This document shows, piece after piece, positions 1 through 64,000 of a stretch of DNA of 64,000 nt; the first letter of the stretch is position 1; each line of letters begins with the position of its first letter. Below the pieces are notes generated by a model that was given only the letters and a program-made list of their open reading frames with translations, ran no database searches and was not told the origin of the DNA. The translations under genes and the position numbers were made by a program. This stretch comes from Flavobacteriales bacterium. GTDB taxonomy: Bacteria > Bacteroidota > Bacteroidia > Flavobacteriales_D > Parvicellaceae. The stretch covers positions 1-64,000 of the forward strand of contig JAOASC010000047.1 of NCBI GenBank assembly GCA_025210295.1, read 5' to 3'.

Positions 1-596
1 GTGGTTCATATACTTGGACTGATGGAAATACCTATACAGCTTCCAATAATACAGCTACGCAAACCTTAACTTCTATACAAGGGTGTGATTCTGTTGTGAC
101 GTTAAACTTAACAATCAACGAATACCCATCTAATTCGGTTAGCCTCAATGGATTAACAATGACATCTGGAGAAATCAGTTCTTCTGATGTAAGCTTCCAG
201 TGGATTGATTGTAATAATAATGCCCCTATTAGCAACGAAACAGAACAAAGCTATGTCGCAGTTGAAAATGGAAATTACGCCGTTATTGTCAACAATAGTC
301 AATGTATAGATACTTCAGAATGTGTAGAAATTAACACTGTTAGTGTTGAAGCATTATATAAAGAGCAATTAATAACGTTTTATCCTAACCCTATAAAAGA
401 GAACTTTACTATTAGGTTTAACAAAACAAGCTCTGGAATAATTAGAGTTTATGATATTTTAGGAGAACAAGTTTTAAGTGAAGTATTTACCAATGTTAGC
501 AGTTGTAATGTAGCACTTAACTTACCCTCTGGAAATTATTTTGTCAAAGTAAAAACTAATGATCAAAACGCTATAATGCAATTCATAAAAAAATAG
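1..596 (+). CDS. C-terminal part of a T9SS-secreted protein (type A sorting domain)
   Basis: The reading frame is open to the left edge, so the start lies outside the window. The visible part begins with the module often seen in large flavobacterial surface proteins (SYTWTDGNTYTASNNTA, then GCDSVVTLNLTIN), followed by an Ig-like stretch. The last ~75 residues are a type A T9SS sorting domain: FYPNPIKENFTI, a VYDILGEQV strand, LPSGNYFVKV and a short basic end (FIKK). Such proteins cross the outer membrane through T9SS and are anchored or released at the surface. Nothing in the visible part indicates an enzymatic activity; any catalytic domain would be upstream. Tail identification is firm, overall function unknown. 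Confidence 0.85.
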   Translation, partial: GSYTWTDGNTYTASNNTATQTLTSIQGCDSVVTLNLTINEYPSNSVSLNGLTMTSGEISSSDVSFQWIDCNNNAPISNETEQSYVAVENGNYAVIVNNSQCIDTSECVEINTVSVEALYKEQLITFYPNPIKENFTIRFNKTSSGIIRVYDILGEQVLSEVFTNVSSCNVALNLPSGNYFVKVKTNDQNAIMQFIKK

Positions 597-698
597 TGTT
601 CCCCCTTAATTACCGTACATTCATTTTATATGGGAATACAATCAAACCTATATAGATAACCTAAAAAACGGAATTTTAATTCTATTAAATTTAAGAAT

Positions 699-1547
699 AT
701 GAATGAGCAATTTATTTTATATAAGCCCAGAAGTAAAAAACTAAGGGCTTATATTAAAGACTATTATTTTCATAAAGATTATAATAAAAGTAAGACAAAA
801 AAAATTGTGTATTATCCGACTATATATACAGGGTTAACCATCTATAAATCTTCTAAAGTTCTATTTATTTCTCCCTCTCACTCTATAGCTATACCAGACG
901 AACATACAGATTATTTTTATTGTTTTACATCAGCATATTACCAAGCTGGCACAGCTGAAATTCGACCTCCTTTTCAAAAAATAGGTATTGTATTTGAACC
1001 TTTTGGTATTAATCAGTTTATAGAGCATCAATCACTCTTTCAACTAACCAAAGGGAAAAGTATTTGTATGATGAATTATTTTAAACAACAAATGGATATG
1101 ATAATTGGCGAACTGTTTAGTGAAATAAGTGACCTAAAAAAAATAGAAATTTTAGATGAATATTTTGAACGTCAGTTTTTGTTAAATGATTGTAAAATTA
1201 TTAAACAAGCTATAGCTTTTATAGAACATTCACCTAGCAAACCAAAAGTCAATGAATTGGCTCAACACCTAAATATACATCGAAGAACATTATTAAGGAA
1301 TTTTAGAACCCATTTAAACTGCTCTATTCAGAACTATATTAAAGCCTATCAATTCAGAAAAGCGTTTAATTATTACCTAAACGCTATTAAAAAGCCCTCA
1401 TTAATAGATCTCTCATATCAATTCAATTATTATGATCAAGCTGAATTTAACAAACAATTTAAAACTTTAGCTGGAGCCTCTCCAAAAACTATTTTTAGTA
1501 ATATACGAAAACTAGCCCAAAACGATTATTTTTGGAAAATAGAATAA
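699..1547 (+). CDS. AraC-family transcriptional regulator
   Basis: A 282-residue protein with an N-terminal sensor half (about residues 1-150, of the cupin-like type seen in many Bacteroidota AraC proteins) and a C-terminal AraC DNA-binding domain. The first helix-turn-helix is at about 185-205 (VNELAQHLNIHRRTLLRNF) and the second at 235-265, ending in the family signature FNKQFKTLAGASPKTIF. It stands alone, with 103 bp to the preceding T9SS gene and a convergent speB downstream, so the sequence does not reveal its target or ligand. No clear TAnnTTTG box lies directly upstream; TAAATTTA just before the start is the nearest match. The family call is firm and the regulon unknown. Confidence 0.88.
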   Translation: MNEQFILYKPRSKKLRAYIKDYYFHKDYNKSKTKKIVYYPTIYTGLTIYKSSKVLFISPSHSIAIPDEHTDYFYCFTSAYYQAGTAEIRPPFQKIGIVFEPFGINQFIEHQSLFQLTKGKSICMMNYFKQQMDMIIGELFSEISDLKKIEILDEYFERQFLLNDCKIIKQAIAFIEHSPSKPKVNELAQHLNIHRRTLLRNFRTHLNCSIQNYIKAYQFRKAFNYYLNAIKKPSLIDLSYQFNYYDQAEFNKQFKTLAGASPKTIFSNIRKLAQNDYFWKIE

Positions 1548-1627
1548 GGATATTTAGCATTATGATACTGGTATTAATAGCATACTTTATTTTGCTTTTT
1601 TTCAAAGAACTAACAATCCCTTTTTTA

Positions 1628-2476
1628 CTATAAAACATACTTATAACTTAACAACTTATAGTATAACTTAGCCATTAAAAAATCTGAAGATTTTTCTATT
1701 TCATTGGGACACAATTCTACGATATCAAAACCTACGACGTTTTTTTCTTTAAACACTTTCTTTAAAAATTGTAGGGTTTCATTCCAATATAAGCCTCCTG
1801 GTTCTGGTGTACCAGTAGCTGGAACAATGGCAGGATCAAACGCATCTAAATCTATGGTGATATAAACATTGTTGGTCATTAAATTAACGGCTTTTTCTTG
1901 CCAATGTTGATCCGCTCTAAAATTATGAGCAAAAAAGACTTGCTCTTTTTTCATTACAGCCTTTTCCGAACTATCCATACTTCGTATTCCCAATTGAATC
2001 AAATTGGTTGTTTGGCTAGCTTCGTATAAAGCACATGCATGATTACAAGTAGAGCCCTCATATTCTTTTCTTAAGTCGGCATGGGCATCCAATTGTAAAA
2101 CCGTTAAGTTTTCGAATTTTTCATTGTATGCTCTTATAGCCCCTATAGCCACAGAATGCTCCCCTCCTATTACCGTAACCATTTTGTTATTGTTCAAATG
2201 TTTTTTAGTTACCTGATATACAGCTTCAACCATTTCTTCTGGAGATGATTTTTCAACTACAGAATCTGCTAAAAAGACACCCTGCTGATACACTTCAGAA
2301 TCGGTTTCTATATCATAAAGTTCCATGTTTTCAGAGGCTTCTAAAAATGCTTCAGGACCTTTATCTGCACCTTTTTGCCAAGTACTCGTTTCATCATAAG
2401 GAACAGGTAAAATAACAACTTTAGAAGTTGTATATCCTGCATACTCATCTGGTATCCCTGCATATCTTCTATTCAT
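1628..2476 (-). CDS. speB: Agmatinase-type ureohydrolase
   Basis: Ureohydrolase that most likely hydrolyses agmatine to putrescine and urea in the cytoplasm. All metal-binding motifs of the arginase/agmatinase family are present: GGEHS at 104-108, DAHAD at 130-134, a further histidine at 146 and DLDAFDP at 209-215, which together hold the two Mn ions. The length of 282 residues suits a bacterial agmatinase. The start codon overlaps the end of the arginine decarboxylase gene by 8 bp, so the two are translationally linked and form the arginine-to-agmatine-to-putrescine route. Arginase, formiminoglutamase or guanidinobutyrase activity cannot be excluded from motifs alone, but the partner gene makes agmatinase the best call. 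Confidence 0.9.
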   Translation of the reverse strand: MNRRYAGIPDEYAGYTTSKVVILPVPYDETSTWQKGADKGPEAFLEASENMELYDIETDSEVYQQGVFLADSVVEKSSPEEMVEAVYQVTKKHLNNNKMVTVIGGEHSVAIGAIRAYNEKFENLTVLQLDAHADLRKEYEGSTCNHACALYEASQTTNLIQLGIRSMDSSEKAVMKKEQVFFAHNFRADQHWQEKAVNLMTNNVYITIDLDAFDPAIVPATGTPEPGGLYWNETLQFLKKVFKEKNVVGFDIVELCPNEIEKSSDFLMAKLYYKLLSYKYVL

Positions 2477-3863
2477 ACCCTAAAATCTTTAAAAAATCAG
2501 CTGCTTTTTGTTCTTCTTTAAACAAATAATCTTGTTGTTTCCCCTCCTTATCTTTATAGATCATGATATGTTGGGGTTGAGGAATTAAACAGTGTTGTAA
2601 TCCTCCATACCCTCCTATCGTTTCTTGATAAGCTCCCGTATTAAAAAAGCCAAGATAAAGCGGGGCTTCTTTTTTATATTTGGGAAGGTAAATCGCATTA
2701 ATGTGTTGCTCAGAATTATAGTAATCATCGCTATCGCAAGTTAGCCCTCCCAACAGCACTCTTTCATAATGAGTATCCCAACGGTTGATAGGCAACATAA
2801 TAAAACGTTTATTGATCGCCCAACTATCAGGTAAGGTGGTAATAAAAGAAGAATTAATCATATTCCATTTCTCTTTATCATTCTGTTGTTTTTGATAAAG
2901 TACTTCATAAATAGCACCTGCACTTTCACCAACTGTGTAAGACCCAAATTCCGTAAATATATTAGGTTCCGCAACCCCTTCTTCCTCACAAGTAGCTTTA
3001 ATTAGCCCAATAATTTCATTAACCATATAAGCATAATCATAATGAAATGCCAGCGAGTTTTTGATTGGAAAGCCTCCTCCTATATTAAGGCTATCTAAGG
3101 TCGGGCATATTTTTTTTAATGCGGTATATACTTTTAAACATTTGGTCAATTCATTCCAGTAATAAGCATTATCTTTTATTCCTGTATTGATAAAGAAATG
3201 CAACATTTTTAACTCCACTTGTGGATTATTTTCTATTGCACGTTGGTAATAGTCCACAATATTTTTATAGCCTATTCCTAATCTACTGGTATAAAAAGCA
3301 AATTTAGGTTCCTCCTCAGAAGCAATTCTAATTCCAACCTTAAAAGGTCGTTTAGTTTCAGATTGAATTAACCCTAACTCTTCATAATTATCAATAACAG
3401 GAATACAATTGGTAAAGCCTTCATTAATTAGTCCTGCGATCTTTTGGATGTATAAATCTCTTTTAAAACCATTGCAAATGATATAATCTGATTGTTGTAG
3501 TTGATTAGCTTTATATAATTTTAGCACGATATCAATATCAAATGCAGAGGACGTTTCAATATGTGTATCATTTTTTAAAACTTCCTCTATTACAGGTTTA
3601 AAATGGGAGCTTTTAGTGCAATAACAATAATAATATTGACCTTGATAATTATGTTGCTCAAATGCTTCCTGAAACCATTTTTTTGCTTGCTGAATATTGG
3701 TTGAGATTTTGGGTAAATAACTAAATTTTAGCGGTAGTCCATAACGTTTCACTAGATTCAATAAATCAATTCCATGAAATGAAAGCTCTCCATTATTTAC
3801 ACTAAATTCATCCTGTGGGAAGTCAAATGTTTGTTGTATTAGATCGTTATATTTTGTATTCAT
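2469..3863 (-). CDS. speA: Biosynthetic arginine decarboxylase (short Bacteroidota form)
   Basis: PLP-dependent fold-III decarboxylase, first step of putrescine synthesis from arginine. The PLP lysine is K84 in YCTKSSH at the start of the TIM barrel; the glycine-rich phosphate loop is SLNIGGGFPI, and the C-terminal active-site cysteine/aspartate motif is LTCDSDD. At 464 residues it is much shorter than the ~630-residue E. coli SpeA and matches the compact form usual in Bacteroidota. It lies just upstream of speB with an 8-bp overlap. A strong hairpin ends only ~17 bp before its start codon. Diaminopimelate or carboxynorspermidine decarboxylase would be the alternatives, but the agmatinase neighbour argues for arginine. 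Confidence 0.87.
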   Translation of the reverse strand: MNTKYNDLIQQTFDFPQDEFSVNNGELSFHGIDLLNLVKRYGLPLKFSYLPKISTNIQQAKKWFQEAFEQHNYQGQYYYCYCTKSSHFKPVIEEVLKNDTHIETSSAFDIDIVLKLYKANQLQQSDYIICNGFKRDLYIQKIAGLINEGFTNCIPVIDNYEELGLIQSETKRPFKVGIRIASEEEPKFAFYTSRLGIGYKNIVDYYQRAIENNPQVELKMLHFFINTGIKDNAYYWNELTKCLKVYTALKKICPTLDSLNIGGGFPIKNSLAFHYDYAYMVNEIIGLIKATCEEEGVAEPNIFTEFGSYTVGESAGAIYEVLYQKQQNDKEKWNMINSSFITTLPDSWAINKRFIMLPINRWDTHYERVLLGGLTCDSDDYYNSEQHINAIYLPKYKKEAPLYLGFFNTGAYQETIGGYGGLQHCLIPQPQHIMIYKDKEGKQQDYLFKEEQKAADFLKILGYE

Positions 3864-3880
3864 TTTTTACACGGCATAAA

Positions 3881-3912
3881 AAAAGCCCTTAGTTATAAAA
3901 ATAAGGGCTTTT
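3881..3912 (-). terminator. Intrinsic terminator between ftsH and speA
   Basis: A perfect 11-bp stem (AAAAGCCCTTA at 3881-3891 pairing with 3902-3912) encloses a 10-nt loop and is followed on the minus strand by a T run. It lies after the ftsH stop (3930) and just before the speA start (3863), so it should end rsfS-ftsH transcription. A read-through attenuation role for speAB is possible. Confidence 0.85.
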
Positions 3913-3929
3913 CTGAAATACAAGTTATT

Positions 3930-5978
3930 TTATTCTTCTTTATTTTCCTCATCTTGATTGGTTGCCTCTTCTGATTGTTGCGCTTCAACCTCATCAACTG
4001 TATTTTCAACTTCAGGATTTTGAAGTTTCACCTCCTCAGCTTCCACTTCTTCTTTTGTTTCCTTTGTTTCAACAGCTTCCTTATCAAATGGTCTCTTTCC
4101 AAAAATCAGTTCTAAGTCCTCTTTAAAGATAACCTCTTTTTCAATTAGCTTATCAGCTAATAAATTTAATTTATCCTTATGCTCAGTTAAAATAGCTATT
4201 GCTCTTTGATATTGAATATCGGTAATTTTCTTAACCTCTTCATCCATTAAGGCTGCAGTTCGTTCACTAAATGGTTTGGTAAACCCATCTCCCATATTGT
4301 AATAAGAGACATTACCGACTTTTTCATTTAGTCCATAGATTGATACCATGGCATGTGCTTGTTTCGTTACTTTTTCAAGATCACTTAACGCTCCTGTAGA
4401 TACTTTTCCAAACGCTACATACTCAGCTGCTCTACCACCTAATGCAGCGCACATCTCATCTAAAATTTGCTCAGTAGTTGTAATTTGACGTTCTTCTGGT
4501 AAGTACCAAGCCGCACCTAAACTTCTTCCCCTTGGGACGATAGTTACCTTTACCAATGGATTAGCATATTCACACATCCAACTCACTGTAGCGTGTCCAG
4601 CTTCATGAATGGCAATAGCACGTTTTTCCTCTGGGCTAATAATTTTATTCTTTTTCTCTAATCCACCTATAATACGGTCAACAGCATCTAAGAATTCCTG
4701 TTTTTCGATTACTTTTTTCTTTTTACGAGCAGCAATTAATGCGGCTTCATTACAAAGATTTGCAATATCAGCTCCACTAAATCCAGGAGTTTGTCTAGCT
4801 AAAAAGTCACGATCTAAATCTGCTGCAATTTTTAATGGTTTAAGGTGTACATCAAATATAGCTCTACGCTCATTTAAATCTGGCATATCAGCAAATATTT
4901 GACGATCAAAACGTCCAGCTCTCAATAAGGCTTTATCCAATACATCTACTCTATTGGTTGCAGCCAAAATAATAACTCCACTATTGGTTCCAAAACCATC
5001 CATTTCAGTTAACAACTGATTCAATGTATTCTCCCGTTCATCATTAGATCCCATGTTAGGATTCTTCCCTCTTGCTCTACCAATTGCATCAATCTCATCT
5101 ATAAAAATAATACTTGGAGATTTTTCTTTGGCTTGTTTAAACAAATCACGTACACGTGAGGCTCCAACACCGACAAACATTTCAACAAAATCAGATCCTG
5201 AAAGAGAAAAGAAAGGAACTTTAGCTTCTCCTGCAACAGCTTTAGCCAATAATGTTTTTCCTGTACCTGGAGGACCTACAAGTAGTGCACCTTTAGGAAT
5301 TTTAGCTCCAAGCTCTGTATATTTCTTAGGGTTTTTAAGAAAGTCTACAATTTCTTTAATTTCTTCTTTAGCCCCTTCTAATCCTGCTACATCTTTAAAT
5401 GTAGTATTGGTACTTTCTCCTTGTGAACCAAACATCTTAGCTCTTGATTTTCCAACGTTGAAAATTTGAGAGCCACCTCCCATTCCTCCGCCAGTAACTC
5501 TACGCATGATAAACATCCATATCGCTAACATAATTCCGAAGAAGATTAACCAACTAAAAATTTCTTGTCCTAATTTATTGGTTTCATAAGCATCATACTT
5601 AATTCCGTAGCTAGACTCTTGTCCCCATTCTACCAATTGTTTAGAAAAGTTTTCACTATTCAATACTCTAAATTGAAAATGTGGTCCACTATTTCCTCCA
5701 CCGCCTAATAGCGGTCTTTTCGCTTTAAACTTATTTTGATAAAACTCTTTTTTTAAACTTTCAGGTTTAATTGTTACATGAGCAATTGTTCTATCTACCA
5801 GATCAACACGTTCTACATCGTTGCCTTTCAGCATTACTTCTCTGAACTCTTGTTGTGTAGTACTTCTAATCCCTCCATCTGATTGAACAAATGTTAGTGA
5901 AATTAAGATTACTGCGATAATCGCATATATCCAATAAAAATTGAATGTCGGTTTTTTTGAATTTTGTTTATTTGCCAT
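3930..5978 (-). CDS. ftsH: ATP-dependent zinc metalloprotease FtsH
   Basis: Membrane-anchored AAA+ protease for quality control of membrane and regulatory proteins. Two membrane helices are visible (about 15-31 and 140-158) flanking the periplasmic segment. The AAA module has Walker A GPPGTGKT (235-242), Walker B FIDEID (292-297) and the second region of homology around LLRAGRFDR (351-358). The zinc site is HEAGH at 458-462. The tail after ~640 is highly acidic ([20 protein letters not shown]), common in Bacteroidota FtsH. It follows rsfS by 24 bp, so the two are probably co-transcribed, and ends at the hairpin at 3881-3912. All key residues are intact. Confidence 0.98.
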
Positions 5979-6002
5979 TCTATCTATTTCGTCATAAATT
6001 AA

Positions 6003-6377
6003 TTATTCATCTTCAGAAATAACTTCTATTTCTGCATCTCCCCACAAGCCCTCAATGTTATAAAATTCTCTTGAATCCTTATAAAATACATGAGCAACCA
6101 CATCTACATAATCTAATAGTACCCACTCAGCATTTTGTTTTCCTTCTTGGTGCCAAGGCTTCTCTCCAATATCATCTAAAACTACGTCATAAATCGACTT
6201 AGAAATAGATTCAACCTGTGTATGCGAATCACCATGACAAACAACAAAAAAGTCAGAAACTGCTCCTGGAATACCTCTCAAATCAATACACACTATATTT
6301 TTAGCTTTTAGTTCCTGCATACCTTTAATTACTTCTTCTTTTAGTAATACAGAACTTGCTTCATTATTTACACTCAT
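6003..6377 (-). CDS. rsfS: Ribosome silencing factor RsfS
   Basis: RsfS (Iojap/YbeB family, DUF143) binds ribosomal protein L14 and blocks subunit joining when nutrients are scarce. The 124-residue length is typical, and the family core is clear: IVCIDLRGIPGAVSDFFVVC, then the KPWHQEG segment and the WVLLDYVDVVAHVF strand pair, ending with the FYNIEGLWGDAE motif. It is the first gene of a pair with ftsH, an arrangement common in Bacteroidota. The 223-bp divergent region to the methyltransferase must hold its promoter. The nearest minus-strand TAnnTTTG match (TAGTTTTG at 6526-6533) is rather distant, so its promoter is not resolved. Confidence 0.95.
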   Translation of the reverse strand: MSVNNEASSVLLKEEVIKGMQELKAKNIVCIDLRGIPGAVSDFFVVCHGDSHTQVESISKSIYDVVLDDIGEKPWHQEGKQNAEWVLLDYVDVVAHVFYKDSREFYNIEGLWGDAEIEVISEDE

Positions 6378-6569
6378 TAATTCTTTTTTATTTTACAATA
6401 TATTTACGATGTCAGTTATTGTGCCACAATGTTCAAATGTCAGAACAAAAGACATTATGGCCTAAAGAATCTTAACGTTTGTTAATCCAATAGAAACACA
6501 TGACACCTTGACAGTTTATAAGCTATACAAAACTAAGAATTCTAACGATTTTTAATTCATAAATTTTAT

Positions 6570-6577
6570 TAAATTTG
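6570..6577 (+). promoter_or_regulatory. -7 box (TAAATTTG) for the methyltransferase gene
   Basis: Exact match to the Bacteroidota -7 consensus TAnnTTTG, 23 bp before the ATG at 6601. No convincing -33 TTTG is present at the usual distance. Confidence 0.6.
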
Positions 6578-6600
6578 AAGAAATATTTACTACTTAAATT

Positions 6601-7326
6601 ATGGAATGGTTTGAAACTTGGTTTGATTCTAAGTATTATCATATACTCTATAAAAATAGAGACGATGAAGAAGCGCAAGCTTTTATAGATGTTTTACTTG
6701 ATGCAATTGGACTTGAAGATGGTTCAAACATATTGGATTTAGCCTGTGGTAAAGGAAGACATTCTATTTATCTCTCGAGTTTAGGTTATCGTGTTAAAGG
6801 AGTTGATTTATCCGTTAACAGTATTGAAGCCGCTCAAAGTAATGAACACGAAAACCTCAGCTTTGAAGTAAAAGATATGCGTACTCCTTTTACCGAAGAT
6901 GAATATGATTTAGTAGCAAATTTATTTACAAGTTTTGGTTATTTTGATGATATCAATGATAATCTAAAAGTCTTGAACAGCATAGAAACCATGATGAATG
7001 AGGACGGGCATTTTGTCATTGATTTTATGAATGTCGAAAAAGTTCTTCGTACATTGGTTTCAGCAGAAGAAAAAGAGATTGACGGCGTTTTATTTCAAAT
7101 CAAACGTCAACACCTTGACGGGTATATTGTTAAAGACATCACTGTAATAGATGGTGATAAAACCTTTGAGTTTCAGGAAAAAGTACAAGCCTTAACTATC
7201 GATAATTTTAAAGAATTAATTGCTAAAACCGATTTAATTGTTGATCATTTTTATGGTAGTTATGACCTCACGATATTTGATGCTGATACTTCTGATCGCT
7301 TAATTATTGTTGGTACTAAATGGTAA
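6601..7326 (+). CDS. Class I SAM-dependent methyltransferase, substrate unknown
   Basis: A 241-residue Rossmann-fold methyltransferase. The SAM-binding motif I is ILDLACGKGRHS (about 44-55), the acidic end of strand 2 is VKGVDLS, and motif II/IV lies around EVKDMRTPF and EYDLVANLFTSFGYF. It resembles the methyltransferase-25 group, whose members act on varied small molecules or proteins. It lies 6 bp upstream of RNase Z on the same strand, so they are probably co-transcribed from the TAAATTTG promoter at 6570, but nothing in the context gives a substrate. A tRNA-related role would fit the neighbour but is only a guess. Confidence 0.8.
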   Translation: MEWFETWFDSKYYHILYKNRDDEEAQAFIDVLLDAIGLEDGSNILDLACGKGRHSIYLSSLGYRVKGVDLSVNSIEAAQSNEHENLSFEVKDMRTPFTEDEYDLVANLFTSFGYFDDINDNLKVLNSIETMMNEDGHFVIDFMNVEKVLRTLVSAEEKEIDGVLFQIKRQHLDGYIVKDITVIDGDKTFEFQEKVQALTIDNFKELIAKTDLIVDHFYGSYDLTIFDADTSDRLIIVGTKW

Positions 7327-7332
7327 ACACTT

Positions 7333-8250
7333 TTGATCTTTAAAGTTAACATATTAGGTTGTGGTAGTGCTACACCAACATTAAGACGCAATCCTACAGC
7401 ACAAGTGGTTAATGTGTTGGAACGTCATTTTCTAATTGATTGTGCTGAAGGAACACAATTACAAATGCGAAAATATGGAATCAAATTCCAAAAAATCAAT
7501 CACATCTTTATCAGTCACCTTCACGGAGATCATTACTTAGGATTAATAGGTTTTATCTCTACACTTCATTTATTAGGCCGAACAAAAGAACTTCACCTGT
7601 ATGGACCAGAGCCTCTTGGTGAAATTATTTTTAGTCAACTAAGAGCCAGTAAATCTTACCTTAGTTTTCACATAGAGTTTCATCCCTTAACCTCAAAAGA
7701 AAGCGAGTTAATATATGAAGATGAAAAAGTAACGATAGAAACCATACCTTTAAAACATCGTATCTATTGTAACGGTTTTTTGATCAAAGAAAAACAACAC
7801 GACTATAGAATAGACATTAAAGCTGTTCAAGCCCACAATGTTCCTATAGCATGGTATCAACATCTAAAAAAAGGAAAAGATTATGAATTAGAAAATACTA
7901 AAATCCCTGTTTCCGAATTAACATTTCCTCCCTATCAACGAAGGAGTTATGCTTATTGTTCTGATACAGCCTATTTAGAAAGTATTATTCCAATCATTGA
8001 AAATACACATTTACTTTACCACGAAGCAACTTTTTTAAGTGACCAAAAAGATCGTGCAAAGCAAACGATGCATAGTACAATTGAGGAGGCCTGCTTAATC
8101 GCTCAAAAAGCTAAAGTTAAACAGCTACTTGTAGGGCATTATTCTGCTCGTTATAAAACTACAGAAAAGTTTATCGAAGAAGCGACTCCCCTTTTCAAAA
8201 ATACGATTGCTGTTGAAGATGGAGATGAATTTACAATTCCATTGAAGTAA
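7333..8250 (+). CDS. rnz: Ribonuclease Z (tRNA 3' endonuclease)
   Basis: Metallo-beta-lactamase-fold endonuclease that removes 3' trailers from tRNA precursors. The signature HLHGDH (62-67) holds the zinc ions. Other conserved parts are the N-terminal LGCGSATPTLRRNPTAQ, LKHRIYCNGF, the YCSDTAY aspartate, and VGHYSARY near the end. The length of 305 residues is typical of the short form. The start is TTG at 7333, since no ATG lies before the conserved N-terminus. It follows the methyltransferase by 6 bp and overlaps the 3' end of the convergent Nudix gene by 20 bp. Confidence 0.95.
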   Translation: MIFKVNILGCGSATPTLRRNPTAQVVNVLERHFLIDCAEGTQLQMRKYGIKFQKINHIFISHLHGDHYLGLIGFISTLHLLGRTKELHLYGPEPLGEIIFSQLRASKSYLSFHIEFHPLTSKESELIYEDEKVTIETIPLKHRIYCNGFLIKEKQHDYRIDIKAVQAHNVPIAWYQHLKKGKDYELENTKIPVSELTFPPYQRRSYAYCSDTAYLESIIPIIENTHLLYHEATFLSDQKDRAKQTMHSTIEEACLIAQKAKVKQLLVGHYSARYKTTEKFIEEATPLFKNTIAVEDGDEFTIPLK

Positions 8251-8623
8251 ATTGTTTTTTAATCATTTTTCGATCCAATTTCTTAAACTTTGTTTGATTA
8301 TCAAAAAAATCGATCCATTCTAATGCCTCAAATTTTTCTGGTTCATTGAGGAAGAAATCATGGTCTTTTTCAAGAAGTACAAAATAATTTCTTTCGTGTA
8401 AGATTCCTTGTTTCACTTCAGTCAATAAACCACACCAAGTGATATCTTTGGCTCCAATTTTTATACTTGCTTCTTCCTTTGCTTCTCTTATCATCGAGGC
8501 AGTGGGGCGCTCTTTTTTTTCAATGTTTCCCCCAATTAAACTATAACGATCCTGCCCTCTTTTCTTAAAAGCCAAGACAAAAGGATAATTCAGTACTAAT
8601 AAACGTGCTTTTCTATTAACCAA
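8231..8623 (-). CDS. Nudix hydrolase
   Basis: A small (130 residues) Nudix-fold pyrophosphohydrolase. The Nudix box reads G-x5-E-x7-REAKEEAS, with the catalytic REAKEE helix intact but serine at the usual glycine near the end. Members cleave nucleoside diphosphates linked to another group (oxidised nucleotides, ADP-ribose, NADH and others); the substrate cannot be inferred here. The best start appears to be TTG just ahead of VNRKARLLVL; no ATG precedes the conserved first strand. The 3' end overlaps the convergent rnz by 20 bp. Its upstream side faces the tandem small-RNA region, whose copies read on the same strand and end about 40 bp before the Nudix start. Confidence 0.85.
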   Translation of the reverse strand: MVNRKARLLVLNYPFVLAFKKRGQDRYSLIGGNIEKKERPTASMIREAKEEASIKIGAKDITWCGLLTEVKQGILHERNYFVLLEKDHDFFLNEPEKFEALEWIDFFDNQTKFKKLDRKMIKKQFTSMEL

Positions 8624-8661
8624 AATATTGAACGTAGTTTTTATCAGACAAATATAAAAAT

Positions 8662-8737
8662 AAAAAAAGGGATGTAGAAAACTACATCCCCGAAAAAATC
8701 AGTTACTTCTAAAAGCAACTATTTATTTGACTACCCC
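8662..8737 (-). ncRNA. Candidate structured small RNA, copy A
   Basis: On the minus strand a TATATTTG -7 box (8742-8749) is followed about 5 nt later by TTGGGGTAGTCAAATAAA, then a stem AGTTGC/GTAACT (one G-U pair in RNA, 8-nt loop). The unit ends in a perfect 9-bp stem GGGATGTAG/CTACATCCC (8669-8677 with 8682-8690) and a T7 run (8662-8668), which is an intrinsic terminator. The predicted RNA is ~75 nt and has no start codon followed by a useful frame. Promoter, two hairpins and terminator in the correct order point to an independent small-RNA gene. The family is not recognised with certainty; the Rfam Flavo-1 motif is one candidate to test. Confidence 0.65.
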
Positions 8738-8741
8738 AACA

Positions 8742-8749
8742 CAAATATA
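8742..8749 (-). promoter_or_regulatory. -7 box (TATATTTG) of small-RNA copy A
   Basis: Exact TAnnTTTG match on the minus strand, with a TTTG at 8766-8769 as a possible -33 box and a 16-nt spacer, slightly short for the consensus. Predicted transcription starts at about 8735-8739. Confidence 0.6.
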
Positions 8750-8844
8750 TAGCATTTTTATATTGCAAATATATTTTTTAGACTAACAATGGTTTTTTAA
8801 CCCTTCAAAGCAAAATATATCGATAAAACTATTTTTTTAGACAT

Positions 8845-8916
8845 AAAAAAAGGGATGTAGAAACTACATCCCCGAAAAAATCAGTTGCTAAAAGCAACTA
8901 TTTATTTGACTACCCC
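8845..8916 (-). ncRNA. Candidate structured small RNA, copy B
   Basis: Second copy of the same unit, 183 bp upstream of copy A on the minus strand. After a TAACTTTG -7 box (8921-8928) it reads TGGGGTAGTCAAATAAATAG, then a perfect stem AGTTGC/GCAACT with a 5-nt loop (8883-8888 with 8894-8899). The terminator stem GGGATGTAG/CTACATCCC (8852-8860 with 8864-8872) is followed by T7. Compared with copy A the internal loop is shorter and a G-C pair replaces G-U, so the stem is kept despite sequence change. The first ~29 nt are the same in both copies. It sits about 70 bp after the mnmA stop and may also end mnmA transcription. Confidence 0.65.
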
Positions 8917-8920
8917 AGTG

Positions 8921-8928
8921 CAAAGTTA
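8921..8928 (-). promoter_or_regulatory. -7 box (TAACTTTG) of small-RNA copy B
   Basis: Exact TAnnTTTG match on the minus strand, 5-7 nt before the conserved TGGGGTAG start of the unit. No clear -33 TTTG is visible; the region upstream is a T-rich run. Confidence 0.55.
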
Positions 8929-8984
8929 TAAAAGAAATGTAGTTTTCTAAAAAAAACTATGCTTATAACACTATTTTAACACTT

Positions 8985-10160
8985 TTAATTAATTACACCA
9001 CTGCCGATTAATTCTTCTCCTTGATACCAAGCCACAAACTGTCCAGCAGCAACTCCTCTTTGCATTTCTTCAAACTCAATATACAATCCATCTTCTTTTT
9101 GGTGCAACGTATAGTTAGAAAGCGCTTGTCTGTATCTAATTCTTCCAGAATAAGCAATGCTTTGGCCAGGCGTTAACTTAAGATCTTCCCTTACCCAATG
9201 TATATCTTCATTGAGGACTTTTAATCCTTTTCTATACAACCCTTTATGGTTTGTTCCTTGACCAACATACACATGGTTCAATTGCGTATCAGTACCTATT
9301 ACAAATAGTGGCTCTTTCATTCCTCCTACAGCTAAACCTTTTCTTTGTCCCTCTGTAAAATAATGTGCTCCCTGATGTTCTCCAACAATTTTCCCTACTC
9401 CTTTTTTTAAGTTATAGGGTGCTGCAATCGTAACTAAATCATCGTTGGTGTAATCGAACACAACATCTTCATTATCTAACTCTATTATTTTTCCTGTTTT
9501 AGGTTTTAACTGTTGTTGTAAAAATACAGGCAGTTTTACTTTTCCTATAAAACATAATCCTTGTGAATCTTTTTTATTGGCAGTACTTAACCCAATTTGG
9601 TTGGCAATTGCTCTAACTTCTGGTTTTTCTAGGTGTCCTATAGGAAATAAAGCTTTACTTAACTGTTCTTGACTTAGTTGACATAAAAAATAACTTTGGT
9701 CCTTATTGTTATCTTTCCCCGCTAAAAGTCGATATACTTTTTTTCCTTCTATTTCAAGCTCTTCCTTTCTACAATAATGTCCAGTTGCGACATAATCAGC
9801 ACCTAGTTCTAGTGCTTTTTCCAGGAAAATATCAAATTTAACTTCTCTATTACAAAGTACATCTGGATTAGGTGTTCTACCAGCTTGATATTCAGAAAAC
9901 ATATAGTCGACTATTCTTTCTTTGTATTCTTTACTGAAATCAATTACCTGAAATGGAATTCCCAAAGACTCAGCAACTTGTAAAGCATCATTACTATCAT
10001 CTATCCAAGGGCATTCATCGTGCTCTATCACCGAATCATCATGCCAATTACGCATGAACATTCCGATGACTTCATAGCCTTGCTCTTTTAATAAATATGC
10101 TGTTACACTAGAATCTACACCTCCAGACAACCCTACAACAACTCTTTTACCTTTACTCAT
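8985..10160 (-). CDS. mnmA: tRNA-specific 2-thiouridylase MnmA
   Basis: Adds sulfur to position 2 of wobble uridine 34 in tRNA-Lys, Glu and Gln, with ATP activation. The N-terminal PP-loop GLSGGVDSS is intact, and both catalytic cysteines are present (LCNREVKFD and GLCFIGKV). The C-terminal beta-barrel region ends with [19 protein letters not shown]. The ATG at 10160 ([10 protein letters not shown]) is chosen over an in-frame upstream codon at 10277 because it gives the normal ~391 residues and because a TACCTTTG -7 box at 10180-10187 leaves a leader of only about 14 nt. A second U34-pathway gene, mnmD, lies at 22179-22847. Confidence 0.96.
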
Positions 10161-10179
10161 TCCTATAAAATTAATAGTA

Positions 10180-10187
10180 CAAAGGTA
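10180..10187 (-). promoter_or_regulatory. -7 box (TACCTTTG) of mnmA; fixes the start codon
   Basis: Exact TAnnTTTG match 20 nt before the ATG at 10160. An upstream start at 10277 would lie outside the transcript from this promoter. Confidence 0.65.
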
Positions 10188-10278
10188 AGTATTCCTTTTA
10201 AACATAAATTCGCTTCCGATAAATAATCCAACGACAGATTTGATCAATAAAAAATTAGAATTAATTGAAATAATCATT

Positions 10279-10286
10279 TATTTTTG
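10279..10286 (+). promoter_or_regulatory. -7 box (TATTTTTG) for the sensor kinase gene
   Basis: Exact TAnnTTTG match 29 bp before the ATG at 10315, divergent from the mnmA promoter. Confidence 0.55.
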
Positions 10287-10314
10287 AAAAACGACGGATA
10301 ATTGATGCTATAGA

Positions 10315-11529
10315 ATGAGGACTTTTAGAAAAATATTTCACCCCCCTAATACGGTTTACACCACTTTTTATGAAAAGTACAAGTTTAATTTGGTGTGGAA
10401 AATATTTTCTATCCTTACTCCTTTTTTCTTCATCCTTTCTTCTGTCCATTTTTTATTAGGGGGCAAAAGCTTTAAAACTACGGCATTGGCTTTTCTAATG
10501 TCGCTATTAGTGCTTATTTCCTTAAAATTTTCTAAAAAATACAACATTTCAGTAATTGCTGTATTTATTATTGGAACGGCCATTAATCAATATACGATGT
10601 ATACGGCATTAAACGTGGAAAGGATTGTTGATTTGTTGTGGATGCTTTCTGTCTCTGTATTTGTCTTTTATATGTTTGGTTCACGTTACGGAATTGGCAG
10701 TATGGCGATTAACTTTGTAGGGTTAATTGGAGCAATACTCTATGTCCCTAAAGAAGTCATTATCGAAACCATTCAAAATCAAACATTAAATGTTGAACTC
10801 GCTCATATTATAAACATTATTGTTTCTACGGTTATTACGGGGTATTTTATCAAAAAAATAATTGAATACTCTAATTATAATGAAGAAAAACTAAAAGAAG
10901 CTAACATTGATCTATTGCAACAACGCGATGAAAAAATTGTAATGCTTCAGGAGATTCATCATAGAGTAAAAAACAACCTTCAAATTGTTTCCAGCCTTTT
11001 AAGACTACAATCAAGCCAATTGGATAATGAGGAGATGGTTACTCAATTTAGAGAGGCCATTAATCGAGTTTCTTCAATGGCTTTGATTCATGAAAAAATG
11101 TATCAAACGGATGATTTATCTAATGTAGACATTAAAAACTACCTTAATTCTTTAATTAAAGATATTATACGAACCTATTCATTTAAATCGCATATTAGCA
11201 TAGATATTCAATCTAATATTTATAATTTTAGCTTAGATAGTTTAGTCCCTCTAGCGTTAATTTTTAACGAGTTAATTACAAACTCAATTAAACATGCTTT
11301 TAATGAAAGTTCAGATGGAAAAATCACCATATTAATCCAAAAAGAATCTGAAAGTAAAACAACAATTACCTACAAAGACAATGGTCAAGGTTTTAATGAA
11401 ATTCCTACTGAAAATTTTGGTTCTGTGCTTATTGAAACATTTTCAGAGCAATTAGATGGAGAATATTCAATTAAAGATACTAAAGGTATTGGGGTGGAGT
11501 ATTATTTTGTTTTTAAAAACCTAAAATAA
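10315..11529 (+). CDS. Membrane sensor histidine kinase (HisKA_2 type)
   Basis: A 404-residue kinase with about six membrane helices in the first 182 residues (roughly 30-50, 57-72, 79-97, 105-121, 127-145, 165-182) and no obvious periplasmic sensor domain, so the signal is probably membrane-borne. A short coiled linker leads to the HisKA_2 phosphoacceptor motif EIHHRVKNNLQ with H216 as the likely site. The ATPase domain has its N box at NELITNSIKHAF and G1 at DNGQGF. Such kinases usually pass phosphate to LuxR-like or unusual regulators; none is adjacent. The stop overlaps the PAP2 start by one base (TAATG), suggesting translational coupling and a link to envelope lipids. Confidence 0.88.
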   Translation: MRTFRKIFHPPNTVYTTFYEKYKFNLVWKIFSILTPFFFILSSVHFLLGGKSFKTTALAFLMSLLVLISLKFSKKYNISVIAVFIIGTAINQYTMYTALNVERIVDLLWMLSVSVFVFYMFGSRYGIGSMAINFVGLIGAILYVPKEVIIETIQNQTLNVELAHIINIIVSTVITGYFIKKIIEYSNYNEEKLKEANIDLLQQRDEKIVMLQEIHHRVKNNLQIVSSLLRLQSSQLDNEEMVTQFREAINRVSSMALIHEKMYQTDDLSNVDIKNYLNSLIKDIIRTYSFKSHISIDIQSNIYNFSLDSLVPLALIFNELITNSIKHAFNESSDGKITILIQKESESKTTITYKDNGQGFNEIPTENFGSVLIETFSEQLDGEYSIKDTKGIGVEYYFVFKNLK

Positions 11530-12212
11530 TGACTAGAATATTTCTTTCATTTCTTTTCATTACCTCCGCCTGTTTATTATTCAGCCAAACAGATTCAACA
11601 GTTTCCAAATTCACTAAGATAAAACCATACATTGTGCCCAGTTTTCTAATTTCTGGAGGAGTATACATCCATCATACATCCGGTCAACTTAGTCGATATA
11701 ACCTTCAACAAAAAATACTGACACGATATCCTAACTCTCAAACGCATTTAGACGATTATTTACCTTTTATTCCAATTGGACAAATGTATTTGGGGAAAGC
11801 ACTTGGAATGAAAAGTAAAAACAATTATTTTAACCAAAGTAAACAATTATTTTTTTCTCAATTCTTTACTTCTATCCTAACCCACACTTTAAAACGTACC
11901 ACTCAAGTTACACGACCAGATCAAACCCCTCATGCTTTTCCTTCTGGACATACCTCTATGGCTTTTTCTTCTGCCTCAACGTTATTTTATGAATACAAAA
12001 CACATCATCCTGTTTATGCCTATTCAGGCTTTATTTTTGCAAGTGCTACTGGTGGACTAAGAGTATTGAATAATCGACATTGGGTTTCTGATGTATTGGT
12101 TGGCGCAGGTATAGCGATATTAACGACTCATTTAGTCTATCATTTTGAGCCTTTAAAAAATTGGAACCCTTTTAATAAAAATAACAATACATCAACTAGA
12201 AACTTTTATTAA
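11529..12212 (+). CDS. PAP2-superfamily phosphatase, exported
   Basis: A 227-residue phosphatase with an N-terminal signal segment (to about residue 20, LLFSQ). All three acid-phosphatase motifs are present: KRTTQVTRP (122-130), PSGHT (138-142) and R178...H184...D188. Members dephosphorylate phosphatidic acid, undecaprenyl pyrophosphate or lipid A at the outer face of the inner membrane; the exact substrate is not visible. It is coupled by a 1-bp overlap to the upstream sensor kinase, an unusual partner suggesting that expression follows a membrane signal. A nearly perfect stem-loop follows the gene and serves the convergent gene as well. Confidence 0.88.
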   Translation: MTRIFLSFLFITSACLLFSQTDSTVSKFTKIKPYIVPSFLISGGVYIHHTSGQLSRYNLQQKILTRYPNSQTHLDDYLPFIPIGQMYLGKALGMKSKNNYFNQSKQLFFSQFFTSILTHTLKRTTQVTRPDQTPHAFPSGHTSMAFSSASTLFYEYKTHHPVYAYSGFIFASATGGLRVLNNRHWVSDVLVGAGIAILTTHLVYHFEPLKNWNPFNKNNNTSTRNFY

Positions 12213-12234
12213 AAATGCATTGCTAAACAATCAA

Positions 12235-12262
12235 AAAGCCCAAATCTCTTGATTTGAGCTTT
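12235..12262. terminator. Bidirectional terminator between PAP2 and the convergent lipoprotein gene
   Basis: A 12-bp stem with one mismatch (AAAGCCCAAATC at 12235-12246 against GATTTGAGCTTT at 12251-12262) and a 4-nt loop. A-rich sequence before and short T-rich sequence after make it usable from both sides. Confidence 0.7.
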
Positions 12263-12282
12263 GAAAAACGATGTTTGATTTA

Positions 12283-13458
12283 TTATTTTTCGTTTCCTAT
12301 TTCCAGTAAGATTTCTGCAAGCTTTTCAGGCTGAGAAAAATTTGGTGTATGACTAGAATTTAGTGTATACGATTTCTTTACTTTTCCTTTATACATTGCT
12401 TGTTGTACACTAATTGGTATTGCTCTATCTTCGGTACACTCAATATAATACTTAGGTATTTTTCCAAAGTTTTCTGCTGTAATTTCCAATTCATACATCA
12501 ATGGAGTCACTGGCTCTGGGACTATATACGATTTAGCTTTATTAAATGCTTCTTCTGAAATATCATGAGCAAAGGCATTTTGAATTTCATCTTCTTTAAC
12601 TAATCCATATTTTTGATCTTCTGATAAATAAAAGTTTTCTACAGCCAAAGAGCCCTCTACCCCTTGTACTGCTTTGAAAAACGAACCTCCATTTGGCAAT
12701 AGAAAAGCCGTTAAATAAACTAAACTTTTGACTTTATTCGGCCTTAACTCTGCTACTCTACTGACAGTAATACCATTAAAACTATGACCTACTAAAATAA
12801 CAGGTTCTTCTTGATTGTCAATAATATTAATAATTGTATTCACATAATCATCCATAGTAATCGCTTCTGATGGTGTTTGGTCGTTTCCGTGGCCTGGCAA
12901 ATTAGGGGTAAATACCTTGTGTCCATTTTTTATTAAAACTTCCGCAACATTCCCCCATTGCCAGCCTCCTAACCAAGCTGAATGTACCAAAACATACGTT
13001 GCTTTTTGCTTTTGGGCTTTCAATTCTCTATTAACCTCAAAAAAATCTTTGGTAAGCTTCCACTTATCATTTGTTTTCTCCCAGGTTTCATTAATTATCA
13101 AACCACTCCCCACGTTCATACTCCAATCAGCAGAAACAATGGCTTTTGTTGAATTAACAACCCTTACTTTTACATTCGTATATTTTAAATTGGAAGCTCC
13201 AGATTGAATAAAAGGCTCCCAAAATTGGATAATAGCCTCTTGTCCTTTATAAGTCCCATATGGTTTAGCTTCCATAACCGCATCTTTTGCATAAGCCTTT
13301 TTAATTGCTTTAATATTTCCTTTATTAAAATTAGAAATCCATGTTTGACTTGCTTTTAGCACTTCTGCTTCTACCTCTTCTTTGGTTGCATTTTTGCAGC
13401 CTATATTAAACAATAAGCATAATAATGGTGCAATTAATAACTGTTTACTTTTGATCAT
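12283..13458 (-). CDS. Lipoprotein fusing a SnoaL/DUF4440-like domain to an alpha/beta hydrolase
   Basis: The N-terminus is a lipoprotein signal (LLFNIGC, lipidated C21). Residues ~27-145 match the SnoaL/DUF4440 cone fold (ISNFNKGNIKAIKKAYAKDA ... DKWKLTKDFFEV), usually a ligand pocket. Residues ~153-391 are an alpha/beta hydrolase of the esterase/EstC type, starting YVLVHSAWLGGWQW. The likely triad is S226 in GHSFNG, D344 in CTEDRAIP and H370 in NSSHTPNF. It would act as a membrane-tethered esterase outside the cytoplasm. The two domains are normally separate proteins. A TACATTTG -7 box at 13494 overlapped by a perfect inverted repeat suggests tight control. The substrate is unknown. Confidence 0.85.
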   Translation of the reverse strand: MIKSKQLLIAPLLCLLFNIGCKNATKEEVEAEVLKASQTWISNFNKGNIKAIKKAYAKDAVMEAKPYGTYKGQEAIIQFWEPFIQSGASNLKYTNVKVRVVNSTKAIVSADWSMNVGSGLIINETWEKTNDKWKLTKDFFEVNRELKAQKQKATYVLVHSAWLGGWQWGNVAEVLIKNGHKVFTPNLPGHGNDQTPSEAITMDDYVNTIINIIDNQEEPVILVGHSFNGITVSRVAELRPNKVKSLVYLTAFLLPNGGSFFKAVQGVEGSLAVENFYLSEDQKYGLVKEDEIQNAFAHDISEEAFNKAKSYIVPEPVTPLMYELEITAENFGKIPKYYIECTEDRAIPISVQQAMYKGKVKKSYTLNSSHTPNFSQPEKLAEILLEIGNEK

Positions 13459-13470
13459 TTTAGATATGAA

Positions 13471-13498
13471 ATTTGTTAATAATTAATGATTAACAAAT
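13471..13498. promoter_or_regulatory. Perfect inverted repeat overlapping a promoter (candidate operator)
   Basis: ATTTGTTAAT (13471-13480) and ATTAACAAAT (13489-13498) are perfect 10-bp arms around an 8-nt spacer. The right arm overlaps the minus-strand -7 box, and the repeat covers the predicted start of transcription of the lipoprotein gene. This position is typical of a repressor operator, though a 5' mRNA hairpin is also possible. Confidence 0.55.
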
Positions 13499-13501
13499 GT
13501 A
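13494..13501 (-). promoter_or_regulatory. -7 box (TACATTTG) of the SnoaL/hydrolase lipoprotein gene
   Basis: Exact TAnnTTTG match on the minus strand, 35 nt before the ATG at 13458. It shares bases with the inverted repeat at 13471-13498. Confidence 0.6.
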
Positions 13502-13564
13502 AAAGCCCCTAAAATGATTTACCTGTACCTTTTGATACAAGTCTTGAAATTAATTGCTATTAAA

Positions 13565-14974
13565 TTATTTTTTCTGGTATAAATAATAGCGATTTAACTT
13601 CACTTCATCAAGCAATTCAAAGTTTTCTACTTCCTCTTTTTGCTTTGATAAATAGTAATTTTCGCCTACTGTTTCATCAAATGTTAAACTAACTGAATGG
13701 TATCTTGCAAAATACCCCCTCAAGGACCAATCTTGAGAAAGAGATGGAGGAATTGTAATGATGCTCTTGGGTGGTATTACTTCACTTATTTTTTGGATAT
13801 CTTCAATCATTTCTTGGTCTCTCCCTACTCTATTGAATTGAAATGCTGTAATGATTAAACTTACAAACAACAAAAACAAGCTGATCAATTTTACTCCTTT
13901 ATATCGTTTAGTATTTAATTCTAATTGCTCAACTCCTTTTTTCCAAAACGGAACGAGTAATAACCCTAATGCCAACGCGAAAAAAGGATAAGTCGACACA
14001 ATATAAAAATCTCGCTGTTTTAAACTTATAATAATCGGTAAAACTCCACTTAATCCTATAGCAACTAGAAAAAACACTTTCTGTAATCTATTGGTGTCTA
14101 GTTTAATCCATTGCTTTCTGTTCAAGAAAAAAGTTAGCAAAACTAGCCCCAATAAAGGTATTAATTGCTGAAAAAGACTACCAAGGATAAAGTAACGATT
14201 CGAAATTTCTACTTTATTTAAACTGTGTACGACCTGGGCTTGAAAATAATTATTGAGACTGTCTATAGCTTCGGGGACAAAAAGGTATAAAAAACTAAAC
14301 GGCAACAATAACCCTATGAGCATGATAAAAGACAACAAGATTCCTGATTTTATTGAAACTTTATGATCAAAAAGACTAATAAAGAAAATACTTGACAATG
14401 GAAAAAGTCCAACTAATCCCTTGGTTAAAAAAGCCATAAAAATAAAACCTCCTGCAAGTAAACTTAAGCCTAGTTGGCTCATTGTTCCTTTTTGATTTAC
14501 TGCTAATAAAGCACTATAAAAAGATAATAATACAAAAAGCGTCATTGTATTTTCCAACATATTATTAGCAACAGCCCAACCAACTACACCAATGATTGAG
14601 TGCAATAACAGAGGGATCCAGAAGAATTTTCGATGCGGTCTGTCGACTAACTTTAGCCATATCTTCACTAACAGGTAACTAGAAGCTATAAATAACGTTA
14701 ATGAATAGAGGTGTTCAACATGAATATGATCTCCAAAAATGCTATAAAACAATGCTTGCATTCCCATTGCCAAAGGTGGATGCCCATGAAAATGCTGGTT
14801 GTATGTTTCTGTATAAAATAAATCCCAGAAAGTACCCTCTCCAAAAGCCAAATTTCGACTAATTGTGGAATAGAAAAGTCCATCCATAAACATCCCCTCA
14901 GAGAAAAGAGCTGGGGCATTTATTCCTAAGAATAATGCAATAACAATAAGCAGATAAGGCCAACTTTGTTTCAT
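13565..14974 (-). CDS. Membrane glycosyltransferase of the GT39/ArnT-like family
   Basis: A 469-residue integral membrane protein with about ten or more hydrophobic helices and the GT-C layout. The first periplasmic loop carries the catalytic acidic motif (MFMDGLFYSTI, D at about 31) and the HFHGHPPLAMG segment typical of the ArnT/PMT group. Such enzymes move a sugar from a polyprenyl-phosphate donor to lipid A, protein or another acceptor on the periplasmic side. It begins 3 bp after the WbqC-like gene, so the two are co-transcribed, which suggests cell-surface glycan work. Donor and acceptor cannot be read from the sequence. Confidence 0.82.
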   Translation of the reverse strand: MKQSWPYLLIVIALFLGINAPALFSEGMFMDGLFYSTISRNLAFGEGTFWDLFYTETYNQHFHGHPPLAMGMQALFYSIFGDHIHVEHLYSLTLFIASSYLLVKIWLKLVDRPHRKFFWIPLLLHSIIGVVGWAVANNMLENTMTLFVLLSFYSALLAVNQKGTMSQLGLSLLAGGFIFMAFLTKGLVGLFPLSSIFFISLFDHKVSIKSGILLSFIMLIGLLLPFSFLYLFVPEAIDSLNNYFQAQVVHSLNKVEISNRYFILGSLFQQLIPLLGLVLLTFFLNRKQWIKLDTNRLQKVFFLVAIGLSGVLPIIISLKQRDFYIVSTYPFFALALGLLLVPFWKKGVEQLELNTKRYKGVKLISLFLLFVSLIITAFQFNRVGRDQEMIEDIQKISEVIPPKSIITIPPSLSQDWSLRGYFARYHSVSLTFDETVGENYYLSKQKEEVENFELLDEVKLNRYYLYQKK

Positions 14975-14977
14975 AGG

Positions 14978-15577
14978 TTACCCTAAAAAATTAATAGCAT
15001 TTGGCCCTTCATTAAATAATAAATCTAAAATACTGAGGTTGGGGATAAAACCATTTCTATCGGAAAAAACCTGAGTGTATTCTTCTTCTTGATAATTTGA
15101 AGTTGCTTCTTTTTTAGGATGTATTAAATCACGAAAATCATTAGTTGCTATTTTTTGATAACTTTCTGTTTTTAAAAATTGACTATCAAGATCTAATAGC
15201 TCAACAATTTTATTTTGAATCGCCTCGTTAAACTCTACTAATACTTCATACTTTTCTTCATAAAAAGGTAAAATTTCATCTTCATAATATTCAAAATAAG
15301 GAGAAGAACGATAAGCTGATTGAATAGAGCGCCAATGTAGGTTTTGCCAACGTTGAGAATTATCAATTTTAACAGCCTCCATTTTCGTTCTAATTCCTCT
15401 TTTAGCTAAAGGAATAATTAAGTTTAAAGCTCCATTTGCCCCATGTATTACACTTCGATTTCGATAAGATTGCTTTTGAAAATGCTCTTTAACATCTATA
15501 ATGATCTCTGGGTTTTGATTAATGATGGTATAGTAATCTATATTTCCCAAATAAACTGAACTTAGTGTAATACTCAT
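14978..15577 (-). CDS. WbqC-like family protein
   Basis: WbqC-like proteins are encoded in polysaccharide and O-antigen loci and in many Bacteroidota genomes; their biochemical role is not firmly established. The family hallmarks are visible: the early YLGNIDYY, the QSYRNRSVIHGANGALNLI segment, then the RWQNLHWRSIQSAYRSSPYF core. The ATG at 15577 (MSITLSSVYLG) is preferred over an in-frame start at 15610 because a TATTTTTG -7 box at 15597-15604 would exclude the longer form, and because the family begins directly at this strand. It is followed 3 bp later by the GT39 transferase. Confidence 0.82.
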   Translation of the reverse strand: MSITLSSVYLGNIDYYTIINQNPEIIIDVKEHFQKQSYRNRSVIHGANGALNLIIPLAKRGIRTKMEAVKIDNSQRWQNLHWRSIQSAYRSSPYFEYYEDEILPFYEEKYEVLVEFNEAIQNKIVELLDLDSQFLKTESYQKIATNDFRDLIHPKKEATSNYQEEEYTQVFSDRNGFIPNLSILDLLFNEGPNAINFLG

Positions 15578-15596
15578 GGTTAAAATTTTAGAAAGG

Positions 15597-15604
15597 CAAA
15601 AATA
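15597..15604 (-). promoter_or_regulatory. -7 box (TATTTTTG) of the WbqC-GT39 pair
   Basis: Exact TAnnTTTG match 20 nt before the ATG at 15577, just after the stop of the upstream hydrolase. Confidence 0.6.
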
Positions 15605-15610
15605 CAACAA

Positions 15611-16438
15611 TTAAATAAAATCTATTGTTTCATTGACTATAGTTTGTAAATGATTGGGTAAAGCTATTTCTTTCCATGGATGTTTGCTACCAAAAGTATG
15701 GTTTCCCCCTTTAACAAGCTTTAATACAGCTTTAGGATTCCATAATTTTAAAGCCTCTGCCTCTTTAATTGAAACGGCTTCATCTTGATCTCCATGAATA
15801 ATCAGTTGTGGTTTATTAAGCTGTTTAATCGCCCCTTTAATGGTTAACCGCTGCTCATTCTCAACAAAATCTGTATAAAAAGAGAAAAAATGAGGCATAT
15901 CTTGTTTCGTTCTTCCATTTTTGACATAAAAAACGCCTTGGTCTTTCCATGCTTCAAACTTTTCTTTTTTAGGAAAGCGCTTTTTATAATCTGAAACACC
16001 TGCCCAAGTTACTAACTTTCTTACGGCCTTGTGCTCTTTTGCCACAATAGAAACAATCCCTCCTCCTCTACTATGTCCAATTAAAGTTATCGAATCTTTT
16101 AAAATTGGCAAACCATTATTGGCTTGAGCCCAGTTAATTACAGTATGTAAGTCCTCAACTTCTTTGGTATAGGTGTTTTCTCCAAAAGCTTGTAAATCTG
16201 GGAAGTCTATTGGTTGTGCTAAAGTTCCCCCATTATGAGAAAAATTGAACTTTAAAAATACAAAACCAGCTTGTACAAATGCTTCTGCAACTAAATTCCA
16301 AGCCCCCCAATCTTTGTAGCCTTTATAACCATGACAAAAGATGACCAATGGTTTATCTTTATCATTGTCTTTATAACTGATATCGGCTAAGATATCTCGT
16401 TCTCTCTTGGTAGGTATAATTAGTTGCTTTTTATTCAT
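15611..16438 (-). CDS. Alpha/beta hydrolase (dienelactone hydrolase-like), cytoplasmic
   Basis: A 275-residue serine hydrolase with no signal peptide. The oxyanion segment is IFCHGYKGYKDWGAW, the nucleophile S123 lies in GHSRGGG, the acid is D219 in HGDQDEAV, and the histidine is H247 in GGNHTFG. The fold resembles the dienelactone hydrolase/YheT-like group that includes many esterases and acyl-peptide hydrolases; no specific substrate can be assigned. It lies between the GT9 gene (90 bp upstream) and WbqC on the same strand, but WbqC has its own promoter. Context with surface-glycan genes could mean deacylation of a glycan or lipid, which is speculation. Confidence 0.82.
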   Translation of the reverse strand: MNKKQLIIPTKRERDILADISYKDNDKDKPLVIFCHGYKGYKDWGAWNLVAEAFVQAGFVFLKFNFSHNGGTLAQPIDFPDLQAFGENTYTKEVEDLHTVINWAQANNGLPILKDSITLIGHSRGGGIVSIVAKEHKAVRKLVTWAGVSDYKKRFPKKEKFEAWKDQGVFYVKNGRTKQDMPHFFSFYTDFVENEQRLTIKGAIKQLNKPQLIIHGDQDEAVSIKEAEALKLWNPKAVLKLVKGGNHTFGSKHPWKEIALPNHLQTIVNETIDFI

Positions 16439-16528
16439 TTTTTTTAATTGTGTAATAAGGGATTGGATGGAGTTTTCATTCTGTTTTATGCTGATTACGT
16501 TTTTCTTTGTCCTATTCTAATCAGCCAA

Positions 16529-17566
16529 TTACCCACCTCTTTTCATCGCCTCCAGAATCATCTCAATTGAAATTTTCTCCATTGCTTGTTGAGCACATTG
16601 TTGATCTGCCTCTGATTTTAGTTTTCCATATACAGTACAGGGCCTACATGGCAGCTCTTCTTTTGGTACTTGAACCATATATGCTTCATTGTTATATGGA
16701 GAAAAACCTAGATAGGGATGTGTAGCTCCCCAAATGGAAACAACTTTAGTATTTACTAATGCTGCTAAATGCATATTACCACTATCCATAGCTACCATTA
16801 CTTCCAATTTACTCATCAACATTAACTCTTCTTCAAACTTTAATTTCCCTACAATTGATTCACAATTCGAAAATTGATTCGCTAGCTCTTCTAACAACTG
16901 CTGTTCTTGCTCTCCTCCACCAAACAATACAACAAAATTCTCCTCTTCTTGCGTGAGTGCTTGAATTAACGCCTTGATTTTTGGTAATCCTAATTCTTTA
17001 CTTTTATGGGCGGCAAATGGGGCAATTCCAATTATTTTTTGATATTGTCCTATTGAAGCATTGATAAACTGCTCCACTTTCGAATTAACTTCAATAGTTA
17101 AGAAAGCATCTTTTTTTAATTCAACCTGAACACCTGCTTTTTTGAATACCTCAACATATCGTATTTGTGTATGTTTTAACGCTTGGAATGGAATTTTACC
17201 AGCGATTAATTCCTGTTTTTCTTTCCTCCCTTTATCTATTACATAAACAGGAACTCCAGCTAATCTAAAAAAGGAACGTAGAATTTTCGTTCTTAATACA
17301 TCATGTAAATCAAGAACTGCATCAAACTTTTCGACCTTTAATTCTTTATACAATTTTCTCAACCCATTAATCCCTTTATGTTTTCCTTTTAAATCTGCTG
17401 ATTTAAAAGAAAAACTTGGATAAAGATTAAATAGAGGTTGAAAAAAACCGCGTGATAAGTATTTGATTTCTAAGTGTGGATTTTGCTCCAAAGCAGCATG
17501 AATAACTGGAGCTGTAAGCGCAACATCTCCCATTGCTGAGAATCTTATTACAAGAACTTTTTTCAT
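16529..17566 (-). CDS. Glycosyltransferase family 9 (heptosyltransferase-like)
   Basis: A 345-residue GT-B enzyme. The family N-terminus VLVIRFSAMGDVALTAPVI is clear, as are the central LDLHDVLRTKILRSF and the donor-binding MVAMDSGNMHLAALVNTKVV with the IWGATHP loop. GT9 enzymes transfer heptose or related sugars onto the lipopolysaccharide core in the cytoplasm. In this group the exact sugar is unknown. A cysteine-rich C-terminal stretch (PCRPCTVYGKLKSEADQQC) is notable and seen in some family members. It follows the 3-hydroxyanthranilate dioxygenase gene by 6 bp, an apparently accidental operon mate. Confidence 0.88.
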   Translation of the reverse strand: MKKVLVIRFSAMGDVALTAPVIHAALEQNPHLEIKYLSRGFFQPLFNLYPSFSFKSADLKGKHKGINGLRKLYKELKVEKFDAVLDLHDVLRTKILRSFFRLAGVPVYVIDKGRKEKQELIAGKIPFQALKHTQIRYVEVFKKAGVQVELKKDAFLTIEVNSKVEQFINASIGQYQKIIGIAPFAAHKSKELGLPKIKALIQALTQEEENFVVLFGGGEQEQQLLEELANQFSNCESIVGKLKFEEELMLMSKLEVMVAMDSGNMHLAALVNTKVVSIWGATHPYLGFSPYNNEAYMVQVPKEELPCRPCTVYGKLKSEADQQCAQQAMEKISIEMILEAMKRGG

Positions 17567-17572
17567 TTACAA

Positions 17573-18103
17573 TTACACAAATCGTTCGTCTACTTCCATT
17601 TCAGCTCCACATGAATTACAAGTTCTTAATTCTTGAGAACCATAATATTTTCTAAAAACTGGTAAAAAATCTTTTTCTATGTCTTTTAATTCGAAATATT
17701 CCTCAAATAATTTGTTATTGCAGTGATCACAAAACCATAATAAACCATCTTTAAAGCCTTTACCTTTACGTACTCTTTCAATTACTAAACCTATAGACCC
17801 TTCACTTCTAATCGGAGAATGTGGAATATTAGCAGGTAATAAAAACATTTCTCCTTCTTTAATTGGGACCTCAACCGCTTTACCCTCTTGTTGTATTTTG
17901 ACTAAAATATCTCCTTTGAGTTGATAAAATAGCTCTTCTGTTTCATTGAAATGATAATCTTTTCTAGCATTTGGTCCACCAACAACCATAACAATGTAAT
18001 CCTCCGAAAGTGGATACATATTTTTATTGGCTACAGGTGGCTTTAATTTATCTTGGTTTTCTTCTATCCATTGATGGAAATTAAATGGTAAAGCAATTGA
18101 CAT
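17573..18103 (-). CDS. nbaC: 3-hydroxyanthranilate 3,4-dioxygenase
   Basis: Cupin dioxygenase that opens the ring of 3-hydroxyanthranilate, giving the precursor of quinolinate. The catalytic iron site is H51, E57 and H95, and substrate residues R47 and R99 are present. The C-terminal rubredoxin-like second metal site of the bacterial type is intact: C125-x-x-C128 and C162-x-x-C165. The 176-residue length is right. This enzyme belongs to the kynurenine route of tryptophan breakdown or NAD synthesis, yet the window also encodes the aspartate route (nadB, nadA), so a catabolic role or a redundant quinolinate supply is implied. No other kynurenine gene is adjacent. Confidence 0.93.
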   Translation of the reverse strand: MSIALPFNFHQWIEENQDKLKPPVANKNMYPLSEDYIVMVVGGPNARKDYHFNETEELFYQLKGDILVKIQQEGKAVEVPIKEGEMFLLPANIPHSPIRSEGSIGLVIERVRKGKGFKDGLLWFCDHCNNKLFEEYFELKDIEKDFLPVFRKYYGSQELRTCNSCGAEMEVDERFV

Positions 18104-18201
18104 AATTTTATTTTTTATGAAGTTGCTTAAAGATAAAAATAAAACTGAAAAATAGTATTGTAGTCAACAAAGATTAAGTTGTTTTACTCAAATTCAAGCT
18201 T

Positions 18202-19053
18202 TTATTTCGAATGATACTCTACCAAACCATCAATCGGTTTTTTAATGACTTTTCCTAGTTTCATATCATGTTTAAATGCAACAATATAAAGATACTCTTT
18301 AAAATGGTAACCTATAGATCCAACAATATTTAAGTCTATGTTTTTGTAATCTTCATATCGAATGAGATGGGTAATAAAAAATTCATCAAAAGCTCTCAAA
18401 ACCACTCGTTGTAGGTACTCATCTTCTTTGATATATAGACTAATCCATTCTACAAAACTTGCTAAATAACGATTCGGAAGTGCTTGTTTGTACACATGAT
18501 CTAAGATGACATTTTTGGATAAATTCAACTCTTCTTTCATCTTTATTGTTATGTGATCAGGGGTTCTTCCGTACAAAAAATCAATTAACAATCTTTTTCC
18601 AATATTAGAACCAGCCCCCTCATCTCCTAAAATATATCCCAAAGAGTTCTGTTCTTTAAGTATCTTTTGGCCATCAAACAAACAAGAATTACTTCCTGTC
18701 CCCAAGATTGCTACAATACCTTTCTCATTTCCACATGAAGCTATTGCTGCGCCCAATAAATCATGTTTAATGTTGACATCAGCATTGATAAATACCTTTT
18801 TAAAATCTTCAGCCAATTGTTGATTTTTACTCTCCGAAGAACAGCCTGCTCCGTAAAAATAAACGGCCAATATCTCTGTCTCATCAGCTAACTGTGTCAC
18901 CACCTGATATTTGAGCAACTTTATAATTTCTTCACTAGACTTAAAATAGGGATTGATCCCTTCAGTCTCAAATTCAGAAACAACTTCCCCCGCTTCAATT
19001 ACTCTCCAATCTGTTTTGGTTGACCCACTATCAGCAACTAACTTCATACCCAT
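18202..19053 (-). CDS. BadF/BcrA-type ATPase, N-acetylglucosamine kinase-like
   Basis: An actin-fold sugar-kinase-like protein. The phosphate-1 loop is VADSGSTKTDWRV, the phosphate-2 loop ILGTGSNSCLF, and the adenosine region GYILGDEGAGSNIGKRL. Proteins of this set in Bacteroidota are annotated as N-acetylglucosamine kinases of the BadF/BadG family and probably salvage amino sugars from peptidoglycan or chitin. The start is uncertain: ATG at 19053 and ATG at 19047 (MKLVADSG) are both close to the conserved first strand, while the TTG before them is unlikely. Neighbours are pirin and 3-hydroxyanthranilate dioxygenase, with 150 and 98 bp gaps, so it seems to be transcribed alone. Confidence 0.82.
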   Translation of the reverse strand: MGMKLVADSGSTKTDWRVIEAGEVVSEFETEGINPYFKSSEEIIKLLKYQVVTQLADETEILAVYFYGAGCSSESKNQQLAEDFKKVFINADVNIKHDLLGAAIASCGNEKGIVAILGTGSNSCLFDGQKILKEQNSLGYILGDEGAGSNIGKRLLIDFLYGRTPDHITIKMKEELNLSKNVILDHVYKQALPNRYLASFVEWISLYIKEDEYLQRVVLRAFDEFFITHLIRYEDYKNIDLNIVGSIGYHFKEYLYIVAFKHDMKLGKVIKKPIDGLVEYHSK

Positions 19054-19205
19054 CAATTTATCCGTTTTCGTAAATTTACAGATAACTATTTAAAACCAAG
19101 AATATTCTCTATAAAAAATGATTATTTATAGTTTTAAGATGATGTAAATCTGTTTCCTATTTTCAAATTAGAGTTAACACGTAACCACTCTTCCAAAAAA
19201 ACAGC

Positions 19206-20225
19206 TTATCCTTTGACTTCTTCTCTACCATCAGCATGTTTAGCAAATCTTCCTCTTGTTACATCATGTACCTGCTCGTGTTTAGGCCAAGGCCACCCAC
19301 CAAACTGTGTTTTACGGTAGTCTCGATATGCCGTTCTAATTTCTTCTTGTGTATTCATCACAAATGGACCATATTGAACAACTGGTTCATTAATTGGTTT
19401 TCCTTGTAGGATTAAGATATAGCAATCCTCTTCTCCTGCTTGTAATTTTAATTCAACCTGAGATTTCACATGAATTGAATGATAAGATGGTACATTCACT
19501 TGATCTATGGTAAGCCAATCTCCTTGATAAAAATACAAGTTACGATTTACCTCTTGATTTGACCCAGCTAAATAAAATGTCCCGCCAGCTTCAATTTTAA
19601 GTGTTAAAATCATGACCTCGTGTTCAGCCACTGCCGCCCAAGAGTTTGGTGTTGGCTTTAAAGCTTTTACAGCTCCTAAATTACCTGCAATAATATCTAC
19701 TGTAGTTTTTTTTCCATTTTTATCTTCTAAAATTTGCTGAGGTATATCCTCTCTCCACAACATTTTAAAATGAGGTTCCACAAATTTATCTTTTTGAGGA
19801 AGGTTTAACCATACCTGAAAAATTTCTAAAGGATTGTCTTTATCTTTATTTATAAGTGGAAACATTTCAGAGTGTTGCACACCTTTACCTGCTGTCATCC
19901 ATTGTACATCTCCAGCACCAAAACGTCCAGATGCACCTAATGAATCTGAATGATCTACAATTCCTTCTTTAGCTATTGTAACCGTTTCAAAGCCTCTATG
20001 CGGATGATATGGAAAACCAGGAACACGATTACCATGGTACATCCTCCAGCCATCTTTAACAACAAAATCCTGACCAATATTTCGCCCTTCCAGCGAAACA
20101 TTAGGTCCTAAATCTTGATTACCATGTGGGTATTCATCTCTATGATGTGCACAAAATAAAAACGGGTCTTGTGTTTCCCAAGGAAATCCTAATGGGTTAA
20201 CACTTATGATATTGGAAGTGTTCAT
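19206..20225 (-). CDS. Pirin family protein
   Basis: Bicupin protein of the pirin superfamily, 339 residues. The N-terminal cupin has the metal motif HPHRGFETVTI (H74 and H76) and the second pair H118 and E120 in QHSEMF, so a metal site is complete. The C-terminal pirin-C domain includes LILQGKPINEPVVQYGPFVMN. Bacterial pirins have quercetin 2,3-dioxygenase or redox-sensing activity in a few cases, but most are uncharacterised, so the role is open. It ends in an unusually long acidic/basic tail (HDVTRGRFAKHADGREEVKG). It is divergent from the CotH gene and has no clear -7 box. Confidence 0.88.
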   Translation of the reverse strand: MNTSNIISVNPLGFPWETQDPFLFCAHHRDEYPHGNQDLGPNVSLEGRNIGQDFVVKDGWRMYHGNRVPGFPYHPHRGFETVTIAKEGIVDHSDSLGASGRFGAGDVQWMTAGKGVQHSEMFPLINKDKDNPLEIFQVWLNLPQKDKFVEPHFKMLWREDIPQQILEDKNGKKTTVDIIAGNLGAVKALKPTPNSWAAVAEHEVMILTLKIEAGGTFYLAGSNQEVNRNLYFYQGDWLTIDQVNVPSYHSIHVKSQVELKLQAGEEDCYILILQGKPINEPVVQYGPFVMNTQEEIRTAYRDYRKTQFGGWPWPKHEQVHDVTRGRFAKHADGREEVKG

Positions 20226-20332
20226 AAATTACTAATTTTACCTAAAATTAATCGATTTTGAAGTTAGATCTATTAATCAAGATTAAGAAATAAAAGAGAA
20301 TAAAGAATATTCTGTATTTTCGCCTCATATTG

Positions 20333-22189
20333 ATGCGATTTATTTTTTTTACCATATTGCTCTTGTGCTTTAATGCTTTCTCTGCTCAAGAGAAAACAAT
20401 TACTGTATCTCATCCATCACAAGTTTGTAAGTCTACAATTACCTTATCTTTTGAGGGGAATTATACCCATTTATATTATACAACTAACGGTTCAATTCCC
20501 ACACGTAACGCTCGAAAAATAGACTCTTCTATTACCATCAATAAAACTACAGCTTTGTTAATTAAAGCTCAATTTAAAACGGGAGATACCTTAATCGCTC
20601 GCTCTTATATTTTTGATACGATATCTCAGTTACCAATAGTTTCTATTACTATTCCAGAGGAAGATTTATGGGACAGTCGCAAAGGTATATACACACGAGG
20701 TAGCAATGCTTTTTTTAGCGATAGCACAGGCCATTGGGAAAATTGTAATTTTCAAAAAAAATGGGAAAAAGCAATTCAATTGGTTTATATTGACACTTCC
20801 AAGACCGAAGTGATTAACCAAGCTTGTGGACTTCGTATATTTGGAGAATCTACGAGAAGGCAACCTGATAAATCCCTCAAAATAGTTGCTCGAAAACAAT
20901 ATGGAACTAATCGTTTTCATTATCCCTTTTTTAAACAAAAGCCTACTATTTTAGCCTTTAAACAGTTAGTGATTCGAACTTCGGGAAATGATTACAATGG
21001 GACCCGTTTTAAAGATGTATTGAACGCTTATTTAGCACGAAATTTAGGTTTAGATTATATGGCCTATCAACCTATTAGAATGTACATCAATGGTACTTAT
21101 TGGGGCGTATATAATTTAAGAGAAAAAGTAAACAAGCATTATTTATACTATAATCATGGAGCAGCCCTAGATAGTAGTAATATTATTATGGGACGCTGGG
21201 TTACCCAACATGGTAGTCGTAAACGTTATAAAGAAATGTATGACTGGTTTTTTAAATTGGATACCATGGATAGTTTGGCTTATGAAAAAGCTAAGGGTTA
21301 CTTTGATATTCGGAACTATATTAATTATCGTGCTTTTCAAATTTTTATAAACAATGTAGATTCTAGGGGAAACATACGGTATTGGAATGCTTCTAATTTG
21401 GATAATAAATTTAGGATGATTTTATACGATACTGATTTAAGTTTTGGAAGTGTTAATAAAGATTATTTGGCTAAATGTTTAAGCCCTAGGCAAACCAACT
21501 GGTATAACAATACTTGGAGTACAATTTACTTTAGGAAATTAATGGAGCACCAAGAATTTAAACACGATTTTATTAATCAATACGCCCATATAATGAATAC
21601 TGCACTACATACAGATACGATTATTGCTGCTGTTAATCATTTTGAAGCTTTTTATAAAGAGGAACTCCCTCGTTCTAAATCAGAACTTCCAAAACATTTT
21701 AAAAATGTACCTATTCCTATGGAAAAATGGCTGAATAAAGTGGACCACTTTCGCTCTTTTGCCCAAAAAAGGCCAGCTATTGCGCGTGATGAAATTACCA
21801 GAACGCTTTCTAAATCTGGAACTTTTTATTTAAAAATAGAGGGGCAACATGGTACAGTAAATATCAATAATAATTATCCTCTTGAATTGCCCTTTGAAGG
21901 GCTCTATTACAAAAACGTTCCACTTCCCATTACTATTTTGAGTAAACAAGGTTTTGGATACCGTCAACAACCGTATCGTATTGATACACTGCTTTATACC
22001 TCTAAGGACACCCTAGTCTTAACCTATGATTTTCAGTCCATTAAAAAAGCAGATAAAGCCCCTATTAAACAACAGCAAGAGCAACACCTCGTTCCTCAAG
22101 AGAAGAATAGTCTTCTTTGGCTAATTGCTTGGGTTTCGATTGGATTTGGAGGAGTTTTATTGATTGTTTATTTTAAACTTAGGGTTTAA
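20333..22189 (+). CDS. CotH-kinase-family surface protein with N-terminal chitobiase-like domain
   Basis: Begins with a signal peptide (MRFIFFTILLLCFNAFSAQ). Residues ~25-95 form a chitobiase/FN3-like domain (THLYYTTNGSIPTRNAR). The core (~100-480) is a CotH kinase: LRIFGESTRRQPDKSLKI, the NGTYWGVYNLREKVN loop and the catalytic-type YDTDLSFGS. A C-terminal membrane helix (LLWLIAWVSIGFGGVLLIVY) anchors it, so it is an extracytoplasmic protein, probably on the inner membrane. CotH proteins phosphorylate spore coat proteins in Bacillus; the target here is unknown. The ATG at 20333 is preferred to the preceding TTG; a TATTTTCG near-match to the -7 box is at 20315. Its end overlaps convergent mnmD by 11 bp. 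Confidence 0.85.
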   Translation: MRFIFFTILLLCFNAFSAQEKTITVSHPSQVCKSTITLSFEGNYTHLYYTTNGSIPTRNARKIDSSITINKTTALLIKAQFKTGDTLIARSYIFDTISQLPIVSITIPEEDLWDSRKGIYTRGSNAFFSDSTGHWENCNFQKKWEKAIQLVYIDTSKTEVINQACGLRIFGESTRRQPDKSLKIVARKQYGTNRFHYPFFKQKPTILAFKQLVIRTSGNDYNGTRFKDVLNAYLARNLGLDYMAYQPIRMYINGTYWGVYNLREKVNKHYLYYNHGAALDSSNIIMGRWVTQHGSRKRYKEMYDWFFKLDTMDSLAYEKAKGYFDIRNYINYRAFQIFINNVDSRGNIRYWNASNLDNKFRMILYDTDLSFGSVNKDYLAKCLSPRQTNWYNNTWSTIYFRKLMEHQEFKHDFINQYAHIMNTALHTDTIIAAVNHFEAFYKEELPRSKSELPKHFKNVPIPMEKWLNKVDHFRSFAQKRPAIARDEITRTLSKSGTFYLKIEGQHGTVNINNNYPLELPFEGLYYKNVPLPITILSKQGFGYRQQPYRIDTLLYTSKDTLVLTYDFQSIKKADKAPIKQQQEQHLVPQEKNSLLWLIAWVSIGFGGVLLIVYFKLRV

Positions 22190-22847
22190 TTGCTCTTAGC
22201 ATTTCTCTTTTTCCAGGAGGTCCTGGTAAGCGTTCTACGATAAAACCAGCTGTTTGTAAATCTCTTCTTACTTGCCCTTTTGCGCAATAAGTAACCAATA
22301 CCCCTCCATGATGCATATAATGACATAATTTCTTAAACAATTGAATATCCCATACTTCTGCTTGGGAATTGGGTCCAAAGGCATCATAATAAACTAAATC
22401 AATCGTTTTATGAGGTGTAAAATCTTCTAATTTTTGCTCTACCTTTTGAAGCGTCATATAATTATTGACAACTCCTATCCCTCCCCATTGACTATCGTGA
22501 ATGGCATTAAAATGCTTTTGACTTGTTCCTCCAATTAAACCTACATAATTTAACTTTTCGATCAACGCTTTAGCTACAGGAAATGCTTCTAGGCCTATAT
22601 AATGTATTTGTTGTTTGACTAAATAGGAATAATTAGCAGTCAATAAGGCATTTAATCCAGTCCCCAGCCCCATTTCTAAGAGCGTCAACATTCCTTTCTT
22701 CTTAACTAAAGGTGCTAATCCTGTTTGAATAAAAACATGTTCAGCTTCTTGAATTGCTCCATGAATCGAATGATAAGTTTCATCTATATCTGGTCGATAT
22801 AAAGTATGCGAACCATCATTGGAAATCTTAAGTTCTAGTTTATTCAT
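22179..22847 (-). CDS. mnmD: tRNA (mnm5s2U34)-methyltransferase MnmD (DUF752)
   Basis: SAM-dependent methyltransferase that makes 5-methylaminomethyl from 5-aminomethyl uridine at tRNA position 34, the MnmC(m) activity without the FAD oxidase domain. Seen: the N-terminal SNDGSHTLYRP motif, SAM loop LLEMGLGTGLNALL, and the conserved YYDAFGPNSQAEVW segment. At 222 residues it matches the stand-alone form. Together with MnmA at 8985-10160 it covers two steps of wobble uridine modification, although the genes are apart. It is followed on the minus strand by nothing related. It overlaps the CotH gene end by 11 bp. Confidence 0.92.
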   Translation of the reverse strand: MNKLELKISNDGSHTLYRPDIDETYHSIHGAIQEAEHVFIQTGLAPLVKKKGMLTLLEMGLGTGLNALLTANYSYLVKQQIHYIGLEAFPVAKALIEKLNYVGLIGGTSQKHFNAIHDSQWGGIGVVNNYMTLQKVEQKLEDFTPHKTIDLVYYDAFGPNSQAEVWDIQLFKKLCHYMHHGGVLVTYCAKGQVRRDLQTAGFIVERLPGPPGKREMLRAIKP

Positions 22848-22884
22848 TTTTTAAAGAGTTGTGTAATTGAGAAGTAAGAATAAT

Positions 22885-23427
22885 TTATTTATGAAGTGTC
22901 TCTTCAACGACTTGTCTAACAACACTATGAAAACTACAGGCTATTTCTTCATCAATTTGGTTAGGAGAAATATAAAATTTAAACATCCACATCCAATGAT
23001 TTTCGGAGTTTATAGAATCATCCAGATGACAACAAAGTTCTAATTGTTTTTGATCATTTTTATAAAGTATAAACTCATGATTTAAATATGTATACCTCGC
23101 TATATCTTTATATTCTATTTTTAGATGATTATAATATTCTCCTTTAGGATAAGTATTCCATACTTGGGCAGCTCTTATACGTATTTTTTTATCAGAATTT
23201 AATGTATCAAAAATATATAAACTAGGTAATTCACCAGAAAATTCTCCTTTACAATTATCAGGTAAGTATAATACACCATTAGAATTAGGGAAATTTATTT
23301 TACTTGAAAGAGTGTCTATTTTTCTATTTCTTTCACAGTTTTTAAATAACTCTGACACTTTATCGGTTTGACTATAATAAACATAATTAAAACTAACCAA
23401 TATTATTATCATCGTCAAAAATCTCAT
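22885..23427 (-). CDS. Unknown secreted protein
   Basis: A 180-residue protein with an N-terminal signal peptide (MRFLTMIIILVSFNYVYYSQ) and no further membrane segment, so it should be periplasmic or exported. It contains three cysteines in the mature part (NCERN and ELCCHLDD). It is rich in aromatic and charged residues with no recognisable family motif. It stands between mnmD and the proline dehydrogenase, 37 and 93 bp away, with neither obviously related. The reading frame is long, begins with a normal ATG and has a good signal peptide, so it is probably a real gene of unknown function. Confidence 0.7.
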   Translation of the reverse strand: MRFLTMIIILVSFNYVYYSQTDKVSELFKNCERNRKIDTLSSKINFPNSNGVLYLPDNCKGEFSGELPSLYIFDTLNSDKKIRIRAAQVWNTYPKGEYYNHLKIEYKDIARYTYLNHEFILYKNDQKQLELCCHLDDSINSENHWMWMFKFYISPNQIDEEIACSFHSVVRQVVEETLHK

Positions 23428-23464
23428 ATACTATATTGCATTAAAATCATTTTATTAAAAAACT

Positions 23465-23526
23465 AAATATAACCAATCATCTAATCAACCAATTAGCTAA
23501 TTCTCTAATTCTCTAATCAGCTAATT
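23465..23526. repeat. AT-rich short tandem/palindromic repeat downstream of proline dehydrogenase
   Basis: A run of related CTAAT-type units, including the 12-bp perfect palindrome AATTAGCTAATT and the doubled TTCTCTAATTCTCTAATC. It overlaps the stop codon of the proline dehydrogenase gene. A related stretch (CTAATCAGCCAATTAC) lies at the 3' end of the GT9 gene near 16518-16533. Possibly a dispersed flavobacterial repeat. Confidence 0.55.
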
Positions 23527-24699
23527 ACTTTTCCCTTTTCTCCTGTTTCGTTCTTTAATAATTAGAGACAATTCTCTACCAGTTTGACCAGAAACAGAGG
23601 TATTTTCTTCAGCTCTTCTTATTAAGTATGGTAAAACTTCTCGAATTGGTCCATAAGGGACATATTTCGCGACATTATATCCAGCGTTTGCCAAGTTATA
23701 ACTAATGTGATCGCTCATTCCTAATAACTGTGCAAAATAAATACGTTTATCATTTTTAGCGATACCATTTTTATCAATTAAACTGGCTAAATGCAAACTA
23801 CTTTTTTCATTGTGAGTTCCACCACACAGGGCAATATCTTCTACATTTTCAACACAATACGTTAAAGCTAAATCATAATCTTTATCGGAAGCTTCTTTAT
23901 TCTCTTGAATTGGACTTGGATAGCCTTTTTCCAATGCTCTAGCACGTTCTTTTTCCATATAAGCCCCTCTTACTAACTTAATCCCAAGTTTATAACCGTT
24001 TGCTTTAGCCTTAGCATGCGAAGCTTTTAAAAATTCAAGCCGATCCCAGCGATACATTTGAATGGTATTGTATACGTAGACTTCTTCTTGATTGTAACGT
24101 AGCATCATTTCATCGACAATTCGGTCTATAGCATCTTGAATCCAACTATCCTCAGCATCAACAAATACTGGTACTTTTAATTCGAACGCTTTCTTACAAA
24201 TTTTATCAATTCTATCAATAACTTTTTGGTATTCTGCATGATCCTCAGGAGATAATTGTGCTATACCTTCATTAGCCTTCTCTAACAAAGAAAATTTAGA
24301 TACACCAGTAGGCTTAAAAACTGCAAAGGGAATCCCCTCATTATTTTTAGCCTTTTCTATTGTTTTAATGATCTCATTGGTTGTAGCATCTAAGTCATCA
24401 TTACTTTCTTTTCCTTCGACAGAATAATCGAGTATAGTTCCAATATTAAATGCAGAAAGTTCTTTTATCGTAGCATCACATTCATTGATATATTCTCCTC
24501 CACAAAATTGCTGAAAGATGGTCTTTTTGATAGGGTAATTAATGGGCAGTCTTAAAGTCAGTGCTGTTTTTGTTACTGCACTTCCCACAGCTACCATTGT
24601 TTTACTACTTACAATTTTAAATAACCAATATGCTTTTTGCAATTGAAAAGATGATTTTCCTTTAAATGCAACCTCTGTATCGTTAAAATCTATGGGCAT
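23521..24699 (-). CDS. Proline dehydrogenase (monofunctional PutA-type)
   Basis: FAD enzyme oxidising proline to pyrroline-5-carboxylate. The TIM-barrel core is clear: VFVDAEDSWIQDAID, YNTIQMYRWDRLEFL, LGIKLVRGAYMEKERARA, the CGGTHNEKSS and FAQLLGMSDHISYNL strands, and the closing VPYGPIREVLPYLIRRAEEN with the double arginine that binds the proline carboxylate. At 392 residues it is the single-domain form; no aldehyde dehydrogenase partner is near. The leader has a TATTTTTG -7 box at 24740-24747. The gene end runs into the AT-rich repeat at 23465-23526. Confidence 0.93.
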   Translation of the reverse strand: MPIDFNDTEVAFKGKSSFQLQKAYWLFKIVSSKTMVAVGSAVTKTALTLRLPINYPIKKTIFQQFCGGEYINECDATIKELSAFNIGTILDYSVEGKESNDDLDATTNEIIKTIEKAKNNEGIPFAVFKPTGVSKFSLLEKANEGIAQLSPEDHAEYQKVIDRIDKICKKAFELKVPVFVDAEDSWIQDAIDRIVDEMMLRYNQEEVYVYNTIQMYRWDRLEFLKASHAKAKANGYKLGIKLVRGAYMEKERARALEKGYPSPIQENKEASDKDYDLALTYCVENVEDIALCGGTHNEKSSLHLASLIDKNGIAKNDKRIYFAQLLGMSDHISYNLANAGYNVAKYVPYGPIREVLPYLIRRAEENTSVSGQTGRELSLIIKERNRRKGKSN

Positions 24700-24739
24700 T
24701 ATACCTTGTTATGTTTAGTCAGTAAATAAAATTATTACA

Positions 24740-24747
24740 CAAAAATA
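24740..24747 (-). promoter_or_regulatory. -7 box (TATTTTTG) of proline dehydrogenase
   Basis: Exact TAnnTTTG match on the minus strand, 40 nt before the ATG at 24699. Confidence 0.55.
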
Positions 24748-24800
24748 ACATTCATCTCAAATATAGTGATTCAAAAATCCATTATTTATTTACCTTTTTC

Positions 24801-24808
24801 TACTTTTG
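24801..24808 (+). promoter_or_regulatory. -7 box (TACTTTTG) of the LuxR regulator; fixes the start codon
   Basis: Exact TAnnTTTG match, 11 nt before the ATG at 24820; it lies inside the longer reading frame that could start at 24766. Confidence 0.65.
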
Positions 24809-24819
24809 TAGTCAGGAAG

Positions 24820-25503
24820 ATGAATATTTCGGTTGTTATAGCAGATGATAGTGATATTATTCGTACTGGTCTTAGACATATTTTAGATCAGTCGAGTAGT
24901 ATTCATGTTTGTGCAGATGTTGATAATGCACAAAAATTGATGGATGCAATAGACGAATATAAACCTAATGTTATTCTTCTAGATTATACTGCAAAAGGAT
25001 TTGATTTAGCGACCATTTCTAATATTAAAATCAAAAATAATTACATCAAACTTATTGGAATTACTCATCACCCTAGTAAAAAGTTAGTTGACGCTGCTCT
25101 TTCTAATGGAATCATGAGTCATATCAAAAAGGATTGTCCAGCTCAAGAAATTATTGACGCAGTAATTGACTCTGCCAACAACAAACATTTCTTCTGTGGG
25201 GAGGTTTTGGAACTTTTAAAACAAGAAAGTATAGACGCTGAAGTTGAAGATGAGCCATTAAACTGCTCTCCTATTTCTTTGTCTGACCGTGAACTAGATG
25301 TCGTTAAGTTAATCTCCGAAGGTTATACCAATGCTCAAATTGCTGTTGTTTTACACATCAGTAATCACACTGTAAACACACACAGAAAAAACATCATGCG
25401 TAAATTGGGAATTAGTAATACTGCTGGAATTGTAATGTTTGCAGTAAAAACTAACCTTGTAAGCCCTGATAAATTTGAGTTTTCTCCTTCAGAAAATAAT
25501 TAA
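24820..25503 (+). CDS. LuxR/NarL-type response regulator
   Basis: Two-domain regulator of 227 residues. The receiver has acidic D9 and D10, phosphoacceptor D55 in VILLDYTAKG and K103 in the SHIKKDC loop. The C-terminal GerE helix-turn-helix (about 163-220) reads LSDRELDVVKLISEGYTNAQ with VNTHRKNIMRKLGI. The ATG at 24820 (MNISVVIADD) is used because a TACTTTTG -7 box at 24801 precedes it and because the receiver fold begins there. It is 6 bp ahead of mltG, so the two are probably transcribed together. No cognate kinase is next to it; the HisKA_2 kinase at 10315 is far off. Confidence 0.9.
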   Translation: MNISVVIADDSDIIRTGLRHILDQSSSIHVCADVDNAQKLMDAIDEYKPNVILLDYTAKGFDLATISNIKIKNNYIKLIGITHHPSKKLVDAALSNGIMSHIKKDCPAQEIIDAVIDSANNKHFFCGEVLELLKQESIDAEVEDEPLNCSPISLSDRELDVVKLISEGYTNAQIAVVLHISNHTVNTHRKNIMRKLGISNTAGIVMFAVKTNLVSPDKFEFSPSENN

Positions 25504-25509
25504 ACAATT

Positions 25510-26556
25510 ATGAAAAAAATACTTGCTCTACTTATTGTTGTTCTACTTGTTATTGGTGGAATTATAGCTTATCCTTATTATCAAGTATATCAAGTCAAAG
25601 ACATTGATAACATCGCATTTGATGAATCATCAAAAAACATTATGTTGTCTGAACCTATTTTATTTAGTGAGCTAGGGACTTTTTTAAAACAGCGTAACAT
25701 CATTAAAGATCAAGATGCTTTTGATTTAATTGTAGACTTTAAACACTATGATACTATTCGTCTAAATGAGGGAATGATCACTATAAAAAAAGATTGGAAT
25801 AACAATAAATTAGTGAATCAACTTTATTTAATGCGTAATCAAAAGAAAATTATCACCTTAACGTTTGGTAGTGCTAGAAACCTTGAAGAGTTAGCTGGTA
25901 AAATTGCACCTTCTTTAGCATTAGATTCTGTTACATTAGTAACGGCTTTTAAGAATGAAGCTATTCAAAGCAAATATGGGTTTAATCATGCAACATTTAT
26001 TAGTTTGTTTTTACCGAACACCTATGAAGTCTACTATAATATTACTGCTGATGAATTTATTGCTAAAATGGCTAAAGAATATAAAAAGTTCTGGAATGCT
26101 GAACGTTTAAGCAAAGCAAAAGCTTTAAAAATGAGTCAATCTGAAATTACAACTTTGGCTTCTATTGTTTACGAAGAGCAAAAGGTTAAATTTGATGAGC
26201 AACCAAAAATTGCTGGTTTATATCTTAATCGTCTAAAAAACAACTGGCTATTACAAGCAGATCCAACGGTTAAATTTGCCCTTGGAGATCCTAGTATAAA
26301 ACGCCTATTATTTAAACACTTAGAAGTCGAGTCGCCATACAACACCTATAGAAATGCTGGTTTACCTCCTGGGCCAATTTGCTTACCTGAACCAAGAACA
26401 ATAGATGCTGTTTTAAATTTTGAGAAGCATCAATATTTTTACATGTGTGCAAAACCAGAATATAGCGGTTACCATAACTTCTCAAAAACCTTATCACAAC
26501 ACAATGCTTATGCTAAGGAATATCAAAGCTGGCTAACTAAAGAGGGAATTCGTTAA
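25510..26556 (+). CDS. mltG: Endolytic murein transglycosylase MltG (YceG)
   Basis: Membrane-anchored enzyme that cuts nascent glycan strands and sets their length. One N-terminal membrane helix (about 4-21) is followed by the LysM-like segment and the YceG catalytic domain. Seen: SLFLPNTYEVYYN, the catalytic glutamate E222 in ASIVYEEQ, LQADPTVKFAL, and the closing SPYNTYRNAGLPPGPI motif. Length 348 residues is normal. It follows the LuxR regulator by 6 bp. The convergent LtaS-like gene ends only 6 bp away, across a palindrome at 26561-26576. Confidence 0.95.
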   Translation: MKKILALLIVVLLVIGGIIAYPYYQVYQVKDIDNIAFDESSKNIMLSEPILFSELGTFLKQRNIIKDQDAFDLIVDFKHYDTIRLNEGMITIKKDWNNNKLVNQLYLMRNQKKIITLTFGSARNLEELAGKIAPSLALDSVTLVTAFKNEAIQSKYGFNHATFISLFLPNTYEVYYNITADEFIAKMAKEYKKFWNAERLSKAKALKMSQSEITTLASIVYEEQKVKFDEQPKIAGLYLNRLKNNWLLQADPTVKFALGDPSIKRLLFKHLEVESPYNTYRNAGLPPGPICLPEPRTIDAVLNFEKHQYFYMCAKPEYSGYHNFSKTLSQHNAYAKEYQSWLTKEGIR

Positions 26557-26561
26557 AAATC

Positions 26562-28567
26562 TTATTGATCAATAAGGTTCTTTACACAAACATAATTATT
26601 GATTTTTTTATAGGTTTCCAATTGGTCATTCAACTGGTCTATCGCTATAGAATCTTTTAATGGCGTGATTTTTAAACCCTCTTTAAACTGATAAATATTA
26701 CTTCCAAAAAAGACTTTATCATGTATAATAAAACTCGGCATGTCTATGGCTTTAATATTTAATGGAATTACGCGATTTGCTTCAAAATTTAGACTTGTAC
26801 TCAGGCCATTTCCTAACCAATGATTCTTCTGAGGAACCTCCAACTGATAATTATGCTTTAATAGAGCTAACAAGGATGGTAGCACATCAATATGTGAACA
26901 AACTCCTTTAAATTTTGCTGTTTTTCTTAATAATGGGGAATAGATTACAAAAGGAACGTGATAATTTTCAAAAATATTATCAGTTAAATTCAAATCTACT
27001 GCATGGTCGCCAGTGATTAAAAAAATTGTGTTTTTAAAATCATCCCTTTGCTTTATACGTTCAAAGAAATGTTTTAAAGCGTCATCTGCATAGCATATAG
27101 AAGATAAAATTGCTTTATCAATTTTTTGAACATCATCTAGTGTTAAGTTCAATGCATGCAATCTTGATTGAAGATAATCATCTGTATAATAAATATCATC
27201 TGATAAATTATAAGGACTATGATTACTCAAGGTTTGAAAAACACTCAAATAAGGAGCACGAATTGAATCCATGACATCTAATCCCTGATTATACATTGCA
27301 GCATCTTTATGTCCCCATGCTTGTTGAGAACGTACATATAAATTCATTGGATATTTTAACGTATCGAATTGATCCATTGTAAAACAATTATCCACTTTAT
27401 TCTGCTGCATAAAGGCTGAAACATTATCAAAATTACCTGATCCTCCATAAAAATAAGAAGTATAATAATCGTTATCTCTTAAAATCTGAATTAAACTATT
27501 ATGCTTTGGAAACCTGAGCTTATTCAAGGTGTCTTGTTTCATATTGATAAAACCCCTTGCTCCTATTCCCGATGGTAAAGAAGCTAATAAATTGGGTAAC
27601 ACGCCATAAGAACGTTCAGCATTGGAAAAAAGTTAGTCCAACTAAGACCATTTGCTATTATACTATCTACGAAAGGAGTTAAACTCTTTTTCGTTGCACA
27701 ATTACTTCCAGAGAATGAAGCAGATAAACTTTCTGATACAATAATTACAATATTGGGTTTTTCATTACACTCAGCAAAATAACTTTGTAAAACATTTTGA
27801 TATTCTGAATCATTAATCAAAGGGAAATCGGTTGATAAAAAATGCTTATCAGCATATAAGCTGTTTAACTTTAAGACTTCTTTTTTTATTTCTTCCCTTG
27901 ATTCCAATAAATCAAAGTTTAAATTTTCACTATAAGTTTTTATTAAAAAAACGGGTTTTGAATTCCCTACTAAAAAGTGGTTATAATTCTCAAAAAATGT
28001 AATGGGCTTAAAAGTATGCTTCCGATTCACAACCGATACGATACTGATGATTACATAAGTTCCTATAATCCAATAAGCGCTTCTATCATGTTTCCATTTT
28101 TTAGATTTAATGAGTAAAAAAAAGAAAATCAATAAAATAATTCCCCCTGAAAAAAGTAATGTTATCCTATTCATTGAGAACTCGGAGAAAATAATATTGA
28201 CAATTTCCATCAATGAAAATTCAAAAACAGCACTCGACAGCAATGCATTATTGATTAAGAAATACCCTGTTAAGAGTAACCAACACAATTGCAAGAATAA
28301 AAAAACAAATCGAACAAGAAATTTTGTAAAATTAAGCTGAACGAAAGCTAGAGCTCCAAATGGAATTAAGCCAACAAGAGAAAATAAAACGATAAATAAC
28401 GTATCATAATTAATACTTCTACTATACAAAACTGAAAAAGGAATTGCCTCAAGTTTTACCGAATTAATATACCAATACTCTCCTATTCTAAGAATTATAT
28501 TGACGAATATTGTTAAAAAAACAACAATACTATAATCCAATAAAAAATCTTGAAGTTTTTTTAGCAT
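26562..28567 (-). pseudogene. LtaS-like sulfatase-family membrane protein, split by a frameshift
   Basis: Two frames form one gene. The 5' part (28567-27584) has about five membrane helices and the start of an LtaS/phosphoglycerol-transferase sulfatase domain (NIVIIVSESLSASFSGSN ... NGLSWTNFF), then runs off frame to a TAG. The 3' part (from ~27640 to 26562) continues it: AERSYGVLPNLLASLPSGIG (S as probable nucleophile), SYFYGGSGNFDN, FLITGDHAVDLN. The break lies at an A6 run (27626-27631, T6 on the coding strand); one more T would give WTNFFSNAERSYGVLP and restore a ~668-residue protein. Possible causes are an assembly error, a phase-variable switch or true loss. Such enzymes move glycerol- or ethanolamine-phosphate groups onto surface glycans or lipids. 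Confidence 0.85.
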
Positions 28568-28607
28568 AATCTATGGCCAATTCTTCTTGTTAAAACTTTG
28601 CTTAATT

Positions 28608-30935
28608 CTATATTTCAATTCCAACTACACACACATCATCTACTTGTTCTATTGCTCCTTTCCAATCGACAAAAGCTTCTTCTATTTTATCTTTTTGCGC
28701 TAACATTTCCAATAAATGATTGGTCAACAATAATTTTTTAAACGGTTTATATTTATATTTTTTCCCTTTTATTCCTCCAAATTGATCGGGAAAACCATCG
28801 GTAAAAAGATATAATGTATCGTCTTTAAACAAGTTAATTTTAGTTTGTTCAAAACCTTTCATGTTTTCATATAAACCTACAGGTTGTTTATTGGCTTTAT
28901 ATTCTATTAGAGAATATTCTTCTCCTAAAAGTGTAGCCCTTTCTTCACGTTGCTGATCTGTTAAGTATTTTGTTTTTCTAATGATCCACAATGGATTATT
29001 GGCTCCAGAAAAATTTATGTACTTCTCACCTTCACAATGTGAACATAAAGCGATGTCCATACCGTCCTTAACTTCCTTACCACTTTGTGCAAATGTTTCG
29101 ATTACCAATTCTCTTGTTTTATTTAAAATGGCATTAGGGTCGGTTAATGAAAACTCTTTAATGCTTCTATTCAAAGCGTTTGAACACACGACACTAACCA
29201 ATGCTCCAGGTATTCCATGCCCTGTGCAATCTCCCACAGCAAAATAAGTAAACTTGCCTACTTTTTGTAACCAATAAAAATCTCCACTCACAACGTCTTT
29301 AGGTTTAAAGAGTACAAAGTGTTGGTTCAGATGTTTATTTAAAGCTTCTTCTGATGGAAAAATTGCTTGTTGTAAGCGTTCTGAATATTTTATACTGTCA
29401 CTTATTTCTTTATGAGTTGTCTCTAGTTCTAGGTGTTGTTGCTCAATTTGTTGCTTCTGATTTTCAACTGCTTCTTTTTGATTTTCAATGACTCCTTTTT
29501 GTTCTTTTGTTATTTTAAAGCGATTGTATATCACTCCAGCAAAAACCCCAGCGAGTATTAAACCAAAGTATAAAAACCACTTTTGCTTCTTTTGTGAAGC
29601 GACTTCTAATAGGGTCTTCTCGTTCTCTAATTGAACCGCTCTTAATTTTGAAGCTTGAATTTTATCAGCTACGGCGTTTTTTACGCTATCTGTTGCTTTC
29701 TTTTTTTCATACTCATATTTTGCTTGCTGTTCAATTAAAGCTTTATAATTTTCCTTATTTAAAATCGAGTCCCGCATTTTAACCTCCAACTCATACATTT
29801 CAAAAGCTTCTTGGTAATTACCTTGTTTCTTAGCAACTGACCACAATTGTCTGGCACATAATGCTATAACATTTGGATCTCCAATATTATAAGCCAACTG
29901 AAGTGCTTTTGTTAAATACTCTTTTGCTTTTTTATATTCTTTCAAATGAATATATAATTCTGCTATGTTAGTGTAGGAAGAAGCAATCCCTCTTTTGTTG
30001 TCTAACTCCTCTACAATAGCTATACTAAGTTCCATATATGCTATGGCTTTAGGAGTATCCTTTTGAATATGGTATGTACTTGCTAGATTACTATAGGAAA
30101 TAGATTCTCCCATTCTATTTCCTAAAGTCTTTTCTATTTCTAAACTTTTTTCATAAAATTTTCTTGCTAAAGAAATTTTATTTTGCATTCTATATACGTT
30201 ACCAATATTGTTATTTGCCAATCCAATTCCTCTTAAGTTACCCAGCTCTTCTTCTAGCTCTAAACTTCGCTTGTAATAGGTTAAGGCTAACTCCAAGTTG
30301 CCTTGTTCACCATATATTACTCCTATATTATTATAAGAAAGCGCTATACCTTTTTTATTCCCTAATTGTTCTTTAAGTTTCAAACTTTCATTATAATATT
30401 TCAATGCTAAAGAAACCTTTCCTTGAATTTTATAAATTCCTCCAATATTATTTAAACTAATAGCAATTTCTTTCTTATTGTTTAATTTACGTTCAATTTC
30501 TAAACTCTTGTTATAATAATCTAAAGCTTCTGAATAGTTACTCTTTGTATAGTAATAATACCCTTTATTATTAATGACATTAGCTAAACTTTGTCTCAAT
30601 GTATGGTGCACTTTTGGATCTGATGCATTTTTACCAAAGGTCTCTAACTGATGGTTGATATAAACATATAACCATTCATTATACTTAGGCCAAACGTTTT
30701 CATCATAGCTATTCTCTACCAACCTTTCTATTATATGAATTTTAACAGTATCATTTTTAGCTTGATGATATTCGGTCAAAGAACTATCCAGTAATTTTTT
30801 TTCAGGTGCTGAAATTTTATTGATTTCTAAACTATCGATAAGATAGAAAGAAGTTACTCCGTATTGTTCCTGCCCTATTAAGTTGGCAATAAAGCAGGAT
30901 AGCAAAATAAAGGGAAGTATTATTTTTCTTTTCAT
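28608..30935 (-). CDS. TPR-repeat membrane protein with C-terminal SpoIIE-type phosphatase domain
   Basis: A 775-residue protein. After a signal peptide it has at least six tetratricopeptide repeats (roughly 105-390), several nearly identical (ALDYYNKSLEIERKL, ALKYYNESLKLKEQLG). A membrane helix (KWFLYFGLILAGVFAGVIY, ~456) and a coiled coil rich in Q/E follow, then a PP2C/SpoIIE phosphatase domain: DVVSGDFYWLQ, GDCTGHGIPGALVS, SGANNPLWII and DDTLYLFTDGFPDQFGG. The TPR part is outside and the phosphatase inside. RsbU/SpoIIE-like phosphatases usually act on anti-sigma antagonists, but no such partner is encoded here, and this layout is common in Flavobacteriales with unknown targets. It lies between nadB and the LtaS-like gene on the same strand. 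Confidence 0.85.
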   Translation of the reverse strand: MKRKIILPFILLSCFIANLIGQEQYGVTSFYLIDSLEINKISAPEKKLLDSSLTEYHQAKNDTVKIHIIERLVENSYDENVWPKYNEWLYVYINHQLETFGKNASDPKVHHTLRQSLANVINNKGYYYYTKSNYSEALDYYNKSLEIERKLNNKKEIAISLNNIGGIYKIQGKVSLALKYYNESLKLKEQLGNKKGIALSYNNIGVIYGEQGNLELALTYYKRSLELEEELGNLRGIGLANNNIGNVYRMQNKISLARKFYEKSLEIEKTLGNRMGESISYSNLASTYHIQKDTPKAIAYMELSIAIVEELDNKRGIASSYTNIAELYIHLKEYKKAKEYLTKALQLAYNIGDPNVIALCARQLWSVAKKQGNYQEAFEMYELEVKMRDSILNKENYKALIEQQAKYEYEKKKATDSVKNAVADKIQASKLRAVQLENEKTLLEVASQKKQKWFLYFGLILAGVFAGVIYNRFKITKEQKGVIENQKEAVENQKQQIEQQHLELETTHKEISDSIKYSERLQQAIFPSEEALNKHLNQHFVLFKPKDVVSGDFYWLQKVGKFTYFAVGDCTGHGIPGALVSVVCSNALNRSIKEFSLTDPNAILNKTRELVIETFAQSGKEVKDGMDIALCSHCEGEKYINFSGANNPLWIIRKTKYLTDQQREERATLLGEEYSLIEYKANKQPVGLYENMKGFEQTKINLFKDDTLYLFTDGFPDQFGGIKGKKYKYKPFKKLLLTNHLLEMLAQKDKIEEAFVDWKGAIEQVDDVCVVGIEI

Positions 30936-30972
30936 ATTATAATGGAACGAACTGATATTTTCTGTGCTCGAT

Positions 30973-32544
30973 TTAGCAATCTAAACTATAGAATGCGCCT
31001 CTATTTTCTTTCCTTTTTTGAGATTGTTTCACGATTAAATAAGCAATAGCATTTAAGTTTCTCAATTCACATAACTGAGGAGATAACGTTGCGGTTTGAT
31101 AAATATTTTCTGTATCATGATAGATTTCATCTAAACGCTTCAAAGCTTTTGCTAAACGCTCATCTGAACGCACTATAGCAACAAAATCACTCATCACTGT
31201 TTGAAGAGCTTTCCGATTATGCTTAATCATAATTAATTCTTTTGGGACTGTTGTTCCATCTGCATCCCATTCGGGTATATTCGAAAAACGGCCATTAACC
31301 TCTTCTGAGTGATTAATGATATCAGCTGCGATATTATGCCCATACACTAAGGCTTCTAATAAAGAATTAGAGGCCAAACGATTCGCTCCATGCAACCCTG
31401 TTCGAGATGCTTCTCCACACGCGTATAAATTTTTAATTGATGTCTGACCATTTTGATCAACCGCAATACCACCACAAAAATAATGGCAAGCAGGTACAAC
31501 TGGAATCAAATCTTTTTTTGCGTCAATTCCAACGCGTAAGCATTTCTCGTAAATATTAGGAAAATGTTCTAAAAACTTCTCAAAATCTAAATGACGACAG
31601 TCCAAATAAACGCAATCTTCCCCTGTTTTATTCAATTCATTATCAATTGCTCTTGCAACAATATCTCTTGATGCTAACTCTGCTCGGTCATCAATTTCAA
31701 ACATAAACCGCTCACCTTTTTTGTTTACCAAATAAGCTCCAAAACCTCTAACTGCTTCTGAGACTAAAAAGGCAGGGCTAACACCTGGTTGATATAATGC
31801 TGTTGGATGAAATTGAACAAACTCGATATCTTCTATTTGAGCTTTAGCGCGATAAGCCATGGCTATACCATCACCAGTAGCAATTGTTGGATTTGTTGTA
31901 GAAGCATAGACTTGTCCAGCGCCACCAGTTGCGATAATAGTCTTATTAGCCACATAAGTATCTATTTCTTGGGTCTGTTGATTTAAGACATAGGCTCCAT
32001 AACAATTAATCGCCTCTTTTTTAAAGCTTTTAATTTTTTGGTTCACATGATGATCTGTTATCAAATCAATAGCAAAATGATGAGGCAAAGTGGTAATGTT
32101 AGATAGTTTTTTGACCTGATTTAGAAGGGTTGTTTCAATTTCAAACCCAGTTATATCTTTGTGATGTATAATTCGATTGGCAGAATGCCCCCCTTCTTTC
32201 CCTAAATCATAATCTCCAGTATCATCAAAATCAAATTCTGCTCCCCAAGCTATTAATTCTTTTAGACGATCTGGAGCTTCTTCAATTACCATTCTGACCA
32301 CCTCTGGATCACTCAATTGATCGCCAGCAATCATCGTATCTTTGATATGGCTCTCAAAGGAATCTAATTTATCCCATACTACTGCAATACCACCTTGGGC
32401 ATACTTTGTATTAGACTCGTTTTCATAAGATTTTGTAACGACTCCAATTGTATTGTTCGGTAAAGCTTTTGCCAATTTAATTGCAGTACTTAACCCAGCT
32501 ACTCCCGAACCAAGTATTAATACATCAAAATGAACTAATCCCAT
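30973..32544 (-). CDS. nadB: L-aspartate oxidase
   Basis: FAD enzyme that oxidises aspartate to iminoaspartate, the first step of aspartate-route NAD synthesis. The FAD motif is VLILGSGVAGLSTAIKLAK near the N-terminus; also seen are TKYAQGGIAVVW, EFVQFHPTALY, ELASRDIVARAID, CGGIAVDQNGQTSI and GLHGANRLASNSLLEALVYG. Length 523 is normal. It shares one base with the stop of nadA (TAATG-type overlap), so the two are coupled. The 3' end is 37 bp from the TPR-SpoIIE gene, which may be in the same transcript. The same genome also carries a 3-hydroxyanthranilate dioxygenase. Confidence 0.96.
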   Translation of the reverse strand: MGLVHFDVLILGSGVAGLSTAIKLAKALPNNTIGVVTKSYENESNTKYAQGGIAVVWDKLDSFESHIKDTMIAGDQLSDPEVVRMVIEEAPDRLKELIAWGAEFDFDDTGDYDLGKEGGHSANRIIHHKDITGFEIETTLLNQVKKLSNITTLPHHFAIDLITDHHVNQKIKSFKKEAINCYGAYVLNQQTQEIDTYVANKTIIATGGAGQVYASTTNPTIATGDGIAMAYRAKAQIEDIEFVQFHPTALYQPGVSPAFLVSEAVRGFGAYLVNKKGERFMFEIDDRAELASRDIVARAIDNELNKTGEDCVYLDCRHLDFEKFLEHFPNIYEKCLRVGIDAKKDLIPVVPACHYFCGGIAVDQNGQTSIKNLYACGEASRTGLHGANRLASNSLLEALVYGHNIAADIINHSEEVNGRFSNIPEWDADGTTVPKELIMIKHNRKALQTVMSDFVAIVRSDERLAKALKRLDEIYHDTENIYQTATLSPQLCELRNLNAIAYLIVKQSQKRKENRGAFYSLDC

Positions 32545-33548
32545 TATCTTGCTGATATTTCTAACATTCTTTCAATAGGAATTAAGGCCTTTTTTCTAAC
32601 CTCTTCATCTACATTCACTTCAGGCAATTCATACTTCATGCATAAATATAACTTCTGCATCGTATTCATTTTCATATAACCACATTCAGAACAAGCACAA
32701 GTATTATCCTCTTCTACTGGTACAGGAATTAATTCTTTGCTAGGTGCTTCTTTTTTCATTTCATGCAAAATTCCAGCTTCTGTTCCTACAATATATTTTT
32801 GACTATCATCTGTTTTTACAAAATTAATCATCCCAGATGTCGAACCAATGTAATCTGCTACTTTTAAAATATGGGCTTCAGACTCAGGGTGAGCAATAAT
32901 TTTTGCATCTGGGTGTTCTAAATGTAATTCTACTAACTTATCTAAAGAAAAAGCTTCATGTACTACACAAGCACCATCCCAAAGCACCATATTTCTACCA
33001 GTTTCTTTGTTGATAAAAGCTCCTAAGTTTTTATCTGGAGCAAAAATAATGGGTTGATCTTCAGGTATGGAGTCAATAATTTTCTTGGCATTCGAAGAAG
33101 TACAAACTAAATCGCTATGTGCTTTTACGCCAGCTGATGCATTGACATAAGTAACTACCACATGGTTAGGATATTGTTTTTTAAACTCCCCCAAATCTTC
33201 TGCTGAACACGATTCAGCCAAAGAGCATCCGGCCTTTAAATCTGGTAATAATACCTTTTTTTCTGGGTTAAGGATTTTAGCAGTTTCAGCCATAAAATGA
33301 ACCCCAGCAAAAACGATAATATCTGCTTCAACATTAGCTGCTTTTTGCGATAACCCCAAGCTATCTCCAACATAATCAGCAATTTCCTGAATTTCAGGTT
33401 CTTGATAATAATGTGCTAATATAACCGCATTTTTTTCTTCTTTTAAGCGTTTGATTTCTTCAACAAAATTGACCGTAGGAGGAGTATCTATTTTTAAATA
33501 ACCAACTTCTTCTAACTCTAATTTTGCTTTATCTAATTCAGTATTCAT
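32544..33548 (-). CDS. nadA: Quinolinate synthase
   Basis: [4Fe-4S] enzyme that condenses iminoaspartate with dihydroxyacetone phosphate to give quinolinate. The iron-sulfur cysteines are visible at C108 (LKAGCSLAES), C194 (WDGACVVHEAF) and within CACSECGYMKM (284-289). Further family motifs are ILAHYYQEPEIQEIADYVGD, VTYVNASAGVKAHSD and FAPDKNLGAFI. 334 residues is the usual length. It leads the nadA-nadB pair, with a 1-bp overlap into nadB, and has a TAAATTTG -7 box at 33593-33600. Confidence 0.97.
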   Translation of the reverse strand: MNTELDKAKLELEEVGYLKIDTPPTVNFVEEIKRLKEEKNAVILAHYYQEPEIQEIADYVGDSLGLSQKAANVEADIIVFAGVHFMAETAKILNPEKKVLLPDLKAGCSLAESCSAEDLGEFKKQYPNHVVVTYVNASAGVKAHSDLVCTSSNAKKIIDSIPEDQPIIFAPDKNLGAFINKETGRNMVLWDGACVVHEAFSLDKLVELHLEHPDAKIIAHPESEAHILKVADYIGSTSGMINFVKTDDSQKYIVGTEAGILHEMKKEAPSKELIPVPVEEDNTCACSECGYMKMNTMQKLYLCMKYELPEVNVDEEVRKKALIPIERMLEISAR

Positions 33549-33592
33549 ATTCTTTTGTATTTATTTATAACTATACTGTTACAATAACTATA

Positions 33593-33600
33593 CAAATTTA
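33593..33600 (-). promoter_or_regulatory. -7 box (TAAATTTG) of nadA-nadB
   Basis: Exact TAnnTTTG match on the minus strand, 44 nt before the nadA ATG at 33548. Confidence 0.55.
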
Positions 33601-33638
33601 ATGAAAAAAGAGTTGATGCTGTCAATTGGGATGCTAGA

Positions 33639-34652
33639 TTATCGCTTTAGTCCCAAATTATATTTGAGCAACAATTCAAAAGCTGAGGTTATCCCCAATC
33701 CACTTTGTAAGTTTGATAATGTATAATCATAGCTTAATCCTATATAATAATTATTATATCTAAATGCTGCATTAATAATTACAGCATCGTTTACTCTCAA
33801 GTGACTTCCAACTTTAAAGTTTACATTATTTCCATTAAGCGTATACTTGGATTTCACTTTAATTGGAAAAGAAATAAAGGAACCGATTTGAAACACACTC
33901 GAATTGCCCTGAACTGTATAGTAAAAATCCGGAGTCAAAAAAGGCTTATCATTACTGAAAACAGAATTATTTTTTTGTTCTCTAATCTCTACTGTCCCAT
34001 AAACAGTTAACTTTCTATTCAATTGATTTTCGCTATAAATAGCATAGTAATTGGGCTTCAATAAATGTTTAATGGAAACTCCTGCGGTAGTCTTAATTTT
34101 ATTGAGATAAACAGCTCCCCAAGTCATTCCTGCAGAAAAATCCAGGTTTAATTTAGTGTATTTATCAAATCTATTCTGATCTTCTGAAAATATATTTTCA
34201 TCAAAATAAAAACCATTCCATTGCTCTTCCCAAATTGAATTCCCCCCATTGTTCGAAAACTGAACAATACCAGAGCTTATGCCAAAAGATAGTATATCCT
34301 GAGTGGGAAGTTTTGATTTCAGATGATAAGCTAAATTAATTTTTGCATTTAAACTTTTTTGAATATTATCTCCTAGATTTTCTTGTAAAAAAAATACACC
34401 GACTCCAATTTTTTCTTGTAAAATAGGCATACTAGAAGAAAATAAATTTGAAGTAAAAGGAATACCGATATTTCTCCATTGATTCCTGTATGCCAAAGTA
34501 CTTCTTAACCCTTTTTCTCTACCTGTTTCAGAAGGAGATAAAAAATTAGCCATTAAATTCATTTGAGAAAAGTGCTGGGTCGTCTGAGCTACAATAAGTT
34601 TACCACCACCAATCAAACAGCAGAATAAAACTATTTTAAAATATGTACTCAT
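33639..34652 (-). CDS. PorP/SprF-family outer-membrane protein (partner of the type-B cargo upstream)
   Basis: A 337-residue beta-barrel-type protein with a signal peptide ending at about IVAQTTQ. The PorP/SprF start is clear: QHFSQMNLMANFLSPSETG, then RSTLAYRNQWRNIG. The family is known from SprF of Flavobacterium johnsoniae, which is needed for secretion of the adhesin SprB, and such proteins are generally found next to a type-B sorting-domain protein. Here it directly follows a metalloprotease with that domain (2-bp gap), so it is most likely its dedicated secretion or anchoring partner. Confidence 0.85.
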   Translation of the reverse strand: MSTYFKIVLFCCLIGGGKLIVAQTTQHFSQMNLMANFLSPSETGREKGLRSTLAYRNQWRNIGIPFTSNLFSSSMPILQEKIGVGVFFLQENLGDNIQKSLNAKINLAYHLKSKLPTQDILSFGISSGIVQFSNNGGNSIWEEQWNGFYFDENIFSEDQNRFDKYTKLNLDFSAGMTWGAVYLNKIKTTAGVSIKHLLKPNYYAIYSENQLNRKLTVYGTVEIREQKNNSVFSNDKPFLTPDFYYTVQGNSSVFQIGSFISFPIKVKSKYTLNGNNVNFKVGSHLRVNDAVIINAAFRYNNYYIGLSYDYTLSNLQSGLGITSAFELLLKYNLGLKR

Positions 34653-34654
34653 AA

Positions 34655-36391
34655 TTATCTTTTTAACGCAACATTCCCGTCTAACTGAATTTGTTTTCCT
34701 GTTTTTAAAGTTACAACTGCTGTATACTTAAAGACATCTGTATTTAAAGCTTTTCCTTTAAATGTTCCATCCCAACCTAAATTGACATCTTCAGATACAA
34801 ACATTAAATTACCATAACGATCAAATAGTTGTAGGCTAAAATCTTTTACACGTTCTTTTCCCATTAGTGAAAAAACATCATTTATACCATCGTTATTTGG
34901 AGAAAAACTTAATGGAAATCCAACAGGAACAGCTGGAATTTCAATCCCCTCAACATAAACCGTGTAATCTTCAACTTGTCCATCTGTAGGTGAATAACAT
35001 GGTGAATTAACAGCCGCTAAATCAACAATTACCCTCATTCTTAACGGGGTATTCAAAACGGTATATTCGGGATAGGTGACTGGAATAAAAATACTACTAT
35101 CATTCGACTGGTCATTTGCAACATGTTCTTCTTCTGTAAAAGCCCCATCATTGTCTAAATCAATATAAACAGCATAATAGGGATTCGTTGTATACGTATA
35201 TATTTTTAATGTATCAACGCTATCTCTTTGAACAATTGCATATTCTAGGCATTTTTGAGAAAAATCTACATACCCTTGATCCATATTTGCTGTCTTACTA
35301 GCAATATTCATATTCTTATACTCCAGTCTTAACACCCCCGAATTTTGATTATTTAAACCTTGACTTTGAGTTTCAGGACTACAAGTATTGGCAATGGGTT
35401 TTATCACATCATCAGGAGCACTTTCATCACCATCTGAATTTATCAGACTCTGGCCATAATCTGTATTTTCTATAATATTTCTCGATCTTGTTTTTTGATC
35501 TTCTGTAAACCGATCTGAACAATTACAATAGTTCATAATATTTTTAGCGGCATTATCATGATACATATTACCTGTACACGAGTTGACAGTTCCAGATGCA
35601 CAAGTTCCTAAATTTCTAACATGAGGTTCGGTATCTGAACATCCATCACTATCAGTTCCAACTGTTACATCAGCTGGACAAGTTCCATTATCTTCATCCC
35701 CCTCAAATGTATGATATAGGTGTAAAAAATGACCAAACTCATGAATGGAAACCGCTCCACTACCATTAAAATAATTGGTTTCAATAAAAGTTCCATCATA
35801 ATTAGGATTTCCTGAAATAAAATAAGCATAACCAGCAGCAGCACCATTAATAGAATGGACTAACCATACATTAAAATACCTATCATTAGGCCAGTTCGCC
35901 AATGCCCTTAGTGCAGACTCTTCCGCACCGTCTGAACCATCATAAGATAAGCCATGTTCTGTATACCCATCGATGCTAGTCGCATTTATTCGATTAATTC
36001 CATTAGTCGGTGTACAATCTGGGGTTTGTTGAGCTAACCGAAACTCTATTTTAAAATCAACTGCTCCTTGAAAATGATTTCCTCTAAAAACTTCATTAAT
36101 TTTATCTACTTCAGCTAAAATCTCACTTTCTGATATATTGGCTCCACTTCCTTCTGCCTCTCCATTATGTATGACATGAACGACTATTGGAATAATGTAT
36201 ACATTTTCATTGGATTGCTTTTCAAATTGATTAATTGCTCTAGAGGATTTTTGCACTGCTTTTTTATAATTCTGACTACTCAAAATCGTCTTTTTATGCA
36301 CTTTATCAAACCCACATTGAGCAATAATAAGTTGGTAGTAAAAAATTAAAGTAAAAAGAGAAAGTAATTTATTAAATTTTAGCTTAATCAT
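34655..36391 (-). CDS. Secreted M43-type zinc metalloprotease with GEVED domain and type-B T9SS sorting domain
   Basis: Domains in order: signal peptide (to ~24), pappalysin-like (M43) domain with VVHVIHNG and zinc motif HEFGHFLHLYHTF (H217, E218, H221, H227), and Met-turn NIMNYC near 286. A GEVED domain (~385-485; DLDNDGAFTEEEH, DGQVEDYTVYVE) follows, then a gliding-motility-associated C-terminal domain (PLSFSPNNDGINDVFSL, ~490-578). The usual glycine after the zinc histidines (HxLGLYH) is a histidine here (HFLHLYH); catalysis should not be affected. Cleavage of extracellular proteins is likely. It pairs with the PorP/SprF gene downstream, 2 bp away. Confidence 0.9.
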   Translation of the reverse strand: MIKLKFNKLLSLFTLIFYYQLIIAQCGFDKVHKKTILSSQNYKKAVQKSSRAINQFEKQSNENVYIIPIVVHVIHNGEAEGSGANISESEILAEVDKINEVFRGNHFQGAVDFKIEFRLAQQTPDCTPTNGINRINATSIDGYTEHGLSYDGSDGAEESALRALANWPNDRYFNVWLVHSINGAAAGYAYFISGNPNYDGTFIETNYFNGSGAVSIHEFGHFLHLYHTFEGDEDNGTCPADVTVGTDSDGCSDTEPHVRNLGTCASGTVNSCTGNMYHDNAAKNIMNYCNCSDRFTEDQKTRSRNIIENTDYGQSLINSDGDESAPDDVIKPIANTCSPETQSQGLNNQNSGVLRLEYKNMNIASKTANMDQGYVDFSQKCLEYAIVQRDSVDTLKIYTYTTNPYYAVYIDLDNDGAFTEEEHVANDQSNDSSIFIPVTYPEYTVLNTPLRMRVIVDLAAVNSPCYSPTDGQVEDYTVYVEGIEIPAVPVGFPLSFSPNNDGINDVFSLMGKERVKDFSLQLFDRYGNLMFVSEDVNLGWDGTFKGKALNTDVFKYTAVVTLKTGKQIQLDGNVALKR

Positions 36392-36511
36392 AATTTTCTT
36401 TCGATTTACGTAAAAATACCTCTTTTTTCACACAAAACATATCGTTAAGTAGATTTTTTTTGCAATTAAATTCTATTTTATTCCTATTCACAAAAGCCAT
36501 ACACTTCTTTT

Positions 36512-36572
36512 TACTTTTGCATTGTTAGTTTATCGTTTCTATATTTTTGTTAATTTTGCATCGCTAATTTTG
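36512..36572 (+). promoter_or_regulatory. Cluster of four TAnnTTTG boxes upstream of mgtE
   Basis: Exact matches at 36512-36519 (TACTTTTG), 36542-36549 (TATTTTTG), 36551-36558 (TAATTTTG) and 36565-36572 (TAATTTTG), the last 11 bp before the ATG at 36584. Several alternative starts of transcription are possible. Confidence 0.5.
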
Positions 36573-36583
36573 GTCAAAGTATT

Positions 36584-37933
36584 ATGCAGTTTGAATTAAC
36601 AAAAGAGTTTTTAGATGATATAAGTACTGCTGTTGCAGAACGGAACTCTGTTTTTGTTGTAGAAAACATAAGCGAACTTCACCCTGTTGATATTGCAGAA
36701 ATCTTAGATCAGGTCAATTTACAGGAAGCTCAATTTATTTATCGTCAATTAGACGAAGATCAAGCTTCTTCAGTATTAGTGGAGTTAGAAGAGGATATTC
36801 GAGAGCAGTTTCTTGCCTCTTTATCAGCTAAGGAGATTGCTACCCAACTGGATAATATAGAATCAGATGATGCAGCAGATATTATTCAAGATCTTCCCGA
36901 ATACAGAAAGCAACGTGTATTATCTCAAATAGAAGACGAAGAGCATTCTGATGAGATATCTATGCTATTAGAGTATGACGAAGACTCTGCAGGAGGTTTA
37001 ATGGCTACAGAATACATTGTAACAAACATTAACTGGACAATTGAGCAGAGTCTATTAGAACTTCGTTTACAAGCTGAAGAAACGTCTTATGTTTATACCA
37101 TATACGTTGTAAATGATGATAATGAACTTCTAGGGACATTATCTCTTAAGAGTTTTCTCTATGCTGATAATAAAACTAAAATAAAGAACCTTTATCGTAA
37201 AGAACCTATATCCGTTTCTGTAGAAACGGATTCTGAGGAAGTTGCCCAACTCATGGAAAAATACGATTTGGTTGCAATGCCAGTTGTTGATGCTGAAAAT
37301 AAACTGGTGGGACGTATCACTATTGATGACATTGTTGATGTTATAAAAGAGGAAGCCGAAAAGGATTTCCAAATGGCCAGTGGTATCTCTGAACGTGTAG
37401 ATGATAAAGATACAGTTTGGGTACTAACTAGAGCTCGATTACCTTGGCTACTTGTTGGATTGTTTGGTGGAATTTTAGGTTCTTTAGTCATAGGAAGCTT
37501 TGACGAGCAATTAAAGATTTTACCTGTATTAGCATTCTTTATCCCTTTAATTGGAGCTATGGGTGGTAATGTAGGGGTACAATCATCTGCCATCATTGTT
37601 CAAGGTATAGCTAACAACTCGCTTTCTTTGGATTCTACAACCAAAAAAATTCTTAAAGAATTGGGAGTTGCATTATTAAATGGTACGGTATTAGGTATTT
37701 TAATTTTTGCTTATACCATTGTTACTGAAGCTGAATTAAAATTAAGTTTGACCATTGCTACTTCTCTATTTTCGGTCATTGTTTTTGCTGGGATTTTTGG
37801 CACCTTAATCCCTTTAATCTTACACAAAAGAAAAATTGATCCGGCTTTAGCTACAGGCCCTTTTATTACAACACTCAACGATATTATTGGACAGTTAATT
37901 TACTTTTCAATCGCTTGGTTTTTCTTTTTCTAA
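36584..37933 (+). CDS. mgtE: Magnesium transporter MgtE
   Basis: A 449-residue channel. It has the N-terminal MgtE superhelical domain (VENISELHPVDIAEILDQ ... DDAADIIQDLP), a pair of CBS domains (~135-255, with YDEDSAGGLMATEYIV), and five membrane helices from ~285 (WLLVGLFGGILGSLVIG, then IGAMGGNVGVQSSAIIVQGI with the pore GGNVGVQSS motif). Cytoplasmic Mg2+ bound by the N-domain and CBS closes the gate. The upstream region has an unusually dense set of -7 boxes. It is 30 bp from the 2-hydroxyacid dehydrogenase on the same strand. Confidence 0.95.
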   Translation: MQFELTKEFLDDISTAVAERNSVFVVENISELHPVDIAEILDQVNLQEAQFIYRQLDEDQASSVLVELEEDIREQFLASLSAKEIATQLDNIESDDAADIIQDLPEYRKQRVLSQIEDEEHSDEISMLLEYDEDSAGGLMATEYIVTNINWTIEQSLLELRLQAEETSYVYTIYVVNDDNELLGTLSLKSFLYADNKTKIKNLYRKEPISVSVETDSEEVAQLMEKYDLVAMPVVDAENKLVGRITIDDIVDVIKEEAEKDFQMASGISERVDDKDTVWVLTRARLPWLLVGLFGGILGSLVIGSFDEQLKILPVLAFFIPLIGAMGGNVGVQSSAIIVQGIANNSLSLDSTTKKILKELGVALLNGTVLGILIFAYTIVTEAELKLSLTIATSLFSVIVFAGIFGTLIPLILHKRKIDPALATGPFITTLNDIIGQLIYFSIAWFFFF

Positions 37934-37963
37934 CAGTGTTACCACTCTAATACTTTTAACGTT

Positions 37964-38902
37964 ATGAAAATTGCAATTCTTGATGATATTCATCCTATTA
38001 TTGTCGAAACATTGGCACAATACAATTGTGAATTAATTGACCATAAAACGACTTCTTATGAAAGTTTTAAGCGCGTGATATCAGACTATGATGGAATTCT
38101 ACTCAGAAGCCGCCTTAAAATGAATAAGGATTTATTATCACAAGCTCAACAACTTAAGTTTATTGGACGTCCTGGTGCTGGATTAGAGAACATTGATCTG
38201 GACTATTGTACAACTAATAACATCCAAGTATTTCGTTCTCCTGAGGGAAACATGGATGCAGTTGGAGAACACGCTATTGGAATGCTCTTTACTCTATTTA
38301 ACAACCTGAACAAAGCAATTAATGAAGTAAAACAAGGAGTTTGGTTAAGGGAGGATAATCGCGGGATAGAGCTAAAGGGAAAAACTGTTGGTATTCTTGG
38401 CTATGGCTATATGGGAAGTACATTTGCCAAAAAACTTAGCGGTTTTGGAGTAAAAACGATTGCCTATGATAAATACATTTCTGGCTTTGGGTGTGATAAT
38501 GTTGAAGAAGTAACGCTTGATCAACTATTTGAACAAACAGATATTTTAAGTATCCACACTCCATTAACAGCAGAAACAATTGAAATGGTAAATTCAGATT
38601 TTATTACTCAATTCAAAAAGCCTATATATATTATTAATACAGCAAGAGGAAAATCTTTAGTAACCCAAGATGTTGTTGAACTCATTAAAACAGGAAAAGT
38701 ATTAGGAGTTTGTTTAGATGTATTGGAATACGAAAGCAGCAGCTTTGAATTTTTAGAAGCGAATAACATTCCTGCCCCATTAAACTACTTATTAAATAGC
38801 CCAAAAGCTGTTATTACCCCTCACATTGCCGGTTGGACACATGAGGCTAAATATAAAATGGGTAAAGTTCTCGTAGAAAAGATTATCTCAGCCTTTTTCT
38901 AG
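37964..38902 (+). CDS. D-2-hydroxyacid dehydrogenase (3-phosphoglycerate dehydrogenase-like)
   Basis: A 312-residue NAD-dependent dehydrogenase. The NAD motif is GKTVGILGYGYMGSTFAKKL; the catalytic arginine is in INTARGKS, the glutamate in LDVLEYESS and the histidine in ITPHIAGWTHEA. The PGDH-like start (LLRSRLKMNKDLL, RPGAGLENIDLDYC) suggests a serA-type enzyme lacking the C-terminal ACT regulatory domain. Serine synthesis is thus likely, but other D-2-hydroxyacids are possible. The stop abuts the stop of the convergent PorP/SprF gene with no spacing, leaving no room for a separate terminator. Confidence 0.85.
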   Translation: MKIAILDDIHPIIVETLAQYNCELIDHKTTSYESFKRVISDYDGILLRSRLKMNKDLLSQAQQLKFIGRPGAGLENIDLDYCTTNNIQVFRSPEGNMDAVGEHAIGMLFTLFNNLNKAINEVKQGVWLREDNRGIELKGKTVGILGYGYMGSTFAKKLSGFGVKTIAYDKYISGFGCDNVEEVTLDQLFEQTDILSIHTPLTAETIEMVNSDFITQFKKPIYIINTARGKSLVTQDVVELIKTGKVLGVCLDVLEYESSSFEFLEANNIPAPLNYLLNSPKAVITPHIAGWTHEAKYKMGKVLVEKIISAFF

Positions 38903-39910
38903 TTATTTAAACCCATTGTACTTTCCTTCAAAGCCTATACGATAACGTAAAAAGAACTCCATTCCTCCCATACCGTTAGTCGCTAATGACAAGGAAGAGA
39001 TATTAATATCATAAGCAGCTCCAAAAGAAATTCCTGCCCAGTTTAATCCTATTTTTGAATAGAAAGAATCTGAGGAACGATAGTATAGTCCTACTAAGAA
39101 CGACTTTTCATCATAATATCCTGTATACTTAGAGCTTTCCTTAAACATGTATTTAATATCACTTCCAAGTGCAACAGATTGATTAGGACCTTGTCTCAAA
39201 AAATAAGCACTTGGGTCAATATAAATCTTAGAATTAGGTATTCCATATTCTGCAGAAGCATTAACAATATATTTTCTATAAATTTTTTCATCAGGGGTAT
39301 AGAACCCAACATTAGGTCTTGTAATATGTCCTACAGAACCTCCAAATGTTAACAGCAAGTTATCTTGCACCTGTCCATAGTAATACACTCCTGAATTTAA
39401 ATCAAATTGAACAATACTTTCTGCAAATGTTGCTTCACCTGATGGTTGTAAGATATTAAATTGCTCTCCTGCCCATTGGTTTCCCCAAGTCATTTGCCCC
39501 AGCTCTATAGAACGTTGATAGTAAGTAGGTTGAAAACCGATTGCCAAAAACTGATCTCGATCAATTTCTACACCTGCACTCAGACTTAAATTATAAATCC
39601 CTGTCTTCAAAAAACTATCTCCTGCAACATCATTATAGAAGTTAATACCCGCTCCAAAATAATAGTTATCTTTTTGATAGACTTTAGCATCTATACTACC
39701 AGAAGTTGTCTTAAACATATTAGGGTTAATAGCGCTCCACTGATTTCTATATCCTAAAAACAACTGTACATCTCCAGGAAATAATCCAGTAGCACCAGGA
39801 TTTAAAGCCATTGTTGACTCATTAAACATACTATAATGTCGATCCTGTTGTCCCCAAACTATTAACGACACAAACAGTGTTACCATAAAGATTAATAAAT
39901 ACTTTTTCAT
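38903..39910 (-). CDS. PorP/SprF-family outer-membrane protein (partner of the 1010-residue type-B protein)
   Basis: A 335-residue PorP/SprF protein with a signal peptide (to ~WGQQ). The family opening QDRHYSMFNESTMALNPG is followed by GYRNQWSAINPNMF, and the C-terminus is a barrel strand (GMEFFLRYRIGF). It is 7 bp downstream of the large PKD adhesin gene, repeating the arrangement at 33639-36391. It probably helps export or hold that adhesin at the outer membrane. Its stop touches the convergent dehydrogenase stop. Confidence 0.87.
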   Translation of the reverse strand: MKKYLLIFMVTLFVSLIVWGQQDRHYSMFNESTMALNPGATGLFPGDVQLFLGYRNQWSAINPNMFKTTSGSIDAKVYQKDNYYFGAGINFYNDVAGDSFLKTGIYNLSLSAGVEIDRDQFLAIGFQPTYYQRSIELGQMTWGNQWAGEQFNILQPSGEATFAESIVQFDLNSGVYYYGQVQDNLLLTFGGSVGHITRPNVGFYTPDEKIYRKYIVNASAEYGIPNSKIYIDPSAYFLRQGPNQSVALGSDIKYMFKESSKYTGYYDEKSFLVGLYYRSSDSFYSKIGLNWAGISFGAAYDINISSLSLATNGMGGMEFFLRYRIGFEGKYNGFK

Positions 39911-39917
39911 ACAAATA

Positions 39918-42900
39918 TTACTTTACTAATGTTATATTTCCTTTCATTACCCCTGTTTCTCCATTATTTAAAACATATTCTAAGGTATAGGCAAAAACAC
40001 CTGGATTTTCTTCTTTTCCTTTAAACTTACCATCCCAACCAAAATCTTGATCATTAGACTCAAATACTTTTTGACCATATCGGTTATAAATATTAAAATT
40101 CATTTTAGCAATCCCAGCACCTTCAACAAATAAGATATCGTTGACCTGGTCTCCGTTTGGAGAAAAAGCAGATGGAACACCTATCGCTTCAATAGTGACT
40201 ACAGTAACCAATACCTCAGCTGTAACAGCGCAACCATTATCAGCAATAACACTTACCGTATATAATGTTGTTGAATCGGGTTCTGCAACAGTCGATAAAC
40301 AATCTTCACATGAAAGCCCTGTTGTAGGAGTCCATACATAACTTACTCCATCAGTTTCGATCGACAATACAGTATTCGTCCCTTGGATAATTGTTACATC
40401 ATCGCTTATTGTTAATAATGGAGGTTGTGATACTGTTACTGTCTGTATGATAGTATCACTGGTCAAAGAGTTGAATGCAATTAAAGAAATATTAAACACT
40501 CCCTCTGTATTAAAACAAATATTTGTTGGGTTTTCGTCTGTAGATCCTCCAGGGAACCCTCCATCAAAAATCCACTCGTAACTATCTGAATTGGTACTGG
40601 TGTTAGTAAAATCAATACAGCTACCTAAACAAATGTTATTATTTGAAATTGTAAATGATGGTACTGGTGGATCACACTCAGATACTGTAATTAATCCTGT
40701 AATTGTTGTATCGCCAGTTGCATTAGCATCTGTTACAGCTAGTGTAACTTCATAGGTCCCAATATTTGGATAACAAATATTCGTTGGGTTTTGCGATGTA
40801 CTGGTAGGTGTATTAGCTCCAGGGAAGCTCCAACTATAGGTAGCAGAACCTACTATTCCAAAACTTTGATCGGTAAAGTTTACACAATCATTTTCACATA
40901 TATTTTGTTGAGATACCGTAAAGTTTACAGTTGGAACAGAGCATGGCTCAACGACAATAGTTACATCTTGAGTCCCTAATGGATTATTACTTGCATCTGC
41001 GGCTACTAACGTCACTTGATAAGAACCTGGATTGGCAAAGCATACCTGAGGTGGAGTTACTCCGACAAAAGTTGATGGATTTCCTCCTGGAAAGTTCCAA
41101 CCAAAATTAGCAATACCAGAACCTGTTGAGTTATTAGTAAATGTAACACATCCTGTTTGACAAATGGTATCATCAGATGGGGTAAAATCTACATTCACTC
41201 CCGTACAACTCGATACAGTAATATAACTTGTAATAGTAGTATCATCAGTATTTCCATTATCTGTTACTGTTAAACTTACAGCATAAGTCCCTACAGCAGG
41301 ATAACAAATATTTGTTGGATGTTGGTCTGTTGAAGATGCAGTCGTAGCTCCAGTAAATGTCCAACTATACGTCGCACTACTTCCTACTCCGGTAGTTTGA
41401 TTGGTAAAATCAATACAATCATTTTCACACAATACTGTGTTCGATGCAGTAAAACTTGCAACCGGGTTACCACAGCTATTGACTACTACATCAATGGTAT
41501 TAGTTGATCCACAAGTCAATGTATAAGTAATAGTATGTGTACCAGCTCCTGCTGTCGCTGGATCAAACGTTCCTGCTGTTCCACTCGTTATTCCAGTTCC
41601 AGACCAAGTACCTCCAGCTGTCACAGCAGATAAATTACTAGCTAAATCTGTTGTACAAAACGGTCCAAAAGGGTTAATTGTAGAATCACATGGAGGTGTT
41701 GATGAGCACGCTTGTAAACTTCCTGCATTAGCAATTTCAAATGTTTGTCCGTTAGCATCTTCTACTTGAATAGGGAAAGATCCTGATGGAGTTATTGTTG
41801 CACCATTACCAAATGGCACCCAAGATATTACAGTTACACCATCACAAATATTAGGAATACAGTTTCCTAAAGGACATCCACTACAATCAACAGTTGTTGT
41901 TTGGTTAGACCAAGTATATGGTCCAGTACCATTTGAAACAGTAAAATCTCCATTAGACTCTACACAAACTTCTAAACATACATTTACTGTAATATCCAAT
42001 GTTTCTACATCTCCACAAGGAAGTGTATGTGTAATCGTGTGAGTTCCTGCTCCTGCTGTTGCGGGGTCAAAAGTCCCTGCAGATGCATTCGTAATCCCTG
42101 TTCCAGTCCATGTTCCTCCTGATACAAATCCAGTAAAGTTTACAGGAGAATCTGTTGTACATAGGGTTCCATCTCCGCAATAATCAATTGCGGCATTACA
42201 GCAGGTACCTGCTGTTAATTCCATATCATCGACATAATAATAAGAACTATTTTCCCCAGAGAAACCGATACCTCCAGGCAGTGTTGAAGCAGGGACATTG
42301 GGAGCTGTAGTAGTTCCTCCTGCATTTTCAAAGTTACCAAAAGTCACATATTCCTCTCCTCCTGTTGCGGTATAATCAAATGTTAATAATGTCCAGCAAT
42401 CAGTGTCGTCTACTTGAGGTCCTGAATAGGAAACATCAGGAGTAAATCCATTATCAGATAAAGCTGTACTACCTATTCCTGTACAAGAAATATTTATTGG
42501 AGTTGGAGTAAATTTCACCCCAAAATTTGCTATTGAAAAGTGAGAGTTATCAGCTAAACTTACCCATACAGACAAACAGTAGGTTTGTCCAGCTACTAAA
42601 GGAGCTGTTAAATGGTTTTGAACATATTCTCTATAATTTTGCCCTACAGGTTCTCCATAAACAAGAATTCCAGCATAAGCATTGCCTGAATGAGCAGTTT
42701 GACTTCCAGCCAAATTGTTAGGAACACTTACAACACCTGCCAAACCACACGTGTTAAATAAGTCTGTTGAACTACAAGTATCCCCTACTACGTTATTATA
42801 AGTATTCGACCAATCTGTAGCGTTATCAATACTTCCTAAACCAGCAGGACATGGACTAGAAGGATTTTCGAAACTACCATTGGAAACAGCTTGTCCAAAA

Positions 42901-42950
42901 CTATTTAGAGAAATAACACTAAGAAGTATTACAAAAGCATTCTTTATCAT
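39918..42950 (-). CDS. Large PKD-repeat surface protein with type-B T9SS sorting domain
   Basis: A 1010-residue exported protein. A signal peptide is followed by a lectin-like or carbohydrate-binding-like domain (~20-250, NGSFENPSSPCPAG...). Next are two copies of a GGTWSGTGIT...GTFDPATAGAGTHTIT module (about 262-325 and 440-497) and four to five PKD domains (about 500-880), two nearly alike (TGATTASSTDQHPTNICYP and ANTPTSTSQNPTNICYP). The C-terminal CHU_C/gliding-motility domain is VPSAFSPNGDQVNDILFV ... YNRYGQKVFESN. Many cysteines probably form disulfides. It is followed by a PorP/SprF partner. A surface adhesin is the best guess; there is no catalytic motif. Confidence 0.88.
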   Translation of the reverse strand: MIKNAFVILLSVISLNSFGQAVSNGSFENPSSPCPAGLGSIDNATDWSNTYNNVVGDTCSSTDLFNTCGLAGVVSVPNNLAGSQTAHSGNAYAGILVYGEPVGQNYREYVQNHLTAPLVAGQTYCLSVWVSLADNSHFSIANFGVKFTPTPINISCTGIGSTALSDNGFTPDVSYSGPQVDDTDCWTLLTFDYTATGGEEYVTFGNFENAGGTTTAPNVPASTLPGGIGFSGENSSYYYVDDMELTAGTCCNAAIDYCGDGTLCTTDSPVNFTGFVSGGTWTGTGITNASAGTFDPATAGAGTHTITHTLPCGDVETLDITVNVCLEVCVESNGDFTVSNGTGPYTWSNQTTTVDCSGCPLGNCIPNICDGVTVISWVPFGNGATITPSGSFPIQVEDANGQTFEIANAGSLQACSSTPPCDSTINPFGPFCTTDLASNLSAVTAGGTWSGTGITSGTAGTFDPATAGAGTHTITYTLTCGSTNTIDVVVNSCGNPVASFTASNTVLCENDCIDFTNQTTGVGSSATYSWTFTGATTASSTDQHPTNICYPAVGTYAVSLTVTDNGNTDDTTITSYITVSSCTGVNVDFTPSDDTICQTGCVTFTNNSTGSGIANFGWNFPGGNPSTFVGVTPPQVCFANPGSYQVTLVAADASNNPLGTQDVTIVVEPCSVPTVNFTVSQQNICENDCVNFTDQSFGIVGSATYSWSFPGANTPTSTSQNPTNICYPNIGTYEVTLAVTDANATGDTTITGLITVSECDPPVPSFTISNNNICLGSCIDFTNTSTNSDSYEWIFDGGFPGGSTDENPTNICFNTEGVFNISLIAFNSLTSDTIIQTVTVSQPPLLTISDDVTIIQGTNTVLSIETDGVSYVWTPTTGLSCEDCLSTVAEPDSTTLYTVSVIADNGCAVTAEVLVTVVTIEAIGVPSAFSPNGDQVNDILFVEGAGIAKMNFNIYNRYGQKVFESNDQDFGWDGKFKGKEENPGVFAYTLEYVLNNGETGVMKGNITLVK

Positions 42951-43007
42951 GATGAAATTCTTTAAATCTTATTTAAAAAGACGAATTTAATCAATTAAAG
43001 TTGCTTT

Positions 43008-43015
43008 CAAAAATA
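43008..43015 (-). promoter_or_regulatory. -7 box (TATTTTTG) of the PKD adhesin gene
   Basis: Exact TAnnTTTG match on the minus strand, 57 nt before the ATG at 42950. A near-match TAAATTCG closer to the start (about 42983-42990) is the alternative. Confidence 0.45.
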
Positions 43016-43054
43016 TTTCGACTTGGAGTTGATTTAAAGTAGAGAACTTATGAA

Positions 43055-44719
43055 TTAAAGTGCAAAAGTCTCTTCTTGATCTGTTACCACAAAATACCTA
43101 GGGTCATCAATATCTTTCTCTATTAACTCGGAAAAATGACGATCTCCTTTGATTAATAGGGCTTGACAATCAGGACTTAAATGCTTTAACTTAACTGACT
43201 TTCCAGCTTTTTCATATTTTCCAACAATATTAGTAATTGCTTCCATTCCAGAATGATCACTAACTCTTGATTCAATAAAATCTATTTCTATTTTTTCAGG
43301 ATCATTGGCTACATCAAACTTTTGATTAAAATTTTGAATAGATCCAAAAAACAATGGTCCCCAAATTTCATAAACTTTTGTTCCATCTTCTTTGATTCTT
43401 TTTCTTGCTCTAATTTTTACAGCATTTTGCCAAGAGAACACTAAAGCTGAAACAATTACACCTGCAATAACAGCAATTGCTAAATCAAATATAACTGTTA
43501 GCGTTGAAACCAAAATAATAACAAATGCATCTGCTCTAGGTATCTTATGTAAAATTCTAAAGCTTGACCATGCAAACGTACCAATAACAACCATAAACAT
43601 TACCCCTACAAGTGCAGCAATAGGAACTTGTTCGATATATTTAGATGCAAATAAAATAAATATTAATAAGGTTACAGATGCGACAATACCAGATAAACGA
43701 CCTCTACCACCTGAATTCACATTAATAATTGACTGACCAATCATAGCACAGCCTCCCATTCCTCCGAAAAAGCCATTCAACATATTAGCACTTCCTTGTG
43801 CAATACATTCTCTATTCCCATTTCCATGAGTTTCGGTTAATTCATCTACTAAATTTAATGTCATTAATGATTCTATCAAACCTACAGCTGCTAGAATTAA
43901 TGCAAAAGGGAGGATAAAATAGAACGTTTCCAATGTTAAAGGTACTGCGGTAAACATCTCTACACTAAATGATGGAAATGCTCCTTTTAATCCTTCTCCT
44001 CCACCATCTCTAATAAAAGAACCTACTGTTGCAATATCATAATCAGACAAACCAAAAATTGCGATTCCTGCAACTACAATTATTGCTGTTAATGCAGCGG
44101 GTATTTTTGTTGTAATTTTAGGTAAAAAGTACATGATAAGCATAGTTAAACCAACCAATGCAGCCATAATATACATAGTTGTACCTGTGAGCCAATGTTT
44201 TACATACTCTCCTGTTTCTGGATTAACGACTCTTTTTCCAAACTCATCCCACTCAAAGGTCTTAAACATTCCCAACTGGGATAAAAAGATCACAATTGCT
44301 AACCCATTAACGAATCCCATCATTACGGGGTGTGGTATTAACCTTACAAACTTACCTAACTTAAATAACCCTGCGCTAATTTGGATTATTCCTACAAGTA
44401 ATAGCGTTAAAAATAAATATTGAAGTCCTAAATTTTCTACTGGAACTTCCATATTCATTCCTACCTCATTTCCTCCTTTAATCAACGCAACCATTACAAC
44501 CGCCATTGCACCTGTTGCTCCAGAAATCATCCCTGGACGACCACCAAACACAGAAGTAATTAATCCCATTATAAAAGCTCCATATAATCCTACTAAAGGA
44601 TCTACACCAGCAACAAAAGCAAAAGCTACAGCTTCAGGAACTAAAGCCAGAGCTACGGTTAATCCTGATAAAATATCATCTTTAGCGTTGGCTGTTTGTT
44701 TCTTTATTAATTCTAACAT
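43055..44719 (-). CDS. SulP-family inorganic anion transporter with STAS domain
   Basis: A 554-residue transporter. About ten or more membrane helices start at ~17; the family signature is GLTVALALVPEAVAFAFVAGVDP, then TGAMAVVMVALIKGG and NGFFGGMGGCAMIGQSIINV. A C-terminal STAS domain (~440-545, IEIDFIESRVSDHSGMEAI) follows. SulP members carry sulfate, bicarbonate or other anions; the substrate is not visible. It stands alone with its own TATCTTTG -7 box at 44743. This differs from the second SulP at 54142, which is next to a carbonic anhydrase, so sulfate is somewhat more likely here. Confidence 0.9.
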   Translation of the reverse strand: MLELIKKQTANAKDDILSGLTVALALVPEAVAFAFVAGVDPLVGLYGAFIMGLITSVFGGRPGMISGATGAMAVVMVALIKGGNEVGMNMEVPVENLGLQYLFLTLLLVGIIQISAGLFKLGKFVRLIPHPVMMGFVNGLAIVIFLSQLGMFKTFEWDEFGKRVVNPETGEYVKHWLTGTTMYIMAALVGLTMLIMYFLPKITTKIPAALTAIIVVAGIAIFGLSDYDIATVGSFIRDGGGEGLKGAFPSFSVEMFTAVPLTLETFYFILPFALILAAVGLIESLMTLNLVDELTETHGNGNRECIAQGSANMLNGFFGGMGGCAMIGQSIINVNSGGRGRLSGIVASVTLLIFILFASKYIEQVPIAALVGVMFMVVIGTFAWSSFRILHKIPRADAFVIILVSTLTVIFDLAIAVIAGVIVSALVFSWQNAVKIRARKRIKEDGTKVYEIWGPLFFGSIQNFNQKFDVANDPEKIEIDFIESRVSDHSGMEAITNIVGKYEKAGKSVKLKHLSPDCQALLIKGDRHFSELIEKDIDDPRYFVVTDQEETFAL

Positions 44720-44742
44720 TTGTGTTTATTTTTAAAAGTTTG

Positions 44743-44750
44743 CAAAGATA
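44743..44750 (-). promoter_or_regulatory. -7 box (TATCTTTG) of the SulP gene
   Basis: Exact TAnnTTTG match on the minus strand, 24 nt before the ATG at 44719. Confidence 0.6.
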
Positions 44751-44808
44751 AAGTTGTTTTCTTGAATAGCCGTATTCTTTTTACCTATTTTTTTGATACC
44801 TTCGGATT

Positions 44809-45609
44809 ATGTTTCTTTACCAATCATTTTTAGGAATATTTTTGATCATCACTTTACAAAGTTGTAACTCTCCGGCACCAACTCCTTCTGATTCGTTTAC
44901 AACAACACAACGTAAAAAAACGATTCAAGACACTACTATTATTGCGATTGATAGTATTATTGTCCCCCCTCCTATTTGTGAATGGGAAACTTATTTAGAA
45001 AATGAAGGTTTAGTTGATATTCAAACATTGGATTCCTCAATATTAGTTGAATTAAAATACTCATCTGAGGACAACTTTATGAAAAAAGATATGTATGGTT
45101 GTTTAGAAAAGTGTTTTTTACAGCCAGATGTTGCTGAAAAATTGCTTCATGCTCAACAGTTTCTGAAAGCCATTAATCCCAAACTTACTTTATTAATTTA
45201 TGATGGCCTTCGCCCACGCTCCATACAACAATATATGTGGGATATTTTGGATTTGCCTCTGCATGAAAAAGTTAAATTTGTTTCTAATCCAAAAAGAGGT
45301 TCTCTTCATAATTTTGGTGCTGCTGTTGACATCACCATCTATAATACCGACTCCTTAAAACCTTTAGACATGGGAGCTCCATACGATTATATTGGTGTTA
45401 AAGCTTGGCCTACAAAAGAAAAACTAATGTTGGAACAAGGTGTTATTACCCAACAACATATTGAGAATAGAAAATTATTGCGAAAAGTTATGACTAAGGC
45501 CAAATTCTTTAATATACAAACTGAATGGTGGCATTTTAACTCATGTTATCGAAAAAAAGCCTATGAGATTTATCAAATAATTGAAGGTTTCCCAATTGTT
45601 GAAACATAA
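44809..45609 (+). CDS. M15-family D-Ala-D-Ala dipeptidase (VanX-like), lipoprotein
   Basis: The N-terminus is a lipoprotein signal (LIITLQSC, C19). The catalytic part is VanX-like (M15D): LVELKYSSEDNFMKKDMYG, IYDGLRPRSIQQYMWD with the transition-state arginine, SLHNFGAAVDITIYN holding the zinc H and D, and EWWHFN with the base E and third zinc H. It would cleave D-Ala-D-Ala in the periplasm, most often for peptidoglycan recycling rather than vancomycin resistance when no van cluster is near, as here. It is upstream of the CocE-type hydrolase with 62 bp between them. Confidence 0.9.
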   Translation: MFLYQSFLGIFLIITLQSCNSPAPTPSDSFTTTQRKKTIQDTTIIAIDSIIVPPPICEWETYLENEGLVDIQTLDSSILVELKYSSEDNFMKKDMYGCLEKCFLQPDVAEKLLHAQQFLKAINPKLTLLIYDGLRPRSIQQYMWDILDLPLHEKVKFVSNPKRGSLHNFGAAVDITIYNTDSLKPLDMGAPYDYIGVKAWPTKEKLMLEQGVITQQHIENRKLLRKVMTKAKFFNIQTEWWHFNSCYRKKAYEIYQIIEGFPIVET

Positions 45610-45671
45610 GACATTGTTTTTATCTTTCATTTTTTGTAATTTGTCGATTCTGTATAAATAAATTACATACT

Positions 45672-48503
45672 ATGAAAAGACTATACATCTGCTTAAGCAT
45701 TTTTGCTTTCCCCCTCTATTCTTTCTCACAATCAAATAACAATGGTAAATTAGATCAAATAGAAGAATTTACTTCCTACACAACTGTCCCTTTTACCATG
45801 AATGATGGGACACAATTAATGACAGATGTTTACCTTCCTATTACTTCTGATAGTTTAACTGCTGACATTCCTTTATCTGGCTCTACGTATTCTGTAGAAA
45901 TTATTCCCAAAGGAATTCAATTATTCGTTTACGACTCTATTAATGGACAGCCTAATCCCAATCCTTATCAACTCCCAATGGTTTTTACTAGAACTCCTTA
46001 TGGGAAGGGAAGTTATGATGAATTTGGAGTGTTAATGAACATTTTGGGTTATGGATATGCGCTACAAGACATGAGAGGAAGGTATACTTCAGAAGGTGTT
46101 TATTTCCCAATGTACAGTGATAGTTGGAAAAAAGATGCTTACCATCCAAATATTTCTCATGTTTTAGATGTCACAGCATTAAATGATGATCATAATGCCA
46201 TTTATCATGAAGATGGAAAAAATTCTATTCAATTTATCATTGACAGCTTATACAAAGGCTTTGACTTAAACAATGATGGTATTAATGAGACGAATGACAA
46301 AATATATAATGGTAGCTTGGCCATGTTTGGAGCTTCGGCATTAGGAAACACTCAATATCAAGGAGCTGCTGCATTAAAAAACAATCCATCTACAGATGGT
46401 TTAAAAGGTCTAATGCCTATTGTCTCAACGCTCGAATACTATAACTCTACCGTTCAAAACAATGGAGTATTTAGGAGAGCCTTGATGCAAGGTTGGTTAG
46501 AAGGACAAATGGAAGATGTAGTAGATACGATCCCTAGTGACACAAGTATTCATAACAACATTCACTCTATCTATGATTATGGTAATTTATCAGGTGATTC
46601 TATTATTAACTTAGCAATTGATCAATTTTCTGTTATTCAAGACCCTAATGGCAATTCTCCAATGCACCCTAATTATATGTACCGATCTGATATGGATGGA
46701 TCCTTTGCTAGAATTAATAGTTTAGGAGAGTCAGACGCAAACGGTCTGCATAATCGATACGAAAACCTATCACTACCTGTTTACCATTTAACAGGTTGGT
46801 GGGATATTTTTATTGATGGTCAAATTGAAACATACCAAAATATCATGGAGCACAACGACTTCACAGTTCAATCGAATCAAAAATTGGTTATTGGACCTTG
46901 GACTCATGCTACTATCGGTCAAGATTCTGTTGCTGACATTAACTATCCTTCTAGTGTTTTTGATGTTCAAATAGCTGGTGATGTAGCTAATGTAAGTGCT
47001 ACCAACCTTAGTGGGGTTGTCCAAGGAGAAGTTGCCAGTTGGTTGCGCTATTTATTAAATTATGAAAATGGTAAAGTTATCGGTGAACCAAAAGTACTTA
47101 TTCCAGAAAGTGATACATGGCAAAACGTTGGCACTTATGACGTGCGAATTCCTTCAGAAAATTACTATATTGAATATTCGGACTTCCTTAATTTCTTGGG
47201 TGGATATCAGGATTTACAAGCTATGCCTACAGAAATCAGACAAGGCACGACTATTATTCCATACCCTTTAGATATACCAACAGATTCGACCAACCAAACT
47301 CCTGGGCAAGCTGCCTTAAACACTCCTGCTACTCCTGCTGTAGATTATTCGGCAATCCCCAACATCAGGTATTATGTTCCTGGACCAGTTAATGATGGTA
47401 TTCCAGGAAATACAACTGTAGGAAACTATTGGACCAGTACAGATGTATTCCCGCTTCAAACAGGTATAGAAGACAAGACTTATTATTTACATTCAAGTGG
47501 AGCAATTGACACTATTAGTCCCAATACAACTGAACCTTCTTTAAGTTATAGTCATAACCCTAACGCTCCTGTGATAACAGTTGGAGGTGGAAACCTCGCT
47601 GTTCCTACTCCACAATTAGATAGAGTTAGTGCAGGTCCAATGAATTATGCTGACCCCAACTTTTCATCCTACACGATGAACAGGCCAGATGTATTACAGT
47701 TTGAAACTGCTTTGATTGAGGACTCATTAACTATTGTAGGTATTCCCAAAGCAAAAATATATGCCCAAACAACACCTAACGGAACAACAAGCGGACTTAC
47801 CGACACTGATTTCTTTGTACGTATAATTGATGTATATCCTGATGGAAGAGAATACTTTGTTGTAGAGGGAGCTATTAACGCAAGAGCTAGAGACTATGCA
47901 AAATCGCTTGCCAATAATAACGAAAATATAAACCTCCCCTTTACCAATATTAATATTGGACAAGTTTATGAATATGAATTTAACTTGCTACCTATAGCCT
48001 ACAGTTTTGGTCATCAGCACAAGATGAAAGTATTGATTAGTAGCAGTAACTGGCCAAGATATCAAGCCAATTCTAATATTCCAATTGAAGATGGTGCATT
48101 TTTTAGAAGAGAGCCTAATGATGGAAAGACTTACTTATTCAACCAGACAACGTATTCTCCCAGAATTGCTGAGCAAGAAATTAAGTTTTCAGCTGCTGAA
48201 CCTACACAGATTGTACTTCCAGTAAGAAACAATGACTATGTTTCAGATCAATTCGTTGAAAAAAAATATCTATTTAATACCTATCCTAATCCAACAAAAG
48301 ATGGATTTTATATAGACAATAACAACTCTAACACTTCTTATAATTATACACTTACTAATTTAGTGAATCAAATTGTTAAAAAAGAAAATAACCTTAAGGG
48401 AATAAATTACGTAGATTTAGTACATTTGCCAACTGGTGTTTACTTATTATCCATTTCAAATCAAGATGGAATTATTAGTACACAAAAAATTGTAAAACAA
48501 TAA
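45672..48503 (+). CDS. T9SS-secreted CocE/NonD (X-Pro dipeptidyl-peptidase S15-like) hydrolase
   Basis: A 943-residue exported alpha/beta hydrolase. A signal peptide (PLYSFSQ) leads to an S15-type domain: NDGTQLMTDVYLP, MVFTRTPYGKGSYDEFG, LQDMRGRYTSEG, and nucleophile S222 in MFGASALGNTQ. Later segments include LTGWWDIFIDGQI and the GPWTHATIG histidine. A C-terminal jelly-roll domain follows, and the last ~80 residues are a type A sorting domain (YPNPTKDGFYIDNN ... LPTGVYLLSI). Family members are acylases, esterases or X-Pro peptidases; the substrate is unknown. It precedes a fatty-acid desaturase by 4 bp. The domain is longer than usual, with a ~200-residue insertion between jelly-roll parts. 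Confidence 0.88.
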   Translation: MKRLYICLSIFAFPLYSFSQSNNNGKLDQIEEFTSYTTVPFTMNDGTQLMTDVYLPITSDSLTADIPLSGSTYSVEIIPKGIQLFVYDSINGQPNPNPYQLPMVFTRTPYGKGSYDEFGVLMNILGYGYALQDMRGRYTSEGVYFPMYSDSWKKDAYHPNISHVLDVTALNDDHNAIYHEDGKNSIQFIIDSLYKGFDLNNDGINETNDKIYNGSLAMFGASALGNTQYQGAAALKNNPSTDGLKGLMPIVSTLEYYNSTVQNNGVFRRALMQGWLEGQMEDVVDTIPSDTSIHNNIHSIYDYGNLSGDSIINLAIDQFSVIQDPNGNSPMHPNYMYRSDMDGSFARINSLGESDANGLHNRYENLSLPVYHLTGWWDIFIDGQIETYQNIMEHNDFTVQSNQKLVIGPWTHATIGQDSVADINYPSSVFDVQIAGDVANVSATNLSGVVQGEVASWLRYLLNYENGKVIGEPKVLIPESDTWQNVGTYDVRIPSENYYIEYSDFLNFLGGYQDLQAMPTEIRQGTTIIPYPLDIPTDSTNQTPGQAALNTPATPAVDYSAIPNIRYYVPGPVNDGIPGNTTVGNYWTSTDVFPLQTGIEDKTYYLHSSGAIDTISPNTTEPSLSYSHNPNAPVITVGGGNLAVPTPQLDRVSAGPMNYADPNFSSYTMNRPDVLQFETALIEDSLTIVGIPKAKIYAQTTPNGTTSGLTDTDFFVRIIDVYPDGREYFVVEGAINARARDYAKSLANNNENINLPFTNINIGQVYEYEFNLLPIAYSFGHQHKMKVLISSSNWPRYQANSNIPIEDGAFFRREPNDGKTYLFNQTTYSPRIAEQEIKFSAAEPTQIVLPVRNNDYVSDQFVEKKYLFNTYPNPTKDGFYIDNNNSNTSYNYTLTNLVNQIVKKENNLKGINYVDLVHLPTGVYLLSISNQDGIISTQKIVKQ

Positions 48504-48507
48504 ACTT

Positions 48508-49593
48508 ATGGATCCAATTCGGTTCAACCACAAAGATCGCCCTGATTTTCACAAAGTTCTTAGAAAACGTGTAAACAAACATTTTAAAGACAATAATATT
48601 TCTAAGTATGCCAATGCCAATATGGTTTTTAAAACGGTATTCATGATTAGCTTGTACATTATTCCTTTTGTATTAATGTTAACCGTTTTTAACTCCAGTA
48701 CATGGGGAACATTAGCAATGTGGTTTTTAATGAGCTGGGGATTAGCAGGAATTGGACTATCTGTAATGCATGATGCCAATCATGGAGCCTATTCTAAAAA
48801 TCAAAATGTCAATAAATCCTTGGGGTATTTGCTAAACATTCTTGGAGGAAGTGACTTAAATTGGCGAATACAACATAATGTACTACACCATACTTATACC
48901 AATATTGAACATTATGATGAAGATATTAATACGCAAGTTTTTAGAATGAGTCCAAATCAAGAACGAAAATCTTTACACCGATTTCAGGCCTATTATGCGA
49001 CTTTCTTTTATGCGTTAATGACGTTTTATTGGTTAGTGAGTAAAGATATAGAAGGGGTTTTTAGGTACCATAAAAAAGACTTATTAAAAGGTCAAGGAAC
49101 AAACTTAAGAAAAGCCTTAATCACTATTATTCTTCAAAAGGTAGTTTATGTTTTAATCTTCTTAGTATTACCTCTAGTAGTATTAAATGTTAAAGCTTGG
49201 ATTGTTGTTCTAGGTTTTTTAATGATGCACTTTATAGGAGGAGTGATTTTAGCATATATTTTCCAACCTGCCCATGTTGTTGAAGAGACGGACTTTTATG
49301 TCCCTGACGAAAACCTAAGTGTTGAGAGTAACTGGGCTATTCACCAATTGAGAACAACAAGTGATTTTGCGCAAAATAGTAAATTATTTTCATGGTATGT
49401 TGGAGGTTTAAATTTTCAAGTTGAGCACCATTTATTTCCAAACATTTGCCATGTTCATTACAAAGACATCTCTAAAATAGTAAAAGAAACTGCCGAAGAA
49501 TATGGAGTTCCTTATTATTCCCACCCTACTTTTTATACTGCATTAAAAAGTCATTTTTCGCTTTTAAATCGATTAGGAAAAGGAACAATATAA
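48508..49593 (+). CDS. Membrane fatty-acid (acyl-CoA/lipid) desaturase
   Basis: A 361-residue di-iron desaturase of the linoleoyl-CoA/delta-6-like type. The histidine boxes are HDANH (88-92), HNVLHH (123-128) and QVEHHLFP (~304) plus a further H-rich CHVHY. About four membrane helices lie between them. It would put a double bond into membrane acyl chains, changing fluidity in the cold. It starts 4 bp after the CocE hydrolase, but the strong terminator at 49613-49639 closes the operon. Specific bond position and head-group or CoA substrate are not visible. Confidence 0.9.
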   Translation: MDPIRFNHKDRPDFHKVLRKRVNKHFKDNNISKYANANMVFKTVFMISLYIIPFVLMLTVFNSSTWGTLAMWFLMSWGLAGIGLSVMHDANHGAYSKNQNVNKSLGYLLNILGGSDLNWRIQHNVLHHTYTNIEHYDEDINTQVFRMSPNQERKSLHRFQAYYATFFYALMTFYWLVSKDIEGVFRYHKKDLLKGQGTNLRKALITIILQKVVYVLIFLVLPLVVLNVKAWIVVLGFLMMHFIGGVILAYIFQPAHVVEETDFYVPDENLSVESNWAIHQLRTTSDFAQNSKLFSWYVGGLNFQVEHHLFPNICHVHYKDISKIVKETAEEYGVPYYSHPTFYTALKSHFSLLNRLGKGTI

Positions 49594-49612
49594 CGGTTAA
49601 AACAAATTCACA

Positions 49613-49639
49613 AAGCCAAGATATCAAATATCTTGGCTT
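49613..49639 (+). terminator. Intrinsic terminator after the desaturase gene
   Basis: A perfect 12-bp stem AAGCCAAGATAT (49613-49624) with 49628-49639, loop CAA, then a T run (49638-49645). Strong plus-strand terminator. Confidence 0.9.
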
Positions 49640-49655
49640 TTTTTATAGTATTTTT

Positions 49656-50123
49656 ATGGCCAAGGAAATTGAACGAAAATTTTTAGTTAACGAACAAATA
49701 AACAAGTATCTCAGTAATGATGATGCTCATTTTTGTAGCCAAACTTACATTACTAGTGACTCTGAAAAAATAGTAAGAGCTAGAATATTGGGCAACAAAG
49801 GTTTTTTGACCATAAAAAGTAAAGTAACAGGAATTACAAGACACGAATTTGAATACGAAATTCCTATAACAGATGCCCAACAACTCATCAAGCTATTTGG
49901 GCACAACGTTATCGAAAAAACAAGGTATCTCATTCCATATAAAAATCATACATGGGAAGTAGATGTTTTTTCTGGGTTAAACCAGGGGCTTATTGTTGCT
50001 GAAATAGAGCTTGAAAGTGAACAAGAGCAATTTGAACTTCCTGCGTGGATTGATAAAGAGGTTACTGGAGAACTTAAATATTATAATAACAATTTACAAA
50101 AACACCCATTTTGTCAATGGTAA
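49656..50123 (+). CDS. CYTH-domain protein (triphosphatase/adenylate-cyclase-like)
   Basis: A 155-residue CYTH protein, starting with the signature EIERKFLV; further conserved charged residues are in KIVRARILGNKGFLTIKSK, RHEFEYEIP and WEVDVFSGLNQGLIVAEIELE. The fold is a tunnel binding triphosphate with Mg2+. Bacterial members are mostly inorganic triphosphatases or of unknown role, few are cyclases. It follows a terminator, so it has its own start, though no -7 box is clear. It is convergent with the next unknown gene (9 bp). Confidence 0.88.
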   Translation: MAKEIERKFLVNEQINKYLSNDDAHFCSQTYITSDSEKIVRARILGNKGFLTIKSKVTGITRHEFEYEIPITDAQQLIKLFGHNVIEKTRYLIPYKNHTWEVDVFSGLNQGLIVAEIELESEQEQFELPAWIDKEVTGELKYYNNNLQKHPFCQW

Positions 50124-50132
50124 TTCAGTAAA

Positions 50133-50882
50133 TTAAAAAGCAAACAAATTTTCTTCAACTCCTAACTCTTCTAAAGACTGAGCTGAATTTAAGTTTTTAA
50201 TTAAGATTTTGAAAACAGCCATCTCATGTTCTGTAGCTACCATAGCTCCTGTTGGTAACTCTTCCCATTTTGCCCAAGTAGCTTCAGTTCCTCCTATAGG
50301 TATAATTGAGACCCACATTTTATATTTATAAGGTAAAAAACGCTCATCCAAAAACCATAAATAGGCATCTCCAGGCGTAACACCACCAGACTCATAAGAA
50401 ACCATTAACCCTTTTTTTCCATCTTCAATAACGATAGAACGTTTAGTTCCGGGGTCGAATACTTTAGCTGGAGCATTTAGCCAAAAAGAATCGTTACAAA
50501 AATACTCCCAGGCGTTTACAGCTAATTCTTTACTCTTAATGGGGTCAGTGAGTACTTCTTTACCTTTAAAAATTTGGTACTGAGATCGATTATCTATGTT
50601 TAAGCGGACATCAATATCTTCCCATTTTACTTGAACATAATTTAGTTTTTTATCCCAAATATAATGATGTCGATCTTTGAATGACCACTGAACAACACGA
50701 GTAGTATCCCAAGCCTCTTTATTAATAGCCCTCAACATTTTTCGCGCCATATTATCAGCTTCTTGAACTGTAGCTTCCTTAATGGAAGGCCGTTCTTCGT
50801 TAGTAGAAAAGTAAAAAATCCCTACACCAGCTACAAGTAGTACTGCTCCAACAACTATAACCTTAAGTACCTTGAGTAACAT
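50133..50882 (-). CDS. Unknown membrane-anchored protein
   Basis: A 249-residue protein with one N-terminal membrane helix or signal anchor (LKVIVVGAVLLVAGVGIFYF), then a mostly beta extracytoplasmic domain rich in Trp and Tyr (VVQWSFKDRHHYIWDKKLN, WEYFCNDSFWLNAPAKVFD, DAYLWFLDERFLPYKYKMW). The pattern is reminiscent of conserved Bacteroidota lipoprotein-like domains of the LolA/DUF type, but I do not recognise the family for sure. It follows the HEAT-like protein by 1 bp, so the two are probably co-transcribed. No function is assigned. Confidence 0.7.
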   Translation of the reverse strand: MLLKVLKVIVVGAVLLVAGVGIFYFSTNEERPSIKEATVQEADNMARKMLRAINKEAWDTTRVVQWSFKDRHHYIWDKKLNYVQVKWEDIDVRLNIDNRSQYQIFKGKEVLTDPIKSKELAVNAWEYFCNDSFWLNAPAKVFDPGTKRSIVIEDGKKGLMVSYESGGVTPGDAYLWFLDERFLPYKYKMWVSIIPIGGTEATWAKWEELPTGAMVATEHEMAVFKILIKNLNSAQSLEELGVEENLFAF

Positions 50883-50883
50883 C

Positions 50884-51417
50884 TTAGTATGCGGTATCTT
50901 CCAACTTTAAAACAACATCTAAGATTGAACGCATTAAAGCTTCTTTTTCATCTAGATTTTCTGAAAAATACTCATTTAGAATAAATTGAGCTTCCGTTAA
51001 TTTTTCATTAGAAAAAGGACCATCTAAATTTTCAATTACTGTTAAAGCCTCTAAAGCAATCATATAGTTTCCAGACTTGGCCGCCTCAACAATTTCAGGA
51101 ATATAATCAACAGCATTTAAGTTACTGTTCCATAAAGCAAACAATAAAACTTCATTTAACCCTTCAGACCCTGACTTTAGTTTATCTACAATTACTTCTA
51201 AAGCATAGGAGTCTTTAATATCAGCTAAGATACTTTTAATTTCAGCTTTGACAGTTGCTTCTTGAGTCTCCTCAAACAAGTCGAATAAAGGCTCTAATAT
51301 TGTCGTTTTTCCTTTATCCCTTACTTTTTTTAATGCTTTCATTACGACTTCGACATCACTTGATTGAAAGTCTTTAATGATTTGATTCAATACTTTATTT
51401 TTTTCTACTGTTGCCAC
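50884..51417 (-). CDS. Small HEAT-repeat-like alpha-solenoid protein
   Basis: A 177-residue, all-alpha, acidic protein with no signal peptide. The repeat of helices such as VVMKALKKVRDKGKTTILEP, VKAEIKSILADIKDSYALE and EGLNEVLLFALWNSNLNAVD is that of a HEAT-type solenoid, which typically serves as a protein-binding scaffold. It begins with GTG at 51417 (VATVEKNK read as Met), chosen as the first in-frame start before the first helix. It is 1 bp upstream of the unknown membrane-anchored gene, so the two may act together. Function unknown. Confidence 0.72.
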   Translation of the reverse strand: MATVEKNKVLNQIIKDFQSSDVEVVMKALKKVRDKGKTTILEPLFDLFEETQEATVKAEIKSILADIKDSYALEVIVDKLKSGSEGLNEVLLFALWNSNLNAVDYIPEIVEAAKSGNYMIALEALTVIENLDGPFSNEKLTEAQFILNEYFSENLDEKEALMRSILDVVLKLEDTAY

Positions 51418-51486
51418 GTTACTTTTTTATATTTTGATCTGTAAAATTAAGGAATAATTACGTTTTTTCTCAAATACTAGACTTAA

Positions 51487-51774
51487 TTAAGCAATGGATT
51501 TGGTGGTCCATGCTTCTGGGTTTCCACAAAACTTAGCTTTTGTGGCCTTCCAAATCCCCCCGAAAACTTCCGATTTTCTATAAGCATTTAAGTCATCTTC
51601 ATGTTTCCAATGACTGTAGGTAAAAAAAATATTAGGATATTTTTGATCTTGTAATAGCTCCACTCCTACACACCCCTTTCTAGCTTTAATATGATGATTA
51701 TTCTCTTCAAATAATTTAATAAACTCCTCTTGTTTTGCAGGGTCTATCGTTAACTTAACTATTCTTGTAATCAT
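51487..51774 (-). CDS. Antibiotic-biosynthesis-monooxygenase-like (ABM) domain protein
   Basis: A ~95-residue ferredoxin-like ABM-fold protein. It begins MITRIVKLTIDPAKQEEFI and ends with a conserved WxT tail; the key pattern is IKARKGCVGVELLQDQ ... FFTYSHWKHEDDLNAYRKSE. Members include quinol monooxygenases and heme-degrading enzymes, but most have no known substrate. The ATG at 51774 is used, since an earlier in-frame start at 51822 would overlap clpS. It is 2 bp after the clpS stop and probably co-transcribed with it. Confidence 0.8.
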   Translation of the reverse strand: MITRIVKLTIDPAKQEEFIKLFEENNHHIKARKGCVGVELLQDQKYPNIFFTYSHWKHEDDLNAYRKSEVFGGIWKATKAKFCGNPEAWTTKSIA

Positions 51775-51776
51775 AT

Positions 51777-52046
51777 TTACTCTATTGTAGCAGACAAACC
51801 ACCATCTAATAATGCCTGACAAATTGGCTTCAAATCCTTAAACTCCCCTCTCTTTATTTGACATTTACCATTGTGGTGAACAATCCATGCGCATTGCTCT
51901 GCTTGTAAAGGTTGATGATTACAATACTTGATTAATAACTCTGCAACATAATCAAATGTATTCACATCATCATTGTATAATATAATGTCTTTAATCTCTA
52001 CGATCTGTTCGTCAGCTTGAACATTCTCCAACGTTTCTACTTGCAT
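51777..52046 (-). CDS. clpS: ATP-dependent Clp protease adaptor ClpS
   Basis: An 89-residue N-degron adaptor that hands proteins with destabilising N-terminal residues to ClpAP or ClpCP. Seen: ILYNDDVNTFDYVAELL, then the AWIVHHNGKCQIKRGEF segment. The short acidic N-terminus that docks on the ClpA/C N-domain is present. No clpA or clpC is adjacent. It is divergent from pyrR, with a TAAATTTG -7 box at 52085-52092. The ABM gene follows by 2 bp. Confidence 0.92.
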   Translation of the reverse strand: MQVETLENVQADEQIVEIKDIILYNDDVNTFDYVAELLIKYCNHQPLQAEQCAWIVHHNGKCQIKRGEFKDLKPICQALLDGGLSATIE

Positions 52047-52084
52047 CTTTTTCCTTTTTAAGGCGTTTTTACTGCTTTCTAGTA

Positions 52085-52092
52085 CAAATTTA
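52085..52092 (-). promoter_or_regulatory. -7 box (TAAATTTG) of clpS
   Basis: Exact TAnnTTTG match on the minus strand, 39 nt before the ATG at 52046. Confidence 0.55.
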
Positions 52093-52158
52093 ATTCAAAA
52101 TGGTTCAATAGCGTGAAAAAAATGGTTAAATTATTTAAAATCATATTGAAATTCATTG

Positions 52159-52166
52159 TACATTTG
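52159..52166 (+). promoter_or_regulatory. -7 box (TACATTTG) of pyrR-pyrB; fixes the pyrR start
   Basis: Exact TAnnTTTG match 18 nt before the pyrR ATG at 52185. The predicted leader is only about 12 nt. Confidence 0.6.
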
Positions 52167-52184
52167 TTCAACTATAATAAAATC

Positions 52185-52733
52185 ATGGAGCCTTCTATAA
52201 TTTTAAATCCAGAACAGTTCGAACTGACTATCAATAGGCTTTGTTTTCAACTCATTGAAAACCACAATGACTTTTCCAACTCCGCTATAATAGGACTTCA
52301 GCCAAGGGGCATTTATTTAGCCAATAGGTTACAAAAGACATTAGAAAATATTACAGGAGTTTCTCCTCTAACTGGCGCTTTAGACATTACTTTTTTTAGA
52401 GATGATTTTAGGCGAAAAAGCCACCCATTGATTCCTAGTGTAACCAATTTAAACTTCTCAATAGAAGACAAACGTATCATCATTGTAGATGATGTACTCT
52501 ACACAGGAAGAACTGTTCGAGCAGGAATGGAAGCTGCACTAGGGTATGGAAGGCCTTCTGAGATTGAGTTAATGGCATTTATTGATCGACGATTTAGTAG
52601 AAACCTACCTATTGAACCAAACTACATTGGTAAATCTATCGATTCTATAGCTACTGAACGTGTAGAAGTTCAATGGAAAGAGACAGACCAACAAGATAAA
52701 GTTATTTTATATAATACAGATGAAAGATCTTAG
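52185..52733 (+). CDS. pyrR: PyrR-type uracil phosphoribosyltransferase/regulator
   Basis: A 182-residue type I PRTase-fold protein. The PRPP loop IIIVDDVLYTGRTVRAGMEA is clear; the dimer/base part has AIIGLQPRGIYLANRL and ELMAFIDRRFSRNLPIEPNY (PyrR signature near IGKSIDS). PyrR in Gram-positives binds pyr mRNA and attenuates transcription; here the role may be only catalytic or regulatory in another way. The ATG at 52185 (MEPSIILNP) is preferred over 52113 because of the -7 box at 52159. Its end overlaps pyrB by 14 bp. Confidence 0.88.
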   Translation: MEPSIILNPEQFELTINRLCFQLIENHNDFSNSAIIGLQPRGIYLANRLQKTLENITGVSPLTGALDITFFRDDFRRKSHPLIPSVTNLNFSIEDKRIIIVDDVLYTGRTVRAGMEAALGYGRPSEIELMAFIDRRFSRNLPIEPNYIGKSIDSIATERVEVQWKETDQQDKVILYNTDERS

Positions 52734-53652
52734 CGTAAATCATTTATTAGGAATTAAGGATTTAACAGAAAATGATATTCAAATTATTTTTGAAACAGCA
52801 GATAGTTTCAAAAAAATAATCAATCGACCAATAAAAAAGGTCCCTACGCTTAGAGACATTACCATTGCCAATTTATTTTTCGAAAACTCGACAAGGACTC
52901 GACTTTCTTTTGAACTAGCCGAAAAAAGACTTTCAGCTGATGTCGTTAATTTTTCAGCGGCTTCAAGTAGTGTCAAAAAAGGAGAAACGTTAATAGATAC
53001 TGTGAATAATATTTTGGCAATGAAAGTAGATATGGTTGTTATGAGGCATCCTAATCCAGGCGCACATCTCTTTTTATCCAAACATATTGACGCTAAGATT
53101 ATCAATGCTGGAGATGGGACACATGAACATCCTACTCAAGCCCTATTAGATAGTTATTCAATTCGAGAAAAATTAGGTACAGTTAAAGGCAAAAAAGTCG
53201 TAATTGTTGGAGATATCAAACATTCAAGAGTAGCTCTTTCTAACATCTATGCGTTACAAAAACAAGGAGCAGAAGTCATGGTATGCGGTCCAGCAACTCT
53301 AATTCCCAAATATATTTCGTCGTTAGGCGTTAAAGTAGAACACGATTTGAAAAAAGCGCTAGAATGGTGTGACGTTGCTAATATGTTAAGGATTCAACTG
53401 GAACGCCAGGACATTAAATATTTTCCATCCATTCGTGAATACTCATTACAATATGGATTAACAAAAGAATTATTAGATAGCCTTTCTAAAAAAATTGTAG
53501 TCATGCACCCAGGACCAATTAATCGAGGTGTAGAAATTACAAGTGAAGTTGCAGACTCTGAACAAGCTATTATTTTAGATCAAGTTGAAAATGGAGTCGC
53601 AATCAGAATGGCAGTTATTTACCTCTTAGCATCAAAAATTGGACGGAGTTAA
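52720..53652 (+). CDS. pyrB: Aspartate carbamoyltransferase catalytic subunit
   Basis: Second step of pyrimidine synthesis: carbamoyl phosphate plus aspartate to carbamoylaspartate. The carbamoyl-phosphate motif FFENSTRTRLSFE (~55-66) and the second site HPGPINRGVEI (~267-277) are intact; MRHPNPGAHLF and GDGTHEHPTQALLD are also present. 310 residues is the usual length. It overlaps pyrR by 14 bp, a regulator-enzyme pairing common in bacteria. No pyrI regulatory subunit is next to it. Confidence 0.95.
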   Translation: MKDLSVNHLLGIKDLTENDIQIIFETADSFKKIINRPIKKVPTLRDITIANLFFENSTRTRLSFELAEKRLSADVVNFSAASSSVKKGETLIDTVNNILAMKVDMVVMRHPNPGAHLFLSKHIDAKIINAGDGTHEHPTQALLDSYSIREKLGTVKGKKVVIVGDIKHSRVALSNIYALQKQGAEVMVCGPATLIPKYISSLGVKVEHDLKKALEWCDVANMLRIQLERQDIKYFPSIREYSLQYGLTKELLDSLSKKIVVMHPGPINRGVEITSEVADSEQAIILDQVENGVAIRMAVIYLLASKIGRS

Positions 53653-53704
53653 TAATTATTCCCAAGTACATATTTTTTAACTCCCGCATGTCAAAAAATA
53701 AAAT

Positions 53705-53712
53705 TATATTTG
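53705..53712 (+). promoter_or_regulatory. -7 box (TATATTTG) of the small membrane protein
   Basis: Exact TAnnTTTG match 20 nt before the TTG start at 53733. Confidence 0.55.
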
Positions 53713-53732
53713 CACTTTAATTCATTCTATCA

Positions 53733-54044
53733 TTGAATAACTTATTTAAATATCGTTTTTTTCAAGTTTTATTGGTTATTATATTAACAATAATAGTAAC
53801 TAGTAAGCCTGTTGTAAAACTTTATAAAACGTATATTGACAATGTTATAGAATTATGTGAAAACTTAGAAGAGGAAAGCTCAGAAGAAAGTGAATTAGAA
53901 GATGATGTTGATGAAAAGCACTTTTTAAAACAATTAGTAACTACAACTTCTAATTCTTTTATGTTCTACCATGCTTTTTCGTGTAAGAAAATTCGATTAC
54001 TTACTTCTTTTCACGACACCCCTCTCCAACCGCCCCAAGTATAA
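53733..54044 (+). CDS. Small unknown membrane/exported protein upstream of SulP
   Basis: A 103-residue protein starting with TTG (NNLFKYRFFQVLLVIILTII). It has one N-terminal hydrophobic segment, then an acidic stretch (ENLEEESSEESELEDDVDE), and a short tail with cysteine and phenylalanine ending in TPLQPPQV. The -7 box at 53705 supports transcription of this short gene. It is upstream of, and 97 bp from, the SulP transporter and carbonic anhydrase set on the same strand. Small proteins with similar proline ends occur next to transport genes in Bacteroidota, but I do not recognise its family. A partner role to SulP is only inference. Confidence 0.55.
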   Translation: MNNLFKYRFFQVLLVIILTIIVTSKPVVKLYKTYIDNVIELCENLEEESSEESELEDDVDEKHFLKQLVTTTSNSFMFYHAFSCKKIRLLTSFHDTPLQPPQV

Positions 54045-54074
54045 TTATTTCTTTTTATCCCCCACTTTCGCTGT

Positions 54075-54102
54075 ATCAATTAAGGTTAAACTTTTAATTG
54101 AT
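54075..54102. promoter_or_regulatory. Inverted repeat in the leader of SulP-carbonic anhydrase
   Basis: ATCAATTAA (54075-54083) and TTAATTGAT (54094-54102) form perfect 9-bp arms around a 10-nt spacer, about 40 bp before the SulP ATG. Just downstream is the palindrome TGATATATCA (54110-54119). AT-rich chance is possible; an operator is the alternative. Confidence 0.4.
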
Positions 54103-54141
54103 CGTATCTTGATATATCACAAAAATTAAAATAAATAAAAA

Positions 54142-55803
54142 ATGAATAAAAGTAATATTAGTCCATTAAAAAACCTCAAATATGATATTCCCTCAAGTAT
54201 CGTTGTATTTTTGGTTGCATTACCGCTATGTTTAGGTATTGCATTAGCCTCTGGAGCACCTCTTTTCTCTGGAATTATAGCAGGAATTGTAGGAGGTATA
54301 ATTGTGGGAGCAATAAGTGGCTCACCTCTTGGTGTTAGTGGTCCGGCTGCTGGTCTTGCAGTAATAGTTGCGGACTCCATAAAAGAATTAGGAACCAATG
54401 CCCAAGGTGATTTTGATATGACTGCTGGTTTTCAAGCATTTTTGGTAGCTGGTTTAATCGCTGGTATTATTCAGCTTGTTTTAGGAGCTTTAAAGGCTGG
54501 TATTATTGCTTACTATTTCCCCTCTTCTGTAATAAAAGGGATGTTAGCAGGTATTGGGATCACTTTAATATTGAAACAAATTCCCCATGCTTTTGGATGG
54601 GACAAAAATCCAGAAGGAGAATGGGCATTCTTCCAATCAGATGGGCATAACACTTTTTCTGAGATTATGTACTCCATTCAAAACCCTAGTTATGGAGCTA
54701 TAATCATTACTGTTGTATCTTTAGTACTATTAATCCTCTTCCAACAACAATTCATGAAAAAAAATAAAATCATTGGTCTTATACCTGGACCGCTTGTTGT
54801 GGTTGGAATAGGAATAATGATCAATGAAATGTTCGGCATCTACTTCCCTGAACTCGTTTTAGAAAATGAAATGGAAGTCATTAATGATCAGGTAAGACAA
54901 AACAATCACTTAGTGAATATTAAAGCTGCCGATAGTGCTTTACCTTATTATGGGTTAATTACTTTTCCAGATTTCAGCATATTAGCTAACCCACGTATTT
55001 ATTTAATTGGATTTACAATGGCTATTGTAGCAAGTTTAGAAACATTGCTTTGTGTTGAAGCTACTGACAAACTAGATCCTTTAAAAAGGGTAACTCCAAC
55101 GAATCGTGAATTATTTGCTCAAGGGGCTGGTAATATTGTTTCTTCTTTAATAGGAGGACTACCTGTAACACAAGTAATTGTTAGAAGTTCGGCAAATATC
55201 AACTCTGGTGGAAAAACAAAAATGTCTTCTATTTTACATGGTGTTTTTCTAGCTGTTTTTGTTTTATTATTACCTTGGTTACTTAACAAGATTCCTTTAT
55301 CGTGTTTAGCAGCAATTCTTCTAGTTGTCGGTTATAAATTAGCCAACATCGGTTTATTTAAAATGATGTATAAAGATGGCTGGGGACAATTTATTCCATT
55401 CATTGTAACAATAATATTTATCATTGGTATTAATTTACTTTGGGGAATTGCACTAGGACTAGTGGTTTCTATTTTTTATATCCTTAGAAACAACTTTAAA
55501 GTCGCTCATCAAATTATCAAAAGTGATGAGGATGGAAATAGAGATATTACTATACAATTGTCTGAGGATGTTACTTTCTTAAATAAAGCTTCTGTTTTAA
55601 AAACATTAGAACAAATTCCAGATGATAGTAAAGTAACTATTGATGCATCAAACACCCATTTTATACACTGTGATGTTATTGAAATTCTAGAAGATTTCGA
55701 AATCAATGCATCGAGTAGAAATATTGAAGTAAAATTCATAGATTTGAATGAGGATAAGCAAGAAGAACCATTGCAACATTTTAAAATAATTAACAACGAT
55801 TAA
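54142..55803 (+). CDS. SulP-family transporter with STAS domain, likely bicarbonate uptake
   Basis: A 553-residue SulP protein: LVALPLCLGIALASGAPLFSG (TM1 region), SGPAAGLAVIVADSIKELGT, then LPVTQVIVRSSANINSGGKTK and about ten or more helices, with a C-terminal STAS domain (~460-550). The sequence differs from the SulP at 43055. Its close partner is a beta-carbonic anhydrase 12 bp downstream, an arrangement that in other bacteria goes with bicarbonate transport. The helix-10 serine-rich binding motif fits HCO3-, but sulfate cannot be excluded. Confidence 0.88.
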   Translation: MNKSNISPLKNLKYDIPSSIVVFLVALPLCLGIALASGAPLFSGIIAGIVGGIIVGAISGSPLGVSGPAAGLAVIVADSIKELGTNAQGDFDMTAGFQAFLVAGLIAGIIQLVLGALKAGIIAYYFPSSVIKGMLAGIGITLILKQIPHAFGWDKNPEGEWAFFQSDGHNTFSEIMYSIQNPSYGAIIITVVSLVLLILFQQQFMKKNKIIGLIPGPLVVVGIGIMINEMFGIYFPELVLENEMEVINDQVRQNNHLVNIKAADSALPYYGLITFPDFSILANPRIYLIGFTMAIVASLETLLCVEATDKLDPLKRVTPTNRELFAQGAGNIVSSLIGGLPVTQVIVRSSANINSGGKTKMSSILHGVFLAVFVLLLPWLLNKIPLSCLAAILLVVGYKLANIGLFKMMYKDGWGQFIPFIVTIIFIIGINLLWGIALGLVVSIFYILRNNFKVAHQIIKSDEDGNRDITIQLSEDVTFLNKASVLKTLEQIPDDSKVTIDASNTHFIHCDVIEILEDFEINASSRNIEVKFIDLNEDKQEEPLQHFKIINND

Positions 55804-55815
55804 AAACTACACATT

Positions 55816-56427
55816 ATGATCACACAAACTAAAGAGACTCAAAGCGCTTTAACTCCTGATGTAGTATTAGACATGCTAAAAGCAGGAAATGAACGTTACT
55901 TAAACAACGAAGCTACCCCTAGAACTCTTCTAGATCAAGTTGAAATTACTAGTAAAGGGCAATATCCTTTTGCTTCAATTTTAGGATGTATTGATTCTAG
56001 AGTTCCTATGGAATTGGTATTCGATTTAGGAATTGGTGATATTTTTAGTACTCGAGTAGCAGGAAACATCATTAACGAAGATGTCTTAGGTTCAATGGAG
56101 TATGCATGTAAAGTTGCTGGCTCAAAATTAGTCGTAGTTTTAGGACACACTAAATGTGGAGCTGTTACTTCAGCTTGCAAAGGAGTTGAACTTGGAAATA
56201 TTACAGCTTTATTGTCTAAAATTAAACCTGCAGTTGGTCAACACATCTCTACTGAAGCAGATTTAACTAATGAAAACATTGAAAAAGTAGTGGTATCCAA
56301 CATCCATAATTCAATCAAAGAATTAAAAGAAAAAAGTCCAATTCTAAAAGAAATGGAAGAGCATGGGGAAATTAAAATTGTTGGTGCAAACTATGACGTT
56401 TCATCAGGAAAAGTAACGTTCCTATAA
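55816..56427 (+). CDS. Beta-class carbonic anhydrase
   Basis: Zinc enzyme converting CO2 and water to bicarbonate, cytoplasmic. Zinc ligands are C58, H111 and C114, and the D60-R62 dyad is in GCIDSRVP; the LGHTKCGAV motif is intact. At 203 residues it is a small plant-type beta-CA. It is 12 bp downstream of the SulP transporter, so the two form one unit that would supply bicarbonate to carboxylases. A strong terminator follows at 56478-56509. Confidence 0.94.
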   Translation: MITQTKETQSALTPDVVLDMLKAGNERYLNNEATPRTLLDQVEITSKGQYPFASILGCIDSRVPMELVFDLGIGDIFSTRVAGNIINEDVLGSMEYACKVAGSKLVVVLGHTKCGAVTSACKGVELGNITALLSKIKPAVGQHISTEADLTNENIEKVVVSNIHNSIKELKEKSPILKEMEEHGEIKIVGANYDVSSGKVTFL

Positions 56428-56477
56428 ACTCAATTGAATTTTTATTGTTATCTTGTAAGACGAATCTTACAATACTT

Positions 56478-56509
56478 AAAAGGCTTTAGGTTCTAATCTA
56501 AAGCCTTTT
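56478..56509 (+). terminator. Intrinsic terminator after the carbonic anhydrase gene
   Basis: A perfect 12-bp stem AAAAGGCTTTAG (56478-56489) with CTAAAGCCTTTT (56498-56509), loop of 8 nt, followed by a T run. Confidence 0.88.
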
Positions 56510-56563
56510 TTACTTTTAATAGGATTTACGATAGTAATCACTCACCCATTACTTAATCATTTT

Positions 56564-57640
56564 ATGAAATATATTTTATCTACTTTATCCCTTTTCTTAA
56601 CCTTATCCTTTTTTGGGCAAATACCTGCTGGGTATTATGATAACGCTTATGGTTTAAATGGTGACGATTTAAGGTTAGCATTATATAATATTATTAAGAA
56701 TCATAATTCTCAATCATACAGTGCCTTATGGACACATTTTAATACGACTGATAAACGCCCAAGCTCTAACTATATATGGGACATGTATTCAGACAATCCA
56801 AATGGCACCAATCCATATAACCATACTTATAATACAGATAAATGTGGTAATTATAGTGGCGAAGGAGACTGTTACAATCGTGAACATTCTATGCCTAAAT
56901 CTTGGTTTAATGACGTTGCTCCTCTTTATACAGATTTGTTCCATATCTACCCTACAGATGGTTATGTTAATAATAAAAGAGGCAACTATTCTTTTGGTGA
57001 AGTTGGTAATGTATCTTGGACTTCTGATAATGGCTCTAAAACTGGAACTTGTAACTATCCTGGCTATTCTAGTTCTTTTAACAACCCTAAAGTCTTTGAA
57101 CCTATTGATGAATACAAAGGAGATTTTGCTCGTTCCTACTTTTACATGTTAACTCGTTACCGCTTTCAAGCATTTAACAGTAATAATGGGAATAATAACG
57201 ATATGGTTGTAGGAAGTGGAGGAACCACTGTTGCACAATTTACACCATGGGCAGAAAACATGTTGACTGAATGGGCTGCGAATGATCCTGTAAGTCAAAA
57301 AGAAATTGATAGGAATAATCGAGTTTATCAAATTCAAGGAAACAGAAACCCATATATTGACCATCCTGAGTTTGCACCAATGGTTTTTGGGCCGCTTGCA
57401 GGAATTAATCAAGAAGCAAAAATAATTTCTAAAGCGTGGTACGCTAATCGTCATTTAAATGTTACTGCTAATATTAAGGTCCCTACTGCTGTAGTCATTT
57501 ACAATATGATTGGAAAACAAATTATGCAAACCACAATTCATCCCAATGAAAATAAGATTGCTATTGACTTACCAAAAGGAATTTATTTGGTATCCTTAAA
57601 TCACAAGGTCTCCAATACGCTAAAGTTTATTGTTCAATAA
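56564..57640 (+). CDS. Secreted endonuclease I (NucM/EndA family) with T9SS type A sorting domain
   Basis: A 358-residue DNase. A signal peptide (to ~FFGQ) is followed by the endonuclease I domain: GLNGDDLRLALYNIIKNH, then the beta-beta-alpha-metal motif NREHSMPKSWF with general base H108, and DLFHIYPTDGYVNNKRGNY. It has a C-terminal sorting domain (VPTAVVIYNMIGKQIMQ, LPKGIYLVSL, KFIVQ). Extracellular DNA digestion for nutrients or against biofilms is the probable role. It is the first of several secreted-protein genes on this strand, spaced 58 bp from the SGNH gene. Confidence 0.92.
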   Translation: MKYILSTLSLFLTLSFFGQIPAGYYDNAYGLNGDDLRLALYNIIKNHNSQSYSALWTHFNTTDKRPSSNYIWDMYSDNPNGTNPYNHTYNTDKCGNYSGEGDCYNREHSMPKSWFNDVAPLYTDLFHIYPTDGYVNNKRGNYSFGEVGNVSWTSDNGSKTGTCNYPGYSSSFNNPKVFEPIDEYKGDFARSYFYMLTRYRFQAFNSNNGNNNDMVVGSGGTTVAQFTPWAENMLTEWAANDPVSQKEIDRNNRVYQIQGNRNPYIDHPEFAPMVFGPLAGINQEAKIISKAWYANRHLNVTANIKVPTAVVIYNMIGKQIMQTTIHPNENKIAIDLPKGIYLVSLNHKVSNTLKFIVQ

Positions 57641-57698
57641 TACATTAACTTTTCTCTTTTTATTGTTGAATACCAACCAATGAATAAAATTTATTTTT

Positions 57699-59324
57699 AT
57701 GAAAACAACAGTACTCTTTATTAGTTCAATCATACTCTCTACTTTTTTCTCTTATGGTCAATGCAATGATGACGAAAGGAAATTACTTGTTTTAGGAGAT
57801 AGTTGGGCATTTTTTAGCTGGTCTAATAATTCTTATAATGAAAATTTTAATCGTTTTGGCCTCTCAGATAAAAAAGCATATAGTACTGGTACTTTAAGTG
57901 TAAATGGAACACAAGCTGACAACTTTTTTACAGCTAGTAGAATTCAAGAACTTACAGATGCCTTAAACGATAACCCAACCATAGAATATGTTCATTTTAG
58001 CTTAGGGGGTAACGATATTTTAGGTACTTATCACGTTAACAACACCCCTGCTCAAAACCAACAAGATTATCATACTTTAATGGTTGATATAAAAGCAGGA
58101 ATCGATCTTATTCACAACATCAACCCTAACATAAAAATACTTCTTTCTGGTTATGACTATCCTAACTTTGAGGAAACCATTCAAAACTTTATTATTCCCA
58201 ATCAGCATCCATTCTATGACCAATGGAGTGATATGGGACAACCTGTTGCAAGTCAACTGAATGCTGTATTAATTGAGGTAACCAACCTCTTTATCGATTC
58301 TGCAGCTGTATGGAATAATGTTGAATTTGTGAGTAATCTTGGACTCATGCAGAATACGTATGGACAAAACTCTCCTTTAACTGTTGCACCAGGTGGAACT
58401 TATGCCGCTGGATCTTTAACTGTTCCTAATGGATTACCCAACTATCCATCTCCTACTGCTTGTTTAAATTTTGGAGGAACAGATTCTTTTCATTTAAATA
58501 ATAATGCTTACGAGCATTTTATTAAAAGACATTTTCAAGAATACTATTGGGAAGCCATCCGAAATGCAGACGCAACATTATTGGCTAATGACACCACTTT
58601 AAATGGAACAGTCACTGCTAATTCTGCGACCTCCGACTCTTTAGCGATAGGAGCAACTAAAGGAGTACTTACATTTAACACTTCATGGTTAGATCCAACC
58701 AAAAATATTGCAAGCGCTTCCATCTTTATCAAAAGAGCTGGTTTAAATGGAAGTAATCTAATTGGAGAAGAGTTGACCCTAGCAATTAAATCAGGACACT
58801 TTGGAGCTAATTTGCAACTAGAAATTGACGATTTTAATGCCATCCCTGATGCTAGTGCAAACGCTTGTACGTATGGAACAGTTGATGAAAACAATGCTTG
58901 GATGAGAATTGATATTCCCGCTAATTTAGTTCAACATATCTCCTCTTCTGGTTTCACTCAATTTAGACTTCATTATGATAATGCCAGTTCGAATAACTAC
59001 TTTAATTTTTATAATACTAATTCTGTCAATCAACAAGCTATTTTAGATATTAAGTATGATGGCTATGTATCAATTAATGAAAACAAATCAAATACTTCGA
59101 CACTGCTCTACCCTAACCCTTTTAATACTGTTCTCCACTTAACTGCTGCTAAAGCAATACAACAAATTGAATTGTTCGATCTTAGTGGTAAATTGGTTCA
59201 TTCACAAAAAAGTATCAATACCCAAAAACACACAATAAACACAGCGACTATTTCCAAAGGAGTATATTCATTAAGAATTACATTTAATGATGGTAATTAT
59301 GAAACACAAAAAATCATTAAATAA
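57699..59324 (+). CDS. T9SS-secreted SGNH/GDSL-type hydrolase
   Basis: A 541-residue exported protein. After the signal peptide (FFSYGQ) is an SGNH domain: VLGDSWAFFS with S35 (block I, GDSW replacing GDSL), LGGNDILG (103-106, block III) and the DxxH catalytic pair D262 and H265 in TDSFHLNN (block V). A middle region (~280-460) is a carbohydrate-binding or DNRLRE-like beta domain (SIFIKRAGLNGSNLIGEELT), and the last ~75 residues are a type A sorting domain (LYPNPFNTVLHLT, SKGVYSLRI). Esterase on polysaccharide or lipid is likely; the substrate is unknown. Confidence 0.85.
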   Translation: MKTTVLFISSIILSTFFSYGQCNDDERKLLVLGDSWAFFSWSNNSYNENFNRFGLSDKKAYSTGTLSVNGTQADNFFTASRIQELTDALNDNPTIEYVHFSLGGNDILGTYHVNNTPAQNQQDYHTLMVDIKAGIDLIHNINPNIKILLSGYDYPNFEETIQNFIIPNQHPFYDQWSDMGQPVASQLNAVLIEVTNLFIDSAAVWNNVEFVSNLGLMQNTYGQNSPLTVAPGGTYAAGSLTVPNGLPNYPSPTACLNFGGTDSFHLNNNAYEHFIKRHFQEYYWEAIRNADATLLANDTTLNGTVTANSATSDSLAIGATKGVLTFNTSWLDPTKNIASASIFIKRAGLNGSNLIGEELTLAIKSGHFGANLQLEIDDFNAIPDASANACTYGTVDENNAWMRIDIPANLVQHISSSGFTQFRLHYDNASSNNYFNFYNTNSVNQQAILDIKYDGYVSINENKSNTSTLLYPNPFNTVLHLTAAKAIQQIELFDLSGKLVHSQKSINTQKHTINTATISKGVYSLRITFNDGNYETQKIIK

Positions 59325-59382
59325 AGCAACCATTGAAAGAGCAACACGTTAAAAAAACACTGATATTACAATAAATTAACAA

Positions 59383-59721
59383 ATGTTTAAATTCACCCTA
59401 ACATTAAATTTTATTTTATTTAGTCTGCTATTTTTAGCTCAAGACTATCAACTGGTTAGACCTACAGCAATCAATTCTAACAATATTGAAAATAGCACTA
59501 AAAACACAGTAAAGGAAAATAGTGTTACCAAAACATATTTAGTAAAGAATGAAGAATACTATACTGAATTCATTAGTGCTTTAAAAGGTAAAAAAGCTTA
59601 TTTAGAGAGCGACTCCACTTTAAATGCAAAAGCCATTAGCCTAAATTGGTATGATAGAATAGGAAAAGAAATTGAAAAAGCTGAAAAAGAGCTGTTAAAG
59701 TTAAAGCAAGATGAAAAATAA
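59383..59721 (+). CDS. Small unknown secreted protein coupled to the type-B adhesin
   Basis: A 112-residue protein with a signal peptide (LILFSLLFLAQ-type), rich in Lys and Asn with a C-terminal helix or coiled coil (YDRIGKEIEKAEKELLKLKQ). No family is recognised. It overlaps the start of the 939-residue adhesin gene by 11 bp (59711-59721), so they are translationally coupled and probably work together, for example as a small periplasmic partner. Its reading frame is supported by the overlap and by the clear signal peptide. Confidence 0.7.
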   Translation: MFKFTLTLNFILFSLLFLAQDYQLVRPTAINSNNIENSTKNTVKENSVTKTYLVKNEEYYTEFISALKGKKAYLESDSTLNAKAISLNWYDRIGKEIEKAEKELLKLKQDEK

Positions 59722-62530
59722 GTTTATACTATTCCTCTTTCTTGTTCTTTTTGTCAATTATTATTACACTCAAGGAGGTAACTGTTTAGGAGCTGAACCG
59801 TTTTGCTCAGACCAATCCTATACTTTTCCGGCTTCAACTAATACTACCGCTCAAAATGGACCTGATTATAGTTGTTTAAGTACTCAACCTAATCCAGCTT
59901 GGTATTATTTACAAATAGGAACAGCAGGAAATATAGATATTACTTTGACCAACTCTCAGAATGAAGATATTGACTTTACCTGCTGGGGGCCTTTCAGTTC
60001 TCCTACTGCCCCATGTGTTGCTCAATTAACCTATGATGATGGAAATCCAGGACTTTTCCAAGATCCTTGTGGTGATGGAGGTGGTTTATTTTCCCCTGTT
60101 TCCAATTATCCATGTGGTAATACTGTTGATTGTAGTTATGATCCACAAGCAGTTGAAGTTGTTAATATTCCTAATGCTCAGGTTGGCGATTATTATATTT
60201 TAATGATTACCAATTACTCTGGAAATGCTACAGATATTACAGCTCAACAAACTGGAGGAAATGGTTCTACAGATTGTAGTATTGTTGACCCCTGTAATAT
60301 TAGTGCGATTACTACCAATGTTTCATCTTGTGATCCTAATACTAATCAATATTCAGTAAATGGCACAATCTCTTTTACGGATCCACCTGCTAGTGGACAA
60401 CTAATTGTAGAAGATTGCTCAGGAAATCAATTAACCTATAATGCTCCCTTTGGTACTTCTCAAAATTATAATTTTACCAATTTAAATTCTACTGGAGCGA
60501 ACTGCTCGATTAACGCTTATTTTACTGATGACCTTACCTGCACTCTAACACAGAACTATAATGCTCCAGCAGGTTGTATGTGTAATGCTGATGTAGGAAC
60601 CTTTAATATTTCTATTAATGGTAGTAGTACTAATAATTATGTTTTATGCGACGGTGATCAAATAACTATTCAATCGAATAATGATTTTACCAACCCATTA
60701 AATGCTGGAATTATCAATGGAGCAACTTATGATCCTAACCTAGGTTTTGCTATCTATTTTTGCCCACCGACTCCTAACACTGCTCCTATTAATGACCCTT
60801 GTTTTTCTGGTTTTTTCACAGGAACTCTAGCTAACTTTATCGAAACCAATAATGGAGGAACTTCACCTTTATTGAATACTTTGGCTGCCAATGGTGTTAC
60901 CTTAACCAATAACACTATCTATTTAGCGCCAATCACCTTATATAACGGTACTACACAAACCTATGATGTTGCTTGTTTTGACATTGGAACTGCTATTGAA
61001 ATTACTTATTTACAACCTATTACCACTTCTTACACGGAAACATGTAATAGCAACTCTTCACTAGTACAAATCAATGGAGGATACCCTGCATTTGATGGTT
61101 CTAATTTTTCAATATCTAACATACAGCCAGCCAATATTAGCCTTTCTTCAACTACACCTACTCACAATGACAATATAACTGTTACTGGTATTAACCCTGG
61201 AGATAATTATACTTTTGACATTACAGATAATAATGGCTGTTCTTTCCCTTTTAATGGAGGGCCTTTTGGTGGTATTTCTGTACAATTACTTGATACAACA
61301 ATTTGTAATGGAGGCTCTGCTACTCTAATTCCAATTGTTAATGGAGGAACCGCTCCGTTAACTTACAGTTGGGATAATGGAACTACAACTAATAGTATTG
61401 TTGTTGCTCCTACTGCACCTGAAACACATTGTCTAACAATACTTGATAATGCTGGCTGTTCATCGGGCGCACAATGTGTCACAGTCAATATTCATCCTGA
61501 TTTAAATCTAACAGTAGCTAACGATACGACCATTTGTCTTGGAGATCAAGCAGTAATCAATGCGAATGCTTCTGGAGGGCTTGGAACACCTTATATTTAC
61601 ACTTGGGATAATGGACTAGGCAATAATTCCTCTCACACTGTATCTCCAGCATCAACCACAACCTATAATGTAATGATAGCTGATGGATGTGAAACTCCTG
61701 TACAAAGTGATAATATTACTGTAACAGTACTTCAACCACCTGTATATACTTTTGCAGCTGACAATACAGGAGGATGCCCTCCTTTACCAGTTAATTTTAC
61801 AGCAAATGATGTTCCTAATGGTTATCAATACAATTGGAATTTTGGGGATGGAGGAACGTCTACAGATGCCACCAATACCGCTCATTTATTTGGGATTCCT
61901 GGATGTTGGGATATTGCACTTCAAATTACATCTCCTGAGGGATGTGTAGATAGTCTGGTTTTACCAAGCTATATTTGTATAGACCAGCCACCACTTATTG
62001 ATTTTGGGTACACCCCCGTACAGCCTACAACTTTTGCTCCTAATGTCGAATTCTTAAACTACACTACTGGTGCTACTACACATGAATGGCAGATAATAGA
62101 AGCTTCAGATACGACAACTTATTTAACAGAAGCCTTATCTCATCAATTCCCTTCTGAACAAGGTGGTACTTACAATGTTTGCCTTATTAGTACCAATACG
62201 AATGGATGTTCTGATACACTGTGTAAAACAATCATTGTACTCGAAGATTTATTGATGTATGTACCGAACTCATTTACCCCTGACGGAGATGGACTTAATG
62301 ATGTTTTCATTCCACATATTTCTGGCGAAAAAGAAAACAGCTATCATTTAAAAATCTTTAATCGTTGGGGAAATCTTATCTTTGAAAGTTCTGATAAAAA
62401 TAATGGTTGGGATGGAACAATTAATAGTGAATATGTAAAGAATGATACTTATATCTGGAAAATTGAAGTTACTGACAACATTAAAAATGAAGAACATCAA
62501 TATATAGGTTACGTCTCACTTATTAAATAA
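59711..62530 (+). CDS. Large T9SS type-B surface protein (gliding-motility-associated C-terminal domain)
   Basis: A 939-residue exported protein with a signal peptide (LFLVLFVNYYYTQGG). The N-terminal domain (~22-180) has the signature GNCLGAEPFCSDQSYTFPAS with PAWYYLQIGTAGNIDIT, typical of flavobacterial adhesin openers. A middle region has Ig/SprB-like repeats (LSVxNDTTICLGDQAVINAN type), a PKD domain (YNWNFGDGGTSTDATN), and the C-terminal type-B domain VPNSFTPDGDGLNDVFIP ... IFNRWGNLIFESSDKNNGWD. It has no adjacent PorP/SprF. It is coupled to the preceding small protein. Confidence 0.88.
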   Translation: MKNKFILFLFLVLFVNYYYTQGGNCLGAEPFCSDQSYTFPASTNTTAQNGPDYSCLSTQPNPAWYYLQIGTAGNIDITLTNSQNEDIDFTCWGPFSSPTAPCVAQLTYDDGNPGLFQDPCGDGGGLFSPVSNYPCGNTVDCSYDPQAVEVVNIPNAQVGDYYILMITNYSGNATDITAQQTGGNGSTDCSIVDPCNISAITTNVSSCDPNTNQYSVNGTISFTDPPASGQLIVEDCSGNQLTYNAPFGTSQNYNFTNLNSTGANCSINAYFTDDLTCTLTQNYNAPAGCMCNADVGTFNISINGSSTNNYVLCDGDQITIQSNNDFTNPLNAGIINGATYDPNLGFAIYFCPPTPNTAPINDPCFSGFFTGTLANFIETNNGGTSPLLNTLAANGVTLTNNTIYLAPITLYNGTTQTYDVACFDIGTAIEITYLQPITTSYTETCNSNSSLVQINGGYPAFDGSNFSISNIQPANISLSSTTPTHNDNITVTGINPGDNYTFDITDNNGCSFPFNGGPFGGISVQLLDTTICNGGSATLIPIVNGGTAPLTYSWDNGTTTNSIVVAPTAPETHCLTILDNAGCSSGAQCVTVNIHPDLNLTVANDTTICLGDQAVINANASGGLGTPYIYTWDNGLGNNSSHTVSPASTTTYNVMIADGCETPVQSDNITVTVLQPPVYTFAADNTGGCPPLPVNFTANDVPNGYQYNWNFGDGGTSTDATNTAHLFGIPGCWDIALQITSPEGCVDSLVLPSYICIDQPPLIDFGYTPVQPTTFAPNVEFLNYTTGATTHEWQIIEASDTTTYLTEALSHQFPSEQGGTYNVCLISTNTNGCSDTLCKTIIVLEDLLMYVPNSFTPDGDGLNDVFIPHISGEKENSYHLKIFNRWGNLIFESSDKNNGWDGTINSEYVKNDTYIWKIEVTDNIKNEEHQYIGYVSLIK

Positions 62531-62531
62531 G

Positions 62532-63209
62532 TTAATCCCAATCAGGGTCATAATAGTTCTTTTTAAACCACATTCTATAGAGTTCTCCGACTAATAGCTT
62601 AGCTCTATATACATATATTGGAGCATTTAGTCCTTTCATTAAATGCTCATCTCTTGAGAAAACAAATCGATACCCAATTCCTACACCTAAAGCAAGCCAT
62701 CTGGTTATTTTATACTGAGCCGCCCCAGAAGCTACAAAAATAGATGTATTCCCCATAAACAAGGGCTTATTAACATTCATTAAAGTATCTCTGTAGGATA
62801 AATTAACTTCTCCTCCTCCTAAATGTATAGGTGTGGACATTTCCCAACGTTTAGTTTTGTACCAAATGTATTCGTAAAATAAACTATTATACCTAAAGTT
62901 AAAGAAAAGCGAATCGTTTGAATGAGGATATTTATTTTTGTTCAATTCTTGTTCTAAGATCACAGGTTTTTGCATTCCATACAAGCCTAACCCTAATTTA
63001 TGTTTATCTTTTAACTGAACACCTATCCTAAGCCCCCAAAATTTAGTGTTATTTTTTAATACAAATGAGCGATTAGCATCCAACCCAAAGATAAATTTTA
63101 CTTTTTTCTTTTGAGTTAATGTATCGGATGTTTGAGCAAAGACACTAGTCAAACTAACTATTGCTATTACTGTTACAATATATTTTTTAAGCAAGTTGAA
63201 TGAATCCAA
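62532..63209 (-). CDS. Unknown outer-membrane beta-barrel-like protein downstream of ftsY
   Basis: A 225-residue protein with a signal peptide (SLTSVFAQ) and alternating strands such as KFIFGLDANRSFVLKN, FWGLRIGVQLKDKHKLGLG, and ALGVGIGYRFVFS, which indicate an outer-membrane barrel. There is no motif that says function. It starts 3 bp after the ftsY stop, so it is probably transcribed with ftsY, and it is convergent with the adhesin gene (1 bp gap), so a link to that protein is not implied. It is not a PorP/SprF member by motif. Confidence 0.72.
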   Translation of the reverse strand: MDSFNLLKKYIVTVIAIVSLTSVFAQTSDTLTQKKKVKFIFGLDANRSFVLKNNTKFWGLRIGVQLKDKHKLGLGLYGMQKPVILEQELNKNKYPHSNDSLFFNFRYNSLFYEYIWYKTKRWEMSTPIHLGGGEVNLSYRDTLMNVNKPLFMGNTSIFVASGAAQYKITRWLALGVGIGYRFVFSRDEHLMKGLNAPIYVYRAKLLVGELYRMWFKKNYYDPDWD

Positions 63210-63212
63210 AAT

Positions 63213-64000
63213 TTATTCTAATTCTGTATTTTTGAATAATGAATCTACAAATTCATGCTTATTAAAAACCTGTAAATGATGTATTCCTTCTCCTACACCT
63301 ATGTATTTTACAGGTATTTTAAACTGATCTGAAATCCCTATTACAACTCCACCTTTAGCAGTTCCATCTAATTTTGTTAAAGCCATAGAAGTTACTTCTG
63401 TAGCTTTGGTAAACTGGGTTGCCTGTTCTATTGCGTTTTGACCAGTTGAGCCATCCAAAACCAACATTACATCATGTGGTGCATCTGGAATTACCTTTTT
63501 CATTACATTTTTAATTTTCGTCAACTCATTCATTAAGTTGATTTTATTATGTAATCTTCCAGCAGTATCAATAATAACAACATCGGCTCCCTGTGCCTTG
63601 GCACTTTGTAATGTATCAAAAGCAACAGATGCTGGATCAGCTCCCATTCCTTGTTGTACTATAGGTACATCTACACGCTCAGCCCATATTTTTAATTGAT
63701 CTACAGCAGCAGCTCTAAAAGTATCAGAAGCTCCTAAAACAACCTTATAGCCTTTCTCTTTTAATTGATGTGATAATTTACCTATTGTAGTCGTTTTTCC
63801 TACACCATTTACCCCTACTACCATGATTACATAAGGATCACCATTTTCGGTTTTTGGGATTGAAAAATCTACTGCATCTACAGTATTATTTTCCTCCATT
63901 AGAGCAGCTATTTCTTCTCTAAGCACTTTATACAGTTGCTTCGTTGTTACATAACCGTCTTGTTTAACCCTATCTTCTATCCTATCAATAATTTTTAAGG
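63213..64000 (-). CDS. ftsY: Signal recognition particle receptor FtsY (N-terminal end outside the window)
   Basis: SRP receptor GTPase that docks ribosome-SRP complexes at the membrane. The frame is open to the right edge (first whole codon near 63998), so the very N-terminus is missing; the visible part starts with the helical N domain (LKIIDRIEDRVKQDGYVTTK). G-domain motifs: GVNGVGKTTTIGKLS (G1), DTFRAAAVDQL (G2), DTAGRLHNK (G3), TKLDGTAKGG (G4) and GVGEGIHHLQVFN (G5). The downstream outer-membrane protein gene follows after 3 bp. Confidence 0.96.
   Translation of the reverse strand, partial: LKIIDRIEDRVKQDGYVTTKQLYKVLREEIAALMEENNTVDAVDFSIPKTENGDPYVIMVVGVNGVGKTTTIGKLSHQLKEKGYKVVLGASDTFRAAAVDQLKIWAERVDVPIVQQGMGADPASVAFDTLQSAKAQGADVVIIDTAGRLHNKINLMNELTKIKNVMKKVIPDAPHDVMLVLDGSTGQNAIEQATQFTKATEVTSMALTKLDGTAKGGVVIGISDQFKIPVKYIGVGEGIHHLQVFNKHEFVDSLFKNTELE

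Follow-up and report, generated by a model that had tools for sequence, protein, structure and literature searches.

The window analysed here, the whole 64,000-nucleotide stretch of a Flavobacteriales genome, carries on its minus strand two units of a small RNA (sRNA), flanked upstream by mnmA, which encodes a tRNA thiouridylase (8985..10277, minus strand; Pfam PF03054/PF20259/PF20258), and downstream by a NUDIX-domain gene (8231..8623, minus strand; PF00293). The true mnmA start is probably internal to the open reading frame at 8985..10277. Unit 1 (copy A of an earlier note on this DNA) covers ~78 nt at 8662..8739, beginning with the 5' GGGGTAG arm and closing with the terminator T-run, and unit 2 (copy B) ~74 nt at 8845..8918. 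All the parts that the earlier note had read in these two minus-strand units, namely TAnnTTTG, an internal stem, a terminator stem and T7, are present in the sequence, and its spacing of 183 bp agrees with the 179-183 nt that separate the two starts. Both copies have the same layout: TAnnTTTG, 4 bases, GGGGTAGTCAAATAAATA, a hairpin, TGATTTTTTC, GGGGATGTAG-loop-CTACATCCC and a T-run. Elsewhere in the window, a predicted lipoprotein (12283-13458, minus strand) appears by eye to fuse an NTF2/SnoaL-like domain to an alpha/beta hydrolase.

In unit 1 the -7 box TATATTTG (8742..8749) is followed by TTGGGGTAGTC; in unit 2 the TAnnTTTG promoter reads TAACTTTG (8921..8928) and is followed by CTGGGGTAGTC. 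The distance from TTTG to GGGG is nearly constant throughout the family. The 5' arm GGGGTAGTCAAAT, at 8725..8737 in unit 1 and 8904..8916 in unit 2, begins with GGGGTAGTC and is proposed to be a single-stranded seed. It precedes an internal hairpin supported by covariation, GUUGCUU/AAGUAAC in unit 1 (8701..8719) and GUUGC/GCAAC in unit 2 (8883..8898), after which comes TGATTTTTT. The earlier note had seen this stem as kept by a G-U pair in copy A despite a change of the loop from 8 to 5 nt; the stem and its G-U pair stand, but the copy A stem extends to 7 pairs around a 4-nt loop, which makes the loop shorter than the 8 nt noted. The 3' end of both units consists of GGGATGTAG/CTACATCCC plus T7 and was recognized as an intrinsic terminator by a terminator search (8662..8691 and 8845..8873): the region contains four terminator-like sites against 0.2 expected from shuffles, both unit terminators among them. 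With a terminator found for each unit and TAnnTTTG in front of each, the proposal that each is an independent sRNA gene, with a promoter and a terminator to itself, is supported. Both units also fold better than their shuffles (z ~-3.9 for unit 1 and ~-3.8 for unit 2). Covariance scores were 90 bits (R1, E 9e-13) and 93 bits (R2) for unit 1, and 99 bits (R1, E 2e-14) and 91 bits (R2) for unit 2.

The internal hairpin of unit 2, together with the U6 that follows it (8882-8900, minus strand), itself scores as terminator-like, so that transcription could also yield a shorter product of ~45 nt. The U-tract after the hairpin is kept in most family members, except in the long-hairpin copies of the genus here called g8.

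The duplicated segment is only ~95 nt long, starting at the -7 box and ending with the terminator; the two promoters are preceded by unrelated DNA. BLASTN with one unit recovered a third copy in the source genome, on another contig (contig 15; G000:C15:51903-51974), in line with the earlier reading of a duplicated unit. Related copies were found in six of the seven genomes of the genus, at 1-4 per genome, and as single, more diverged copies in genera g2 and g4; BLASTN and covariance-model matches in these genomes have E-values from 1e-4 to 1e-37. Weaker yet clearly patterned matches come from genus g8, whose members were reached by covariance model R1 and the pattern TTTG-N1-6-GGGGTAGT-N-AA; there the layout is the same and the hairpin and terminator sequences are quite different. 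The relatives that the earlier note had proposed to look for thus span four genera of one GTDB family in Flavobacteriales, with 28 aligned copies (25 distinct) of 71-81 nt.

Searches of 399 genomes of the order and 395 of the class gave no convincing copy beyond this GTDB family. Weak R1 matches at the order level resemble ordinary terminators after genes and were rejected. When 84,980 species were scanned for TTTG-N3-5-GGGGTAGTYAAATA, a pattern that could miss strongly diverged relatives, the true matches were all Flavobacteriales, Cryomorphaceae or Crocinitomicaceae metagenome-assembled genomes; matches in other phyla had no promoter, hairpin or terminator and were discarded. A viral origin was considered and dropped too, as the 27 exact 15-mer matches found in viral contigs are put down to chance, none being followed by a hairpin or terminator, and a phage search gave no match to the unit.

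Tandem pairs arose more than once, in the source genome window and on contig 212 of G034. On contig 158 of the latter genome two units overlap head to head at the contig end (L118/L202:47-110), forming a perfect inverted repeat without terminators that is either an assembly artefact or an inverted duplication. One copy in G032 (L101:1501-1572) has kept its promoter and 5' arm while its hairpin and terminator have decayed, and looks like a pseudogene of the sRNA.

The flanking genes and their orientations vary from locus to locus, which indicates that the sRNA is a stand-alone gene and not the leader of one particular gene. Some sRNA positions are nevertheless old: the order mnmA-sRNA-NUDIX is common to the source species and G002, as is a locus before a PIG-L gene, and in g2, g4 and g8 one copy is located downstream of a YggS-like gene (Ala_racemase_N).

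The earlier note had taken the two window copies as a sign of structural selection, and the family alignment bears this out. Over the 25 distinct members and two helices, 98.6% of helix cells can pair, compared with 67.5% in shuffled and 36-57% in slid controls, and 101 cells show double changes against 30.6 in shuffles, in an alignment that was fitted to the structure and is hence biased towards it. All nine terminator pairs and three of the five hairpin pairs have changed on both sides. The terminator stem varies freely in sequence with its pairing kept, and in the long g8 hairpins UGUGCUAC/GUAGCACA and UGCGCUGC/GCAGCGCA the compensation is visible by eye. Compensatory changes in both helices indicate a real small-RNA gene family. 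A larger closing helix, GGGG.AGUCA with UGAUU.UUUC, appears in several minimum-energy folds and was rejected, being broken wherever AUAU, GUAU, UCAU or another sequence follows the hairpin. The alternative fold suggested earlier, GGGGUAG with CUAC, likewise failed, since CTAC occurs in the 3' terminator arm of the two window copies only (2/28).

The most conserved part of the RNA is not a stem. The eight bases GGGGTAGT are identical in 28/28 members, a conservation above that of any stem, and the arm GGGGUAGU is usually followed by YAAAUA, as the hairpin is in most members by the U-tract. Arm and hairpin are 80-100% identical among orthologues and paralogues, whereas the flanks are mostly near random (~0.5); comparison of the copies shows the gene boundaries, the structure and the arm, as well as the upstream box described below. 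Most predicted ensembles leave the arm unpaired, almost completely in the g8 copies with long hairpins; in the minimum-energy fold it is partly paired in about half of the genus members. As far as can be judged from sequence and predicted folds, an invariant and mostly unpaired arm is what marks a functional single-stranded site. Its conservation above the stems family-wide, the third genomic copy and a fixed upstream box all go beyond the earlier note.

This box, TTnGnC(G/T)AAAA, is found in all four genera; in most members its end lies exactly 29 nt upstream of TTTG, and a motif sampler scored it at 316, against 216-222 in shuffled controls. In the window it reads TGTTAGTCTAAAAA (8775..8788, minus strand) and lies 29 nt before the TTTG of unit 1; unit 2 is without such a box, and activation may thus differ between the two window copies. 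TAnnTTTG has been placed at -12 to -5 in the housekeeping promoter of Flavobacterium psychrophilum (PMC9723704). On that scale, the box would fall at about -50 to -38. This is a typical position for an activator, and the box is likely an activator site. Across 39 genomes the strict pattern of box plus promoter was counted 19 times, five of these at sRNA units, against 42 times for the reversed control; being rarer than its control, the box is not a general promoter element. A wider box regulon was also rejected, as outside the sRNA genes the strict pattern does not rise above the reversed control.

No family in Rfam accounts for these RNAs. At the gathering threshold Rfam 15 has no match anywhere in the window, and the units of 12 relatives gave only sub-threshold chance matches. 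The earlier note had named Flavo-1 (RF01705) as a candidate, which proved to be a different RNA: it is unmatched in the window at the gathering threshold and between 8600 and 9000 up to E 10, while the same search detects a true Flavo-1 (46.1 bits) in a g8 locus. Flavo-1 is also an sRNA of Flavobacteriia in the same genome group, but forms a long imperfect hairpin and is unrelated in sequence to the window units. In that g8 locus (L086:1673-1752, minus strand) the Flavo-1 RNA lies ~100 nt from a family unit and is structurally unrelated to it. A CRISPR repeat (CRISPR-DR63, 25 bits, threshold 37) was dismissed, as each single unit comes with a promoter and a terminator and lacks spacers. There was no match to a 6S family in Rfam, and a literature search on GGGGUAGU returned unrelated papers only.

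In kind, the new family is a familiar one and most resembles FopS of Bacteroides thetaiotaomicron (PMC11697453), with which we compared it by description. FopS, of ~65-70 nt, is likewise a multicopy, mostly intergenic sRNA of Bacteroidota with a conserved single-stranded 5' stretch, a housekeeping-type promoter and an intrinsic terminator, and does without Hfq (PMC11697453); our family shows the same general traits, being multicopy (three copies in the source genome) and short, with an unpaired arm, a terminator and a canonical promoter. It differs in having 1-4 copies instead of 12-15, an extra conserved hairpin and the fixed upstream box. As far as the searches reach, its sequence appears to differ as well, the new family having no Rfam match and no match in Bacteroidia genomes outside its own. 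GibS of Bacteroides (PMC7366714) shares trans-action, a conserved unstructured 5' seed, an intrinsic terminator and a phylum without obvious Hfq or ProQ, but is 145 nt long and has a non-canonical promoter (PM2). Rfp18 and other sRNAs of F. psychrophilum (PMC9723704) are also independent conserved genes with predicted mRNA pairing; Rfp18, again compared by description, uses its third stem-loop for pairing and has been described as a conserved RNA of Flavobacterium.

On these grounds we consider it probable that the units form a lineage-specific, multicopy, intergenic family of trans-acting base-pairing sRNAs, independent of Hfq and using the 5' arm as seed. The units have what is generally expected of such RNAs, namely their own promoter and terminator, a non-coding sequence and a conserved unpaired region. 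Hfq (PF17209) was found in none of the 39 family genomes, with controls including E. coli and B. subtilis positive, so that pairing would not need Hfq. FopS and GibS repress by pairing of an unstructured 5' arm at mRNA start codons (PMC11697453, PMC7366714), and it is by analogy with them that pairing between arm and mRNA is proposed. We infer transcription of the units, an activator, pairing and targets. An activator at TTnGnC(G/T)AAAA would turn on transcription in most copies, and the GGGGUAGU arm would base-pair with one or more mRNAs near the translation start, leading to repression or another form of tuning. The hairpin and the terminator would end the RNA and protect or stabilise it. 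Sibling copies would add dose and, with the box present at unit 1 and absent at unit 2, could answer to different signals. The siblings OmrA/OmrB, Qrr and LhrC likewise occur as tandem or dispersed near-identical copies with a common seed and diverging promoters; they are mostly linked to Hfq, belong to other phyla and are not homologous to the new family.

Our search for targets covered strict complements of the arm. Perfect complements of ACTACCCC just upstream of ATG pointed to no obvious shared orthologous gene in seven genomes, and longer complements of ATTTGACTACCCC, with one mismatch allowed, to no recurring gene. The invariant arm could equally, from its sequence, be a protein-binding site, and the RNA would then be a sponge like CsrB or 6S RNA, with GGGGUAGU contacted by a protein instead of acting as an mRNA seed. 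Such a role would fit an arm that is invariant across genera whose target sequences should differ, as well as the lack of a conserved mRNA complement in our search, and the U-tract after the hairpin could provide a second contact. Yet each RNA holds one copy of the motif, unlike CsrB-type sponges, and has neither a long 6S-like open-bubble rod nor a 6S match in Rfam. The conserved arm of FopS doubles as mRNA seed and RbpB site (PMC11697453), so that invariance alone is no argument for a sponge, and we regard this explanation as unlikely.

The unit could also be a mobile or selfish repeat, a REP/MITE-like cassette from promoter to terminator that needs no cellular function. Copies do lie at unrelated loci within the genus, the tandem duplication is confined to the unit, and elements of this type need no mobilising gene. 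They are however few in each genome, keep orthologous positions between species, have no terminal inverted repeats and are absent from phages and viral contigs, and they combine strong sequence conservation and compensatory stem changes with near-random flanks; a selfish origin therefore seems very improbable. Least credible of all is a cis-acting leader or attenuator whose regulated terminator controls the downstream gene: the layout of promoter, 5' structure and terminator would suit it, and a co-directional gene sometimes follows (the NUDIX open reading frame starts 39 nt past the unit 1 T-run), but downstream genes vary by locus and at times lie on the other strand (L027, L031), and a possible anti-terminator pairing exists in 2/28 members only.

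Beyond the base-pairing sRNA family that we favour, one may tentatively imagine a dedicated sRNA regulon, in which an activator would read the box almost only at these genes and the arm would work with a new Hfq-independent partner protein. If so, this lineage would have its own counterpart of the RbpB-FopS system, built on an unrelated RNA. To our knowledge, few sRNA families have been described in Bacteroidota outside Bacteroides. Both the promoter box TTnGnC(G/T)AAAA and the sRNA family itself are new here, and the latter merits an Rfam entry, as no current Rfam model detects it. With its invariant 5' arm, recurrent duplication and common promoter box, this compact and clearly bounded family offers a clean system in which to study the action and control of base-pairing RNAs in the absence of Hfq.
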